A stretch of DNA of 64,000 nt from Mercurialis annua (Eukaryota; Streptophyta; Magnoliopsida; Malpighiales; Euphorbiaceae). The stretch spans positions 52,629,665-52,693,664 of the forward strand of contig NC_065570.1 in NCBI RefSeq assembly GCF_937616625.2, written 5' to 3'. Numbering within the stretch: position 1 is the stretch's first letter; every line of letters starts with the position of its first letter. The notes beneath the pieces were generated by a model. That model worked only from the letters and a program-made list of their open reading frames with translations. It was not told the origin of the DNA and made no database searches. Shown here in pieces: positions 1 to 64,000 of this stretch. A program made the position numbers and the translations under genes.

Positions 1-250
1 AGAATACTGAACTTTTCGTGAATTGTAAAAAAGTCACTGACTCATACCTTCTATTACAAAAAGATCACTGAATTGTGTTCTTTTTTGTAATTTTGGCTTG
101 CCACGTCAGTAAAAACGACGTTGTTTTATATGAATGAGCCCCAACTCAGTGACTTTTTTATAACAAAATAAAATTTAATATTTTTTTGTAATAATAGGTA
201 AGTTCAATGATCGAATAAGTTTAAAGTTCAATGATCGAATAAGTTTAATA
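1..250. repeat. Degenerate inverted/direct repeat block downstream of the GA3ox gene
   Basis: The motif TAAAAAAGTCACTGA occurs near position 27 and again inverted near 145-165, around a palindromic core close to 105-135 (GTAAAAACGACGTTGTTTTA). At about 201-247 the 23-24 base motif AAGTTCAATGATCGAATAAG is present twice in tandem. This looks like a decayed MITE or part of one, but the left end lies at the window edge and I see no convincing target-site duplication. Positions 250-627 hold AT-rich sequence that probably includes the 3' UTR of the next gene. Confidence 0.35.
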
Positions 251-627
251 TCCCTATTCGTACAGCAATAGGGGAAATGACCAAGTCATCTTTTGTCTCT
301 TTTGGAACTTAAAAAATGGAACGAATAATTACAAAAACAAGGCCATTATGTTTGATCCATCATAATGAAATGCAAATTAATGTAACAAAACTTAATAAAT
401 TTATAATAAATTAAGTGCAATCATCATCATTACATTCCAATGAATCAAACATGGTCTAATTAGCTTTATTCTAGCTTTTCATTAAGTGTAGCTTAGCTTG
501 TATAGATCATCTTTGTCATAAAAATAATTCGTTTTATTTTAGAGCTAATTAAGTAGACATTATAGAACACACTATTATTAATTAATAACATATATTTAAT
601 AATTTCTTGGTGCACAAAGACAAATAA

Positions 628-2307
628 TTAAATTCTAACGAAAGACAATGGATTGTCAATATTGTTAGCCTTAATGCCGAGATACTCTGCCACCGATACA
701 GACCGATAAAATGGACTCTGTCCACAGCACAAACCCATAGGAAAAACATCGAAATCAGAAGCTAGACTATGAAAATAAGCTACAGACAACCTTTGTTGTT
801 TAGCTTCTTTCATTACTACACGATGAACCACACTTTGAAACTTAGCATTTGAAATAATATGCAACAAGTCACCCACGTTCACTACCAGGGCACCACTTGT
901 AGGATTTACTAAAATCCACCCAACTCCTTGTTTGAATATTTGTAACCCTTTTATTGAATTCTGATGCAGTATGGTCAGCAGTGAAGTGTCTGTATGTGGG
1001 GCTAGACCCATGGCTCGATCTGGGTCCGGACAGTACGGATATGAGTTCAGCTGAATTGGAGCCTTTGACCCTATTGCTGAACCAACCCGTTTCGATTCTT
1101 CTTCGGATATGGCCAAGTAGTCGAAGATTATTTGCATTAGGGTCCTGGCTAGCTCCTTCAGTTTCTTCTCATAATCTTCCATTATGTCACTGCTTTATAT
1201 TTCATGGTCAATGACAAAACAAATAGACAATTAACTCTTTTTACTAAAAGAAATTTAATATGTAGCTAGCTAGGTTAATAATCACTAATCTAAAATTTAA
1301 TGTTTCTAACTTTTTTATTGTAAAGATTCTTATTTTAAGTATTGCTATTTCGAAATTGAATATAAAAACCTTGATTACCAATTCAAAATCAACCTCTTGT
1401 ATATTGAAGAAAAATGACTAAATATCATGTTTTGAAGCAAATGAAAGAAATTTTTAAAAAAAATTATCATTTCCCCTTATCTTTCTAAAATTTATATTTG
1501 GCTACATTATATCTTAAACGTGTATTTATAGACGTGAATAAGATTTGTTTTTGTAACTATAGAGATCAATTTGTTAATATAGAACATAATAGTTACCATA
1601 TATTATATATACACCACTAGTTGAATGATTGACACATATTTAGAGTGATTTATAAATCATCAATAAACATATAACCCATATCTCATTACTTAAATTATAG
1701 CTTAAATACTAATATTGAATGTAAATATATCTTTTTAAAGTATTTAAATGGGAGATGATATTTGCAGACTATACCCTACAAGTACGTGCATGGAAGTGCA
1801 TGAAAGACTGCCACAGCCCACTTACCAAAACCGTCGATAGTCATGAGGCCAAAGTAGTCTAGCATGACCTTCAGGCGAACCCATAATGGTGAAACCTTCA
1901 TGCCACATGTACTTTGTAAAGAACTGAGATATTCTAGCTCTGCCGTATCCGGTGGCGCCACCAGGTGATCTTAACGCCTTCAACTTTTGCCTCGACGGAA
2001 GAGAAAAAAGCCGTCTAGTTTCCGACTCAACTTCATGCAGTAATTCTAAGGGAATTCCATGGTTTATAACTTGGAATGCACCCCATGTCTCACATGCATG
2101 CCCTATTAGGTTTCCGACATCTGGCTTCTCAAGGTCGATAGTGGGTACCGATAACTGACCGACGTCGTTAAACTGAAAATCATCGGATTCCGGCCAAACA
2201 TGGGATTCGGGTAGTGTTTGGATTGCATCAAAGTCTAAAGGGATGATTTGGGGGAGATTATGAGGGTAGAAATTTTTGTCTTGATAAGCTTCAGAGACAG
2301 TAGCCAT
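628..2307 (-). CDS. GA3ox: Gibberellin 3-beta-dioxygenase (GA 3-oxidase)
   Basis: Two exons, 2307-1826 and 1189-628, joined across a 636-bp GT-AG intron; the split codon gives RRFC-DIMEDY, the usual GA3ox intron position. Product 347 residues. GA3ox is a 2-oxoglutarate/Fe(II) dioxygenase that converts GA9/GA20 to bioactive GA4/GA1 in the cytosol. Visible are a DIOX_N domain (about residues 50-160, with GHACETWGAFQVINHG) and the catalytic domain with LNSYPYCPDPDRAMGLAPHTD. Iron ligands are H226, D228 and H283; the 2OG-binding RxS is R294/S296. The start is the only ATG giving the normal N-terminus. Between the EEES stretch and IQLNSYP it is several residues shorter than the family members I know, so it may be a divergent paralogue. 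GA3ox versus other GA oxidases is well supported by RAMGL and the intron site. Confidence 0.9.
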
Positions 2308-2404
2308 GGTAGCTATGGATCAAAGGCTTTTAGAATCAAAAATAAAATAAGCTGGTGAAAAATAGAAAATAAAAAAAAAAGTTTATGTTTAGTTGTTTAT
2401 GTAT

Positions 2405-2425
2405 CGGTATTATATAAATACATTT
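2405..2425 (-). promoter_or_regulatory. TATA-like element upstream of GA3ox
   Basis: On the minus strand the sequence reads TATTTATATAATA, containing TATATAA, about 100 bp upstream of the GA3ox start codon. Position and composition fit a plant TATA box with a leader of roughly 70 bases. There is no transcript evidence. Confidence 0.4.
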
Positions 2426-3449
2426 GACATGAGTCACATTAGGAAATAAGAATATAAGATAAAGCTAATAATGGACTGGCTGTCTCCTAGTGTACGTAGT
2501 AAATACATAATAAAAGTTAGATTAGGATCAAATTTGATTAAGAAAAGAGATTAGGTTAAAATGATACAGGTGGAGATGAGGAGCAATTGGACATTGTTAT
2601 GTCTGGTAGTGAATTTTGGAAGGATATGAAGCTTTAGTTTGGTGAATGAGACAACAGAAGGAACAGACAATCTTAAAAGTTGTAGCATCTCAAAGACTTA
2701 AAACATAGTAGTTTTTTTGTTCGGACGATAAAAATATGGGACCTTTATTTTCTTGTTCGTTTACTTTTTTGTTTTTCCTTCGGTCTCTTGCTTTTTACAT
2801 ATGCATGATAAGACATTTCTTGTCCTCAAGTTGGATGATCTTGAAATCCATGTAGGCTTTGATGTGATATTAGTACTTCTAAATTTTTTTAATGTGTGCA
2901 GAGATCTAAGAATTAACATTTGAGAGGTTCAATAATGAAGCAATGAAGATTGAGGAGATGAACTATAATACGATAATATAGACACTTATGCAAGGACTAA
3001 AGGTTAGTATTATTGTTAATTTTTAGAGAATAGAAAAAAATAGCTTAATTGATCAATATATTCTCATACATACCAGCTATACAGTAATACATAGCAATGA
3101 AAAGAAAATCTAGCTAAAAAAAAAAAACAGACAACTATAACCCTTTCAATAGAATCAGTAATCATCATCTTGTAACAGAATTAGAAACTGCTACTCCGAC
3201 AGTTGCGACCTGCAAATAGGGGCACAAGAAAAGTCTGTGATCAAAGCTGAGTTGGCAGATTGCCAAGTCAGCATCAATAGAATACTTCCTCTGATAATTA
3301 ATACTCAATAAATTAATAATTCTAATAATTAATAAAATTGTAGGGAACCAATTTGAATATTGCGTCTTATAAAGTATTCAATAAATGAATAATTCTAATA
3401 ATTAATAAATTTTTAGTCCAACATGTATATTAATTATCAAAGGGTCGAC
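2426..3449. other. Spacer, GA3ox upstream region and possible decayed LTR
   Basis: No gene is visible. The right part (about 2,900-3,450) lies just past the C-terminal end of the copia polyprotein remnant, where its 3' LTR would be expected. It is AT-rich and has short direct repeats (AATAATTCTAATAATTAATAAA near 3,318 and 3,388). I could not define LTR ends. Confidence 0.3.
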
Positions 3450-4620
3450 AATATATCATATATGTCAAGCTTGGATATAGTCAAGTGAAAAACAACATGA
3501 GCAAGGACTTTTGTGAAACATTTTGCAAGTTGATTTGAGCTCGGAATAGGTAATAAATGAATAAGATTTGATTAAAGTTTCTCCCTGACCACATGGCAAT
3601 CAATCTCAGTATGCTTGATCGTTTCATGAAATAATGTATTCTTTGCAAGCTATCACAGTAAAGGGAAATGGTCAAACAAACAAGCTGATTAAGATCATCC
3701 AAAAGATTAAAAAGCCACTGTAATTCACCAGTAAGAGCTTCTAAGATGGGTCTCAAAAAAGTGGATTGCTTCTTTGATCTCCAGCGTATAAAAGAATCAC
3801 CAAATAGAACACAACTTTCAGTATTAGCTCTTCTTCTAGACTGGTGATTGCTTAATATGGAAAATGATATGCGGTGCTCGGAAAAATTGGTGTAGAGACT
3901 GGTGTAGAAGCAAGAAAGCTAGTGTCGTCCTACATCAAATGAAGAGTATACTTTCTTTGAAGTATATTAATTCCCTTAGCTGATCTAGCTACTTCAAGGC
4001 CCAAGAAATACTTGAATATACCCAAGTCTTTGATAGTGAAAATTTAATGAAGATAGTGCTTGATATCATCAATATCTTAAAGAGATTTGATGGCCAAGAT
4101 TACAGCGCCAACATATATCAAAAGAGCTATGGAGGTGGATCCAGTTCTTTTGGTCAGCTGATCAAATCCTTAAATAAGTAAGGGATAAGTAAGTTTTGAA
4201 TTCCATTGCCTGTTTGATTTAGTGAGAACATATAATGCAATTTAAAGACTTCTGTTGGAGAGTCTGGAAGCTTTGAATTTGCAATCTTACTTTGATGCTT
4301 TAGAATGAACGTTTCCAATAAACCTTGCTTATGGTCAATTAGATCTAGGAACTAAAAAACTAAGAAAATTGGGAGGTAAGTTCATGTATACTTCCATATG
4401 TAGATCCCCATTAAGGAAAGCATTTGTAATGTCATTAAGGAAAGCATTTGTAATGTCTAATTGGTGGAGATGCCAATTGTTCTTTGCGGAAAGAGATAAA
4501 AGAACTATGATGGTTGTCATCTTAGCCATATAGGGAAAAAGGAATCCATTCAATCCATACCTTGTATTAACAGAACATCGTCTTCTTCATCAGTCTCATC
4601 TTTATACCCGAATTCCGCAT
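3450..4620 (-). mobile_element. Degenerate Ty1/copia retrotransposon remnant (RT and RNase H)
   Basis: On the minus strand, pieces of a copia polyprotein appear in the correct order, broken by frameshifts and stops. The reverse-transcriptase motif WHLHQLDITNAFLNGDL is at about 4,480-4,390. The RNase H region follows: SCVLFGDSFIRWRSKKQST (about 3,830-3,750), then LYCDS, then IAMWSG where copia has IDCHVV (about 3,660-3,580). The C-terminal end resembles SSNQLAKCFTKVLA (about 3,540-3,500). Gag, protease and integrase are not recognisable. A 24-bp tandem duplication at 4,409-4,456 doubles the DITNAFLN part of the RT motif in frame. The element is inactive. Confidence 0.75.
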
Positions 4621-5254
4621 CGGGTTTGTGTTAGAAAAATTATATATTTTTCATGTTAGAAAAATATATGTCAAATGAACAATGCATTATGTCTTAATAT
4701 GACACATTAGGCATTAAGGTGTCAAATATACAGTATATATTCGACACTTTATGCATGAAGTGTCATGCATTTGAACATTTATTTGACACTTAATTATGGT
4801 CCAATTAAATTAATATAAATTATTATGATGTGAATTATTCTCATCCGTTGATTTGGTTATGTGATGGACGTATCAGATTGAATTGAAATGTCTATATATA
4901 ACATGAATTTTGGTCCTCTCTCTCTCTAACACAAAAACACTACTCTATTCCATTTAAACAAGTGTGATTAAGAAATTAGGGTTAAGGGAGAGAAATCAAT
5001 TTTCATTAATGGCTTCAAATAAAAATTATCTTGAAAATCCAGGTAAGCTTTCTATCAATATTTATTTATTGTATTATGAAATTATTTACTTTTGAAAATT
5101 CTTAGAGTTTACGTCAATGATGTCTTGTTAATCAAAATTTAACAAGTCGTATTATGAGGTTAATTATATATAGTTAAATTCTTTTTACGATGTTGGTACT
5201 TAAGTGGTCCGTTCATGACCCTCCAATCTTTCCTGACTCATTTCCTTGATAAAT
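4621..5254. other. AT-rich spacer with short palindromes
   Basis: Contains repeated GTTAGAAAAAT motifs (4,629 and 4,654), several TGTCAAAT/GACACTT half-palindromes and a CT run near 4,916-4,927. A short potential reading frame starts at 5,010 (MASNKNY) but is followed at once by a GTAAGC donor-like site. No gene can be supported. Confidence 0.25.
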
Positions 5255-5600
5255 GAAGAAGATGACCGGTTCAACCGGTTTAATAAATTTCAAAAAAATT
5301 GCACCGGTTTTTTACCGGTACAATCCGGTTCAACACCCGATTTTTTACCGGTTCAATCCGGTTCAACACCCGGATTTTTACCGGTTCAATCCGGTTCAAC
5401 ACCCGATTTTTTTACCGGTTCAATCCGGTTCAACACCCGGTTTTTTACCGGTTCAATCCGGTTCAACACCCGGTTTTTTACCTGTTCAATTCGATCCAAT
5501 CCGGCCAACCAAAAGATTCAGTTTTTTGTCTTTTCAGACCGGACCACTGACCGGTTTGCAGTTCAACCGGTCCGACCGGCCGGTCCGGTCCGGTTTTTAA
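5255..5600. repeat. CCGGTT-rich minisatellite, about five 33-bp units
   Basis: Between about 5,308 and 5,474 a unit of about 33 bp, built from ACCGGTTCAATCCGG plus TTCAACACCCG and a T run, is repeated about five times with few changes. It is flanked on both sides by further CCGGTT/AACCGG and GGTCCG motifs (5,262-5,285; 5,538-5,598). Because the period is close to a multiple of three and lacks stops, all forward frames stay open, which yields spurious 80-120 codon frames. Dense short motifs of this sort resemble the subterminal repeats of hAT-type transposons; that link is inference. Confidence 0.8.
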
Positions 5601-5696
5601 AACAATATTAGTTAGTGTTAAAAATGAATGTAAAAAGTGCAAAAATAATCCCTATAATTTTAGAATGTGTTTAATTATTATTTTTAATTTTTTAAA

Positions 5697-6700
5697 TGAC
5701 ACGTCAGCCAGGAGCGGAACTACCCTTAAGTTCGGGTAGGCTCGAGCTCTAGCTGCCGTTGGAAAGGATAAGGGCCGTGACCGGAGCATGTCAAAGTCGG
5801 AGGAAGCTTGAAGCTTATCAGCCATGGCTGAAAATAAACAGCAGGCAGGCTGTTGCCTGTTGGGGAAGAAGATGCTTTGTGCGTTTTAGGTTTTAAGACT
5901 ATTCGGTCCCTTTTTTTAGTTTAATGAAGGCCAACGACATGTCGTTTGGCTTCCATTAAACTTAAAAAAAAGGGTTTTGCTGTTTTAATGAAACAGCTTG
6001 GACAAAGCAATTGTCCCGTTCCTTTTTGCCAAAAAGTAACAGATGAGAATTAATAATTCTCATTAAACCCACACCATCAACCCAATCAATTTGTTTTTCA
6101 ATTCTTTACTAAACCTTTAATTAATTTCATCAATTCTTTCACTAATCGATCAATTTTTTTATCTATTCTCTAAATTTTTCATCCAATTTCCAACCTAATT
6201 CCTCTAATTTCAAATTCTCCTCCAAAATCAAACAACCTCCAATTTTGAGTAAGTATTTCCCTTTTTAAATTTTATTTATATAATTAATTTTTGGGTTAAT
6301 ATTATGTAACGACTATATTAACTTGATTTTTTAGGTTTCTGAACTTGATTTATTCATGAAAAATCGAAAAAGTGGATAGACTATACAACTAGTATTTTTA
6401 GTTATTGTCATTTTATTTTATTTTGTTAATAAACAATTGATGAATTTTGTAAAGTGGATATTTTGTGAATTTAAAAAAATAACTTGATGAAAACTAATCA
6501 AAATAATTTAATTTAAGTTATAGATATATTTGTTATTAAAACACCAAAAAATGTGAACTCTTGTGATAGAAAAGATAATTTGGGTATAACTTTTGGAGAA
6601 AAAAGAGCACGTATATATTGAATTTATATATCATTAATAGCATGTTCTTTAGCCCGGGCTGGAAACAATTCCTGATTCTGCCACTGACGTCAGCAGATGA
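5697..6700. mobile_element. Possible transposon remnant with inverted ACGTCAG ends
   Basis: ACGTCAGCCAGGAGCGGAACTA near 5,700 is mirrored by a minus-strand sequence beginning ACGTCAGTGGCAGAATCAGG near 6,690, giving weak terminal inverted repeats about 1 kb apart. The interior has a GC-richer start, a strong hairpin at 5,908-5,973 and otherwise AT-rich non-coding DNA. I see no target-site duplication and no transposase, so both the class and the limits are uncertain. Confidence 0.3.
5908..5973. repeat. Imperfect hairpin, arms about 30 bp
   Basis: The left arm runs CCTTTTTTTAGTTTAATG...CCAACGAC and the right arm is its near-exact complement ending ...TTAAACTTAAAAAAAAGG, with a 2-base turn at about 5,939-5,940. 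Only a few mismatches or bulges interrupt the stem. It could fold as RNA or extrude as a cruciform; function is unknown. Confidence 0.75.
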
Positions 6701-6739
6701 GTAAGTAAAATTGGTTGACATGACTGTCACGGTGTCAAA

Positions 6740-6860
6740 TTTTTTTAGTTAGGGTGTAATTGAAAACGAAAGGTGTGAATTTGGGTGTAATAAGCGATTT
6801 TACAACGTTAGGGTGCAAATGAAAAGAGAATAAAAGGTGGATATTTTTTCAAACAATTAG
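6740..6860. mobile_element. Solo terminal-repeat fragment of an inverted-repeat element family
   Basis: The stretch containing AGGGTGTAATTGAAAACGAAAGG, then AGGGTGCAAATGAAAAGAG and ending AAGGTGGATATTTTTTC matches the right terminal repeat of the elements at 15,176-16,038 and 33,526-34,039. The left half and interior are missing here, so it is a truncated copy. Assigned by direct comparison within this window. Confidence 0.6.
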
Positions 6861-6877
6861 CTTATTAAATAAAGTAG

Positions 6878-7105
6878 TAACCCCGAGGCGCAGGTGAGTT
6901 GGTAAGGCGCTCTCCTGACTTAAGTGAGGTCACGAGTTCGAACCGTACTCATGTATGCAGCTGTTTAAAATTTGGGGCCAAAGTCGCCTCCCGCAAAGAA
7001 CCTACAATACTCAGGTGGAAATTAGTCAGAATGTGAAAAGCTTAAAGGTGCTATCTCATAGTTGAGACCCGTTCAGAAAATCTCATGTACCATTTACAAA
7101 AAGAA
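6878..7105 (+). mobile_element. tRNA-derived SINE
   Basis: A pol III type promoter is visible. An A box (GGTGAGTTGGTAAGGCGC, about 6,893-6,910) is followed about 30 bp later by a B box (GAGTTCGAACC, about 6,933-6,943). About 160 bp of non-tRNA body follows, ending in CATGTACCATTTACAAAAAGAA, an A-rich tail. Overall length (about 230 bp) and layout fit plant tRNA-type SINEs. It does not fold as a complete tRNA, so it is not scored as a tRNA gene. Confidence 0.75.
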
Positions 7106-7659
7106 TAATAATTAAAGTAGTCTATTTTAGTTAGTATTTCAGGCAATTATCTTAACATAATAGTTTGTTTTATTTAATACCCTAACTTTAATAATTATCT
7201 TAAAATAGTAATTAATTTTTTTAATTAGTATTCTAACTTCAATAATTTTTGGAATAGTTTAATAATTATATTTCACAAAATGGAAATGAAAAGAACATTA
7301 ACATAAATGTGTCTTCCCATCAGTATAGATAGAATTAACGATAACCAGAACATTTTGATTTTTATGAGTCGTCTGCAAATATCTGTAATTTTTTTTCCTT
7401 TTCAGAAAGAGAATGAAACTGTCAGAGTTGAATCTCTAACGGGAGGCACTCAAAATATAAGATGATGTGCATGAGCAAATACCTGTGATTCAATTCTTGA
7501 TGCTGTTGATCTTATGCAAAAGGAAGAAACTTGAAAAATTAATTAAAAAGCATAATCTAAAATGACTGTGGAAAGCTCGATCGGACATGTCTACATATGA
7601 GGATGAATATGATAGCTCATTTAAAGTTCCATATAAACAAGAAAACCTCAACTCTTAAG
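7106..7659. other. AT-rich spacer between the SINE and TIFY8
   Basis: Contains repeated ATTATCTTAA/AATAATTATCTTAAAATAG phrases at 7,148-7,245, then sequence next to the TIFY8 stop codon that probably includes its 3' UTR. No other gene is supported. Confidence 0.3.
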
Positions 7660-10600
7660 TTAACACTCCTTTTTCTCTTCAGGACTGCCTTCAACTGCCT
7701 GGTTTTTTGATATCGTAGAATGATTACTACTACCTATAGCTGTAGAGATTCGATCACCAGAGCCGACGACTCCATGACTGGCATTACCACTGCCCGAGAG
7801 CCTCCCACGGAGCTCACGTTGGAGTAGTGCATCAGTAGGCATGACTGCTTCAGTTTCTCCGCTGGTCTCACAAACTGGCCGCGTTACTGTAGGTTTTGGT
7901 GAGTAGGTTGTTGACCATGACCCTCCATTTGATCCTGCTAACGCCATTATCACATCCGCCTAAAACACGGTGGAAGGAACAACATACTTAAGATAATTGC
8001 ACCAATCAAAAGATTATTACCTTAATAGGCCATCTTTAGTATTCATTTTTAAATTAACATAGACAATCAAATACCCCAACATTCAGGGGCGTAGCTCCAA
8101 AATTTGCTTAGGAGAAGGAACGTTATGAAATTGAATTCAACAAATACATAAAGAATATGATCAAGACAATAATGATGGAAACTAATAAAATAAACTAAAC
8201 TGATGCATATTGAGATTCTCAGGTTCGAACTCCCCCTCCCTATTGTAATCGGAAAAGAAAATTTTAGAAGAAATGGAGCCTAGATAAAATAATGATATAA
8301 CTCTTGCAACAATTAATTCCTCTTTTATTAGTTCCATTATACAAATACCATCAGGAAAGGAAAAGCATAAATAGAATAAAGAAAGTGAAAACATAGTCTC
8401 AATCTTTACACAGAACAATGAGGATGATTCTTCGCATTCATAGAACAATAATAAGAGCTCAACAATATTCAAATTGAGTAGTGAGACCAGAAACTGTATA
8501 AGCATATTATTGTTCTGACTTTAGACCAGAGAAGCCAGCGAAAGTTTCAGTTCGACAACAAACAATAAATTAAGCACTCCAAAGTAAAACGTCAAACGAG
8601 AACAATAAGAACTGAAAAGAGATATACAATACCTACATCAAGTTAAACCAAGTTGTAAAGTAGGTATTCTCTAACATAATGGTGAAATTCATAACCTTAA
8701 TGTTTCACCATAAGATGTGCAAAAACAACCAATAAGACCGCATCCTAAATCAAACTGGCATAGCTTTCAGTTTACAGAATTTACCAGACTTGGCTGATAT
8801 ACAGCAGTCAAGCCAAAGAAAAATAAATCATGTTGCCATTCCATGATTGACTGATATAAAGCAGTCTCATGGATATGAACAAATTGTTTAACGGGCAATA
8901 CTATGTTTCATCTCTAATAAGATGTAACAATTAAGTTCTGAAAGCTGAAACACCTGATACATTGCAAGTAATTAAAATGATTGCATGTAAGCTCTGAATG
9001 TTGAAACATTCTGTTGGCAGCTTTAGCAAAGGACTCCAACTGGGATGGTTCTTCCTCAAGCAAACAAGTGTAAAGAATATGTAAAACATTAAAATTCAAG
9101 TAGAGAGACCTAAAGCCTATAATTAAAATTAGAACCGAAGCCAGAGTGGAAGAAAACATGAACTTATTTGAATCCTGTTTACCAACATGAAGAGTAATAT
9201 AAGATGCTAAAACCAGTTTTTAGCGACCGCGCTGATGGTAACCAAGTAACATCAGGTCAATAACAATGTAACACCTCTGCTGTGCAGCACGCTTAGAAGT
9301 AAGCCTTTGCTTACATAGCCAACCAACATAACAGTCACAGAAATTATCAACTGTCTAGGCACTACAGGCTGCATTTTGCAGACTGCCATTAACGAAAAAT
9401 AATTAAAAGATAGCAAGAGACCTATAACCAAACACAAACAATAGGCATGAGGATTATTCGATCAGTAACTCATACATGCAAACGAATCACATGAAGCCAA
9501 TATAGAATGAAACCCTTACAGCTTTCTCCAGAAAATTTGGTCACATAAACAATGAATAACAAAATAGGCATTTATTGTGCTAGCAACATAAGCTTTTGGC
9601 ACGAAAGACAGTAGAATTCAAGCAGATTAAAGAGTTTGCTGATGTTAGGTATAAGAGGATAAAGATATATAGAGAGAGGAGCAGACCTTATTTGGGTGGA
9701 CATCATCAAAAACATGAGCTTGACCACCATAAAATACAGTCATTTGACGACTAGCAGATGTTAAACCTTGACGACTGCCATGGATTATAAATAGCATCAA
9801 GTTAATTCACTGTCTGAGATAAGACATTTAAGTGTAAGAATTATTACTGTAGACAAAGGCTCATAGCATGTAATTTTAACCTTGAAGGAGTTGAGGATTC
9901 TGGATATGAAACATGAGCCCCCGACTTACTTTTGCTGCTGCTTGGCAGAACACCGGATGAATTTTTCTCAGAAATGCCACTACCAGCATTGATAGAACTC
10001 AAAATACCGGGGCCTTTTATTCCAGTTCTAGATCCTTCATCAGCAGCTAACTGAGAGATAATGGATGCGCCAGTACTGATATCCCGTAATTTGTTTGGAG
10101 GAACTTGATGCATAAAAGGGACAAGTTGGCCTGCACGAGGAGGATACTGTATGGCTGCTGTTCCCACGGGAATAGATCGCTCCCATTTTGAAACATTGGC
10201 ATCAAGTCTACCACCAGTTGAAGAATGCAGTATGAGAGATGCAGCACTTGGTCTCGTTGCTTGCATACCATAGGAAACCTCATCATCCTTGGACCTTCTC
10301 GGACGATCTGCCCCTCCTCCATTCTTGAGCATCTGATTCAACAAACACGAATAACAATAGCCATGTAAGGAGAAATTGTTACACTTTAAAATTTAAGAAC
10401 AGCCATATCATAACTTGTTCGAGAATACCTTCATCAAATGCAAGCTCTCGAGAGAGTCATGGGAAATATGAGGAATCCCATCCCTAGTAGAACCCGTAAA
10501 GGCGGAATCTGAATTGCTTCGCTTACTTCTTAGTAATTTATTACTTATCTCAGAGCCAGAAATATCACTCCTTGGACCATAATACGGAATCCCCTCAAGA

Positions 10601-11697
10601 TGATTTGCAACCTGCCTTTCTATTAAATTAAAATTAGAAATCAAATTTCAATGTCAACGACTACAATCTGCAACATTTTCAACCACATAAACACAAATAC
10701 AATTCAAGATCATTAGTGTTGACTACTTGAGCCGACAGAAGGAAAGATCTCCATTGAAAGAAAAGAAACATGAAGCGTGGCATAGTTAGAGAGAAAAACA
10801 TGCACAAGTAGCTAATAAGCAAATGTGCTTAATGAATTTCCTTATTACTAAAGGAAATTCAAAATAATTGTCAAAACATCATATTTGCAGAACCAATCAA
10901 CTAAAACAAATTAAAACAAAAAAAATGGTAAGTCATTGCAAATTCAACATACCCATTAAGAAAAACAAGTTAATGAAACAAAAGATACGAGAGAAAGAAT
11001 TGGAAACCTATAAAATCTACCAACTCCATAACTGACCTAACAAAAACTAACCCATAAACCAAAGACACCAGCTCCACTATTAAAACTACAACCTTTCTAC
11101 ATCACCAAGTAAAAGATCACCACTTTCCATTAAACAAACACACAAACAAGGAAACATTTAGCTCACTCAATAAAAAACACAACACCCACTAAAAAGGGAA
11201 AAATAAAACCAAAGAAACCACATTGTTACATTAACTTAAACATACTAAATTAGAGACAAAGCTTCAATCTTTCAGCAGACTGCAATCAAACCCCAGTTCA
11301 AACTAACAGAAAAGGATGAACCCATACCAGAAGCAAGATCAGAAGCGGTGGAGAGAGGACAGCGAACACCAGCACCACCACCAGAGGAGGCAGCACCGGC
11401 TGAGAGAGAAGCAGAAGGAGAAGCATCAGGAGGAGGGTTCTTAGTAGAAGAACCCAAAAGGGCAGGAGAATCTGTTTTAGAAGAAGAAGAAGGCTTCATG
11501 CCTAGAAAATCATGGAACATTGCGTTATGATTATCACTATCAGCAGTAGTAATTACTTCTTGATTCGGCTGCTGCAACTTTTTGTGGTGAAGGGTATTAT
11601 TATAGTTACAATTACTACTAGTAATTACAGTAAGTGTAGTGTTGGCATTATTACTAGCATGATTATGAGTATTATTGGGTTTGTTTTGATGTGGCAT
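7660..11697 (-). CDS. TIFY8: TIFY8-like transcriptional regulator
   Basis: Five exons: 11697-11328, 10619-10429, 10332-9881, 9774-9687 and 7959-7660. All introns are GT-AG and all phases agree, giving 466 residues. The ZIM/TIFY domain spans about residues 349-380: MTVFYGGQAHVFDDVHPNK on exon 4 continues as ADVIMALAGS on exon 5. The core is TVFYGG rather than TIFYGG. Upstream are FHDFLGMK (N-terminal conserved motif), long Ser/Asn/Gly-rich low-complexity stretches, and NHLEGIPYYGPRSD on exon 2, which is typical of TIFY8. No Jas (degron) motif or CCT domain follows, separating it from JAZ, PPD and ZML proteins. TIFY8 is a nuclear protein known to recruit NINJA-TOPLESS co-repressors through the TIFY domain. 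The last intron is long (about 1.7 kb). The ATG chosen is the first in this frame; it follows an in-frame stop. Confidence 0.88.
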
Positions 11698-11751
11698 TAT
11701 TAGCAATTATCATCATCTCTACCATAGGAGTATTATTAGAATAATTATACA

Positions 11752-11908
11752 ACGCAACGGTTGCGCCACGTCATTCGTGCAACAAACCAATAAGGCGTTA
11801 GCCATGTGCAAATGTTTAATGATAAAAAAAATAAGTAATAAATAAAGATTCCCTATCGCAAATGATTATTGGCTTGTTGTAAAAATGACGTGGCACATCC
11901 GTTGTGTG
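11752..11908. mobile_element. Small MITE just upstream of TIFY8, carrying mirrored CACGTCA motifs
   Basis: The left arm CAACGGTTGCGCCACGTCAT (from 11,755) and the inverse of the right arm CAACGGATGTGCCACGTCAT match, and similarity continues through ACAA...CCAATAA, giving terminal repeats of about 42 bp around a 70-bp AT-rich core. The element lies about 55 bp upstream of the TIFY8 start codon, in its leader or promoter. Each arm holds an ACGT core (GCCACGTCA), a typical bZIP binding sequence. No target-site duplication was identified with confidence. Confidence 0.65.
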
Positions 11909-12461
11909 AGATAAACACTCGTATTATTATTACAATCATCATCAAGAATCTGCTTCATTTGTATAGTTGCTGTGTTGGTATTCAAGAAAATGGAAAGGAA
12001 AAAAGAGCACGAACTTCGGGGAGATGAAAAGAATAAAGCTTTTATGGAGTTGAAGAGAGAGATTGAGCATTAAATAGCAAAAGGTTGCAACTTTGGTTTC
12101 TTTTTTCTGTGTGTCTCAGCAGTTGGGTTGTTTTGTTCTAAAAGGGTATAAATGTTGTGCTTCACTGTTTCTATATATGCGTGCACCGGACACACAAGAT
12201 GTTTTGCCAATTCTTTTATTTTTCTATTCAACTTTTTAATTTTTAATTTTACCTTATTTAACCTCTCAATCTATATCTTTTTAACCATCTAATCTCCACT
12301 TTGAATATTTGTTTTTATTGGACTTCTCTTTTTTACTCTTATTTTATCATCTTAAAAAAATTATGAAAAATTCCTCTATTATTAATAGAGATAAAATATG
12401 AAAAAAAACATAAAAATACAAATGAAACTTTTAAAATAGAATGGAGGGAATAGTTAAATGG
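11909..12461. other. TIFY8 upstream region and Stowaway-like remnant
   Basis: Holds the presumed TIFY8 promoter. At about 12,300-12,446 AT-rich sequence ends with AGAATGGAGGGAATAG, which resembles the right end of a Stowaway MITE; the left end is not recognisable. Confidence 0.3.
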
Positions 12462-13445
12462 TAATTTTTTGAAATACATATTTTGGTAACTTATTTACAC
12501 TTTTACCTGTCAATTTTTGACTTTTTTCTGATTTTTTTTGTTTACAAAAAATACCTTTTTTTTAATTTCACAAATACCTTTTTCGGTTTCCAATTTCGGT
12601 TTTCGGTTTTTTCGGTTCGGTCGACCGAACCGACCGATTATATAGCCCTATTTTTCAGTTTTTAATAATTTATTCTCTTTTTTATAGATTTTATCCTGAA
12701 TTTTTTTTCTATTTTTTTATAGTGTAACAATAGTGTTTTTATGGTGTTTTTATAGTGTAAGATTAGTGTATATGTAGTGTATATATATAGTATATTTATA
12801 GTGTATTTATGGTATTTTGTAGTGTTTTATGGTCTATACCATGAAAACACTGCAAATACACCATAAACATTGTAAATGCACCATGGATATACTAAAAAAC
12901 GGCATAAATACACCAAAAAAATATAGATATCCCGAACCATAAATACACCAAAAATATACTAAAACGTAAATATATTATAAAATTACTACAAAATACACCA
13001 TAAATCAATTTGTTCTTTATAAAATCAGTAGCAATAAACAAATCTATGAATAAGATAAAGACAAAATAAATAATTATATGAATAATAAAATAATTTTATA
13101 AATAAAAAATTATAGATCTACAATAATTTTATCTACAAAATGTTTAAATCATTACAAAAAAACCTAAAAAATTACACAAATCTAAAAATGAGTCGAGAAA
13201 TCAATAGCGCGAACGGAAAAGACGAACGGAAAAATAACCGGAGGAGACAAACTGAAAATCAAACGAAAAAGAAGAAGAAAAGAAGAGAGAAGAGAGAGAA
13301 AAAAAGAGTGGTTATGGAAGTTTAACCTAAAATGAGATAAAGCTTCAATATATAGTGGGTACTTTTGTAAATAAGTTAGAAAAATAGATAGCGTAGCAAA
13401 TAAGGGAAAGATGGCCAAAAATGGTATAAATAAATTTCAAAAACA
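12462..13445. mobile_element. Non-autonomous inverted-repeat element, about 1 kb
   Basis: The left end (TTTTTTGAAATACATATTTTGG, then AACTTATTTACACTTTTACC) is mirrored at the right end on the opposite strand (GTTTTTGAAATTTATTTATA, then AACTTATTTACAAAAGTACC); the right arm has an extra stretch of about 45 bp. Internally there is a TTTCGGTT/CGACCGAACCGACC cluster (12,580-12,640). A block at 12,720-13,010 is built of TATAGTGT/ACACCATAAA units whose two halves are inverted around 12,825-12,850. No transposase is present, so it is a MITE or deletion derivative of a larger DNA transposon. Confidence 0.55.
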
Positions 13446-13774
13446 TGTATTTGGTGAGAATATCCCAATAGTTAGTTATTGTTAATTTGTGATAAAACTT
13501 TAGATCATCCTTTTATTTTTGTAATGGTTTACAAAAATTAAAGCCAATATATAAATATTGTCTAATGAAATTTCATATGTTTAAAGTCATACATTGAAAC
13601 TATAAATCCATTAATATTGATATAATTAATTTAAGAGTATTTTAATAATTTTATATTTAATTAATATTACTTTTTCTATTTTTATGGGACAAAAAAGTAA
13701 TAGTTATTTTTTTTATTTTTACGCGACGGAAGGAGTACAAGATGCAAGGAAAAAGATAGCTATTTCATAACACT

Positions 13775-13868
13775 TGAAGGTTTGGCCCGTTGGGCAAGCT
13801 CTAATGATATGTATATGAGGTTGAGGGTTTGACCCTCAACACTCACGGGTAGTGTGTCTATTTCAAAA
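13775..13868 (+). mobile_element. Possible short SINE fragment
   Basis: TGGCCCGTTGGGCAAGCTC resembles a tRNA A box and GGGTTTGACCCTCAAC, about 35 bp downstream, resembles a B box; an A-rich tail (TTTCAAAAAAGAAAAG) follows. Both boxes deviate from consensus, so this is tentative. Confidence 0.4.
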
Positions 13869-13869
13869 A

Positions 13870-14385
13870 AGAAAAGTTTAGGAGAATACCTAAAAAACTA
13901 TAAATATTTGTATATTTACCTCAAAAACTGAAAGTTTACAAGTGTACCTAAAAAAAAATTATTTTTTTACTCCGCAATTTATTTTTTTACTCCGCAGTTT
14001 CAAACAGTTTCAAAAAACACAATTTGAAACTGTTTTATAAAAACGTTTCAAATACAGTTTCTAATAGAGTTTCAAATACAGTTTCTAATAGAGTTTCAAA
14101 CGGTTTATAACATAGTATTTTTAAAAAACTGTTTCCGTTATAGTTTCAAAAGGTTTCAATTTTTTAAAAAAATTGACATCTTTGAAACCGTTTATAATAC
14201 AGTTTAAAACAGCTTTAAAAAAAACGGAGTATGTTTACAAAAAAATTCAGAGTAAAAAAATAAATCGGAGTAAAAAAATAAATTTTCATAAAAAAAGGTA
14301 AAAAAATATTTTTTTCAAAAAACGTAGTATTTTTGCAAATATTTTTAAAAACAGAGTATTTCTTACAATTTTCCTTTAAAAAATG
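13870..14385. mobile_element. Palindromic MITE with internal GTTTCAAA repeats
   Basis: The two ends are inverted: GAAAAGTTTAGGAGAATAC near 13,873 against the inverse of GAGTATTTCTTACAATTTTCC near 14,355-14,375. A further inner inverted pair is built on TTTTTTTACTCCG (13,968-13,997 versus 14,224-14,283). The centre contains two tandem copies of AGAGTTTCAAATACAGTTTC and many GTTTCAAA/TTTGAAAC words in both orientations, so the whole 0.5 kb is close to a palindrome. No coding capacity. Confidence 0.6.
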
Positions 14386-15175
14386 TTTAACATTAACTCC
14401 CCCTAACCCCCGCTAACAATTAGAGTAGGCTATCTTTGACAAAAAAAATAGTTATTTCATAGGCGAATTAGAATTGATTTATTTTTCCAAAATAAATAAG
14501 GATGCTATTATTTTTAGGACAACAATTAATAAAGACATAACAATATTTTATATTTAACAAAATTATCATTTTTTATTTAATTTTTTTTTCATGTCAATGA
14601 AAGAGGAGGATTTTGTTAAAACTAAAAGTCTTGCTCCATCCATATCGCTTCTTATACTGAAAATAGCGTCACCATAAATCAAAGTATGAATTAATCTATT
14701 TTATATATAGTGATGTGATTTCAATAAAATATTATGTTTTTTCTCAAATAACCATAGAAATTTATTGCATATATTAATTTGATTGAATGCAAACATATAA
14801 TAAGATTTGATATTTTTCTTCTTCTTCATTTTTTGCAATAGTATCCGGGCAATACAATAGAAATTAAACATTTTCCGTTTTTATCAGTTATAATCAAATT
14901 TGTAATTATAGTTTAATTTATCTAATTTTTCTAATTATCGTCAAATTGAATAAATTAAGCATAATTTCACTCATATAATAGTCATTGAATTTTGGCCTAT
15001 TAAAACCAAGTTCATCAAATTGAATAAAAAACGGCAAATCTGACAAAATATAAATGTCGCTTAAAAAAAATCAATATCAGTTGATTCAATTGGAAAGACT
15101 TCACTATAACTAGATAAAAAGAAATTCATTTTTTTATAATTTTTCAAAATTAAATATTTATTAGGATTTATAAAA

Positions 15176-16038
15176 GGCTTATCCTCTGAAAATCCCCCAC
15201 CTTTTAACCCCAATTCGTTTGCACTCTCACATTGTAAAACCACTAAATATATCTAATTACGACCTTTCATATTCAATTGCACCCTCAAGATATCAAATTA
15301 ATCTATTTTCCCTTGAAAAAAGTTCAAATCAATACTTTAAATTTTAACACATATTCTAAATAGGGTTTAATATTATATTTAAAATAAAAATAAAACTATT
15401 CTTCTTAAAAATAATAAAACTTAACAATAATTTTTTATTTAATATAAATAAATATATTTATTTTATAAAAATTCATTTCTGCAACCACGCCGCCCCGACT
15501 CCACAAGATTAATTGACGATATTCTGTATTTTAATGATTTTGTCGCCACTATCCGAACCGCTAAAAAAATTATATTCAATAATTTTAAAAAAAATAAATA
15601 ATTTTTCTAAATATAAAATAAGTTTTAATTTTTTTAAATTAAAAAATTAAAATACGTTCGTCTTTCTCTGAGGAAGACGACCAGGTCGTCTTCCATGGAG
15701 GAAGACGAACGGGTTTTAAATTTTTAAATTTTTAATTGATTTATATTTAATAAAAAATTATTATTAATTTTTTAAAATTTAAGGAAGTTTGTTTTTTTGT
15801 TTTAATTATAACTATGAGGATCATTTAGAATATTTATTAAAATTTGAAGTATTGAAAAAAAAAGATCAATTTGATGGTTAAGGGTGTAAATGAAACCAAA
15901 AGGTGTGGATTTTAATATTTGAGAGTGCAATTGAAATCGAAAGTTTATAATTTGGATATATTTAGTGGTTTTACAATGTGAAGGTGCAAACAAATTAGGG
16001 CTAAAAGGTAAGTTTTTTTTTTTCAGAGTTATAAAAGC
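15176..16038. mobile_element. 863-bp inverted-repeat element with a central hairpin
   Basis: The termini are inverted copies of about 190 bp. The left has CCCCAATTCGTTTGCACTCT then CACATTGTAAAACCACTAAA; the right arm, read on the minus strand, has CCCTAATTTGTTTGCACCTT and the identical CACATTGTAAAACCACTAAA. The outer ends read GGCTTATCCTCTGAAAA and (minus strand) GCTTTTATAACTCTGAAAA. The same family occurs at 33,526-34,039 (complete) and 6,740-6,860 (partial). No transposase and no clear target-site duplication. Long terminal repeats suggest a Mutator-type MITE, but that class is inferred. Confidence 0.8.
15655..15711. repeat. Near-perfect hairpin at the centre of the 863-bp element
   Basis: CGTTCGTCTTTCTCTGAGG pairs with the right half ending GAGGAAGACGAACG. 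The inner 11-base arms GGAAGACGACC/GGTCGTCTTCC are perfect around a single base. The stem is about 28 bp with few mismatches and is far more GC-rich than its surroundings. Confidence 0.8.
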
Positions 16039-16509
16039 AACAAAAGTTTGAATTTATTGAGTCATGATGCCTAACATTAAGTACTGAACCTTCTAATTTG
16101 AATAATTTCAATTTTCCGCCTCCAATTTTCTTAATTCTTTGTGTTTTTGCCCTTGCTATTTCCACTTTTTACCCAAACGTTTCGGAATAAAGCTGGAATT
16201 TCTACAATATTATACTTGTACTAATTTATGCCAGATAGTCCTTCTTCCTAGTACAAAGAAAGAGAAAGAGTAGTACCTTTATGAATTATGAGCCATTTTT
16301 TTTCTTGCGAGTGTCTTTTTCACTTTGGAGCAAATGACAACTTAGATAGTAATTTTATTTGTACATTCAAATAAGGGATAAATGAGAACAAAACAAAACT
16401 AAGAAGTTTCGTAGAATTGTCTTGCAACTTCTAAGTCAAAATACAAACCATAAATAATCATTAATTAATGGGTTAATACACTTCAATTCCAAAAACAAAG
16501 AAAAAGATA

Positions 16510-16793
16510 CTCCCTCCGGTCCATAATATTTGTCGCATTTGGCTTTGGCACAAGAACTAAGAAAACAATTAATATGTCTTAATTTGTAGACACTTTTACT
16601 AAGTTAACCCTACATTGAAACTTGTTTACATTTATGAATACCATTTTCATTTATTTATTGTATTATTTTAATAAATTAATAGGGGGCAAACATGGAAAAA
16701 TAGCAATCAATACTCTCTTGATATCATAACATGACAAATATTATGAACCAAAAAAATTTCTCAAATGCGACAAATATTATGGACCGGAGGGAG
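16510..16793. mobile_element. Stowaway (Tc1/mariner) MITE
   Basis: The 284-bp element starts CTCCCTCCGGTCCATAATAT and ends with the inverse, ATATTATGGACCGGAGGGAG. It is flanked on both sides by the dinucleotide TA, the Tc1/mariner target duplication. Length, termini and AT-rich interior are those of Stowaway MITEs, which are moved by mariner-like transposases supplied from elsewhere. Confidence 0.93.
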
Positions 16794-16952
16794 TACAGAA
16801 TAGTATCTTTACTTAATTTATTAAGATAATAATATAGCTACCACCAATTATAACATTTCTTTATAAAATTTAAAGAAAAAGACTCTATATAATTTTGTGC
16901 CCTCATTTCTCTCTAAAACACAATCTCATTTTCTTCATCTTTTTGAGGGTGG

Positions 16953-16993
16953 GAGAAGATAATTTTTCCGGTTAGGCGGAAAATCATCTTCTC
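16953..16993. repeat. Short GC-richer hairpin
   Basis: GAGAAGATAATTTTTCCG and CGGAAAATCATCTTCTC form a 17-bp stem with one extra base, around a GTTAG loop. It sits in a CT/GA-rich stretch (16,890-17,340) that I could not assign to a gene or element. Confidence 0.6.
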
Positions 16994-17494
16994 TCCGCCC
17001 ATATTACTAATTATTTTAGTCTTAATTTACAAGTCTAATTTTAATTTGGATTTTGCTTTTATCTTGTCAGAATAAAGTTTAAAGTCTTATATACCCCCTT
17101 TGATTAAATTTTTTTAGATCCCACAAGAAATTTTAATGTTTGTTTGAGCTTTAATATTAAAGTCTTGTAGATCTAAGAAATAAAAAGGGTATGAATCTAT
17201 TTTTTTAGAGTTTCAATGAAGATGAAGATAGAAGATCGGAAATAATAGGCTTCAGTGGATTAAGCGGATTGAATGGCAATCGGAAAAAAAAATTCGAAAC
17301 ACCCTCTCAACGGAATCGTTGTGTTAATGTTCGAGGATTTAAATCTAGAATTTTCTTATTTTTTCAATTATTTATTACTTATATCTTCATTGTTGCCTAT
17401 TATTTTGTAGTTTAATCCTTGAAGATCATATAAATATCTTTTGCTATATGACTTTCATTTTTTGTAAATTGAATCTTCATAATTGACTCTTATC

Positions 17495-17498
<4 letters not shown>

Positions 17499-17525
<27 letters not shown>
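17499..17525. repeat. Run of 27 consecutive G
   Basis: An uninterrupted G tract in otherwise AT-rich DNA, preceded by CTTTA and followed by AATTA. It can form G-quadruplex structures if real. The true length is uncertain because homopolymers are prone to sequencing and assembly error. Confidence 0.95.
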
Positions 17526-19791
17526 AATTATAACATTTCTTTTACCATATATTATAGGACTAATCACTACTAATAATTCACACTAGATGAATTTTTTTTA
17601 ACATTTTCTTTTAACATTTTTTTACAATAAAATTATCCTTCACCCAAATATTTTATTGATAGAGTCCTAATACAAATTAAAATTCTAGGCATATTGTAAC
17701 ATAACTTTTAAAGTTTCAATCTTTACGATCATGTTCTTCAAAGAGAATCTAAAAGAAACCAACATTATAGAACTAAATATTAAAAAAAACAATAAACAAA
17801 GAAGATATAATATTAAAGATGATCTCCAATATTTAAAGGTTCATGGATCATAAGAGAAATTTCAATAAAAATAAAATAAAGTAACACTATTAGCAAGAAG
17901 CTAAAAACAAACTTGTTAAAAAAAACACTACTCATAGCAAAAATAAAATAAAGTATCACAGCAATCCTAGGTTATAATGCTTCTTTTCAAATAATTTTTA
18001 ATTTGAAAATAACTTTTGTAATATTAAATGGGATAAACAATCTATTTAAATACTACTATTAGCAACCAGAGAATACTAGATGTAAACATCAACGTCACAG
18101 TCAATCTATAATTACAAAAAAATTGAAACATGCAGACATGAGATCCCACAAACTAATAGTAATTATAATTATAGAGATGATAAACAAAACAAACAAATAA
18201 TTGAGCATTCATAATCTAATAATGTCAAGAAATTGAATGAAATGATTTCATCAATTCTACTCGAGGCAGCATCTGTAGCTGAGTCGGCCAAGTCCCAGTG
18301 TAATGGTCTTTTATTTCGATTTAGATAGGGCTGCTAAATTTAAAATAAAAATTATGTCTAAAAATAGGTTAGAATTTAAAACAAGATACACTTATGCCAA
18401 TTTGCAAAATTAACGTGCCAAAATGCCCAAATAATTTTTTAGATGTAAATCTAATAAAATGATCAAAATTATGAATAGAAGTCATTTTGCCTAATTTAAA
18501 ACAACCATTTTATAAACTCATCAAATAATTCAAACTCAAAAATGTCAAAGGTGGAAATTAAGTTGAGGATAGTGATGTGAGAAATGATGAATAAAAAGAT
18601 TTTAAAAAGAAGAGCCCACCAATAACAATAAGCACTCACATCTTCCAATCCAAAAAACAGGACGATAGATTCCTTTATGGAAAAATTCAACTTGTACATA
18701 ACACAGCATGAGTGGTGTTCATCATCCTTACACTCTTCATTTATTCCTTTGAGGACCATCTTAGATTCACTACCCACCCACTAGTTTTGTTGAAACTTTC
18801 TCCATACACTGCATCTTCATCAACAACGGTTTTTTTCCCCCTTCAATTTGACATAAAGTATTAATTAAGGACAAGCTTATGATTTTGAATAAAAACACCC
18901 ACAGATTAGTTAATTTGACTCATTTTACCCCCTTAGTTGAAGAGGTGGCAAAACATTATAGGACCATTTGGAGCTGAAGAGGTAAAACGAGTCAAAACGC
19001 TTATTTTGAGAGTATTTTAGTTCAAAGGTATGTTAGTTCAAAGCCACAAATTTGGCCTCATTTGATCCTTTGTCCTAAGATCAAGGGTCAAAATGAATCT
19101 TTTTGAGATTTGCGTACACTCTCGTTTTCTCTTTTCGATTATCTTAGTCTTTATCTTAAAAGAAATATAGCGAAATAGAGAGATTACAATCACGCGCCAT
19201 TGATTAATATCCATTATATACACATCAACAGTAGAAAAATACTATATACATCATCAAAGACTTTAAGCAAAATTTCTCCATTGAATTATGCTTCGACTTT
19301 GTCTATGCTGACATGTAAATTATTCCTCTGATGTTGATGTGTAAATTATGAGCGTTAACAGACAACACATGGTTATAATTTTTCCATCTCCGTTAAAATA
19401 AAGACTTGTTAATTGAAAAAATAAGAGTACAGAAACATAATGAATCTCAATTGAATTTCAAAGAGCAGATAAAATAAAATATATATAGTACAAGGACGAC
19501 CTTGAGATGGATTTTGCAAATACTTTTGGAAAGTAATATAAAAGGGAAATAAATATGAGGGAGATATCAGCAGTTAGAAGTCCACGTCACAGTTTTCTAG
19601 AGTGTTGATTCCATTTATGCCAAAGTAGTTGACTAAAACATTCAGTACCACAACTAGGAGGAGGCTGGTGGGTGTGTTCATTGTGTGATCAAAAGGAGTT
19701 CTCTTGTATTTTCATAGCATAATCAAAGAGAATCAGATCCCTTATGTTTGAAACAATTTAGATATCAAAGTGATACAGAGCAGAACAATAC
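17526..19791. other. AT-rich spacer
   Basis: No gene is supported. A short frame at 18,496-18,777 (minus) is hydrophobic but matches nothing I recognise. A possible SINE A box (TAGCTGAGTCGG, near 18,275) has no B box. At 18,913-18,999 a small inverted repeat is present: TTTGACTCATTTTACC against the inverse of GGTAAAACGAGTCAAAA. Confidence 0.3.
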
Positions 19792-20848
19792 CTCCGGCAG
19801 CACATGGAATTCTTGCGTTCTTTGATTGCACTGAACCTGGTATATAATGAACGGACCTGAAACGCAAACATAAAATACAAATAAGTTAACCAGAAAAGCA
19901 TAAGACGGATGCAATCCTGACACAAATTTAAATCATCTAACAAAAGCCTCCAATAACTTGAAACATATTTGAATTTTACTCCCATGGTATTCATAAGGCC
20001 ATAACAATCCTAGACATCCTAAAATAGGTATTGCAAACCGAGAATTAATCTGATACTTATCCTTTCGGGCTCACAATGTAATACTCCAGTAAGGGTAAAA
20101 CAGTTTGTACTGGATATTAGTTGATCCCTCAACATCCACATATCTCAATTCTCACGTGAATGCTAGATAATTAGTCGATACACCCTCATACAATGGTGAT
20201 CGCACTATCAAACTTGAGTATTCTAACATCCAACACCTTAATAGGTTTAAACCTTACTCAGCTTATTCATTATTTCATTTGGTGTTCAATAAATTAACAA
20301 AGAAAAATACACCTACATGACTGTAAGGAAAGTTTCAATTTTAAATGGGGAACAAAACTTTGTTTGATAACCTCTTTATATTGTGATTTCACGGGGCTAA
20401 AGATGCAGTAATGTAATTAATGGAGCACTACGCATATTCTAAACCACAAGGAAGAATTTGCAAATTTCATTTACCTGAATAGCATAAACATAATAACCGT
20501 GACCAAGACCATGCGAAGCAATAGGCTGAAAACAGAAACAGAAAGAGAGAATAATACAAACCTGTGACAATGCACACTGTTGGTATGGCGCAAGAGGAGA
20601 AAAATGAAGAATGGCTCAGTAAAGGAGCTCAGCAAGCAATAATGTCTTCCAGAGATGGGAGCGAATTCAATGGAGGGGCAGAATATGCGAATGAGATGAA
20701 CGAACACTTAGACCAGTATGATTTAAGAATGAGAGTTTAGGCGCATTGTGACTATGCTTTGATAAGCGTGAATAATGATAAGGTTATGTCGTTGAAGGCC
20801 TTGATTCACATGTGCTTAGAGAGTCGCTGCCATCTGTAATTTGGAAGA
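19792..20848 (-). other. Possible spliced 3' UTR of the downstream-facing PPR gene
   Basis: Downstream of the PPR stop codon on the same strand there is a good donor at 20,474 (ATTCAG|GTAAAT), a good acceptor at 19,857 (TTTCAG|GTCCG) and a second donor at 19,791 (CCGGAG|GTATTG), which would define a 65-nt exon 19,856-19,792. No protein-coding continuity is seen. Spliced 3' UTRs are common in plant PPR genes, so this is a plausible non-coding tail, but it rests on splice-site appearance only. Confidence 0.3.
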
Positions 20849-22674
20849 TCATGTCATGTTGCATCTTCTTTTAATATCCTCGATCAACCGATTTGCACTC
20901 GATAGCGGATTTTGTGACGAGCTTCTATGCTTAACAAGTTCTCTCGGATCATTACAAGTCTTCAGTATTTCAGACATTGCTTCAGCTTTCTGTAATATAG
21001 AAGATCTCCTTGCACGCCGCAGTGCATCCGCTTCTACGCTATATGTATTGGGCAAGTTCGTTGAATGAGGGACGGAAGACATCAAATCTCTTAAATTCCG
21101 TGCCATTTCAACCATCCCTCGTTTCCTTAACTCGTCATTCAGTCTCTGGTAAGTAAGATATTGAGGAACTATACCTTTCCGTAACATGTCTTCAAACTCC
21201 TTAAATGCCTCTTGGAATCTATGCGCTATGCAGAACAAATGAATCAACATGGTGCTAGTATCTAAGTCCATCTCACATCCCTTAGCTTTCATTTCGTTGC
21301 TAATCTGAACAGCCAAGTCCAGCCTTTCTTGCTCACATAACATCTTCAACAAAAGATGAAAAGTTAGCCGATCCGGGATGTATCCAGATTCGATCATCTT
21401 AGTATAAAGGTTCATTCCCTCCTCAATCATCCCAAATTTTGAAAAATGCCTAAAGAAATAATTATATGTTGTAGGGGTTGGGTTAACCCCCCTACTAATC
21501 ATCATTTTCAGTACCTTGCTAGCACCAACAAGATCCCTAGCCTTGCAATAACCCTTTACCAAAGAATTATACGTAGAAATAGTGGGGCCAGATTCAGATT
21601 GCAACAGATATTCCATCTTCCCAGATACCTCTTTAAACCTACCTTCTTCAGCCAATGCATCAATAATCGGATTATACACAATTGCATTTCCTTCTATGCC
21701 TTCCTTTTTCATATCATCTAACAACTCAACCGCCATATCAACACGACGCATTCGGCATAACCCTTCAACCAGAGTACCGTAAGTCACAACACTCGGTCTC
21801 ACATTCTCCTGTTTCATTTCCAACCAAAGCCTCTCCGCATGTTTAAGCTTTCTTGACCGAAACCATCCATTCAGTAGTATATTATACATCCGAACAGACG
21901 GAGCCCAAGAAGGCCCCATTTGCTTTTTTCTATCAAAATACTCTTTAGCAACTCTAACATGCCCTTCTTTACAAAGTGAATCCAACAAAATTTCCATCAA
22001 CACAACAGAATCATTACACATTAAACTTAAACTAACCGCATACTCTAACGTCCTAATCGCGGATTGGGGCCGTCCTGCGCAATAATTACAGTACCATATT
22101 CAAAATCACGCATACAATCCAATATTTCATAAGACATTTAAATGCATTTTTCTTTAATTTGAAATTGAATACCTGCGCGAGTGTACCTTCTGATAAGAAT
22201 TGCAAATGTATCACTTGAAACCAAACTAATCCGAGCAAGAATTAGACACCAAGCAGAATCAAATTCCTTCAGTTTACCGAGCGCATTGATTACCGAATTA
22301 AACAGCGTCGCAGATGATTGAAACTCTGGATTCTTCCCGGCCCAAAGAAACAGAGCATGTACCAATCTAGGAGAAGTATTGAAATGATCAAACACTGACT
22401 GTAACAGACTCGGTTCCGGTTTGATTCCTGTTCGGTCCAAGGCGGTTTCTAGAGTCTGTCCGTGTTTAAGGTTCGAATCGCTGAGTAGGTTGCATAGAGT
22501 AGAGAAGTCATCGTTGTTGTATGAACAGTTAGGGTTTGAAGCTGTAGACGGGAACACTTGAGGTGGCGGTAGCGGCGGTAAAACCAATCTAGAACGGCGG
22601 TGAGGACGTCGGATGTCTGTCGTTGTCGAGTATGAGACCAAACGACAAACCGTTTTCAGCTTTGAAAACCTCAT
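20849..22674 (-). CDS. P-type pentatricopeptide repeat protein, probably mitochondrial
   Basis: Two exons, 22674-22173 and 22074-20849, with a 98-bp GT-AG intron splitting a Gly codon (YTRAG-RPQSA); product 575 residues. The N-terminus is basic and Ser/Thr-rich, like an organelle transit peptide. Tandem 35-residue PPR units run from about residue 130 to 480, with typical phrases such as PSVRMYNILLNGWFRSRKL, PSVVTYGTLVEGLCRMRRVD and PTISTYNSLVKGYCKARDL. There is no E, DYW or SMR extension. P-class PPRs bind organelle RNA and affect its processing, stability or translation. Sequence style resembles Arabidopsis At5g11310, but orthology is not proven. An upstream in-frame ATG at 22,761 would add 29 residues; 22,674 (MRFSKLK) is preferred because it begins a transit-peptide-like region. 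Confidence 0.87.
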
Positions 22675-22828
22675 TATCAACTCGGTAACATTAGAAGGTT
22701 TCAGGTGGCAAAATATAAAGCACAAAGGTTGCATACGGAAATTACGAAAATGCCCTCGCATTAAGCCATACGTTTAGCAGAGCCTTAGTACTAGGAGAAG
22801 ATAGCGAGTGGTCAAGCAAAGCGGAGCA
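22675..22828. promoter_or_regulatory. Short bidirectional promoter between PPR and PnsB3
   Basis: Only 154 bp separate the two divergent start codons, so both genes must share control elements or have overlapping leaders. No clear TATA box is seen on either strand. Both products are organelle-targeted. Confidence 0.55.
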
Positions 22829-25106
22829 ATGGCAGCCATTAATTTCAGCATTGTATCAATACGGTTACCGGATTTCTGTTCCGGTAGCGGAAAGACACAT
22901 CGGAGTTCCATTACTCTTCAAAAAAGACCGCTCGCTGCGGCAGCAAGCTCATCGGAATATCCTTCTTCGCCTTCCGTAACTGAACAGCCTGAAATCGAGC
23001 TCGAATTTATTGCGGTATGTAATTTATTAAATTTATACGCTATTTCTGGTCAATACTATTATATTCACGACGGCGTCGTTGGTGGCAGCCGAAGGCAGGA
23101 AGTGACGGGAAGTATACGGTGGATAGAGCTAAGGCGATAAGCGGAGATAAATTATTGAGGAGTATTATGTTGGATAACAAGTTAGAGCAATACGGCGCGT
23201 ATGTAAGTTAGTTTAGCCTGTTAAAGTCTGTTTATGCTTTATTCTCAAAAAAAAAAAAATCTGTTAGTAAGAAAATGGAAATTTGATGGAACAGGGGAAA
23301 GTGATGAATTGTGGAGGTGGTGGAAGCTGTGGAACCTGTATTGTGGAGGTATATATATTTCAAATATATTGTCAAAATGTTGCCTTTATTCTAATATGTT
23401 TAGCATGGATAATCTATGTTTCCCTGAAACTTCTCGAGTCCTACTTTTCAGCGTTCATTTACATTTCCGGAAACACTTGTGAAACTCGCAAATAGCATTT
23501 TGTTGTTTTCCGTTTCGGTATTTCCGTGTTCGTGTGACACAATGGATATCATTTTGGCTCATTGGCTCGGTCGCTCTAACTGGAATTTGAAACCGATGCC
23601 TCATAGCACTAAAGATAAAGACAACTTGCAACTTTTATTTTGAGAAGATTTTCCGACCGTGTAATCGATGCCTCATAGCACTAAAGATAAAGACAACTTG
23701 CAACTTTTATTTTGAGCAGATTTTCCGACCGTGTAATCAATGCCTCATAGCACTAAAGATAAAGACAACTTGCAACTTTTATTTTGAGCAGATTTTCCGA
23801 CCGTGTAAAGACGAGTGGACAATTGCTTGAATCGGTATTTTAGAGAGTAATTGCAATTAGGTAGAATTGAGCTGTGTTGGATTCTTTATGCAATGTTTTT
23901 TCTTTCTTTTGCAATGCTTGCTACTGATCTTGTTGAAGTTCGATTAGAAAGAGATATAAGGAGCTATAAGCCTATAACCTCTTTACATAGTCTTGTCGAT
24001 TTTCCTGTTGTTGGCTGAAGATGATGAATGACTTGTAGAAAATAACTGCACTTAGTATGTGGGGGAAGGTTCATGTCTTCAATAATGATTATACTTGTGG
24101 TTCTTATGAACTTCTCGCAATATGCAAGTGGTTTGTTTAGCAAGTGGTTTGTTTAGCAAATTTTCTAAGCCTCGTTATATAGGAGGAATTATCGTGACTG
24201 ATGTGTACAGCTTGCATTGCTATATGCTTTGATCTTAATATTTGGAAATTGTGCGTTGATGTCATTATGGCTGTCATTCTTATGCAGATTTTAGATGGAA
24301 AAGATCTTTTGAATGAGAGAACTAATACGGAACTCCGTTATTTGAAGAAGGTATTCCCTCTTTTGTAATGAAACTAGAAAGATTTCTTGTTTTTTATGTC
24401 ATTATGCTGCTTTTATTATCATACTTCACTCTTTCTCTGATCTCATTCTGTGGAACAAATTGGACATTGAACTCATGACTCTCACTCGTAGATATTGACC
24501 AAGTGTATAAACTAACTGATTACATGTGAAATCAATCATAATACTGTTTGTCGACTAGATGCCCAATATATGACATGGTGAAAATTGGTGTTGAACTAAT
24601 AAAAGGCAGTGTGTGTGATACCGCTGAAAGCCAAAAGCTGATATAGATTTGTGGTGTCTGGCGAGCATGAATTTGTCTCTTCGTAAGAGCAAAGTTGATT
24701 TTCATTTTTATCCTTCTGCATTGTTGCTCTTTCCTTTTAGCAGAAATACTGCAAGTGAAGTTCACTTGTCATCATTTGGAGACATCATGTTTAGCTTATG
24801 TCTGTCTGTGCAGAAACCTGAATCTTGGAGGCTCGCGTGTCAAACAATAGTTGGCAATAAAGAGAACTCTGGCAAGGTATTACTAATATCTTCACGAAAA
24901 AAAAAATTACTCGCGATATTGGTTTATAAAACTCTCTCATTATATTGTAATCGGATACTCTGTCAAATAAGTCATGCTTCTACGAATTTTTCATTATAAA
25001 CCACATTCTCATATGAAGTAAACCAGCATTTAGCAGATCAAAAGGATAACCGCTCTTGTGATTGTCGCAGGTTGTGGTTCAAAGGCTACCCCAATGGAAG
25101 AAATGA
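22829..25106 (+). CDS. PNSB3: Photosynthetic NDH subcomplex B subunit 3 (2Fe-2S ferredoxin-like)
   Basis: Six exons: 22829-23014, 23089-23202, 23295-23348, 24288-24350, 24814-24876 and 25071-25106. All introns are GT-AG and all junctions fall between codons; 171 residues. Residues 1 to about 50 are a Ser/Arg-rich chloroplast transit peptide. The body reads DGKYTVDRAKAISGDKLLR, then the cluster motif NCGGGGSCGTC (C106, C112, C115) with a fourth Cys in RLACQT (C148). The end, VVVQRLPQWKK, is characteristic of PnsB3/NDF4. The protein belongs to subcomplex B of the chloroplast NADH dehydrogenase-like complex, on the stromal side of the thylakoid, and takes part in cyclic electron flow around photosystem I. 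Its presence suggests a functional plastid NDH. The start codon ATGGCAGCC is the first ATG after the presumed leader. Confidence 0.95.
23596..23808. repeat. Three tandem 72-bp repeats inside PnsB3 intron 3
   Basis: Copies begin at 23,596, 23,668 and 23,740, each starting ATGCCTCATAGCACTAAAGA and ending TTTTCCGACCGTGTAA. They differ at only one or two positions, so the duplication is recent. The repeat is absent elsewhere in the window. Confidence 0.95.
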
Positions 25107-25539
25107 ACATACATATAAAAGACGTCCGCATCAAACGAGCAGCAGTATATTGATTTTCGTGAAGTTATGGTAAACTTTTGCTACATTTCTTAGGTTACAC
25201 TGCAAATTTATGTTGTCTGTGTTCATAATATTCTTCTTGTAATTCAAAAGGAATAAAGCACAGTGCGTATACATGAGCACATAATAGAAATGATTTTTTT
25301 TTTAGCTTTTTGAGCACTGTTATCATTTTTAGCTTTTGAGTACTGCCTATACATGAGCACGTAATAGAAATTGAACTAATTGAAATTTTATTTTTTCTTT
25401 TTTCAAATCAAATGAACTGAATTTATAAGATTTTGAAACATTTCAACTAGTCAGTTTTTTTGGTCAAAATTGACTACTCATTAATTGGAAAAACGACTTA
25501 TACGAGTCTCAGTTCTAGCCACACCACTTGTGCTAGAAA

Positions 25540-25785
25540 GTTACCGCAAAAACTACTATCTCTAAGGGCTTTCAATTTGGTTGATTTTTTTGGTTATGTT
25601 TGGGTTTTTGGTTCTGTTTGCAGTAAAAGTGAATTTATTTACTTTCCTATCGAAAAATAAAAAGAAAAATAATGTCAAACTGAATCAAATTGAGTTTGTC
25701 GGCTTGGTTCAATTATTCAATTTAGTTTAATTTTTTTTTTTTTGACAACAAATTTAGTTTGATTTTTGAATATCCCTACTCTTAT
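25540..25785. repeat. Degenerate TTGGTT/AATTCGGTT-type dispersed repeat
   Basis: Contains closely spaced TTTGGTTGATTTTTTTGGTT, GGTTCTGTTTGC and CGGCTTGGTTCAATTATTC motifs, ending GAATATCCCTACTC. The same style of sequence occurs at 28,150-28,760, 29,690-29,940 and 62,180-62,345. Such blocks are common remnants of DNA transposons in plants; the exact family cannot be assigned. Confidence 0.35.
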
Positions 25786-28149
25786 ATTTTATTTCCTGAA
25801 AAAGGTACATATTATTTATTTTTTGAAATAAAAAAGGTACATATTAGAAGTACATATTTTAGTGTGGATGGATAACATAACTAAAAAAGAAAGCACATGA
25901 TTAGAAGTACACAAGAATTTCAGACCTTAGATAAACATAATCCAATTGGTTAAATAATTCCATAATCATGTGATAGAATCATTTCGGTTTTAAAAAATCT
26001 AACCACCTCACCTCACATGAGTAACTGACAGATTTGGGTCAAGATCTGATTGAGAATCAAGGTTTAAAATATTAAAGTGGGTGGCTTAATGGATTATGGG
26101 TCTCTCTGCAATTGCATTAGTGGTCTAATAGCTTGCAAAATTGGCTTTAGCCAGCACCCTTTTTTATGCAGTCAACGAGGCCTTAGGTTAATTCTTTAAT
26201 TACTAGTTTGAACTCTGATCAATGTGAAGCAATTTCACAGAAAACAACAAAGAGTCCTGATTACTGCTAATCCACAAAAGTTAACAAACTAAACTGCTAG
26301 ATTCTATTTCAAAATCAAGTCAGGGACTTGATAGCAAATTTTTACCTACTATTCATATGGAATAGGCCTAATGGATGTAAAAGTTTAAATCTATTCAAAT
26401 TTAATTAATATTTTAAATCCCGATATTTTACTCCAATTTTATAAGAATTCTAGTTTAATTTTAAATATTGCTTACTTGACATGTGATATGATGCATTAAA
26501 AATTTACTTTTCAGAAATTAAGTGTGTAAAATGATAAAAAATAAAGTAAAATTTAAAAAAGATGTATGTATAAATATATATAATTTATAATTGAAAGCAC
26601 GCTAACAATATATGTCAAGTTGGACGATGAATGAAATTATGTTAAAATTATAGCTATTCGCTAATCATTGAAACTATCGTTAACTTTTTAATTTGGGATA
26701 AAATTACAGAAATTAAAGTTTTGATTAGAGTTATAAAAAAATGTGAAAAAGTTTGAATTTTAGAACCAGTATCTGAGTGTCAATCCTCTATCTTTTGCCT
26801 TTTGGTTGAGGGCATGTAATTAAGAATAGTCAAATAAAAAAGATTAAAACAGGTAACTTTTCTTCTATAAATAACTAACATGTGCTTTTGGAATCTAAAG
26901 AATTCAAAAATGAGAGAGTGATTAGGACTTGAAAAAACAAAAATAAGAATTGCCAGGAATTGGGGTGCTTTAACTTATAGGAAAAGTTAAAGAAAAAGGC
27001 CAACCTCCAAAATGTTTTGAAATGGTGGCAACTTATTTTTTATATATTATCATTTTTAGCATTTTTTTTATGGTGGATGATTCCTCATGTGCCTTGAGAC
27101 AGAGTTTGATATTTTAAAATGCAAAGGTCTTTCTTAAATTTTTTCTTTGAGTCAAAGCTTATCCGAGTTTTTAAACTTATAGCAGTTCATTTGAATTATA
27201 TTTTGATTATATAATTCATAATTCTAACAATTAAGGCCATTTATATTCAATTTTATACTTTAAGAATACGTAAATAGCAACCCTAAAGATATTAAATATA
27301 AATATCTTAAAATTGACGTAAAATATTAAACAAAAAATATTCGGATTAGGATTTTCTAAAGTCGATTAAACATGACTTATCATTTTCAATCAACCTACAC
27401 TCTTTGTTATAAAATGAATGGCGTAGATTGATTAAACATGATATAGGTCATGTTTAATTAATCTTTTAACTCAAAATATATGCATGTTAAAAATGGCATA
27501 AGATTTGAAATATTTTTATTTACTCTAAAAACACTAAATGGTTGTAATTAACCTTATTTGAAAAAAGAATTAAATTGTTAAAATATGAATATGGATCATA
27601 ACTATAAAAATCAGAATAATTTTTGAATTATATTTATATATTTATATATTTATAGTTGTAATGGGTCATAAGCTACATAATAATAAAATTTATATAACTA
27701 AATGGATGAAGTTGCCTAATAATTAAAGATTGAAAACTCTAAAAATATTCACTAAAAGTCAATTTTGTAATTAGGGTTGACTGTAAAATTTGAATCACTC
27801 ATCTTTTAAAAAATAAATATAAATTAACTGTCCTCAACTATCCATCTTAGCAAGTTATTTATTAAAGGTTGAGAAAATTAAGAATAAAGATATAATTTTG
27901 GTGAGGTGTGAAGCCTGCCCCTGTCCCCCCTAAGGTCCCATTTGAAAACAACTTCTCTTCATTTCCCTATAAGTTGTCAAAAATGTTGCTTCCAGTTCCA
28001 TCCTTTAAATGTGGCATTTCTTTTTTGTAAAAGTGATTAGGTGTAGAATGTGATAGGAGAGGAGCCAAGATAAGGGGGACCATCTTCTTGGCTCTTGTGA
28101 TGTATTGTTGCCTATCTCTTGCTATTTTTCAACAAATAAGGTTGTGTAA

Positions 28150-28760
28150 AATTAGGGTTGAGTATATGTTGGTTCTATTCAGTTCGGTTCGATTTGATTT
28201 AGTTCGATTAAAACATTAAATCTGTATCTCTTATCTAAAACTTAGTATATAGTACTTTGTCACATATGTTTAACAGTGTATCTTGTATGAAATTTATTAA
28301 CTTATGTGTCAATTATATTTAGACCAAAGAACTGTATATATATATATGTATGTATTTATAATAATTTTTTAAAAACAGTGATATTTTTTTATTTTTCTAT
28401 TCAGTTATTGGTTCTCAATTTTTAAAATGCCCAAATCAAATTGAACATCTAAGAACAAACTTTTATATAATCACAATCTGGTTTGGTTTTACGGTCTGAT
28501 TCGGTTTTCGCATACTCCTACCAAAATCTCACCTAAATCGTATAACTAAACCGAACTGATGAATTGGATTCGGTTTGATTTGATATTTCAAAAATGGATT
28601 TTTGATCTGATTCAGATTTTGAAAATTTAGTTAATTTTAGTACAAATTGAATTTAGCCAAAATTTAACTGAACCGGCTATTTTGGTTTAATAATTTTTTA
28701 AAGATTCAGTTTGATTCAATATTCTAATTCGGTTTGGTTTAAATGGAATGAAAACCTCCT
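28150..28760. repeat. CGGTT-type dispersed repeat block, about 600 bp
   Basis: Both ends are rich in the same word class: TTCAGTTCGGTTCGATTTGA near 28,178 and CTAATTCGGTTTGGTTTAAA near 28,724, with more copies (GATTCGGTTTTCG, GGATTCGGTTTGATTTG) between. No coding potential. Likely a transposon remnant with subterminal repeats. Confidence 0.45.
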
Positions 28761-29689
28761 CCCAACAAACATAATCCTTCAATTTCTTTTATGGACATTA
28801 TTGACATCTTTAGTCAATGTTCTTCATCATATCTAATGGATTGTTGTTTGATTAGATGGTACCATAGAGCCCTTTATTTATATTATATTTTCATATTAAT
28901 TGTTCTGTCCTTTTTGATTTAGTGTTTTCTAGATTCTCCCATTTATGCAGTTTTTAATGTTAATATAATTTAGTTCCCTTTAAAATGCTAATATAATTAA
29001 GTATATTGGGCCCTCTAAAAGGCTCCTCTTGGGCCAACTAGAGGCTCCATAAATTGAAAAGGTTATGGGCCCACCACACCTACTTTTTGCAAATACTGTG
29101 GGTCCACCTTTTAAGATTTTTATGATGGGCCAGAAGCGGATTTGTGAGTTTCCCATATTATCCCAAAAGTTCAACATGAAGTTAATTATACCCCATTAAA
29201 TTTGTTCAAGAAACATAACTCCTCATGAAATTTTAGAGCAAATTTTAATGGTGGAATAAAACAATGATGTACACAACAATTATTCATGATTGCTTGCTTT
29301 TTCTTATCATAATAAAAATGTAGTAGTACATTAACCTTTTAATTCCATTTTAATATTAATAACATTTAAACCAAAAGCTTATCATAACCCTTCTAATTAA
29401 TCTACTTTAGTGCATGCATTTTGAATTGCATTTGGGAGGTGAATTGAAAGTAACCAAAAGGACAAAGCTGTAAAGTAAAATACAAAGTCAATAACAACCA
29501 GAATGAGAAGTTATTAGGCAGGACTTTTTAATTTTGAAATTTAAATTAATAGATTGCTCTTTTAACAATTTACCCTCACAATGACTAGTTATAATTCTTT
29601 TAAACAAAGCAATGATGTTTCCATGCATAAATAATCCCTTTTCCCCACTGGATTGCAGATTTCATCTCAATATAAATCACTCAAATCTG

Positions 29690-29940
29690 TAATGCATTTG
29701 GTTGAATTGAATAAAGTATTTTTAATATTTTTAAATCGAACTGAACTAAATTTTTTTAACATGAATGAATCGGTTTAATTGATTTTTCCGTTCGTTTCGG
29801 TCATTTTAGTTTGATTTATATTAAAATTTAAATAAAAAATGTACGTATAAAACTGAATCAACATTAAAAAAATTAAAAGAATTAATAGTGTCAAGTTGAA
29901 TCAAACTTTATCGGTATGGTTAATGCACACCCTTACTTAA
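29690..29940. repeat. CGGTTT-type dispersed repeat block, about 250 bp
   Basis: Includes AATCGAACTGAAC, CGGTTTAATTGATTTTTCCG, CGTTTCGGTC and ends TTATCGGTATGGTTAATGCAC. It belongs to the same class of degenerate repeat as 28,150-28,760. Non-coding. Confidence 0.4.
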
Positions 29941-30763
29941 TTGTGCATGCCAAATTTGTAATCAATTATGAATGTACAATAAGTAATAATGTGGTATTAG
30001 ATGGTATTGAGAAGGTAAATTTTTATATTTGAGGTGAATGAATGTGAAACCCTTGATGGCAAACATTTTGGGGGCTAGGCCAGACTAGATTTTACTGGTG
30101 TTTTATTTTCCTTTCTTGATTCAGCAAAATGGTTGACAAATTCAAAATTCTCTTCATTTCCATCATCAAAGGGTTGAGAAATGGAGAGACAGTTTGTTGT
30201 ATATATCTAACAAATATCCAACAAAATATAAAAAAATATCAGTCAAAATAACAAGGAGTGACAATAATTAAAAAGATAATAGTATTACTTAATAAAATAT
30301 TTTTATGTCATTTTACATGTCGGATTTGTTTATAATTTTAAAAGTTATATATTGATAAAAAAAACCGTTAAATTAAATGATAAAATCAAATTGTGATAAT
30401 TCTTTTTGTTACAATAACAATATATCCATAATTTTCTGAAGCATTGAGTGATTTACTTTCAAATAAATCTAACTTGTCAGTTATATTTTAAAATTAAATT
30501 AATAATAACCGAAATTAACATTTTAAATAAAAGTATCTACTACACTAGTAATTATCGACAACAAAAAAACAAGAATAAGAAGCCTGGCCGCAGAGAGAAG
30601 AAGAGTAAATACTAAAATTCAATTTCTAAAATATATTTATATTATTTTTTCCCCTTTATATTTCCCTCTAATAATAGAAAAAACAGAGGAGTAAAATGAA
30701 AAATTGATAATACTAATAATTTGAGAAGTTCAAACTGCGGCTCCGTCCCGCTCACGCTCCCCT

Positions 30764-31790
30764 TTGTCCGCTCTTAAAAATATCAAAAAACAAACACATT
30801 TATACTCACCGCTCTCACTCACATATCACTCTCTTTCAAAGCACACAAACCAGACCAGAGAAGCTTCCCTTTCTCTCTCTACACACCTCTCTTCACACTC
30901 TCTCTCTCTACCTCTCACGCTCTCTCTTTGGAGCTCCCGAGATTACAGTAATCAATTCAGCTCTTGCATTTCATTTTTGTGTTCTTTTTTGAATGTTTAC
31001 TGATGCTGTTGTTTTTGTTGATGTTTAATCGATCATTACCGTCGTTTCTGATTAGGTTTTGAGTTTTTTTAGATTTTTCTTTCTCTGTATAGATCTGTCG
31101 CTGATACTCTTTTATGTGATTTTGTGTTTTTTAAGCTGCATTGCTGTTTTCTTTTCTTTTTGAAGAGAAGAATTTGTGTTGATTTTGAACTTGTCGAGTT
31201 TTATTTTTAAACAAGGTTTGAGGTGAAGATAGATTTGAAACTGTGACGAGATTGATTTTTTTTAGTTTTAAATGGATGTTAGCTGCCTTAAAATCTACTG
31301 GATCTTAGTTATAGAAGAAGACTTTAAATTTTGTTACAATGTGTGTGTGTGTGTTTGGTTTTATTGGAGAATAGTAGAAATCATCATCTCAATCCTATTG
31401 GTGATGAAGTTTACGGATTCAACCTATCCTTCAATTGTTGACTAATCACATTGTCACTCTGTTGAGGAAAACAAAACCAAGAATTCTATTTCAATGGATT
31501 CTCTCCATTTAGTCAATTCTCCTTTTTTGGGTAGGCTGTTATTGCTGGAAGTTCAATTATTTCAACTTAAATCACACAAAAAAATAAGTGATTTTGAAAG
31601 AAATGACAATCATGATGATAGCCCTAGTTAGGCGGTTTGCAGAAATTCAAAATTCAATTGGATTTTTTGTAAATGATTTTGTTTTTTAAATTCCAAACAA
31701 GGCCTCATGAATATTATTCAGCTTGGAATCTTGCATCATGTTACTTGGTTTTGTTTTATCTGAGGTTTAACCGTGTGCTTATTAATGCAG
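30764..31790 (+). promoter_or_regulatory. Leader and probable 5' UTR intron of the CYCA2 gene
   Basis: From about 30,800 the plus strand is a CT-rich stretch (CTCTCTCTCTACC and similar) typical of plant 5' UTRs. A convincing acceptor, TTATTAATGCAG|GTTCAATG, ends at 31,790, 73 bp before the cyclin ATG, so a leader intron of roughly 0.8 kb is likely. The donor is not certain. A (TG)n run lies at about 31,341-31,353. Confidence 0.5.
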
Positions 31791-31795
31791 GTTCA

Positions 31796-31843
31796 ATGAA
31801 GAGCCATTCGATTTAATTTAAAATGCACTGCTCTTCCTCCTGA
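31796..31843 (+). promoter_or_regulatory. Two upstream ORFs in the CYCA2 leader
   Basis: In the last leader exon, ATG at 31,796 encodes a six-residue peptide (MKSHSI, stop at 31,814-31,816). ATG at 31,823 encodes another six-residue peptide (MHCSSS, stop at 31,841-31,843). Both end before the cyclin ATG at 31,864. If included in the mRNA they could lower translation of the cyclin. Confidence 0.55.
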
Positions 31844-31863
31844 AAGGAAGCAAGCAACCAAAT

Positions 31864-34800
31864 ATGGATAAAGAAAGTACGGTTGCTGCCAAAGTTGAAG
31901 AGCCCGTTGCTCGAATCACACGAGCACGAGCTAAAGCACTGGGGACTTCAGGCGGAATACCTCCTCCTGTCCCTAAACCTTACCTTAAAGAGGACCAGAA
32001 GCGTGCTCTCAGAGCTAATACCAAAAGAACAGCATCTGATGATAATAAATCTTTTATCACTGCAGTCTCTGGCCTTCAGCACAAGCGAAGGGCGGTGCTT
32101 AAAGATGTGACTAACTTAAAGTCTGAGAGTTCAAATGCAAGTTGCACCAATGTAACTAAAGTACAGGATATGGTATAGGATGCTCTAGTTTTTATACTAA
32201 TTTTTCAAATTTTGGATGCCTAGCAAAGTGTCTTTAACTTATAGCCTTTTGATATTTCTTGCTTACAGGATGTCAAGCCAGCTAGAAAATGTCATGCAAA
32301 GAAGAATATGGAGATGGTTGACATCTCTATGGAAACTTCAGAAGCTGAAGAGGATATAAAAGCAAGGTTAGCTGAAGAATTGTCAAAGATAAGGATGGTG
32401 GAATCACAAGAGATCACTTCCCCAACAAGGCAGAAGGGAATATGTCATCACATAAAAAATGGATGTGCAGCAGATTCACTTCTGACTCCAAGGGTTACTG
32501 ATGAACTTCAAAGCCCTCAAAGTAAACGTATAGGTTCTCATTCATTTAAATATAAATATATTCCCAAACCATGGATGATACTGCAATTGATAATTTTACT
32601 AAGCATCTTGTCCCTAGCCTATAATAGGAACATCAGCATTTGCAATGGAGCTAAAATTATTTTGTTGGTTAACATGGTTGCGCTAGCAGAATAGCATTTA
32701 GTGATATGAAGAAATTTACACTTCAAGTTAAATGATATCTGCTAGTTGCATTTTTTCTAAAAAAATTATTACTGAAGGGGGGTTTTCTATTACTCTGTTT
32801 TATGCAGAAGAAAACATATTTTGCAAGAAACTGGAGTCCTCGAGTGGTCAGGTTATAGCAGACATTGATTCAAATTTAAAAGATCCTCAAATCTGTGGCT
32901 TGTATGCCCCTGAGATATATAGCAATAGACGGGTTAAAGAGGTTGGTTTTGATTGTTGCTCTTGTAAATGCTTCAATCATTTTGCAAATTCTATAGTCAC
33001 TATATGCATGCCAAAATAACATATCCATTAATATTTTAGAAATCATGCTAAATGTCACCTAATCGCCTTTGTACTCTAGTTCGGCGTTCAGTGAAAACAC
33101 AGAGGATTCTTAGATCCCATAAAAAATGGGAAAATGGCAAAACAATGATATATTAGTTTGCAGATGCGATCTACTCTTAGTACATGAATTAAAAATCTCA
33201 TGTTTATCACCAACATATGTTTTGCTGACTTTATGGCATCTCGATTTCCTCAGCTTGACCAGAGACCATCAACTAATTACATGGAAAAATTGCAGCATGA
33301 CATCACTCCAAGCATGCGAGGCATTTTGATCGATTGGCTTGTGGAGGTCAGTGTTCTTTAAAGATGAAATATAATTCATAAAGCCATCTAAGGCACGTAC
33401 TGTAAACAAGCATATCATATTTGTCTTAACTATATACATGAAAACAACTTGCGAGTTTCTCCTTCAATGTGTGACTTCTATCTTAAAGAAGCTTTGATTA
33501 ACCTATTAGTTTCCCAATTCATTTTGGCCAATCCCCTGAAAAAACCCCCACCTTTCAACCCCCCTTCATTTGCACCCTCACCTTTCAAAATCTCCAATTT
33601 TACCCAAATTCTCACCTTTCATTTTCAATTGCACCCTAAAAATATTAAATTAGCTCTTTTTCACTATAAAAAAGTTCAAATCGATAATTTATATTTTAAT
33701 TCATATTCTAAATAGTCTTCAATGTTTAAATTTTAACAATAAAACCATATTTCCTAAAATTTTAAAAGTTAATTTTTTTAATATAAAATAGAAATTAATT
33801 AAAAATATCATTAAATATGGTTTTGTGGTTGAAATTTAAACATTAAGGACTATTTAGAACATGAATTAAAATATAAAGTATCGATTTCAACTTTTTTTTA
33901 GTGACAAATGCCCAATTTAATATTTTTAGGGTGCAATTGAAAATGAAAGGTGATAATTTGGGTAAAATTGGAGATTTTGAAAGGTGAGGGTGCAAATGAA
34001 GGGGGATTGAAAGGTGGGTTTTTTTTCAGGGGTTAAGCCTTTGTTTATCTTTCTTGATTATGTTGCACCATAGCTCCCCATTTCTGTTTCAATAAATCCT
34101 ATCAAAACGAATCCTGGTAATGTTGACTTAGCTATTTTTAGAAGGGACATTTCTCTACTCAAGCTAATTGAACAGTAGCCTAATTCTATGAAGTCAAAGA
34201 GGATAAATAGGGTCCCAAAAGAGCAAGCCTTGAACCTTTCAGACTACTTTAAATACCATTTGAGCCATACATTTATGAAACATTTATTTTCTACTCATGT
34301 TATTAAACGACAAAGCTCCTAAAATTGATGACCGCTTTAGCTGTTTCTTCCTGAGACTGTATACACCAGTAACTGAGACTGGAATTTGTATATGAAGTCC
34401 TAACACTTCAATTTTTTATCATCTAATTGTGAAGTAATATTTGAGCTATTGTTTATTTCTAGATAAAAAATGGAGAAAACCCTGATGTTTGTCCTCTTTC
34501 AGGTTTCTGAAGAGTATAGGCTCGTTCCAGATACACTTTACCTCACAGTAAATCTCATTGATAGATTTCTCTCCGAAAATTTCATTGAGAAGCAAAGACT
34601 CCAACTGCTTGGTGTTACATGCATGCTAATTGCGTCGTAAGTTTCATAAGTGATTCCGACTTTAGTTGAATGAGGTGCACTGATTTTCTACAATATGTTT
34701 AACTCAAATGTAGTTGGTAGAAGTAATATAACGTGATACAAAATCTACTTTGTCCTTATCCTATATAATCTTTAATGAGATAACATTTAGCTACTATGGG

Positions 34801-36433
34801 ATGGTAAATTTCATGCATTATACATGTTTACATCTCCTTCTCCATCTCTGCATTTTTTTTCATTGTGCATCTCTGGACAGTAAACATTATTTATTAATGT
34901 AAAAGTTAATACGTCGGAAGCACTTCTAGTTGATACATCTGTATCAATAACATGATCTTTCAGTTTCTGGCACATTTTGTATTCACTAAATAATTAGGTT
35001 TTCTGTTTCTTCAATATGGTTCCAGAAAATATGAAGAAATTTGTGCCCCCCGCGTTGAAGAATTTTGCTTCATAACCGACAATACTTACACTAGAAGAGA
35101 GGTATAATTCGACAAATAAACTTTATGCATAGGCTGTTGTATAGTTGATGTTTGCTTTATTTGTTCTTTGCTCATTCCATACACTTGACTGCTTTGTACA
35201 ATTAAGTATTTTCCAATTTAGTTACCTTTCAAGGCAATCTATTTGAATCGAAGTGCGATTATGTTGCACTTGTAAATGACATTTATGCTACATCAATTTC
35301 CAAATAACAGATTTAGTTGCATGCTGATATATTATGCTCGTAATGCGGTGTTGTGGCAGGTACTAAAAATGGAGAGACAAGTTCTAAATTTATTGTACTT
35401 CCAAATTTCTGTTCCCACCACAAAAACATTTCTGAGGTAAGTAAAATATTACTTTATGATTTTTGGGAAAAATTCCATCAAATAGGTGACCTACTAGTCT
35501 TTCTGAACATGATTCCTGCTTTTCAGGAGGTTTATTCAAGCAGCACAGGCTTCTTACAAGGTATTGCGCACAGAAACTATCTGTTTTGTAATGTACATTT
35601 TTCTGAAGATTCACTAAACATAAAATTAAACTGCTTACCTACTCTTGCAGGCTCCTTGTATTGAACTGGAGTTCTTGGCAAATTATTTGGCAGAACTGAC
35701 TCTTGTTGAATATGACTTCCTAAAGATCCTACCTTCTCTCATAGCCGCTTCTGCTGTGTTCCTTGCCCGGTGGACTCTCGATCAGTCAGACCACCCTTGG
35801 GTCTGTCCATCTATTCTCCCTATATCTTTTACTTTTTTTCTTGTGGAATGTCTGAATAGAATACTAATACTATTGATATTTTCTTTACAGAATCCCACGC
35901 TAGAACACTATACAAGTTACAATGCGTCGGAACTGAAAACTACCGTACTTGCCCTTGAAGATTTGCAGCTGAACACTAATGGTTGCCCACTCAACGCTAT
36001 ACGCGAAAAGTACAGACAGCAAAAGGTACAATTGACTGAATGCTATCAGTACCATCTCGCATAGTTTATTTATATCATTTTGTTCCCATTAGATAGTACA
36101 TTCACAGTATATTCATGCTTATTCTTTAAACCGAAATGAATTTAACCCAAAAACATCATTTTTCACATCTTTTAGACCATGTTTGGTTCGCGGCATAGAA
36201 TAGGTATTGTACAAATTATAGAATATAACTCCATTGAATTACTTTTACTTATCTAAAATTTGGACTAAAGAAAAGAATAGCTATTCCACATATTACTATC
36301 AATTATATGAACCAAAATGACCTAGTACTATAACATTATGATTCATTTCCTGATAGTCTTATTGTCATGACAGTTGAAGAGCGTAGCAAATATGACCTCT
36401 ACACAACGAGTTTTGTCACTTTTTGAAAGATGA
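31864..36433 (+). CDS. CYCA2: A2-type mitotic cyclin
   Basis: Eleven coding exons: 31864-32172, 32269-32521, 32808-32941, 33254-33346, 34503-34636, 35026-35101, 35360-35436, 35527-35560, 35651-35800, 35891-36025 and 36374-36433. All introns are GT-AG and the phases agree; 484 residues. A2 cyclins bind CDKA/CDKB in the nucleus and drive S-G2/M progression and the switch to endoreduplication. RITRARAKAL (residues 18-26) is the A2-type N-terminal motif and RAVLKDVTN (76-84) a canonical destruction box for APC/C. The cyclin fold starts near YAPEIYSN; the substrate-docking patch is MRGIL (253-257) in MRGILIDWLVE. The second cyclin fold includes SVPTTKTFLRRF and LPSLIAASAVFLARWTL. The C-terminus TSTQRVLSLFER is typical. 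Intron 4 carries a 514-bp MITE. The member number (A2;1 to A2;4) cannot be fixed. Confidence 0.95.
33526..34039. mobile_element. 514-bp inverted-repeat MITE in CYCA2 intron 4
   Basis: The left end GGCCAATCCCCTGAAAAAAC is mirrored by the right end ...CAGGGGTTAAGCC. Terminal repeats run about 240 bp with high identity (for example CACCTTTCAACCCCCC and CTTCATTTGCACCCTCACC against their complements), so nearly the whole element is one long palindrome. It belongs to the same family as 15,176-16,038. Splice sites on both sides are intact. No obvious target-site duplication. Confidence 0.85.
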
Positions 36434-38484
36434 CAACAGCAGGCCTACCTACTTTTAACTTCATTTCGTCAAATCGAAGGTGATTATGATCCTCGCCATC
36501 ATCCTTATAAATCAAAAGCTTCTTTGATTTTCCAGTTCTCTATCTTTCTCTCTGCCTTTGTTGTAGCATCTGATCTGAATCTGGGTTTTCCAGACTTGTT
36601 AACCAGTAGTTTGCAAGTGGTAATACACTTACACAAGTAACTTATGTGCCCTAAGCAAGATAATGATGTTCAGAACTTTCTAATCCATGGAAAGTTCATA
36701 ACATTAGCTAAATTTTTTTAGAAGTGGCACCGGGAAATGTACCTATTCGGAGATCACTTGTACGTAAACTGTGAATTATATGCAGGAAAAAAAAAGAAAA
36801 AAAAAACTAATTTTTTTTAGCGTAATGCTTCTTAATTCATGTTAAATTAATTTTTGTTACGTATATATATTGAAAGGAAGTAGTCAAGTAGCCTACTTGA
36901 TTTTTATTATCGAAGTTCTACCACCTATGTACATTACTTTCCCTTTTTAATTGTTCAACAGTTGAATGTATTTTTGTACAATTGACCTTCATTTCATCCT
37001 CTAACTTAGCACAAAAGATTTAATAAGTTTGGACAAAAAAAACCTACAACTTAGCATAATTGTATCATAGTTGTATCGTTTTACCCCCCCTATTTGTAAA
37101 TGATCATCATGCTCCTAGGAGCGTGATATTCAATTAGAGGGTAAAATGGTTCAATTTTGTTAAGCTGAGGATTTATTTATCTACAATCAATAATTTAGAT
37201 TCTTTTAATCTTTTGTCAAATTGGAGTAAAATGAACCGATTGGTTTTTTTTATAGAAAAAGTGTGTTTATATAAAATTAATGTTTAGGGCCATGTGTGTA
37301 GGGTTCAAAAGATTCCTTACTTAATGTTAGCCTTCCATCTTGCCAAACAAATGAATGATGACAATATGTTGTTGGCATAGTACACATCAAATTCAGAGGC
37401 TGATGGAGAAAGAATGGGCCAATTCATTTCATTCATTTGAAAATGATGCAAATTATATACTAAGAATATGGGCGTGGAGTATGTTTTGTGCCACTTAAAG
37501 TGTATTTTAGGTTTTGCGAGATAGAGAAAGACCTTAAAGTGAAAGTTACTTTAGGTTGAGAAAGTGAAGTTGACACCTCAAAAGACATGAATAAATTTTT
37601 TATATCGGGAGTGTTTTAAAAACTGAACTGGTATGGCGAAAAACTTTAAAAATTAATAAATTAATTACACTCTTACTAATAAATAAATATAATTTTTACA
37701 GTTTTTTAAAATTAATTGAACGATCTGGTTCATTCTTACACACTAGATTAGACAATATTAGAATTGGCGGAAATATTAATTTTGGAGAAAAAATATTTAC
37801 AAATATTTATTAGATAAAAATAATTATTCCCTCAATCCTGTTTAAGAAATCTAATTTTTATTTTTTGGATGTGAGAAAAATATTAATTTTTTTGCTAATT
37901 AATAGTGATTGATGAGTTTCTTTCAAAGCAATTCATATTGTTGTGTTTTTTCCCTTCCTGTTAAAGCAAGAGTGACGGTACATAAGCAAAATCCCCCCTT
38001 ACTCTTCATTCAAACAACGTTTCTTGTTTTAAAAACATGTCAGAAACTTGACGTTCCACGCGCAGAACTTCACTTTTTATATGGAAATTCTTAAAATAAC
38101 TCCGTTTTAGCGTGTCCAAGTATCCCGGTATCCATTCTACCTAGCAAACCATACAAGCCAGTAGGAGTCTTTTTTCTCTCTCAATTGTTGGAGGAAAAAA
38201 CATGGAATAATTAGCAAAGAAGCTGACCACAAAAAGAAATTAATTGTAATAGTACACCGCATGGCACTTCCAATTAAGCTTACAGAAGGAAGCAAATTAA
38301 CATCCACACAGTAGCACCAGAAAATACAACAGGATGATCAGTACAAGTTACAACAATAACTATCTGCCATAGTACCATCCCCACAAAAAAAAAATCCTAC
38401 AACCCCAATTAGCAGCAATTTCCATGAAAGGAGAGGGGAGCTGAAACAAAAACTCGGCCAAAACCGCAGTTAATAATACATTGG
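36434..38484. other. CYCA2 / PP2A B' convergent intergenic region
   Basis: Contains the 3' UTRs of two convergent genes. At about 37,030-37,190 a small inverted repeat is seen: ACAACTTAGCATAATTG and GTTTTACCCC on the left are mirrored by GGGTAAAATGG and CAATTTTGTTAAGCTGAGG on the right, probably a decayed MITE. An A-rich run lies at 36,785-36,807. No gene supported. Confidence 0.4.
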
Positions 38485-40973
38485 TTAACATGCAATTGAG
38501 GCAGCGAAAGGAGTTACCAAGACAGCGGTATTTCCTGTTACGGGTTTGAGACTGGCAGCGTACTCCAGTTGCCGCCATGCTTCCTTTCGCTTTTCGGACA
38601 TGGAGCTTAGGTTTTCTTGTTCTTCCTTGAATTGTTCAAGGCAGGAGACAAATAGTGGTTCATCCATCTCGGAGAACATTTTTCTGATATTCAGAGTTAA
38701 GTTGAGCACTGCTTGATTCCAATGGTTATGGGCATTTTTCTCTAAAGCTGGAAATATGACGGGCATAATCGCATGCCGGTTATGTGCAATTAAGTTGACA
38801 ATTTGGTCATTGTTCCACAAGAAAAGGGCTCTTTCCGCCACCTGACGCAAACAAGCAGTAAAGGTTTATGCCTCATAACTTATTTATGTACAAATAAAAC
38901 TCATAGTTCACAAGCTAAATAGAAATTTGAAACAACGCCTAACTTGTAGCTACATTCAAAGAATAACAGGAGGAATCGAAAGGCATTCCAAGCAGAAAGG
39001 GATATAACTAGTCAAAAGAATCGAAAGGAATGCTAACTGAAGTTTCCGAGTAAGTGTAGTGCCGTAGATTAAAAAAAATAAGAAGCATTGCTGCTACTCC
39101 ATAACACCAAAAAGTGTTAAAGCAAGCTCAGATGTCATGTTTTGAAAGTGCTTCTACTTAAACAGACAGCAAGAGAAAGAGCACAGCAGTTTTAATGCCA
39201 AACTCAGAACAATCCCATATCATAGAGATTTCATTAAAGCACCGTTGTGACATTTGCATTTGAATGTTAAAAATGATTCAGCTTGAGTTTGATTGATGTA
39301 AGAACACTCTCAGGAATTTCTAACACTACATTATGGACGGAAGACAAATAGGGCTTTTACCGAAGGATGAAAGATAAAAAAAGACGTGTTGCACAAAACA
39401 GGAGTTGACTGATACGGAAAACAGCGAATTATATAAAAGAATTTGTTATAAAAAAAAAAGTTTCAAATTTGTCTACAGAAATGAAAAATGAGCTCCCCGT
39501 GCAACATAGAAAAAAAAAGTATTTTAAGATTAATCTGTGCTCCTACTTCTACTAGTATAGTTCCACTACCTCATAGAAGTGCCCTCACACCAGAAAGAAG
39601 AATTTGAAATATGCAAAAGGAGAGGTCGCGAGCCTATGTTACACAAAAACATAATTTGAAACATGAAACGGTGGAATGATATTTTTTTACAGGAATAGGC
39701 TATAAACATAAACAGAGTTTCATCGGAAACATAGTACTTGACAATTTTCAGTACAACATAGTTCCTAGCAAACGAGGAAGGATAAAATAACAAGAACCAA
39801 GCAAAGGAACAAAACATAGCATATTCTGAGTACCTGAAAGTGGAAACTGTTAATGCAGCACCCAATCCGCCAGAACAACGGAACCATAATTTTCTGAAAT
39901 TCCACCATGTTAATAGCTTCCAAAATCTCTTCCAATTCACCAAGAAACATTACCTCCTTCTGGCTATTAGTTATCGGCCAGTATTTGAGCAATCCCTTTA
40001 TCACAATCGTAGCCAACTTTGGCTCCTTCTCAATAAACTGTGTCACACAATACGACAACTGTTGAAAATAAATTCCCACAGATTTTGGCTTATGGAGTGG
40101 TATCAAAACCCTCCATAAGAAAATCTTATGCTCCTCTTTCAATGGCAACGCAAAGCCACTAATAATACTCCCAAAAATCTCCAACAATTCCGCAATACCA
40201 TTATGCTTCTCGATCTCAAAAACAAACCTGTAAGATATATTGCTTATCGCCTTTCGAATAAAAGGCCTATGCACCATAAATTTCCCATAAACTCTATGCA
40301 ATATTGTCTTCAAACAGTCCCTTTCTCTTGGATCCTCGGATTCAAACAAGTCGAGCAATCTCAAAATAAATGAATGGTCTATGTACTTCTTGGCTACTTT
40401 AGCATCTAAGCAGGAAGAAGTAATAAATCTAAGCAACAAATCGTACACAATTTGCAAATGTGGCCAAGCAGGATCAAACATTGGCTCATCATTATCCTCA
40501 TTCTCACTCAAACTATTAGAATTAGTCCTATAATTCGGCGGAAAGATTCTAAATAAATTAACAGCACACATTCTACACATTGCTAAGATTGCAGGCTCAC
40601 TGAATTTCACAGACCCAGAAGCTACAAAATCTAAAAGCTCAAGCAAAGTTTGTTTCTTTACATCTTTTTCAAGTGTGTTCTTAGTTGGGTCAGTGAAATC
40701 AAACGTCACACAACACAAACTTACTTTGCTTACAAAAAGGTTCATTCTTTCTGCACTTGGAACATCCTTGAATGGAACCAAAGGCTCAATCCCAGCCACC
40801 ACACTGGCCGGAAACACAGCCGATGAGGTCCGCTTCGGACCATTACACTTAGCTCCAGAGGCAGGGAATAAGCTTGTGGATCTCTGAATACAAGGAGCCT
40901 CAATCCGAGTTGGCTCAGTTGAGTCAGGCTTTGATGATTTTCTAGGGAGTTTACTCAAGAATTGCTTCAACAT
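38485..40973 (-). CDS. PP2A regulatory subunit B' (B56 family)
   Basis: Two exons, 40973-39834 and 38841-38485, joined at a codon boundary across a 992-bp GT-AG intron; 498 residues. B' subunits form HEAT-like solenoids that bind the PP2A A/C core and select substrates in hormone, stress and cell-cycle signalling. The body is unmistakable: [113 protein letters not shown] and [10 protein letters not shown]. The N-terminus [15 protein letters not shown] is typical of one plant B' clade. Earlier in-frame sequence is open but lacks an ATG, so 40,973 is the start. The Ser/Pro-rich residues 15-65 are probably disordered. Which B' isoform it represents cannot be told. Confidence 0.95.
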
Positions 40974-41864
40974 GGTTAAAGATTCAAACTTCTCTTCTCC
41001 TGCTTTATTTCCAAAACAAAGAAACCCCAATGTAAAGAGGGTTAAACTAAAATTACAACAGCATCATAGCCATTAAAATGGTAGAATTAGGTCAATTAAC
41101 ATGAACCCTTTTCAAGTTTTGAAGATGGATCTAGAGAGAATGTGGTTAGATCCAAAGATTTGAGGGTTACTTTGAAGATATTTTTGCTGTTCTTGAACCA
41201 CATTTTATGGTAAAAGAAAGATGAGATCTTTAACCAAAAAACTTGAATTAAAAAACACCCAACAGAAAAATAATCAAAACCAGCAACTGGGTTTTCAGTT
41301 TTGAGCTCAACAGACAAAACCCACAATTTATAATTAACAAATTTGGAGTGAGAGAGACAAACATAGAAGAGAAAGATTCATGTAATTAATAATTATTACA
41401 AATAGAAAAAAAAAAGAGAATCTGAGGTTTAAGTTAAGGAAGAAAGAGATCTAATCTAAGGAAATAAATTATGGTTGTGTGTTATGATGATGTTAATGTT
41501 TCATCTTCCATCAAACTTAAATGAATCCAACGCAAAAAAACCTAAGAAATAATGGAACTCTGTTTTTTATTTTATAATATTTGCTTTATTATTTTTATTA
41601 CAATTATTTTTCTTTATTGTTTCTTTTGTTTCTCGGTTGATGAGAAAACTACGGCATTTTCTCGGAAAATGTAGGTATTTAAGAGCTAAAAAGATTAAAA
41701 AAGATTAACATAAAAAAGACTAAAAATATTTTTTTTAATTAATTAATCTATTACTTCTTTATACACCTGACGATGGACCGTACGGTATTGACTTGTATAA
41801 TTATTTTGTACCATTGGATTCCAATACCACAACAAATAAGCGTTTATTAATTGTTCTCCAACTG
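40974..41864. other. PP2A B' upstream region
   Basis: Probable leader and promoter of the B' gene, with GA/CT-rich stretches (41,345-41,460). The captured-gene transposon begins 892 bp upstream of the B' start codon. The 9-bp target duplication copy CTCCAACTG lies at 41,856-41,864. Confidence 0.4.
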
Positions 41865-42019
41865 GGGTCATTCTAGAGTACCACTGAAGTTTAGGTACCA
41901 CTGGTTATGATAACCGTTAGATCATTTTTTGATTAGTTTCCTCTGTTGATTATATTATCAGCTACTTATTCAGTGGGTGACATAATTAAATCACAGTCGT
42001 CTCTTATATGGTCAGCACA

Positions 42020-42690
42020 ATTATCTCTAACCCGTTCCACCACCAACAAGAGTTCCACCACCACCAACAGCTTCTCCACTTCCACCTCCTCCACTCCTCA
42101 CCCAACCACCACCACCACTGCAACCGCTCCCTCTCTTCTCTTCTCCCATCAGATCCTCACTTTCCCTTCTCCCTCTCTTCACTAGCCGACTCTGATCGTC
42201 CCGCCCTCTCATTCCGCTCTTCAATCGACGCTTCGTTTTTAGCTCTCTCAAACCCCGTTTCTGACCCACTCTTCCAATGGCTTTACGAAATGTTTTGTTG
42301 ATAGGATACCCATCCTCGTTTCATTTTCTTTCTTTTATCCTCTGTTTTTGGGTTTGTTTCCGCCGAGAATTCACTCCTCGGATTCTGCCTCAAGTCCTTC
42401 ACTTGTTAGGTTTGAAGCTGTTCTTCTTGCTTTTTACTTATCTGAAGCTAAATCCCGCAGCAGTCAGGCGGTTCTTGTGCAAATTCCTGATCTTTCTCAA
42501 CCTTTTCTTCATCATACTCCTCGTACTAAGGTTAATTCAACTTGTTGTCAAGTATTAGTCTGTCTGTAGGAGTTTTGTCTCCTCTTAAGCCTCAAATTAC
42601 TGATAAGTCGACTAAACGCCCCATCATTGTTGGTGTTATTCTTGATTGTTATTTTTTTGGGAGCTCGAAGAACTCTGTACCCATTTGCCA
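42020..42690 (+). pseudogene. Captured hyccin (FAM126)-like gene fragment
   Basis: Reading with frame changes, the strand gives PVSDPLFQWLYE, then RFEAVLLAFYLSEAKSRSS, QAVLVQIPDLSQP and VGVLSPLKPQITDKSTKRP followed by IIVGVILDCYF. This order matches plant hyccin-domain proteins, components of the plasma-membrane PI4K complex. The N-terminal part is Thr/His/Pro-rich. At least one frameshift after LYE (near 42,295) and a further break near 42,540 destroy the reading frame, and the C-terminal half is missing. A donor-like GTTAATTC follows PRTK. It is a pseudogene piece inside the Pack-MULE. The family call rests on remembered motifs and is moderately sure. Confidence 0.65.
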
Positions 42691-43068
42691 AATTCCTCAG
42701 TGTGCTCTCGTGGGTGCATGGGAAATGTCCATGTATATCGGTCAGTTAGAGTTCTATAACGGGGAAGCACCGGACCGTATGAATAGCTTATGAGGAAGTT
42801 CATATTGTGATGGTAAACAATACTTCTATGTCTCTGAGTAAAATACTATGGCTGTTTTAACCGGAATGTAGTAGCGAGTGAGGGAACTGACATATTTCTT
42901 GTGTCAGGTTTGGAAGGCATAGTTGGTATTAACTGATTTTTTGTTGCATAAGATGTTTACTTCATCTAAATTTGATGGGATTAGTTCGTTAGAAGTCGGT
43001 ACTGGAACTATTATGTATCTTTAGACTACATGATTAATTTATAGCAGAAGTTCTCAGTCACCGATTAC

Positions 43069-44572
43069 ATGCTTCGCGAACTCACAGTACTCGGAGAATT
43101 CAAGCCGTACGGCTTAATAGCTGAAGCTCTCGACAGCAAGCCTGAATATAACAATGTCGCCGCTGATAAGTACGACTACTTCCTTTTTGACCCCGAAATC
43201 GTCCGAGACCAATGCGAACTCAACGATTCTGATATTTCTGAGTCTCCTTTTGGTGATCAGTGTGATCACGAGCTCTTCATTCGAGGAAACACGTAAGTTA
43301 CTCTGTGTAGTCTGTATTGATTTGAATATTATTTAGTTTGCTTGAAATTTAGAATTATTATTTGAGGATTTCATTTTTATGATTTATTATTGTTGGGTGT
43401 AACAGGATAATATGGTCGATAGGCTCGCGAGTTTTCAAGAGATTCACGTCTCCCACTCCGGTTAAAATGGTAAGTGTCTTCTACGTTACTTGCGACATGT
43501 GCATTATGATTAATACTTTTTTAATTAATGATATTGAGATTCTATTATTAATTGCTATATTAGGCGTGCTGGTGTCGCCTGGGCGATACGTCTGAGGCTT
43601 TGCTATGCGTCTTGCAAATTGATTCTCTAACGGTATGCAGCATATCAGGCAAGCTTAGAAGGAAGAATTTGTTAATTATTGAGTTAAGTGATCAAAGTTG
43701 TTCTTATTTATTCTCCGGAGACTTGAATTTTTTCCAAATTATATATTGCAATAATGTGTTATTAGGGTAAATTACTGATAGTTTTTTTATATGTGTAATC
43801 AAAGTTTTAAATGTAGTGTTATGTTGGTTGTTTGGTATACCATTGTGTGCATGAACTTTCTTCATTTGGACATCAGCTAACTGAGAGCAGCAAATTCTGT
43901 GTGATGATCTTGTTATTTTTTGCCTGCTATGCTGTTTATTTTATTTGTATGTTCATTGAAGCAACGTAATTGTTGTTTTTTAATTCTGGAACTTAGTTCA
44001 ATTATTTTATTCGTCATTCGGTTTCATGGGGTTGTGCTTGATTCATTTCTGAACTTACCATGCAATCTTCTTAATTTTATTTCTTTTCTTTTTTAACTTT
44101 TACCAGGTGAATTAGTATCCATTCCCCTTCCCTGTACTATTACTTCGATGTGGCCTCTTCCATTTGGTTTGTTACTTCAGTCAGTAGCTGAAGGAGGTAC
44201 ATCAACCCAACCTACATTTTTATCAACAAGTCCTTTATCAGATACGCGTGATATTTTCCGCTCTCGGAAAGATATTAGTCAGAGTCCATAACATAATGTC
44301 GCTTTTATGGGTACAATTGATAATTTTAATCAAAGCAGAAACAGCTACATCTCGCATCTGATTCTGAAGGATTTGCTGGAAGAGCCGCATGTATTTATAT
44401 GTTCTGCATATCTGGCTTTTAGTAAATTTTAGAGTCAGAAACAATCCATGTTACTAAAACATTGTCAGTCTATTTATATTGAAGAAAGAGGAAAATTGAG
44501 CATAATGAAGGATTTTGATGAAAGAACAATTTGAACAAGTGATCAAGCTTCTCTAATGGCTTCATATAACAA
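43069..44572 (+). pseudogene. APC1: Captured N-terminal fragment of APC1 (anaphase-promoting complex subunit 1)
   Basis: Exons 43069-43292, 43406-43469, 43564-43648 and 44107 onwards. They give MLRELTVLGEFKPYGLIAEA, YFLFDPEIVRDQ, IIWSIGSRVFKRFTSPTPVK, CWCRLGDTSEALLCVLQID and GELVSIPLPCTITSMWPLPF, the N-terminal beta-propeller of the APC/C scaffold APC1. Only about 230 of some 1,700 residues are present. Breaks: intron 3 starts with GC rather than GT (TCAG|GCAAGC), and a stop codon follows DISQSP near 44,291. SHLILKDLLEEP is in another frame, and the conserved IWTSD carries TGA for Trp (MKDFDERTI-stop-TSD) near 44,529. Introns are retained, so it was copied from genomic DNA, not mRNA. Confidence 0.9.
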
Positions 44573-46434
44573 AGGTATCTTTTTTTTTGACTTGATACAT
44601 TACGTATTTTGTTTTCCTCACCTTGCAAAGTATAAAGTTATTCGGATGGTAATTATTGGTGGGATTCTGCTCCAATTTTTTGCAATAGAGAAATTTGTAA
44701 TGATTTAGATAATCTTTCAAGATATAGATTTGTCTAATGTGGGAAGGGTTTTTTTGATTTTATGTGGTTTGTTGGAATCACCTGTCGGCAGGGCTCTGAT
44801 ATTCTGCATTTTCTATTTTGGGTTCATAGTTGGTGCGTATTTGCTTGGTTTTGGACAGTGCATTGGTGGTTAAAGCTTGGACCTGGTTGCTGCAAATCTG
44901 ATTTGTCTCTTCATTATTGGTTCATGAAGTGTTTGTTGCTTTCAAAGAAGTCTTCTCAGATTTTGCTCCTTACATGTGTTTTTGGCTCTACAGTTCTTAT
45001 TGGTTCGTGACGTATTCTAGCTCGTCGAACAAAAGTTGAAATCGATATTTCTGAGAGTTAAATTAAACAAGTAAACCTTATCATTGTAAATTTTGAAAAG
45101 GTAGGTAGTTGAAGCCTTCTACTTGCTTGCAACTACATTTCTGTTGGGAATGTTTCATACAGCAAGACATATATAAATCATTTTTTTATTATTAAATAAT
45201 TAGTGAATCTTGGAGCAATGAGTTTTTTATATTTATTTTTAAAAATGTATTGAGAAAATAAAGCCATTTAATATAAAATAATATCAATATTTAAATTATA
45301 TGATATTGTTTAACTCGACCAAATAATCTTTTTTTGAAAATTTATATAAACCGTATTATTTTAGATTTTTTATTGAAAGAAGTAAACTACTAAATAGCTA
45401 AACAATTAAAAAAATGAAAAGAAGTATTAAAATAAAGCTAATTAAAATACCAAGAATTAATTATATGTAAAAGGATTAGTTTGTATTATTAATTCTCTGT
45501 CAAAGGTTTTTGTATTATCAACTTTGTAATTAATTCATAAAAAAAACTTAGTAATTAAAAGTAAGACCCACTATTATAAAACTAGGGGTGTAACCGAGTC
45601 GAGTCGAAACAAAATGCAAATTTTTGTACATTTCTACATGATTGACAGAGAGTGAAATGCCGAGATCAAACAATTAAATTTGTTAGCAAGCATTTGCAGA
45701 AGACTAAATTTTGAGATAGAAAATCAAAATGAAAAATTTGGAAGATAAAAAAACAAGTAAAATTAACTAGTAATTGAAGTCTGAAGTGGTAAAAACTAAA
45801 AACAAGATGCGGAAAACAACACTCAGAATGTCTTGAACCCCAATATGTCCCATACATCAATCTCTCACAGAACGAGCCTTTTGCCAATGCAATGCACCAA
45901 CATCCATGATCTTATGCTCCTACAAAAACAGAAGGATTAACCAGGAGTTAGAATTCGATCTTCCAAGACTCCAACATCGATTTTTATTATTTAATCACTC
46001 TCTATCTATCTAGCACCAAAACAGAAACGAATATGGGAGATGCCAAATTGATAAAAATAAAACAATAATAAGAATATGTTATAAATATAGAATTTGGAAG
46101 TTTCACAATCGCTTTTGAAAAAAAAAATCAAATACGAAAACGTAGCACCCAAGATTTTATTGTAGCATGACAAGCGCTGCAAGATCAATGTTGAGAAAGT
46201 TCATAGCATGACAAGCACCCTCTAATAAAACGACCCAGTAAAATAGAACATTAGAATAAGGAAGAAAGAAAAGCTCCAAATTATTTTAAGAAACCAGCAC
46301 AAACTAACCTTATGATTATTGACTGGTATTTTCCATATGCATATCATTATGACCAAAGAAACAAAATGAGGAAGAAGGACCTTTGAAAGATAACATACTG
46401 AAATGCACAATAAAGAATGCTAAGAATCTGTTAC
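44573..46434. other. Interior of the Pack-MULE without an identified gene
   Basis: Mostly AT-rich. A frame open for about 80 codons at 44,762-45,007 (plus) is Trp/Cys-rich; an alternative frame there reads IFCIFYFGFIVGAYLLGFGQ before a stop, possibly another captured membrane-protein exon. On the minus strand near 45,915-45,850 an acceptor-like TTTTTGTAG precedes EHKIMDVGALHWQKARSVRD and then a stop. I do not recognise either. A 13-base direct repeat TAGCATGACAAGC occurs at 46,163 and 46,204. Confidence 0.35.
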
Positions 46435-46585
46435 CTTTCATCATCTTATTGTAAGCAGTGTCTGCTATGGCATAAATATGAGGATTGTCCATAAGTTTCT
46501 GTTTGTAAGCCTCGATAATTTTACTTCCAAAGAGTGGCACAGGTTTAAAGGGATGGACAGGAATCAATACAGGCCCTGCTTTACT
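46435..46585 (-). pseudogene. Captured single exon of a myosin motor domain (class VIII-like)
   Basis: A 151-nt exon bounded by intact splice sites (acceptor ATGCAG, donor AAAG|GTAAC) encodes SKAGPVLIPVHPFKPVPLFG followed by SKIIEAYKQ and NPHIYAIADTAYNKMMK. This is the start of the myosin motor head just before the P-loop exon; class VIII (ATM1-like) is the closest style because of KAGPVL and AYNxMM. The P-loop GESGAGKTE exon is absent, so only an isolated fragment was captured. It lies antisense to the APC1 and sHSP fragments. Confidence 0.85.
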
Positions 46586-46909
46586 CTGCATGATTAAACA
46601 CGAGAACGGTTGAGAGGAGTGTAAAGAGATTTATAGCTTACTAACAAGAGCAATAGTAATCTATTGTACATACATAAATAATATCCTCAGAATACCGGTG
46701 CTTAAGATTGTAATGAACTCTATGTCAATGGAACCAAATTATTTGAAAGCAAAATTTGCCAATTTTTGCACATCAGAGGGTTGGCAAACATCACATGCTA
46801 TTCCAAATCCTAAAACCAACAGCAACTCTATACCCGTAAAACAATTACAATAACCTCATAAGCAACCTAACAAACGACATAATTCAATTTCAACAAAAAT
46901 AAAGCAAAC

Positions 46910-47010
46910 CTTACGAATGAGGCAGTCCAAGACTGAACTCTTGAGTTCGTCAGTAGTAATACTAGTAGCTCCTGCTGTATAAACTGCTGCTACCACTATT
47001 TGGCTTCTCC
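46910..47010 (-). pseudogene. Unidentified captured exon
   Basis: On the minus strand a frame reads RRSQIVVAAVYTAGATSITT followed by DELKSSVLDCLIRK and ends at a good donor (CGTAAG|GTTTGC). The composition looks protein-coding and different from the flanks. It is not part of a myosin as far as I can tell, and I cannot name the family. It may be a fifth donor gene or a further exon of the same donor as the neighbouring fragment. Confidence 0.35.
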
Positions 47011-47256
47011 TCAAACGTTGCTCTTGTCACGAACTTACCAAATTTTGCTGAAAAATACATTTTTCAAATTAGTATAAATTCTTTCAAACTAAAAAGGAAA
47101 AGCGAAGAAAAAAAATAGAAGAAATGAAAACCTAGGGTTTTGATTTCGTAAAAATACAAAGCTCCTCCACCGTCACCTGCATCACAACGAAGAAGAAAAC
47201 ACAATATAATCAACATCTACTAATAACACCAGTTTTAAATTTTACTACAGAGAAAA

Positions 47257-47565
47257 ATGGCAATGATTCCAAGTTTTTTGGGCAATGCACGAAGCAGTAT
47301 CTTCTATCCTTTCTCATCTTTTGACTTTTCAGATCCATTCAAAGGCTTTCCTTCCTCTTCTTCGCTAATGTCCGGTGAAAATTCGGCCTTCGTTAACAAC
47401 CGCGTCGACCGGAAGGAGACACTGAAGCCCATGTTTTCAAAGCTGAACTTCCAAGGCTCAAAAAAGAGGAAGTGAAAGTGGAGGTTGAGGATGATAGAGT
47501 TCTTTAAATCAGCGGAGAAAGGAGTGTTAAGAAAGAAGACAAGAATGATAAGTGGCAATTAGAAA
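47257..47565 (+). pseudogene. Captured class I small heat-shock protein fragment (HSP17-18 type)
   Basis: Starts MAMIPSFLGNARSSIFYPFS, then SDPFKGFPSSSS and [16 protein letters not shown]. These are the N-terminal arm and the start of the alpha-crystallin domain of cytosolic class I sHSPs. A one-base deletion after KET shifts the frame; in the shifted frame the family sequence resumes as [20 protein letters not shown] and DDRVL. A stop then replaces the usual Gln before ISGERSVKKEDKND. The last third, including the GVL beta-strand, is missing. The gene is broken and only about 100 of some 155 residues are represented. No heat-shock elements are obvious upstream. Confidence 0.9.
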
Positions 47566-47696
47566 TGGAAACCTAGGGCAGAAAAATAAAATTAACTGGA
47601 AAAAAATAAAATTACCTGCTATAGCAGGTTAAAACAGGTGAATGACACAAGTGGTACCACAGCCTAAGTGGTACCGTATAACTAGCCCTCCAACTG

Positions 47697-48716
47697 TTTA
47701 CTACTACAGAGTACAGAGTCTATCAAACGATGCCGTTTCAGAAATTATTCATGCATGTTATATTTTTGAAATTCTGATATCTCCTATATAACTTGGACAC
47801 GTAACGTCAGCATGTCAGTGTCAAGACATTCAACTCAACATTATTACACCTCCTTTTTGCCTTTTTAATTATTTTTAAATTTTTAAAGATAGTAAAATAT
47901 ATAGATATTTAAACATAAAAACTGGTGGTCAAAAAATTAATTATTGGTTTAATCCAAATAGAAATTAAAGGTTAAAATATTTCAGTCCCAAAATTTAAAA
48001 ACTGTAAATGGATGATTCATTTAGCTCCATCATCATTTTTATTTTCAGTAATAATGGAAGACGAGCTATTAATGATATAATCAATTCACATTTATTGATA
48101 GTTCCTTAATGAGTACGGCACATATAATATTTTATTAAAATGATAGTAATATTATAATAAACGTGTTCAAGTTTCAATGATGACATTGCGATATCACCAT
48201 CATTTTAATAAAGTGTTATAATGTGATTAGGTTAGTCGAGGATGACATGACAGACTCGGTTTACATAAGATTTTATCTTCCTCTTTGTTTACATAATAAT
48301 TTATCTTCTTCTTTATTGACATCTCATGTATTTCAGATCGCAAATATATCCTTGATATTATGACAACATATTAAAAAAATAAAAAATGGACGGCGTTAAA
48401 TAGAAATGTGTGCTACAGTATTAAACAAAAATGTTAACGAAAGGGTCATTTTTGATACTTTTTCAAAATGTTAGGGTCAGTATCTAAAATACATGAAGTG
48501 GCAAAATGAGACGTAGATCATTTTTGTACTTATTTATATTGTGTGATTCTCTATTTTTATTTTCGTCAATAATTTCGTCCTTTTATTTTAGTCAATTGAA
48601 TTAAAAAAATTAACCAAAAACTTAGATCTCAATTTAGTATTTAAACTTACTTTATATATAAATATAAACAAAAATTATAAAATCATAAAATTTGATAGCT
48701 TAATAAGTTGAATTTA
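47697..48716. other. AT-rich spacer downstream of the Pack-MULE
   Basis: No gene supported. Contains plain AT-rich sequence with several ATGATAGTAATATTATAA-like words. The last nine bases (48,708-48,716, TTGAATTTA) are the left target duplication of the next element. Confidence 0.35.
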
Positions 48717-49632
48717 GGCAAAAGATATAAAAAAAACTCTCACAACTTTTTCAAAAGTACAAATCAGTCTTTAAATTTTTTTGGACACAAGTACACCCAT
48801 ATAGTTTTTAAATTGAACAAAAAAACCTCCGTCCATTCAAGTTAGAAACCAACGTTAATTGCAGACATGTCACTCATAAATTTATAGAAAAAAAGTTCTA
48901 AAATAACCTTAATGTTTAAAATAATTATTAATTTATATTTATAAAATTTCTAGCATTATTTCAATCAGTCTTTAAATTTCTAGCATTATTATTTAACTTT
49001 TTTTTATTAAAATCAATAAAAATATAATTAAACCAATCAACCAATTAAACATGACCATCAAAATCCAATTAATAATATAAAAATTCAATTAAACCTATTA
49101 AAACTCAATTAAATCTAATTAAATAAATCAAAAAATCTAATTAAACTAATTAAAATATAATAAAACAAATGAAATCTAATTATATTTTAATTTAAAAATT
49201 GAACCAGCGTCACTCGATCCTCCCAGAAAAAACGACATCCGGCACGCTGGATGAACACTTTTTTCTTTTAATTAAAAAAATAAAAAAAGAAACGACATCG
49301 GAGGTCTTTTTCTTTAATTTTTTTATTTTATTTAATTAAAAAGAAATAAGTGTCAATTGGGTCTCTAATTCAAATTGTTTATCAATAAAAGACCTTTGAA
49401 TGATTAAACTGAGATATATTGCAATTATTAAGGATATTTATGAATCTTTTTTTAAAGGACATTTGACGTCGTTAACTAACATATTTAACAGAAAGGTTTA
49501 TTTGTTCAACAAACAATTTTAAAGAAATTTTTGTTCAATTTGAAAACTGCAAGGATTTAATTATGCCCAAAAAAATTTAATGTCTGATTTGTATTTTTTA
49601 AAAAATTACGAGAATTTTTTGTAACTTTTGCC
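48717..49632. mobile_element. Mutator-type MITE with perfect 9-bp target duplication
   Basis: The element begins GGCAAAAG and ends CTTTTGCC and is flanked by TTGAATTTA on both sides (48,708-48,716 and 49,633-49,641). Inverted similarity continues inward: ACAAATCAGTCTTTAAATTT against the inverse of AAATTTAATGTCTGATTTGT, then TTTTCAAATTGAACAAAAA-type words. It is about 916 bp, AT-rich, and has no transposase. Confidence 0.88.
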
Positions 49633-49867
49633 TTGAATTTATTACTATATCTTTACTTCTCTTGCTTTTACATTTGTACATTTTACTTTTAAAAAAATAT
49701 ATTATTTTATTTAGTTTATAAAATTAAAAAAGTCTTAAACTAAAAATAATATTTTTCAATAAATTAATAAGTATTAAAAATTAAATTGAAGCCATTAGCT
49801 CACTAAATCTCATAGTAATATGATTTTATTTAAACATATTAGAAATATAAGTGTAAAGAATAAACTG

Positions 49868-50268
49868 AAAATTTAAAGAGGGGCTACTTGCTTCACGCCA
49901 TAAATCATAAGATCATATTTTTGTCACATTTCATATTTGTAGTTTAACATTTTTGTCATTTGCACATCTTAACTTGTATAATGATTATTTTTATATCTAA
50001 ATTTAGTTTTTTCTATTACATTTAAACACATTTTATATTAGTCAGAGTGGCATATTAAAAATCTGATATTATATGTCAAATTTTAAAATGGAAAAATTAT
50101 GATCGTTTAAAAACATTACATCTTTAATATATTATATACTACTCTAAAAAATATTAAATGATCCAGTTCGTTTAATTTAAAACTAATAAAATTAAATTGA
50201 AATGAAAAAGGGGCAAATATGGCCCTACGATTTAGAGTGTGAAGCAAGTAGCCCCTCTTTAAATTTTC
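49868..50268. mobile_element. Inverted-repeat element, about 400 bp
   Basis: GAAAATTTAAAGAGGGGCTA and CTTGCTTCAC at 49,868-49,900 are perfectly mirrored by GTGAAGCAAG and TAGCCCCTCTTTAAATTTTC at 50,239-50,268; a less exact pair follows inward (CATAAATC/GATTTAGA). The interior is AT-rich and non-coding. Class not determined. Confidence 0.65.
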
Positions 50269-50447
50269 AATCTCAATTAAGCACCTAAAAGTCTAAAAAA
50301 GTCCCTAAAATTTTATTTAAAAAATAAAATAATTTTTGAATTTTAAAAATTTGTAAGACACGTCAAAATTTTATCTGAAATATTAAATGACATGGATATA
50401 ATATTAAAATAAGAAAAATATATTTATTTTATGTAAATAAAGTATGA

Positions 50448-50694
50448 ATTAATCCATTTTAAGACCCTTAGAGTATATATTTTTTATTTAAAAGTCCCTC
50501 AACTGCAATTAGCTCTTTCTGACCCCTATCTTTTTATTTTTTGTATTTATAGACCCTTCAATGGATGTCTGCCAAATGCGTATTTAACGGACATCCATCG
50601 AAAAGTTTATAAATACGAAAAATGAATGAATAGGGGTCAGAAAGAGCTAACTTTTTAAATAAAAAAATATATACTCCTATAAAATGGATCAATC
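50448..50694. mobile_element. Foldback MITE, about 250 bp
   Basis: The left half (ATTAATCCATTTTA, GAGTATATATTTTTTATTTA, TTAGCTCTTTCTGACCCCTA, TGGATGTCTG) is mirrored by the right half (CATCCATCGA, TAGGGGTCAGAAAGAGCTAA, AAATATATACTCC, TAAAATGGATCAAT). Terminal repeats of about 120 bp cover nearly the whole element. Confidence 0.8.
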
Positions 50695-50899
50695 CTTTAA
50701 ACAATTTTATTTTCAATGCATAGATATAAAAAGATTAGGGTAAACAATTAGTGCTGGACAGTTAGTAGAGAACCCAACCATTCATTTTGAATAAAGATAA
50801 AATTATAAATTATATCAATCAAATCCTATCCATTTTTATTTTTTATTTTGTGATAAACTTCTCTACAAAAAAACAAAAATAAAATAGAAAGAAGAATTT

Positions 50900-51751
50900 A
50901 TATACTCAGAACACTCAAGGAAGCAGTGAAGAGAAAGACAATAAAATTGACTCTTCCAATTAATGCGACGCCGTTTCTGCTGCTCTGCACTTCTGAAACC
51001 GACGTCGTTTCTCTCCCCCGTTCATTCTCTTTCTTCTTCTCGCTAGCTCTCTCGGAATAATTCAGCTCTTACTGGTACGATCATGTCTCTCTCAAATTGA
51101 ATTTATAATTTTTGTTTAACTCTGCCGAAATTGTAGGGCTTAATTGAGCTGATTGACTATCATCTGCTCTTTTGATTGATTTCTTTTGTTGCTTAAGCTG
51201 TTTTCTATTAAAAATCTGTATTTTCTTTGATTAAAGTGTAAATGTAGTTTTAGTAATAAATATCTATCTGCCTTTGCCTTTGATTTTAATTTTATCTTTT
51301 TTGTGGCCAATCACAGTGCTAGCTAGCCCAGCTCTTTACTCTCTTCACTTAATAAATTATCATCTCTATTTTATTTTGTTGTTTACTTCCATTTTTAGCC
51401 AATTTCTTGTTATCTCCGTCATCCTCTGAATCTCTGATTTTTTAATTTTAGTAATTGGAAAAATAAAATAAAATAAAATTAATTGACTTTTTTTTGTGTG
51501 TTTTTAGTTGCTTATCGTGTTTCATGATTCATTCAGTTTATGCTTATGGTTTTTTTTCATATTTTAATGCTAAACTGATGTCAATTTTGTTTTTGTTGTT
51601 GGTCTTTAGGGTTGTTGAACATAATTTTAGATTGTCAGACTAAGCTGACAACATTGGTACAGAGTGAAATCTGTGTTCAGTGTATTTATATATGCATTAA
51701 GGTTGTGAGATTCTATGCTTTCTTCATTACAATTCGGGGCGTTGGACGTAG
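50900..51751 (+). promoter_or_regulatory. Leader of the RING-H2 gene with probable 5' UTR intron
   Basis: CT-rich leader-like sequence (51,005-51,056) is followed by a donor ACTG|GTACGATC at 51,075. An acceptor TTGGTCTTTAG ends near 51,609, before about 140 bases of final leader, so a 0.5-kb leader intron is likely. There is no TATA box I can be sure of. Confidence 0.45.
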
Positions 51752-54402
51752 ATGGATGTTTCCTCAGTCGAGTCACATTCTGAAAGTCTAACTGACACTT
51801 ATCCTTTGTTAATGGAGCGACCCGGCAGTGTTAATAGTAGTAGCGAACACGTTATTGATATACCACATAGCAGTGATACTTCTCCATCGACGTCTCATGA
51901 TAGAACTTCAAGTGGTTTGGAAGCCTCTACAAATGAGGACAGACCTAGTACAACTGGTGGGAGAACACAACCGCCGCCTATTTCTCATCCTTCTGCTGTT
52001 TCGTCTAATAACGGATCAAATACTCGTAATTCATCTTTGATTAGGAGAAACGAAACTCGTCGACGCAGGAGTCCTTTAAACTCTGGTTTATGGATTTCTG
52101 TTGAGCTGGTTCTTACCGTAAGCCAGATTGTTGCTTCCATTATTGTACTGTCTTTGTCAAGGCACGAACATCCCCGAGCACCATTATTTGCTTGGATTGT
52201 TGGTTATGCATCAGGGTGTATTGCGACTCTTCCTCTTCTTTATTGGCGTTACCGTCATCGTAATCAAGTTACAGAACAAGAGGCAGCTCAACCTCGTCAG
52301 GGTTCGCAACACTTCAGTATTCCTGGAGAGTCCATATCCATTTCAATCACCAGAAACTCAGAAGCAGCAGATCGTCGATCATCTACCACTTCACCTAGAA
52401 GTAGTCAAAATGCTGGAGCAGTGAATGCAAGGTATACAATTTATATGCTAATGTCTCTTTTTGTTGATTGTGACCTTTCAAATTAAAGCTAGAAGCTGTA
52501 GTATTCTTCGTTGGGGAAACAAAGATTTGTCTTATGGTGATTGTTTCTACAATAACTCCCTGTTTTGAATTAGTATAATGACATTCTATGAGCTGCTTGC
52601 TGCCAAAGCTCCATATTGATATGGTGTACAGTCGAAACTTATTGTGGATGCACATGCATGCACACCAAGAGATCTATATCACAATATTCAGCAACTTGAT
52701 TAGGCGTCTCCCATTCTTTTGCAGAGGGCTTAGATTTCTCTTAAGGAGTTGGGCAGACGATGAAACTGTAAAAACAATTTAGGATTCAAGGAATTAATTA
52801 GGTCTTGATTTCATATGCTACTCAGTTGAAAGAGAAAATTGACATTTTGCAATAGGGTAAGCCAGGCATGTGGTAAATGTAAAATTTGACATTTTGCTCT
52901 TTATGATACAGATTGAGATCCTTAATGGTAAGTGCTGAGTTTTTGACTTGAGGAATCTTCATATGGATTAAAAACCTTACAAAAAATAACTTTTAAAGGT
53001 TTAGTAATTAACAAACATTCTTCTAGGGACTTGGTCGATCTGGTAAAAAATTATAGCATTTGGATGAGATGTACTGGTTGATTGTGCACTATGCTTTATT
53101 GTAATGTGGTACTTCATATGTGTATTTTGTTATGTATGCACCAAATGGAAAATGTATGATATGAATTGTTATGGAAATATTTTCAGTTTGATAAACACAT
53201 AGTACTGTAAAAAGTCACTGATTAGTTGTTCTTATTGGCTTGCAGACTCAAGACTCTGGTTGAATACTTCAAAATGGGTTTGGATTGCTTTTTTGCAGTT
53301 TGGTTTGTTGTCGGCAATGTGTGGATCTTTGGTGGGCATTCATCTGCAAGTGAGGCTCCCAACATGTATAGGTAGCAATCAGTTGCATTTACAGCTTTTT
53401 CTTCCTTCTATTGGTGTCATTTGAGAAAGTTCATTTCATTATTCCATTCTTTTGCTTTGTAGGTTATGCATAGTGTTTCTGACTATTAGTTGTATCGGTT
53501 ATGCTATGCCCTTCATTCTCTGTGCCACGATTTGTTGTTGTTTGCCTTGTATTATATCTCTTCTTGGGTTTAGAGAGGATCTGGGACAGACCAGAGGAGC
53601 CACTTCTGAATCAATTGATGCCTTACCAACATACAAATTTAAGTTGAATAAACATAGAAATAGTGATGATAGAGATGGCAACTCAGGTGCCAGTGATGGA
53701 GGAACTGTGGCTGCAGGTACAGAACGCGAGCGTAACATCTCAGGAGAAGATGCGGTAAGAGCTTCCCGCTTTATGGGTCATGACCTATACTTTTGAACTT
53801 CTACTTTCAATTGGGCAAAATGTATTTATCTATCCACAACTGCAGCTCATTTTCTAGTTTGGTTCATTATTTTTTTCGACCTTTGCCGAATATACTAAAA
53901 ACCCGTTTAGAGCTGATATGGCGCAATATTATACGTCCGCGTGTACAAAAGTTATCTTGATTGGCATATACAACATTGTGCCACGTCAATTACTAAGCAT
54001 GGATATATTTGGCAACGCCTCGAAAAAATGATTGACTTCAAAATCATGGTACATTTGACGAGCTACAGTTGTTGGTAGATAAATGCATTTCCCATCAATT
54101 TAAGCATGCATCAGATTATCTTGTTCAGTTTTTTTGCCGATAGCGCTGATAAGTTGCATATGTTATAGGTTTGTTGCATTTGTCTGGCGAAGTATGCAAA
54201 TAACGATGAATTGAGGGAGTTACCATGTTCTCATTTTTTCCACAAAGAATGTGTCGACAAGTGGCTGAAGATCAATGCTTCATGTCCTCTTTGCAAGACG
54301 GAGGTCGGAGAAAGTATCATGGGTTCGCTGTCAGGGTCAAATTCTGTCCAACGACGGGTTGAAGGTAGAGTTGGTAATGGCTTGGCGAGTACCATGTTTT
54401 AA
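51752..54402 (+). CDS. Membrane-bound RING-H2 E3 ubiquitin ligase (At1g12760/At1g63170-like)
   Basis: Four exons: 51752-52431, 53246-53371, 53463-53754 and 54169-54402; GT-AG introns with agreeing phases; 443 residues. The Ser/Thr-rich N-terminus is cytosolic-looking. Four hydrophobic segments follow at about residues 113-135, 144-164, 239-256 and 270-304, the last very Cys-rich ([17 protein letters not shown]). The C-terminal RING-H2 has all eight ligands: C368, C371, C386, H388, H391, C394, C405 and C408, with W398 at the E2 contact ([15 protein letters not shown]). The product should sit in an endomembrane and ubiquitinate proteins together with an E2. The substrate is unknown. Intron 3 holds a MITE (53,808-54,104). 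Confidence 0.93.
53808..54104. mobile_element. MITE in intron 3 of the RING-H2 gene
   Basis: GGGCAAAATGTATTTATCTA and CCACAACTGCAGCTCA on the left are mirrored on the right by TGACGAGCTACAGTTGTTGG and TAGATAAATGCATTTCCC, giving terminal repeats of about 40 bp. TCAATT lies immediately outside the left end, and the right end is followed by ATCAATT, possibly a decayed target duplication. It starts only about 55 bp past the intron donor; the donor and the distal acceptor look intact. Confidence 0.75.
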
Positions 54403-55004
54403 ATTCATCACAGATAGGAGTAAGGTTTATATATATTTATACGTAACGACCTATTCGACATTTTGTAAAGTGCTATTTTTTTCGCCTCTACATATCTCAT
54501 GATCGATAAATTTCTGTAAAACAATACGATCTTTTCGTTTTACAGGTGCTGTTTTACTTGCCAAACTCTTTACAAATGCTATTTTACTTGCCAAACTCAA
54601 AACTTTCTAGTAGTATCGTTGCTGTCCATTTCGCAACCGACTGCGTTACATTAGTAAAGTAAATAAATCCTTCCGTCCCCTTCTCTTCAACTTGGAATCA
54701 ATTCAAATCGAAATTCCCAAGACTGCCAAGTTTTTTTTGGTTGGACCATCGGTTTAGTTATTCATTTTGGTTCAATTATTGCAGTTTGTACTAGTACCAG
54801 CAATGCTGGATGAACAGTTTCTGATTTATGTTAATGTCAAAATAATTACATGTATTGAGCAAATATGAGGGCAATTACCAATGCCCTTCTCTTTCTATGC
54901 TATCGAATACAGTTTGTCGTAAAAATTGAATAGCACCTTTGTCTTGGAAGTTGGAAGTCTAGCTCGATCTAGTGGCTTAGCTTACATATCAGCTTCCTCA
55001 ATAT
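54403..55004. other. Convergent 3' UTR region between RING-H2 and Hsp40
   Basis: Two genes end tail to tail. A tandem near-duplication of GCTATTTTACTTGCCAAACTC occurs at 54,547-54,568 and 54,577-54,598. No other gene. Confidence 0.5.
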
Positions 55005-56573
55005 TCAGCCACCAAGGGCACGCTTTAGTCCTGCTCGTTGCTCCGGCGTAAGTCTTGTCGGGAACTTGACTTCGAATTTGATCTTCAAATCGCCTCGATT
55101 GCCAGGCTCCTTGGCTACTGGCATGCCCTCTCTAGCAACAACAAGCTCGTAACCAGGGCGAACTATATCATGTACCGGAATTGATAAACTACGGCCATCA
55201 AGCGTACTGATATTCACCGTAGTGCCTCCTAATGCTTCTGCTAACGTTACCCTTTGGTTAATAATGAGATCGTTACCATCTCTCTTATACATATGATGAG
55301 GCTTTTCGTCAATGATGAACACGAGATCCGCCGGAAGCTGATTAAGCTGTTCATTTCCTTTATCTTGGAAGGTAACTTTTGTTCCTTTCTTCCATCCCGG
55401 CTTCACATCAATGGTTAATATCTCTGTTTCTTGCACTTGCCTCCTGTTTTTAAAATTAAGTCAGCATAATGAGGAATTACAGCAAAATCAAGATTATGCA
55501 AAGTAAAAAAAGAAGTCAGTTAATTTAGTTAACAAACCCATGGCCATCTACAACAGTTCTAGAGATCTTCATTTTCCTAGTTGACCCTGAGTATAATTCT
55601 TCAAGGCTGCAAGGCAATTTACTCTCTACCGGTGCTGGCTTTCTCGGCACGGTTCCTTCACTGTAGGTTCTGAAAAGATTTTCGCTCCCGCCAAATCCGC
55701 CGAACATCCCTCCATCTGACTGAAATCTCATGGATCTTCCTGGTCCTGATGATCCAAATCCAAAAGGACTGCTTCCAAAGAATTCTGCAAATATATCTTC
55801 TGCATTCCTAGGATTGAAACCACTTGACCCGCCCCCGCCGCCCCCGCCACTACTGCCATTACCATATGGGAATCCACTACTGCCGGAGGGTGGCATGTCT
55901 TTCAATCCTTCTTCACCATACTGGTCATAAATTGCTCTCTTTTGTGGGTCACTGAGAACCTGCATTCAAGAAACCAAACAAGCATAATGACCCCAATTCT
56001 CCAAATTTGCATTAAGCAACAATCTTGCTTTTATGATGCATTTCGAACAAACGGATTTCATAAAATTTTATGGAAATTATTGATAAATAAACACAATTAT
56101 ATTTGATTTACTTAGAAATTAACTCTGTTTTTACATTTGATAGAATTGATTATAATTAGATCAAATGAATTTATTTAATTTGCAAATAAAATGAATTCTA
56201 CTTTAGAATTCAATCAAATAAAGGTTGAGCTCAATTTTTACACCCTGTTTGGGACAATTTTCTGAACTAGAAATAATGTTTTTCTATTTTTAGTGATACT
56301 GAAATTTCCTATCTAGTTGCATGATCAAACAACAGAAGAAAACTCATATTCATGTTTCTAATAATGAAATAAAAAGAAAAGATGAATAAAGATAAAATAA
56401 AAACATACCTCATAAGCTTCAGAGATCTGCTTAAATTTAGCTTCAGCCTCTTTCTTGTTATTTGGATTCTTGTCAGGATGCCATTTCATTGCCAATTTTC
56501 TATAAGATTTCTTAAGATCTTCATCTGTTGCATTCTTGTCAACTTTCAATATGTTATAGTAATCCACACCCAT
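55005..56573 (-). CDS. DNAJB1/SIS1-type Hsp40 co-chaperone
   Basis: Three exons: 56573-56409, 55959-55538 and 55443-55005; GT-AG introns; 341 residues, the usual length for class II (B-type) Hsp40s. The J domain (residues 1 to about 68) has the catalytic HPD at 32-34 (KWHPDKNP), which stimulates Hsp70 ATPase. A Gly/Phe/Ser-rich linker follows (about 75-165, including a run of seven Gly). The two beta-barrel C-terminal domains show [39 protein letters not shown] and the dimer-end sequence [17 protein letters not shown]. There are no CxxCxGxG zinc fingers, excluding type I DnaJ. No transit peptide, so probably cytosolic/nuclear. Intron 1 is about 450 bp. Confidence 0.96.
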
Positions 56574-57354
56574 CTTCTATTTCCCTTGTTAGATCCAAAT
56601 ATTTTAAGCATTAATCAAATTCTACAAATTTTTAATCAATCCCCAGATCATCAAAACTCTTCCTTTGATAATCTAAATCATCAAAATGAGATCTTTAGCT
56701 ATATATTTTTTAGAAGGAAGAAATAAAAAAGCAAGAGAAATTGAAAAATGTGTGAGAAAACATGAATCTCGTTAAATTGGTCTTTATAATTCAAAGTTTG
56801 TTTGACAAAAGAAGAAAGTTAGTTTCTTTATTGACAAAGAAACAAAATATAAGGTGTCATGTTAGACCAGAAGAAATGGTCTATGTGTTTTTTTATTACT
56901 TTGTAATCTTATCTTTGTCTCATTGATTAATGAGGGTGATATGGGAATTAATAACCGAAAGATCTGGATATGAAATGCTATGTTTAAGAGTTTGGTATTA
57001 AAGATTCTGTTTCTGTTTCTATGGTTTTGTTTTTCACTATTTGTATGGTAGGTGACTAGGAAAATGTTAAAAGTAATTTAATTAATTAATTGATTAATTA
57101 TTAAAATTGGCTTGGTAATTAGATCAAGGCATGCAGTGTTAAATATATACAGCATATTAAGATTCAATATAAAGAATTTAATTGATATCAGTTTAAAAAA
57201 ACCAACAAACCAAATAATAGAACCAACCAGATAAAATTGATTCAGTTCGATTTGAAATGGTGAAAATAAATAGCACTTAAAGCTTATCCTGATAGGAATA
57301 TGTAGAAATTGATTACTTTTGGGAGGTCTATAAGGCACAAGTCGTCATCATGTT
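56574..57354. other. Hsp40 upstream region
   Basis: Promoter and leader of the Hsp40 gene and AT-rich spacer. I do not see a clear array of nGAAn heat-shock elements. A GGTT/AACC-type degenerate word cluster is at 57,200-57,250. No gene. Confidence 0.35.
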
Positions 57355-58190
57355 CTAGCTTTTGCAGTCTCCATGCAGCGAGTACTTCGAACCAGAAGTC
57401 ATGATAAATCCGAGTTCAAGACGATCTGCAGATTCGTAACTTTCTGCCTGTAGAGAAACATACATTCATATAGTGAAAAAAATAACTTGGGAAACCAATT
57501 ACACGTATTAAATTCTGTATGCATTTACTGTTGAGCTAATTAAAAAGGAAAAAAAAGACCAGTATGCTTCATGTAAAACTAACCAAGACAGCTGAACTTA
57601 AGACATGGCTCTGAATGATAACAAGTACTTCTTGATTTGACAATCAGCATCTGTTACATTTGGCTAGTGGTTTATCCATTCCCCAAACATCTGAATGGTA
57701 CCTGTTCAAAAGTAATCCTGTTTTCAGACTTTGAGTCTAACTGTCTGCTATGTTCCACAGAAACGATAATACTGAAACGGAAAACACTGAAATGAGAAAC
57801 TACAAAACAACATCTCCTACTATAACAGGTTACAAACATAAAATTTCTGAATTTTAAAAGCATTGAAACATATAATTTGAAATATTTCCCTGCAACATAG
57901 ACAGTTTACAATTAAAAGCCAAATGGAAGAAAAGCGAATGACACATAAAGCTCAATAAATTGCGACAGGCAAAACACCTCCCGCACATCAATTGGGCAGC
58001 ATATACAACAAAAGGAGAATAAGAGAGAAAGAAACATTACCTGCGCCTCATTGTTCTTAGAGTTAGATTCTGGTGGCAATTTCTCCAAGTTATCTTCATC
58101 CAAGTTTTGTCACCGCCAAGTAAATACGGAAAGTAGGCACTCTCCAGTTCAGAATCTGGAGAGAACTCCAAACTATGGGGAGACGGTAGG
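57355..58190 (-). pseudogene. Small broken gene or PPR 3' exons; identity unknown
   Basis: Two exons with good splice sites, 58103-58041 and 57447-57355, encode MDEDNLEKLPPESNSKNNEA plus Q, then AESYESADRLELGFIMTSGS and KYSLHGDCKS, then stop (51 residues if started at 58,103). Just upstream, a different frame reads SLEFSPDSELESAYFPYLLG and GDKTW and would run smoothly into DEDNLEK if one base were present near 58,108. That suggests a frameshifted longer gene. The region lies directly downstream of the PPR stop codon on the same strand, so it could also be spliced PPR 3' UTR. I do not recognise the protein. Confidence 0.4.
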
Positions 58191-58248
58191 ATTCTAATGA
58201 TAACATACTTGTATCATTATCTTGTAGCATATTCCAAAACAAGATCAA

Positions 58249-59991
58249 TTAGCATGTTACTGGTCTAGTACTTTTAGCTTGCTTACAAATCCGGAGAGCA
58301 GTTCCTATTAACCCCTTCTTGCATAGCTTGCTCAATACCATATTAAAAAAAGTAATTTCTGTTGGACCAATACCACTATGCATCACAGTTTCTAATAGCT
58401 TTAAACATTCTGAAAATTTCCTAACTCCACAGAGATAATTGATCAGAGAAATTGAACTAACAACATCACACTTAATACCTTCATACTCCATCCTACGCAG
58501 GATTTTCTGTATCAAAATGGAATTTTCCTGTCTGCAGGCCATACATAAAATTGGATTGAAGGAACAAACGTCAGGCCCCTTCCCTTCCCACTTAAAATGG
58601 TCAAGGAGCTCAAAACCCTTATCGGCACCATATTCTTTACAAAAACCATTTATAATTGTATTATATGACACATTAGTTGGCACGAAACCTTCTCCTATCA
58701 TACGGGTCAATACAATGAAAGCTTCTTTAGATCTGTTTTGAAGACACAAACAATGGAGATATAGATTGTAAACAGCAACATCTACACAGCCTTTAGAGAG
58801 TGCATCAAGCAACAAATCATAAGCCAACTCAACTTTACCATTTTTCAACAGGCTTCCAGCTAAGGAAGCATACGTGAATGAATCAGGGCAAAATCCCCTT
58901 TGATCCATGATCTGAATGAGCTCAAGAGTTTCAGGTACTCTACCTTGATGACAAAGTTCCCGCAGAATTACATTGTACGTCTGCAAGTCAGGATGACATC
59001 CTTCGCTGTCCATCTCACAAAAAATTCTCATCGCCTCATTAATCCTTTGAGTATCACAGAGAAACTTAATAACAACTGTGTACGATATAACATTGGGCTT
59101 ACAGCCAATACCTTTCATCGCTTCTAAACACCGTAAAGCATCCTCCGCCAAACCTTCTCTACAAAATCCATAAATCAAAGCAGTATATGAACATACATTG
59201 TACACAACACCTCTCTTCTTCATCGAGCAAAACAATTGCATAGCGGTACGAGTTTGATTGAACTTACAGAAAGCCCATAAAATAGGATTAAAAGTATATA
59301 CACCAAAAAAACAACCTTTATTAAAAAGAACCAAAAACACAAAGTAGGCTTCACGAACCATACGAGCTTTACATAACAAACAAATCATCAAGTTAAAAGT
59401 GGATTTATTAGGAACATAACCAGACATCATCATAGTCTCAAAAACACAAATCGAATCCATCAAACACTCCAATTCAAGTGATTTTTTCAGCAATTTCGAA
59501 AAAACCGAAACTGAAGGCACAAACCCATTAGCACGCATCTCGTCAAGAATAAAGATTGCATCTTTAAGGTACCCAAATGATAACAAACCATTAAAAAGAG
59601 TATTAAAAGTGAAAGCATCCGGGTTCGGACCAACTCTCTTCATACTCAGATAAAACTCCAGCACTACATTAACAGAAACATTATTGGTAGATTTGAGATA
59701 ATGAAAAAGTAAAGAATTACAATCATATAGAGTGGGCTTTCCGGGTATGGTGTTCCTCATGAAAGTTAAAGTGTGAAAAGCTTGTGCAAAGTCACCAGAA
59801 GATGCAAAATTTCGCAAAATTTGTTGCAAGTCTTTGTAGTTGTAATAATGGGTGTGGGTTTCTTCAATGGTTTGTTGTAGTTTGAGAGCAGAGTAAGAGG
59901 AGAATTTAAATGTAGGGAAATGAAAAAATGAGCAAATTTTGAATTTGAGAGAGTGAGCAAGTGATGATGGGATAATTGAACAAAAGCGCAT
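58249..59991 (-). CDS. P-type pentatricopeptide repeat protein, intronless
   Basis: A single uninterrupted frame of 580 residues. An N-terminal hydrophobic/Ser-rich stretch (MRFCSIIPSSLAHSLKF) suggests an organelle transit peptide, most likely mitochondrial. From about residue 60 to 565 there are some 14 PPR motifs, for example PDAFTFNTLFNGLLSFGYLK, YNVCSYTALIYGFCREGLAE, PNVISYTVVIKFLCDTQRIN and PTNVSYNTIINGFCKEYGAD. No E/DYW extension, so RNA processing or stabilisation rather than editing is expected. Lack of introns is usual for plant PPR genes. The target RNA is unknown. Confidence 0.92.
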   Translation of the reverse strand: MRFCSIIPSSLAHSLKFKICSFFHFPTFKFSSYSALKLQQTIEETHTHYYNYKDLQQILRNFASSGDFAQAFHTLTFMRNTIPGKPTLYDCNSLLFHYLKSTNNVSVNVVLEFYLSMKRVGPNPDAFTFNTLFNGLLSFGYLKDAIFILDEMRANGFVPSVSVFSKLLKKSLELECLMDSICVFETMMMSGYVPNKSTFNLMICLLCKARMVREAYFVFLVLFNKGCFFGVYTFNPILWAFCKFNQTRTAMQLFCSMKKRGVVYNVCSYTALIYGFCREGLAEDALRCLEAMKGIGCKPNVISYTVVIKFLCDTQRINEAMRIFCEMDSEGCHPDLQTYNVILRELCHQGRVPETLELIQIMDQRGFCPDSFTYASLAGSLLKNGKVELAYDLLLDALSKGCVDVAVYNLYLHCLCLQNRSKEAFIVLTRMIGEGFVPTNVSYNTIINGFCKEYGADKGFELLDHFKWEGKGPDVCSFNPILCMACRQENSILIQKILRRMEYEGIKCDVVSSISLINYLCGVRKFSECLKLLETVMHSGIGPTEITFFNMVLSKLCKKGLIGTALRICKQAKSTRPVTC

Positions 59992-62833
59992 TTGAGGAAG
60001 TGTTTGGTGGATGGGAAAATAGAGAGAGAAAATAAGGAGACGGCATGAGTGTTCATCAAGTTAGGGTTTTGCAAAGAAAATTGAAATTAGGGGAAGGGGA
60101 GAGATTGTCCTAAAACCCTAGAAACATCAGCCATTGAAGAAACAGGCACAAGGGGTTTAAGGTTTGATCAACGACACGTCGTCGTATGAGGCGAAGGTAC
60201 AAATAGTTGTAAATTTTAACTTGTAAATTCAAGCTCCATTTTAATACTACTTAAATCAGCAAAAGAATTAGATAATATAAATCAAAAATTAATTTCGAAA
60301 AATTATAAACATAACTCCAACATTCAGGGAACCTTATAAAATTTTATGTAACATATTGAACCCTAACTTTTTAAAATATTTCAAAAATAACCCTTGGTTA
60401 GCAAGAGTACCAAATAAGATTAGAAAAAAATTACACTAGCTCTCCAAATTTATAAAGAAGGGGCAAAATTGATTAGAATTGAATTATTTTTACAACTTAG
60501 TCTGCAATTTTAATAAAATTAAAATAATCAATATAAATTATTATCTAAATTTAATCATCTAAAAATTAAATAATATAATCAGATAAAATAATCAAGTAAA
60601 AATATTATTTATTCTTAATTACTATGAATAATAAATTAGAGTAAAATTACTTATGTAATTATTTAAAAATTAAAACATTACATTTATCACGTAATAAAAT
60701 AGTATACACATACCTATTATTATATATTTTAGAATACCACATTATCTTCTTTTTAACTTATTTTTCAAATTATTATAGCATCATTAAAAAATTAATTTTT
60801 TTTTCTTATGACAAAATACCATTACCTTTCCTTTTTGTTCTTATTTGATTTACTGTAGTTACAAAACTAAACCAGATTGAAATTTTAAAAGTCTTTTATT
60901 ATAATGTCAAACCGAACTAAATCAAAATTATTATTTCAATTCAATTTTTGTGCACCTCTAGTTACAATAGCTAATAACCCCAACTTACCTAAAACTTATC
61001 CATTTTGGTTCAAAAATCACAGTCTAAAGTTCATAAGATATTTATATATTCACCAGGGACAAAAAAATCTTTACAACTTTAGAAAAAATATTATCATATT
61101 CTTTTATTAACTGATTTTAATTCAGGTTAATAAGTAGGCATTATTTACTAAAAAGTACAATTATAATTTTTTTTAATAATGAATTACTAGTTATCAAGTT
61201 ATTTTAAAATTTTAATTCATTAGACTAATATATTAAATTCTAGAAAATAGATTTTGTTTTATTGTATGTCAAATTCCTTTAAAGTATTTTTATAGTTCTA
61301 TTATTTAAATAAATTAATAACTAGAAAAATAGTTTTATCATCATTAGTTAATATATCTCATTTTACATTATTTATTTCTTTAATTTCATAAAACCAATCA
61401 TATAAGATCCACCAAAAACACACTAAAATCATAAAATCCATCATCGAAATCTGTTAGATCCACTTAAAATTTTAATTATGGTCCAACTTAAATACTAAAA
61501 TATTAAATCCATTAACATTTACCGTCATATTGTAGTAGTGGTTTCTTTAAAATGCAATATTTTTATACATATTTTTTTGGGTAGTTTTTAAATTATATTG
61601 CCATCCCTGTTTTTCTATAACTATTTTCAAAAATTAGGATAGGTTTGTAAAAATTCCTATTCAATATTGAATTTTCCATGTAATGATTTTTTTTTTTAAA
61701 TATCTTATTTGTAAATTCTTATTTTTTTTAAATGTAGTAATCTTCATATTTAATGCATGTATTAATTATTATTTAATTATAAAAGTTAAATTATAAAATA
61801 TTTATTTATGAAATTTGAATGTACTGTTAAATTCTAAGTAATAGTTAGAATCTTAAATTTTGTCTTTATTTCTTTAATTATAGCTAGCAAATAAGTTAAT
61901 AAAAATACGTACAATACAATAAATAAGTATCTAAATAGAGTAATGTTATTTAACCCACCTTATTGTACCACGTGACGTGACAACAAACGAGTGGATCAAT
62001 TTGAAAGGAGGATAAAGCTTACATATTTAAATAGGAATTGAGCAAATAAAAGAATGCCACGCAAGACGGTACAATAAAATTTGTTAAAATAGATGGATTA
62101 AATATTATTTTTATCTAAATAATCATTTATGGAAAATTCTTAATCAATAACTTTTTAATGTTTAAATTATTTTTTAACAAAAAAAACTTTAATTTTTTAA
62201 ACCAAACCAAAAAGTTCTGTTCAGTTTGGATAAGTCAGATCTATAGTTCAGCTTGATTTGATTTGAAATTTTAACAAATTTTGATTGGTCAGTTTCGGCC
62301 GGTTCCAAACCAAACCAAACCAAACCAAACAGGTCTATCTGTGTCAATAAGACACTAAAAAGCTTAACAAAAATGAGTTGTAATAAGAAAGGCAACAAAC
62401 ATATACGAGAAGAGAAAAGACACCGCAGCAGGAAATGAATAGGTGAAATAGCTTTCAAATCATATCTATTTCATTAGACTAATTTCAAGCTTTACATGTA
62501 AAATATCCCAACCAATGTTTTTCTTTTCAAGCCTTTCTTTGACAAAAGCATACCATGTCAAAAACCAAAAAGAAGACGACTGTCAACCAGCAAAATATTT
62601 TCACTTCCATTTTTTCAGAAAAACTACAACCTGCAAGCTTATCGCTCAAAGGAGCCTTGTTTCACCCATGTAAGAACCCAGAAAATAAGGGAGCATTTCG
62701 GAATAAAGCACCTGAGAACTATACACCCATATGTATAATATTTCTCCCACCTCAAAAGTAAATATTTCCTATTTATGTACTTGCTATCCACCAATTCATG
62801 AATGTCAAAGGATTGAACAAGTTACCACGTCAT
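59992..62833. other. AT-rich intergenic region
   Basis: About 2.8 kb without a supported gene: PPR promoter/leader at the left, then very AT-rich DNA. A possible CACGTGACGTGAC motif (G-box plus ACGT core) lies at 61,969-61,981. The right end probably contains the 3' UTR of the next gene. Confidence 0.4.
62180..62345. repeat. CGGTT/AAACC-type dispersed repeat with a short AAACC microsatellite
   Basis: Contains AACCAAACCAAAAAGTTC, TTGGTCAGTTTCGGCCGGTT and about five AAACC units at 62,307-62,330. Same style as the blocks at 28,150 and 29,690. A frame through it (QSKFVKISNQ, FGLVWFGLEP) is repeat-derived, not a gene. Confidence 0.45.
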
Positions 62834-63921
62834 TCAAGTGACATTGACGGGCACTGAAGCTGGAGAACCAGACAATGAGGCACTGGCTTCACCCACAACA
62901 TTCTTTTGTTTCACAGACGAGCACTCGGCTACAGAACCCAATTCAGAAACATCCCCGATGTCCAAAGTATCAGGAAGGTTTTCAGGAGACTCAAAATCGT
63001 CAAACTGCATCCAGAAAAAACAGCACGTATTTCAAAATGCAAAATCTAACAAGGAGTATACGATCTTCTCTTAGAATGAACAGTTCTAAGCAATATCTAA
63101 ACACGAGAATACACTTTTCTAACCCCCAAAGAAGGCATGATTTAGAAAGACATTTGCTTGTTAGTCACTCAGTATATGGATTTAAAATCCTCATCAATTC
63201 CAAGCAAAGAGCTTTCTGCATACTTGCAATTATGAATCGTTGTTTGTAGTCAATCACTTAAACAAAGTAATAGGCAATTCACTTGTTTAAGAAAGCGAAG
63301 ACAGCTTGAGCAATTACATACAATTTCAGGAGATAAGTAAAGAGCAAAAAGAATGTATGCAAAAACCAAATATACAGCAGCCTAACAACTCGTATCAGTT
63401 GCTATTCTGTTCAGCTACTCAACTATTGCACCTTTTGGAGGTGCACCATTTCAGGTGTCATTGATTGCACACAAAAAGAGAGGAACAAAAAACACACTCA
63501 GACATCCTCGGAAAAAAGGAACAAAAGGAGAGGAAGAAATCACCTCAAGATGGCTCAGCATGTCGACTGTGGCGTCCAAGTCGCCCTTGCTTGCCTGGTA
63601 GACTTCATTAAGGGACTCATCTGACATGCGAGGAAATGATGTTTTAAGAAATTCCAAAATGTCAAATTCTTCATTAATCGCCAGCTTCCCTGTCAGTCCA
63701 TTTGGATGTTGTGATGAAGATCCAGAGACACCAGAATCAGAAGAAGATTTCTCAACCTGCTTCTGTGTACGCTCTGCAGGGGTATGCCACACACTTAAAT
63801 TTCCATCGAAAGGAAACTTTGTGGTCAAATAAGAAAATTCAACTTTTTCAGTACCTTCTCTTTTAGACAGAGGTATGTAAGATGCTGCATAAGGGTTCAA
63901 CATAGAGACGCCTTTCTTCAT
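62834..63921 (-). CDS. PABP-interacting protein with PAM2 and CUE domains (CID5/6-like)
   Basis: Two coding exons, 63921-63544 and 63004-62834, across a 539-bp GT-AG intron at a codon boundary; 182 residues. The N-terminal PAM2 motif LNPYAASYIPLSKR (8-21) binds the MLLE domain of poly(A)-binding protein. A CUE-type ubiquitin-binding fold spans about 87-126 (EFLKTSFPRMSDESLNEVYQ and GDLDATVDMLSHLE). The C-terminus LPDTLDIGDVSELGSVAECS is typical of Arabidopsis CID5/CID6. Plant CID proteins link mRNA poly(A) tails to translation or decay in the cytoplasm. MKKGVSMLNP is the standard family start. Leader exons probably lie beyond the window edge. Confidence 0.9.
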
Positions 63922-64000
63922 TGTCTTAAATCAGAAAAGAGATCCCTGTTACTCAACAAACAAAACAAAAACGCATTATTCGCAACTGTGCTACATCATA
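63922..64000. other. Leader or leader intron of the CID5/6-like gene
   Basis: Only 79 bases remain; read on the minus strand they end in CTGATTTAAGACA just before the ATG. They hold no further coding sequence. Confidence 0.4.

Follow-up and report, generated by a model that had tools for sequence, protein, structure and literature searches.

The element described here occupies positions 41865–47687 (5,823 bp) of the window, i.e. of the whole 64,000-nucleotide stretch of Mercurialis annua DNA that was analysed, and is bracketed by a perfect 9-bp target-site duplication, with exact copies of CTCCAACTG at 41856–41864 and 47688–47696. Between its ends lie pieces of hyccin, of an NRT1/PTR (NPF) transporter, of APC1, of a myosin, of a short-chain dehydrogenase and of an sHSP, together with eight segments without a gene name. 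Two genome searches followed by realignment matched 14 segments to 14 places on seven contigs (C1, C2, C3, C4, C52, C54 and C55), accounting for 5,080 of the 5,823 bp of the element (87%). In the second search, 40 of 64 candidates were scored; the matches reported are the best among those scored, and the best-matching places need not be the true sources of the segments. An earlier note on this DNA had proposed four or more donors: multiple donors were confirmed, but the count was too low, as six gene families named through Pfam and eight other segments were matched. Since these sources are spread over seven contigs, they do not adjoin outside the element.

Captured host segments and terminal repeats

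The series opens with a hyccin fragment covering about residues 5–245 (42042–42655, + strand), which carries three frameshifts, two stops and several deletions. Its parent at C4:20486733–20487457 encodes the Mercurialis annua hyccin protein (100% over 322 residues) and differs from the part aligned by blastn (42124–42655) by 72 substitutions in 532 positions; the closest database protein to the piece also comes from Mercurialis annua. It is followed by the NPF transporter fragment (42684–42801, +), a fifth donor that the earlier note had missed, which matches a 274-aa open NPF frame at C2:41338340. Taken alone this piece gives a weak Pfam match (0.0034), compared with 1.9e-4 in the relative L013 and 1.9e-48 (POT/NPF) for the donor frame, and its five best matches among solved structures, searched with E up to 10, are all of POT type, with E of at least 0.18. 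A segment of an unnamed gene (42888–43057; match C52:10375855–10376027) then leads to the APC1 fragment (43053–44622, +; parent C55:42082279–42083806), which extends from the start codon to residue 256 with its introns kept. Its closest database protein is from Mercurialis annua (93% over 96% of the query), and the parent locus is 100% identical to Mercurialis annua APC1 over 75 and 42 residues, the remaining exons reaching 68–97% in an alignment disturbed by introns.

The central part is made of a segment at 44621–44963, whose match (C3:74875007–74875356) adjoins a putative RNase H-like frame, a 45-bp segment at 44958–45002 (C4:25435597–25435641, 98%), a segment at 45172–45579 in which no gene was recognised (C1:6910081–6910510), and another at 45602–45873 (C1:67001319–67001590) adjoining a WD40 frame. 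A segment with a terminal exon follows on the minus strand (45866–46168; match C2:39725876–39726142); it has no Pfam match and presumably resembles the C-terminus of pheophorbide a oxygenase-type proteins, and positions 46004–46152 have 11 further genomic matches at 71–83%. Next come a myosin motor-domain exon (46440–46595) with flanking intron (46177–46719, −; parent C2:11651381–11651945, where the donor frame matches the myosin head of Pfam at 8.2e-22), a piece of a short-chain dehydrogenase exon (46721–46806, −; match C2:55543745–55543830, where the donor frame reaches 7.1e-5, below the Pfam family cut-off), a short segment (46803–46891; C1:48630496–48630586) and exon sequence of an unnamed gene (46932–47150, −; C54:7672109–7672319). 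The series closes with a frameshifted class I sHSP fragment that begins before the start codon (47149–47557, +) and has six matches in a cluster at C54:47.07–47.12 Mb (donor HSP20, 2.9e-32 in Pfam). A predicted protein of Senna tora (P0042) that also joins APC1 and myosin was considered and set aside, as it contains a different part of myosin and its junction is unlike that of the element.

The four fragments named in the earlier note were all recovered by Pfam from trimmed pieces of the element (hyccin 1e-9, ANAPC1 1.9e-24, myosin head 2e-10, HSP20 2.3e-7) and again from unbiased six-frame chunks, while whole open frames returned ANAPC1 and HSP20 only and missed hyccin, myosin and NPF. Its unidentified exons gave no match by Pfam, solved structures or protein search, and genome search has now placed them at C54:7.67 Mb (46932–47150) and C2:39.7 Mb (45866–46168). 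The fragments lie in both orientations, as claimed, with hyccin, NPF, APC1 and sHSP on the plus strand and the recognised exons between 45866 and 47150 on the minus strand, and a start codon lies at or near the beginning of the hyccin, APC1 and sHSP pieces.

The left terminal repeat (41865–41906, +) reads GG-N11-GTACCACT-N9-GTACCACT, and the same doubled motif stands 13 bases inward of each end, at 41878–41902 (+) and, within the right terminal repeat (47646–47687, −), at 47650–47674 (−). On the forward strand the first bases are GGG and the last GCC, the element starting with GGGTCATTCTAGAGTACCACTGAAGTTTAGGTACCACT and its opposite strand with GGCTAGTTATACGGTACCACTTAGGCTGTGGTACCACT. Long TIRs are absent, and left and right ends are identical at 29 of 42 positions, 16 of which fall in the two 8-base motifs, a low similarity for a typical MULE. 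Allowing up to three mismatches, the doubled motif has two sites in the whole window, both at the element ends, against a mean of 0.11 in 100 shuffles, where two sites were reached once. When the window was shuffled 60 times by dinucleotide, an exact 9-bp pair never came with ends of at least 29/42, and four pairs in all reached 26/42. A B56 gene lies at a distance of 0.9 kb. Rfam gave no match in the window at gathering level, and GGTACCACT used as a literature term gave no transposon title among the matches listed. The perfect flanking duplication and the related inverted ends with their doubled motif, both described in the earlier note, were thereby confirmed.

A multicopy family and its relatives

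Across the 451 Mb of genome searched, at least 27 matches to the first 100 bp of the element and at least 24 to its last 100 bp were found, window included, and we compared 21 other loci, 20 of them taken by their left end (L012 among them) plus L030. An exact 9-bp duplication flanks 16 of the 21, and all 16 differ: 12 were found directly (including L022, later resolved), two through a scan of 108 offsets, and two more were added. Other copies of the termini with duplications of their own, which the earlier note had proposed to look for, are thus present in the genome. The five loci in which no exact duplication was found are L014, L015, L023, L025 and L028, with no right end of L014 or L023 inside 9.7 kb from each locus. 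The possibility that L022 represents two copies moved as one unit was rejected, since the locus proved to result from segmental duplication, with 99.9% identity over 3,588 bp.

Elements with both ends and a duplication range from 817 to 15,227 bp. Their left end is GGGT in 17 of 18 compared elements (the 18th is cut four bases off) and their right end GGCT in 18 of 18, which indicates that the unlike ends are a trait of the family rather than a product of decay. In the 17 other copies, left and right ends agree at 22–31 of 42 positions (22 belonging to the copy cut four bases off), with 27–31 in 15 of the 17. The interest of the locus lies in this family as much as in the window copy.

Only one other place was found to hold the entire series of segments: L009 (C1:57.686 Mb), itself bounded by family ends. 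It aligns to the whole element save one 96-bp stretch, with 37 and 14 substitutions in 3,825 and 1,906 columns (51 in 5,731), and is flanked by a duplication of its own, ATTATTTTA. As a full copy with its own duplication, L009 shows that the patchwork was complete before the last move and was transposed as one unit. If Mercurialis annua accumulates 7e-9 substitutions per site each year, the two copies would have split about 0.6 million years ago.

Two larger relatives, L012 (15,227 bp, duplication CACTTAATG) and L013 (9,461 bp, exact duplication TAAAGACTA), have the left part in common with the window element, over its positions 1–1731 at 86.5% and 1–1356 at 85.3%, respectively, and L012 holds a further APC1 stretch at 83%. 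Identity to the window reaches 89–94% over the terminal, hyccin, NPF and next segments; in APC1 exon 1 it is 93% in L012 and 77% in L013, whose copy breaks off there. This shared left part suggests that the hyccin, NPF, C52 and APC1 pieces had probably already been joined when the lineages split. Both relatives also carry other genes, and element positions 2541–5717 were matched only in L009, in 50 bp of L012 and in 36 columns of L030, among the loci compared, of which L014 and L023 entered with their left parts.

L012 and L013 are 97–98% alike over five stretches (5,769 columns in total), and elsewhere L013 differs or lacks the sequence. The last 738 bp of L013 are 95.7% like L011, compared with 79% over 138 bp between the ends of L013 and L012. 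The left-end tree joins L012 with L013 (95/95) whereas right-end data reject this pair (p-AU 4e-4), the pair having been chosen after the alignments were inspected. L013 is thereby shown to be a mosaic, its right arm exchanged between copies. An assembly artefact, or a recombination posterior to the growth of the element, is an unlikely source of this structure: L013 is the one clear case of arm exchange among the loci compared, but the exact duplication TAAAGACTA spans its 9,461 bp, so that the chimeric element looks transposed as a whole.

For the window element, an exchange of its own right arm is only suggested. Its left end clusters with L009–L013 and L020 (93/95) and not with L015–L017, L027 and L030, a grouping that left-end data reject (p 4e-8), whereas its right end is nearest to L030 and L015–L017; right-end data do not reject a group of the window with L010, L011 and L013 (p-AU 0.07). 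Such exchanges would probably occur when adjacent copies fuse, a route put forward for other Pack-TYPE elements in the portion of PMC8903248 considered here.

Mode and order of capture

The introns retained in the APC1 match (43053–44622) show copying from DNA, and the intronless pieces of a retrotransposon-mediated capture were not found for this gene. Among the 13 junctions between segments, six show overlaps with raw lengths of 2–8 bp: four of them (2, 6, 4 and 2 bp) are found unchanged in both sources, and two (5 and 8 bp) have one mismatch. The other seven contain 1–169 bp without an assigned source. This pattern suggests that segments may have been captured when repair or replication switched templates at short stretches of homology.

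The captured pieces are unequally decayed. At residues conserved in the Mercurialis annua and castor bean parents, 29 of 151 are changed in the hyccin piece and 14 of 204 in the APC1 piece (Fisher 5e-4; 2e-4 to 3e-3 in six variants with masking and a third species), a difference that a diverged second hyccin gene acting as donor would equally produce. The hyccin piece of L018 may come from this capture or from a separate one: out of 28 changes common to the window, L012 and L013, it has 14 and lacks 12, in an alignment with poor ends. Divergence from the source falls from 0.13–0.17 near the ends of the element to 0.02–0.09 in its middle. Over all 14 segments the Spearman coefficient is −0.76 (p 0.0017, or 0.0011 by permutation), and without the 45-bp segment it is −0.71 (p 0.007). 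This gradient was looked for post hoc and is not significant in subsets, with p 0.10 for the eight coding donors and p 0.16 for the six others. It represents support rather than proof, because constraint varies from source to source and some of the sources are paralogues.

Assembly of the whole series in one catastrophic repair event, with nothing but decay afterwards, would agree with the many short abutting pieces and their overlaps, which resemble template-switch repair. We nevertheless consider it improbable, given the stronger decay of hyccin than of APC1 at conserved sites, the presence of the left part and the absence of most of the right part in L012 and L013, and a divergence from the sources that spans 0.02 to 0.17. 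Together, the alignments support an entry of host DNA by DNA-level copying in several rounds rather than at once, the finished patchwork then moving as a unit, as L009 shows.

Class assignment and known systems

With a probability of roughly 0.85, we interpret the locus as a non-autonomous Pack-MULE, from a multicopy family whose left and right ends are short and unlike, that would have grown stepwise into a patchwork by template switching and arm exchange before being moved whole. It has the 9-bp duplication, the host fragments copied at the DNA level and the further copies with the same ends that characterise such elements, and lacks a transposase of its own: none was detected when 36 six-frame chunks were compared with Pfam at E 0.1, a search of limited sensitivity. 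The only hint of a transposase is a SWIM-finger frame in L012 (3.1e-6), which could belong to a nested element, and no intact transposase linked to family ends was seen in the loci compared. The Pack-MULE reading of the earlier note is thus supported by duplication length, capture habit and family copies; the MULE label rests on the first two rather than on a transposase tied to the ends. We infer that the element is moved by a MULE transposase supplied in trans from elsewhere, which would recognise the doubled GTACCACT sites and leave the 9-bp duplications observed around the copies.

Another cut-and-paste superfamily with 9-bp duplications might be invoked, the ends being short and unlike (the 27–31 of 42 identical positions seen in most other copies) and no transposase being linked to them. 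There is little probability in this alternative, since duplications of 8–11 bp are the range of MULEs, for which TIRs of 14–500 bp and also non-TIR forms are reported (PMC6446971, in excerpt), since grape is reported to have non-TIR MULEs flanked by 9-bp duplications (PMC2528002, in excerpt), and since L012 contains the SWIM-finger frame. The Pack-MULE assignment was further compared with a rolling-circle origin. Helitrons have TC...CTRR ends and are not known to make target-site duplications or to have inverted ends. That a Helitron collected these genes and met a 9-bp duplication by chance is hardly credible. Large-scale capture of host sequences by Helitrons, mentioned in the part of PMC13317346 used here, speaks for it; against it are the exact, differing 9-bp duplications that flank 16 of the 21 other loci, the related inverted ends at fixed positions and the GGG...GCC termini, unlike those just given.

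More tentatively, and at somewhat less than even odds, the copies may represent an undescribed MULE family that grows as modular patchworks. In the course of millions of years, host DNA would be added to the interior of elements whose left arm stays conserved, right arms would be swapped between copies, and the resulting patchworks of 5 to 15 kb, drawn from a dozen or more sources, would still transpose, the doubled GTACCACT pairing unlike ends and thereby easing exchange. A limited search of open-licence literature retrieved no paper on Mercurialis and Mutator-like elements, only unrelated titles for Pack-MULE and Euphorbiaceae, and, among the titles listed for Mercurialis annua and transposable elements, no report of this element family. 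In rice, Pack-MULEs with more than one donor are common. No count of donors per element was found in the sections of the Pack-MULE literature consulted; tomato and Arabidopsis Pack-MULEs have duplications of 9–11 bp (PMC3310237, in part), and multi-locus Pack-TYPE elements are known, longer ones holding more (PMC8903248, in part).

How DNA transposons acquire host genes is not yet settled, and a 2026 review speaks of it, in the passage available, as an "undiscovered mechanism" (PMC13317346). Because one genome contains the patchwork, a second copy, relatives that share parts of it and matches for 87% of its length, junctions, capture order and arm exchange can be read directly. Compared with Pack-MULEs and Pack-TYPE elements, the window copy holds 14 matched segments in 5.8 kb between short, unlike ends instead of long TIRs. 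Its many matched sources, its unlike ends and its modular growth lead us to regard it as a Pack-MULE variant. It resembles the non-TIR MULEs of Arabidopsis and grape (Mutavine-6) in its weak end similarity and clear 9-nt duplications (PMC2528002, as excerpted), and differs from them by a doubled 8-bp motif common to both ends at a fixed position. The mosaic relatives recall the fusion of Pack-TYPE neighbours, where outer ends make new elements with younger DNA inside (PMC8903248, same portion), except that the family is MULE-like and that L012 and L013 resemble each other in body while their right arms differ; among the loci compared, two intact neighbouring copies in tandem were not observed. 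Finally, the template switching suggested here, with its short homologies where pieces join, would be shared with the gap-filling or FoSTeST Pack-TIRs of animals (PMC8277862, in the part consulted), from which this plant element differs by many more sources gathered in a single element.

Relatives of the element elsewhere in the genome

The 15,227-bp relative composed of loci L029 and L012 (C3:16495870-16511096), which displays the exact duplication CACTTAATG, carries hyccin, NPF and APC1 pieces together with a SWIM-finger frame (Pfam, 3.1e-6). It also has two frames in common with the 9.5-kb relative L013, for which the Pfam values were obtained: a hexapeptide frame of serine-acetyltransferase-like type (2.1e-11) and a TPR_27 frame (1e-7). 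Three other loci, L021, L024 and L026, also belong to the family and measure roughly 4.5-4.8 kb. L024 includes the beginning of a KNOX1 homeobox gene (7.1e-6), and a frame judged by eye to resemble it was observed in L021.

A possible neighbouring element at L014 and a duplication at L022

A 92% match to the APC1 piece of the putative Pack-MULE (41865-47687) was located at C3:57415472-57416133, about 0.55 kb beyond the left end of L014, a locus matching the element's left end, and on the opposite strand. This match perhaps represents an element adjoining L014, and could possibly be its fusion partner. L022, another such locus, is a segmental duplication (C52:47.889 and 47.893 Mb) in which the boundary of the duplicated unit is the right end of an element, the first copy being devoid of the right target duplication.

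Surroundings and small internal features

The neighbouring PP2A B56 subunit gene (39765-41030, minus strand; Pfam, 2.5e-36) has its first ATG at 40973, placing the putative Pack-MULE 892 bp upstream of this codon. Two other candidate elements were detected in the window, one of 916 bp (48717-49632; 9-bp duplication TTGAATTTA, ends GGCAAAAG...), lying 1 kb from the putative Pack-MULE, and one of 182 bp (11739-11920; duplication GTATTATTA, ends matching at 46/70). Directly inside the right end of the putative Pack-MULE stands a perfect 16-bp palindrome, ACCTGCTATAGCAGGT (47614-47629). The sequence TAGGGGTGTAACCGAGTCGAG (45583-45603), occurring once in the window, resembles a hAT-type end.
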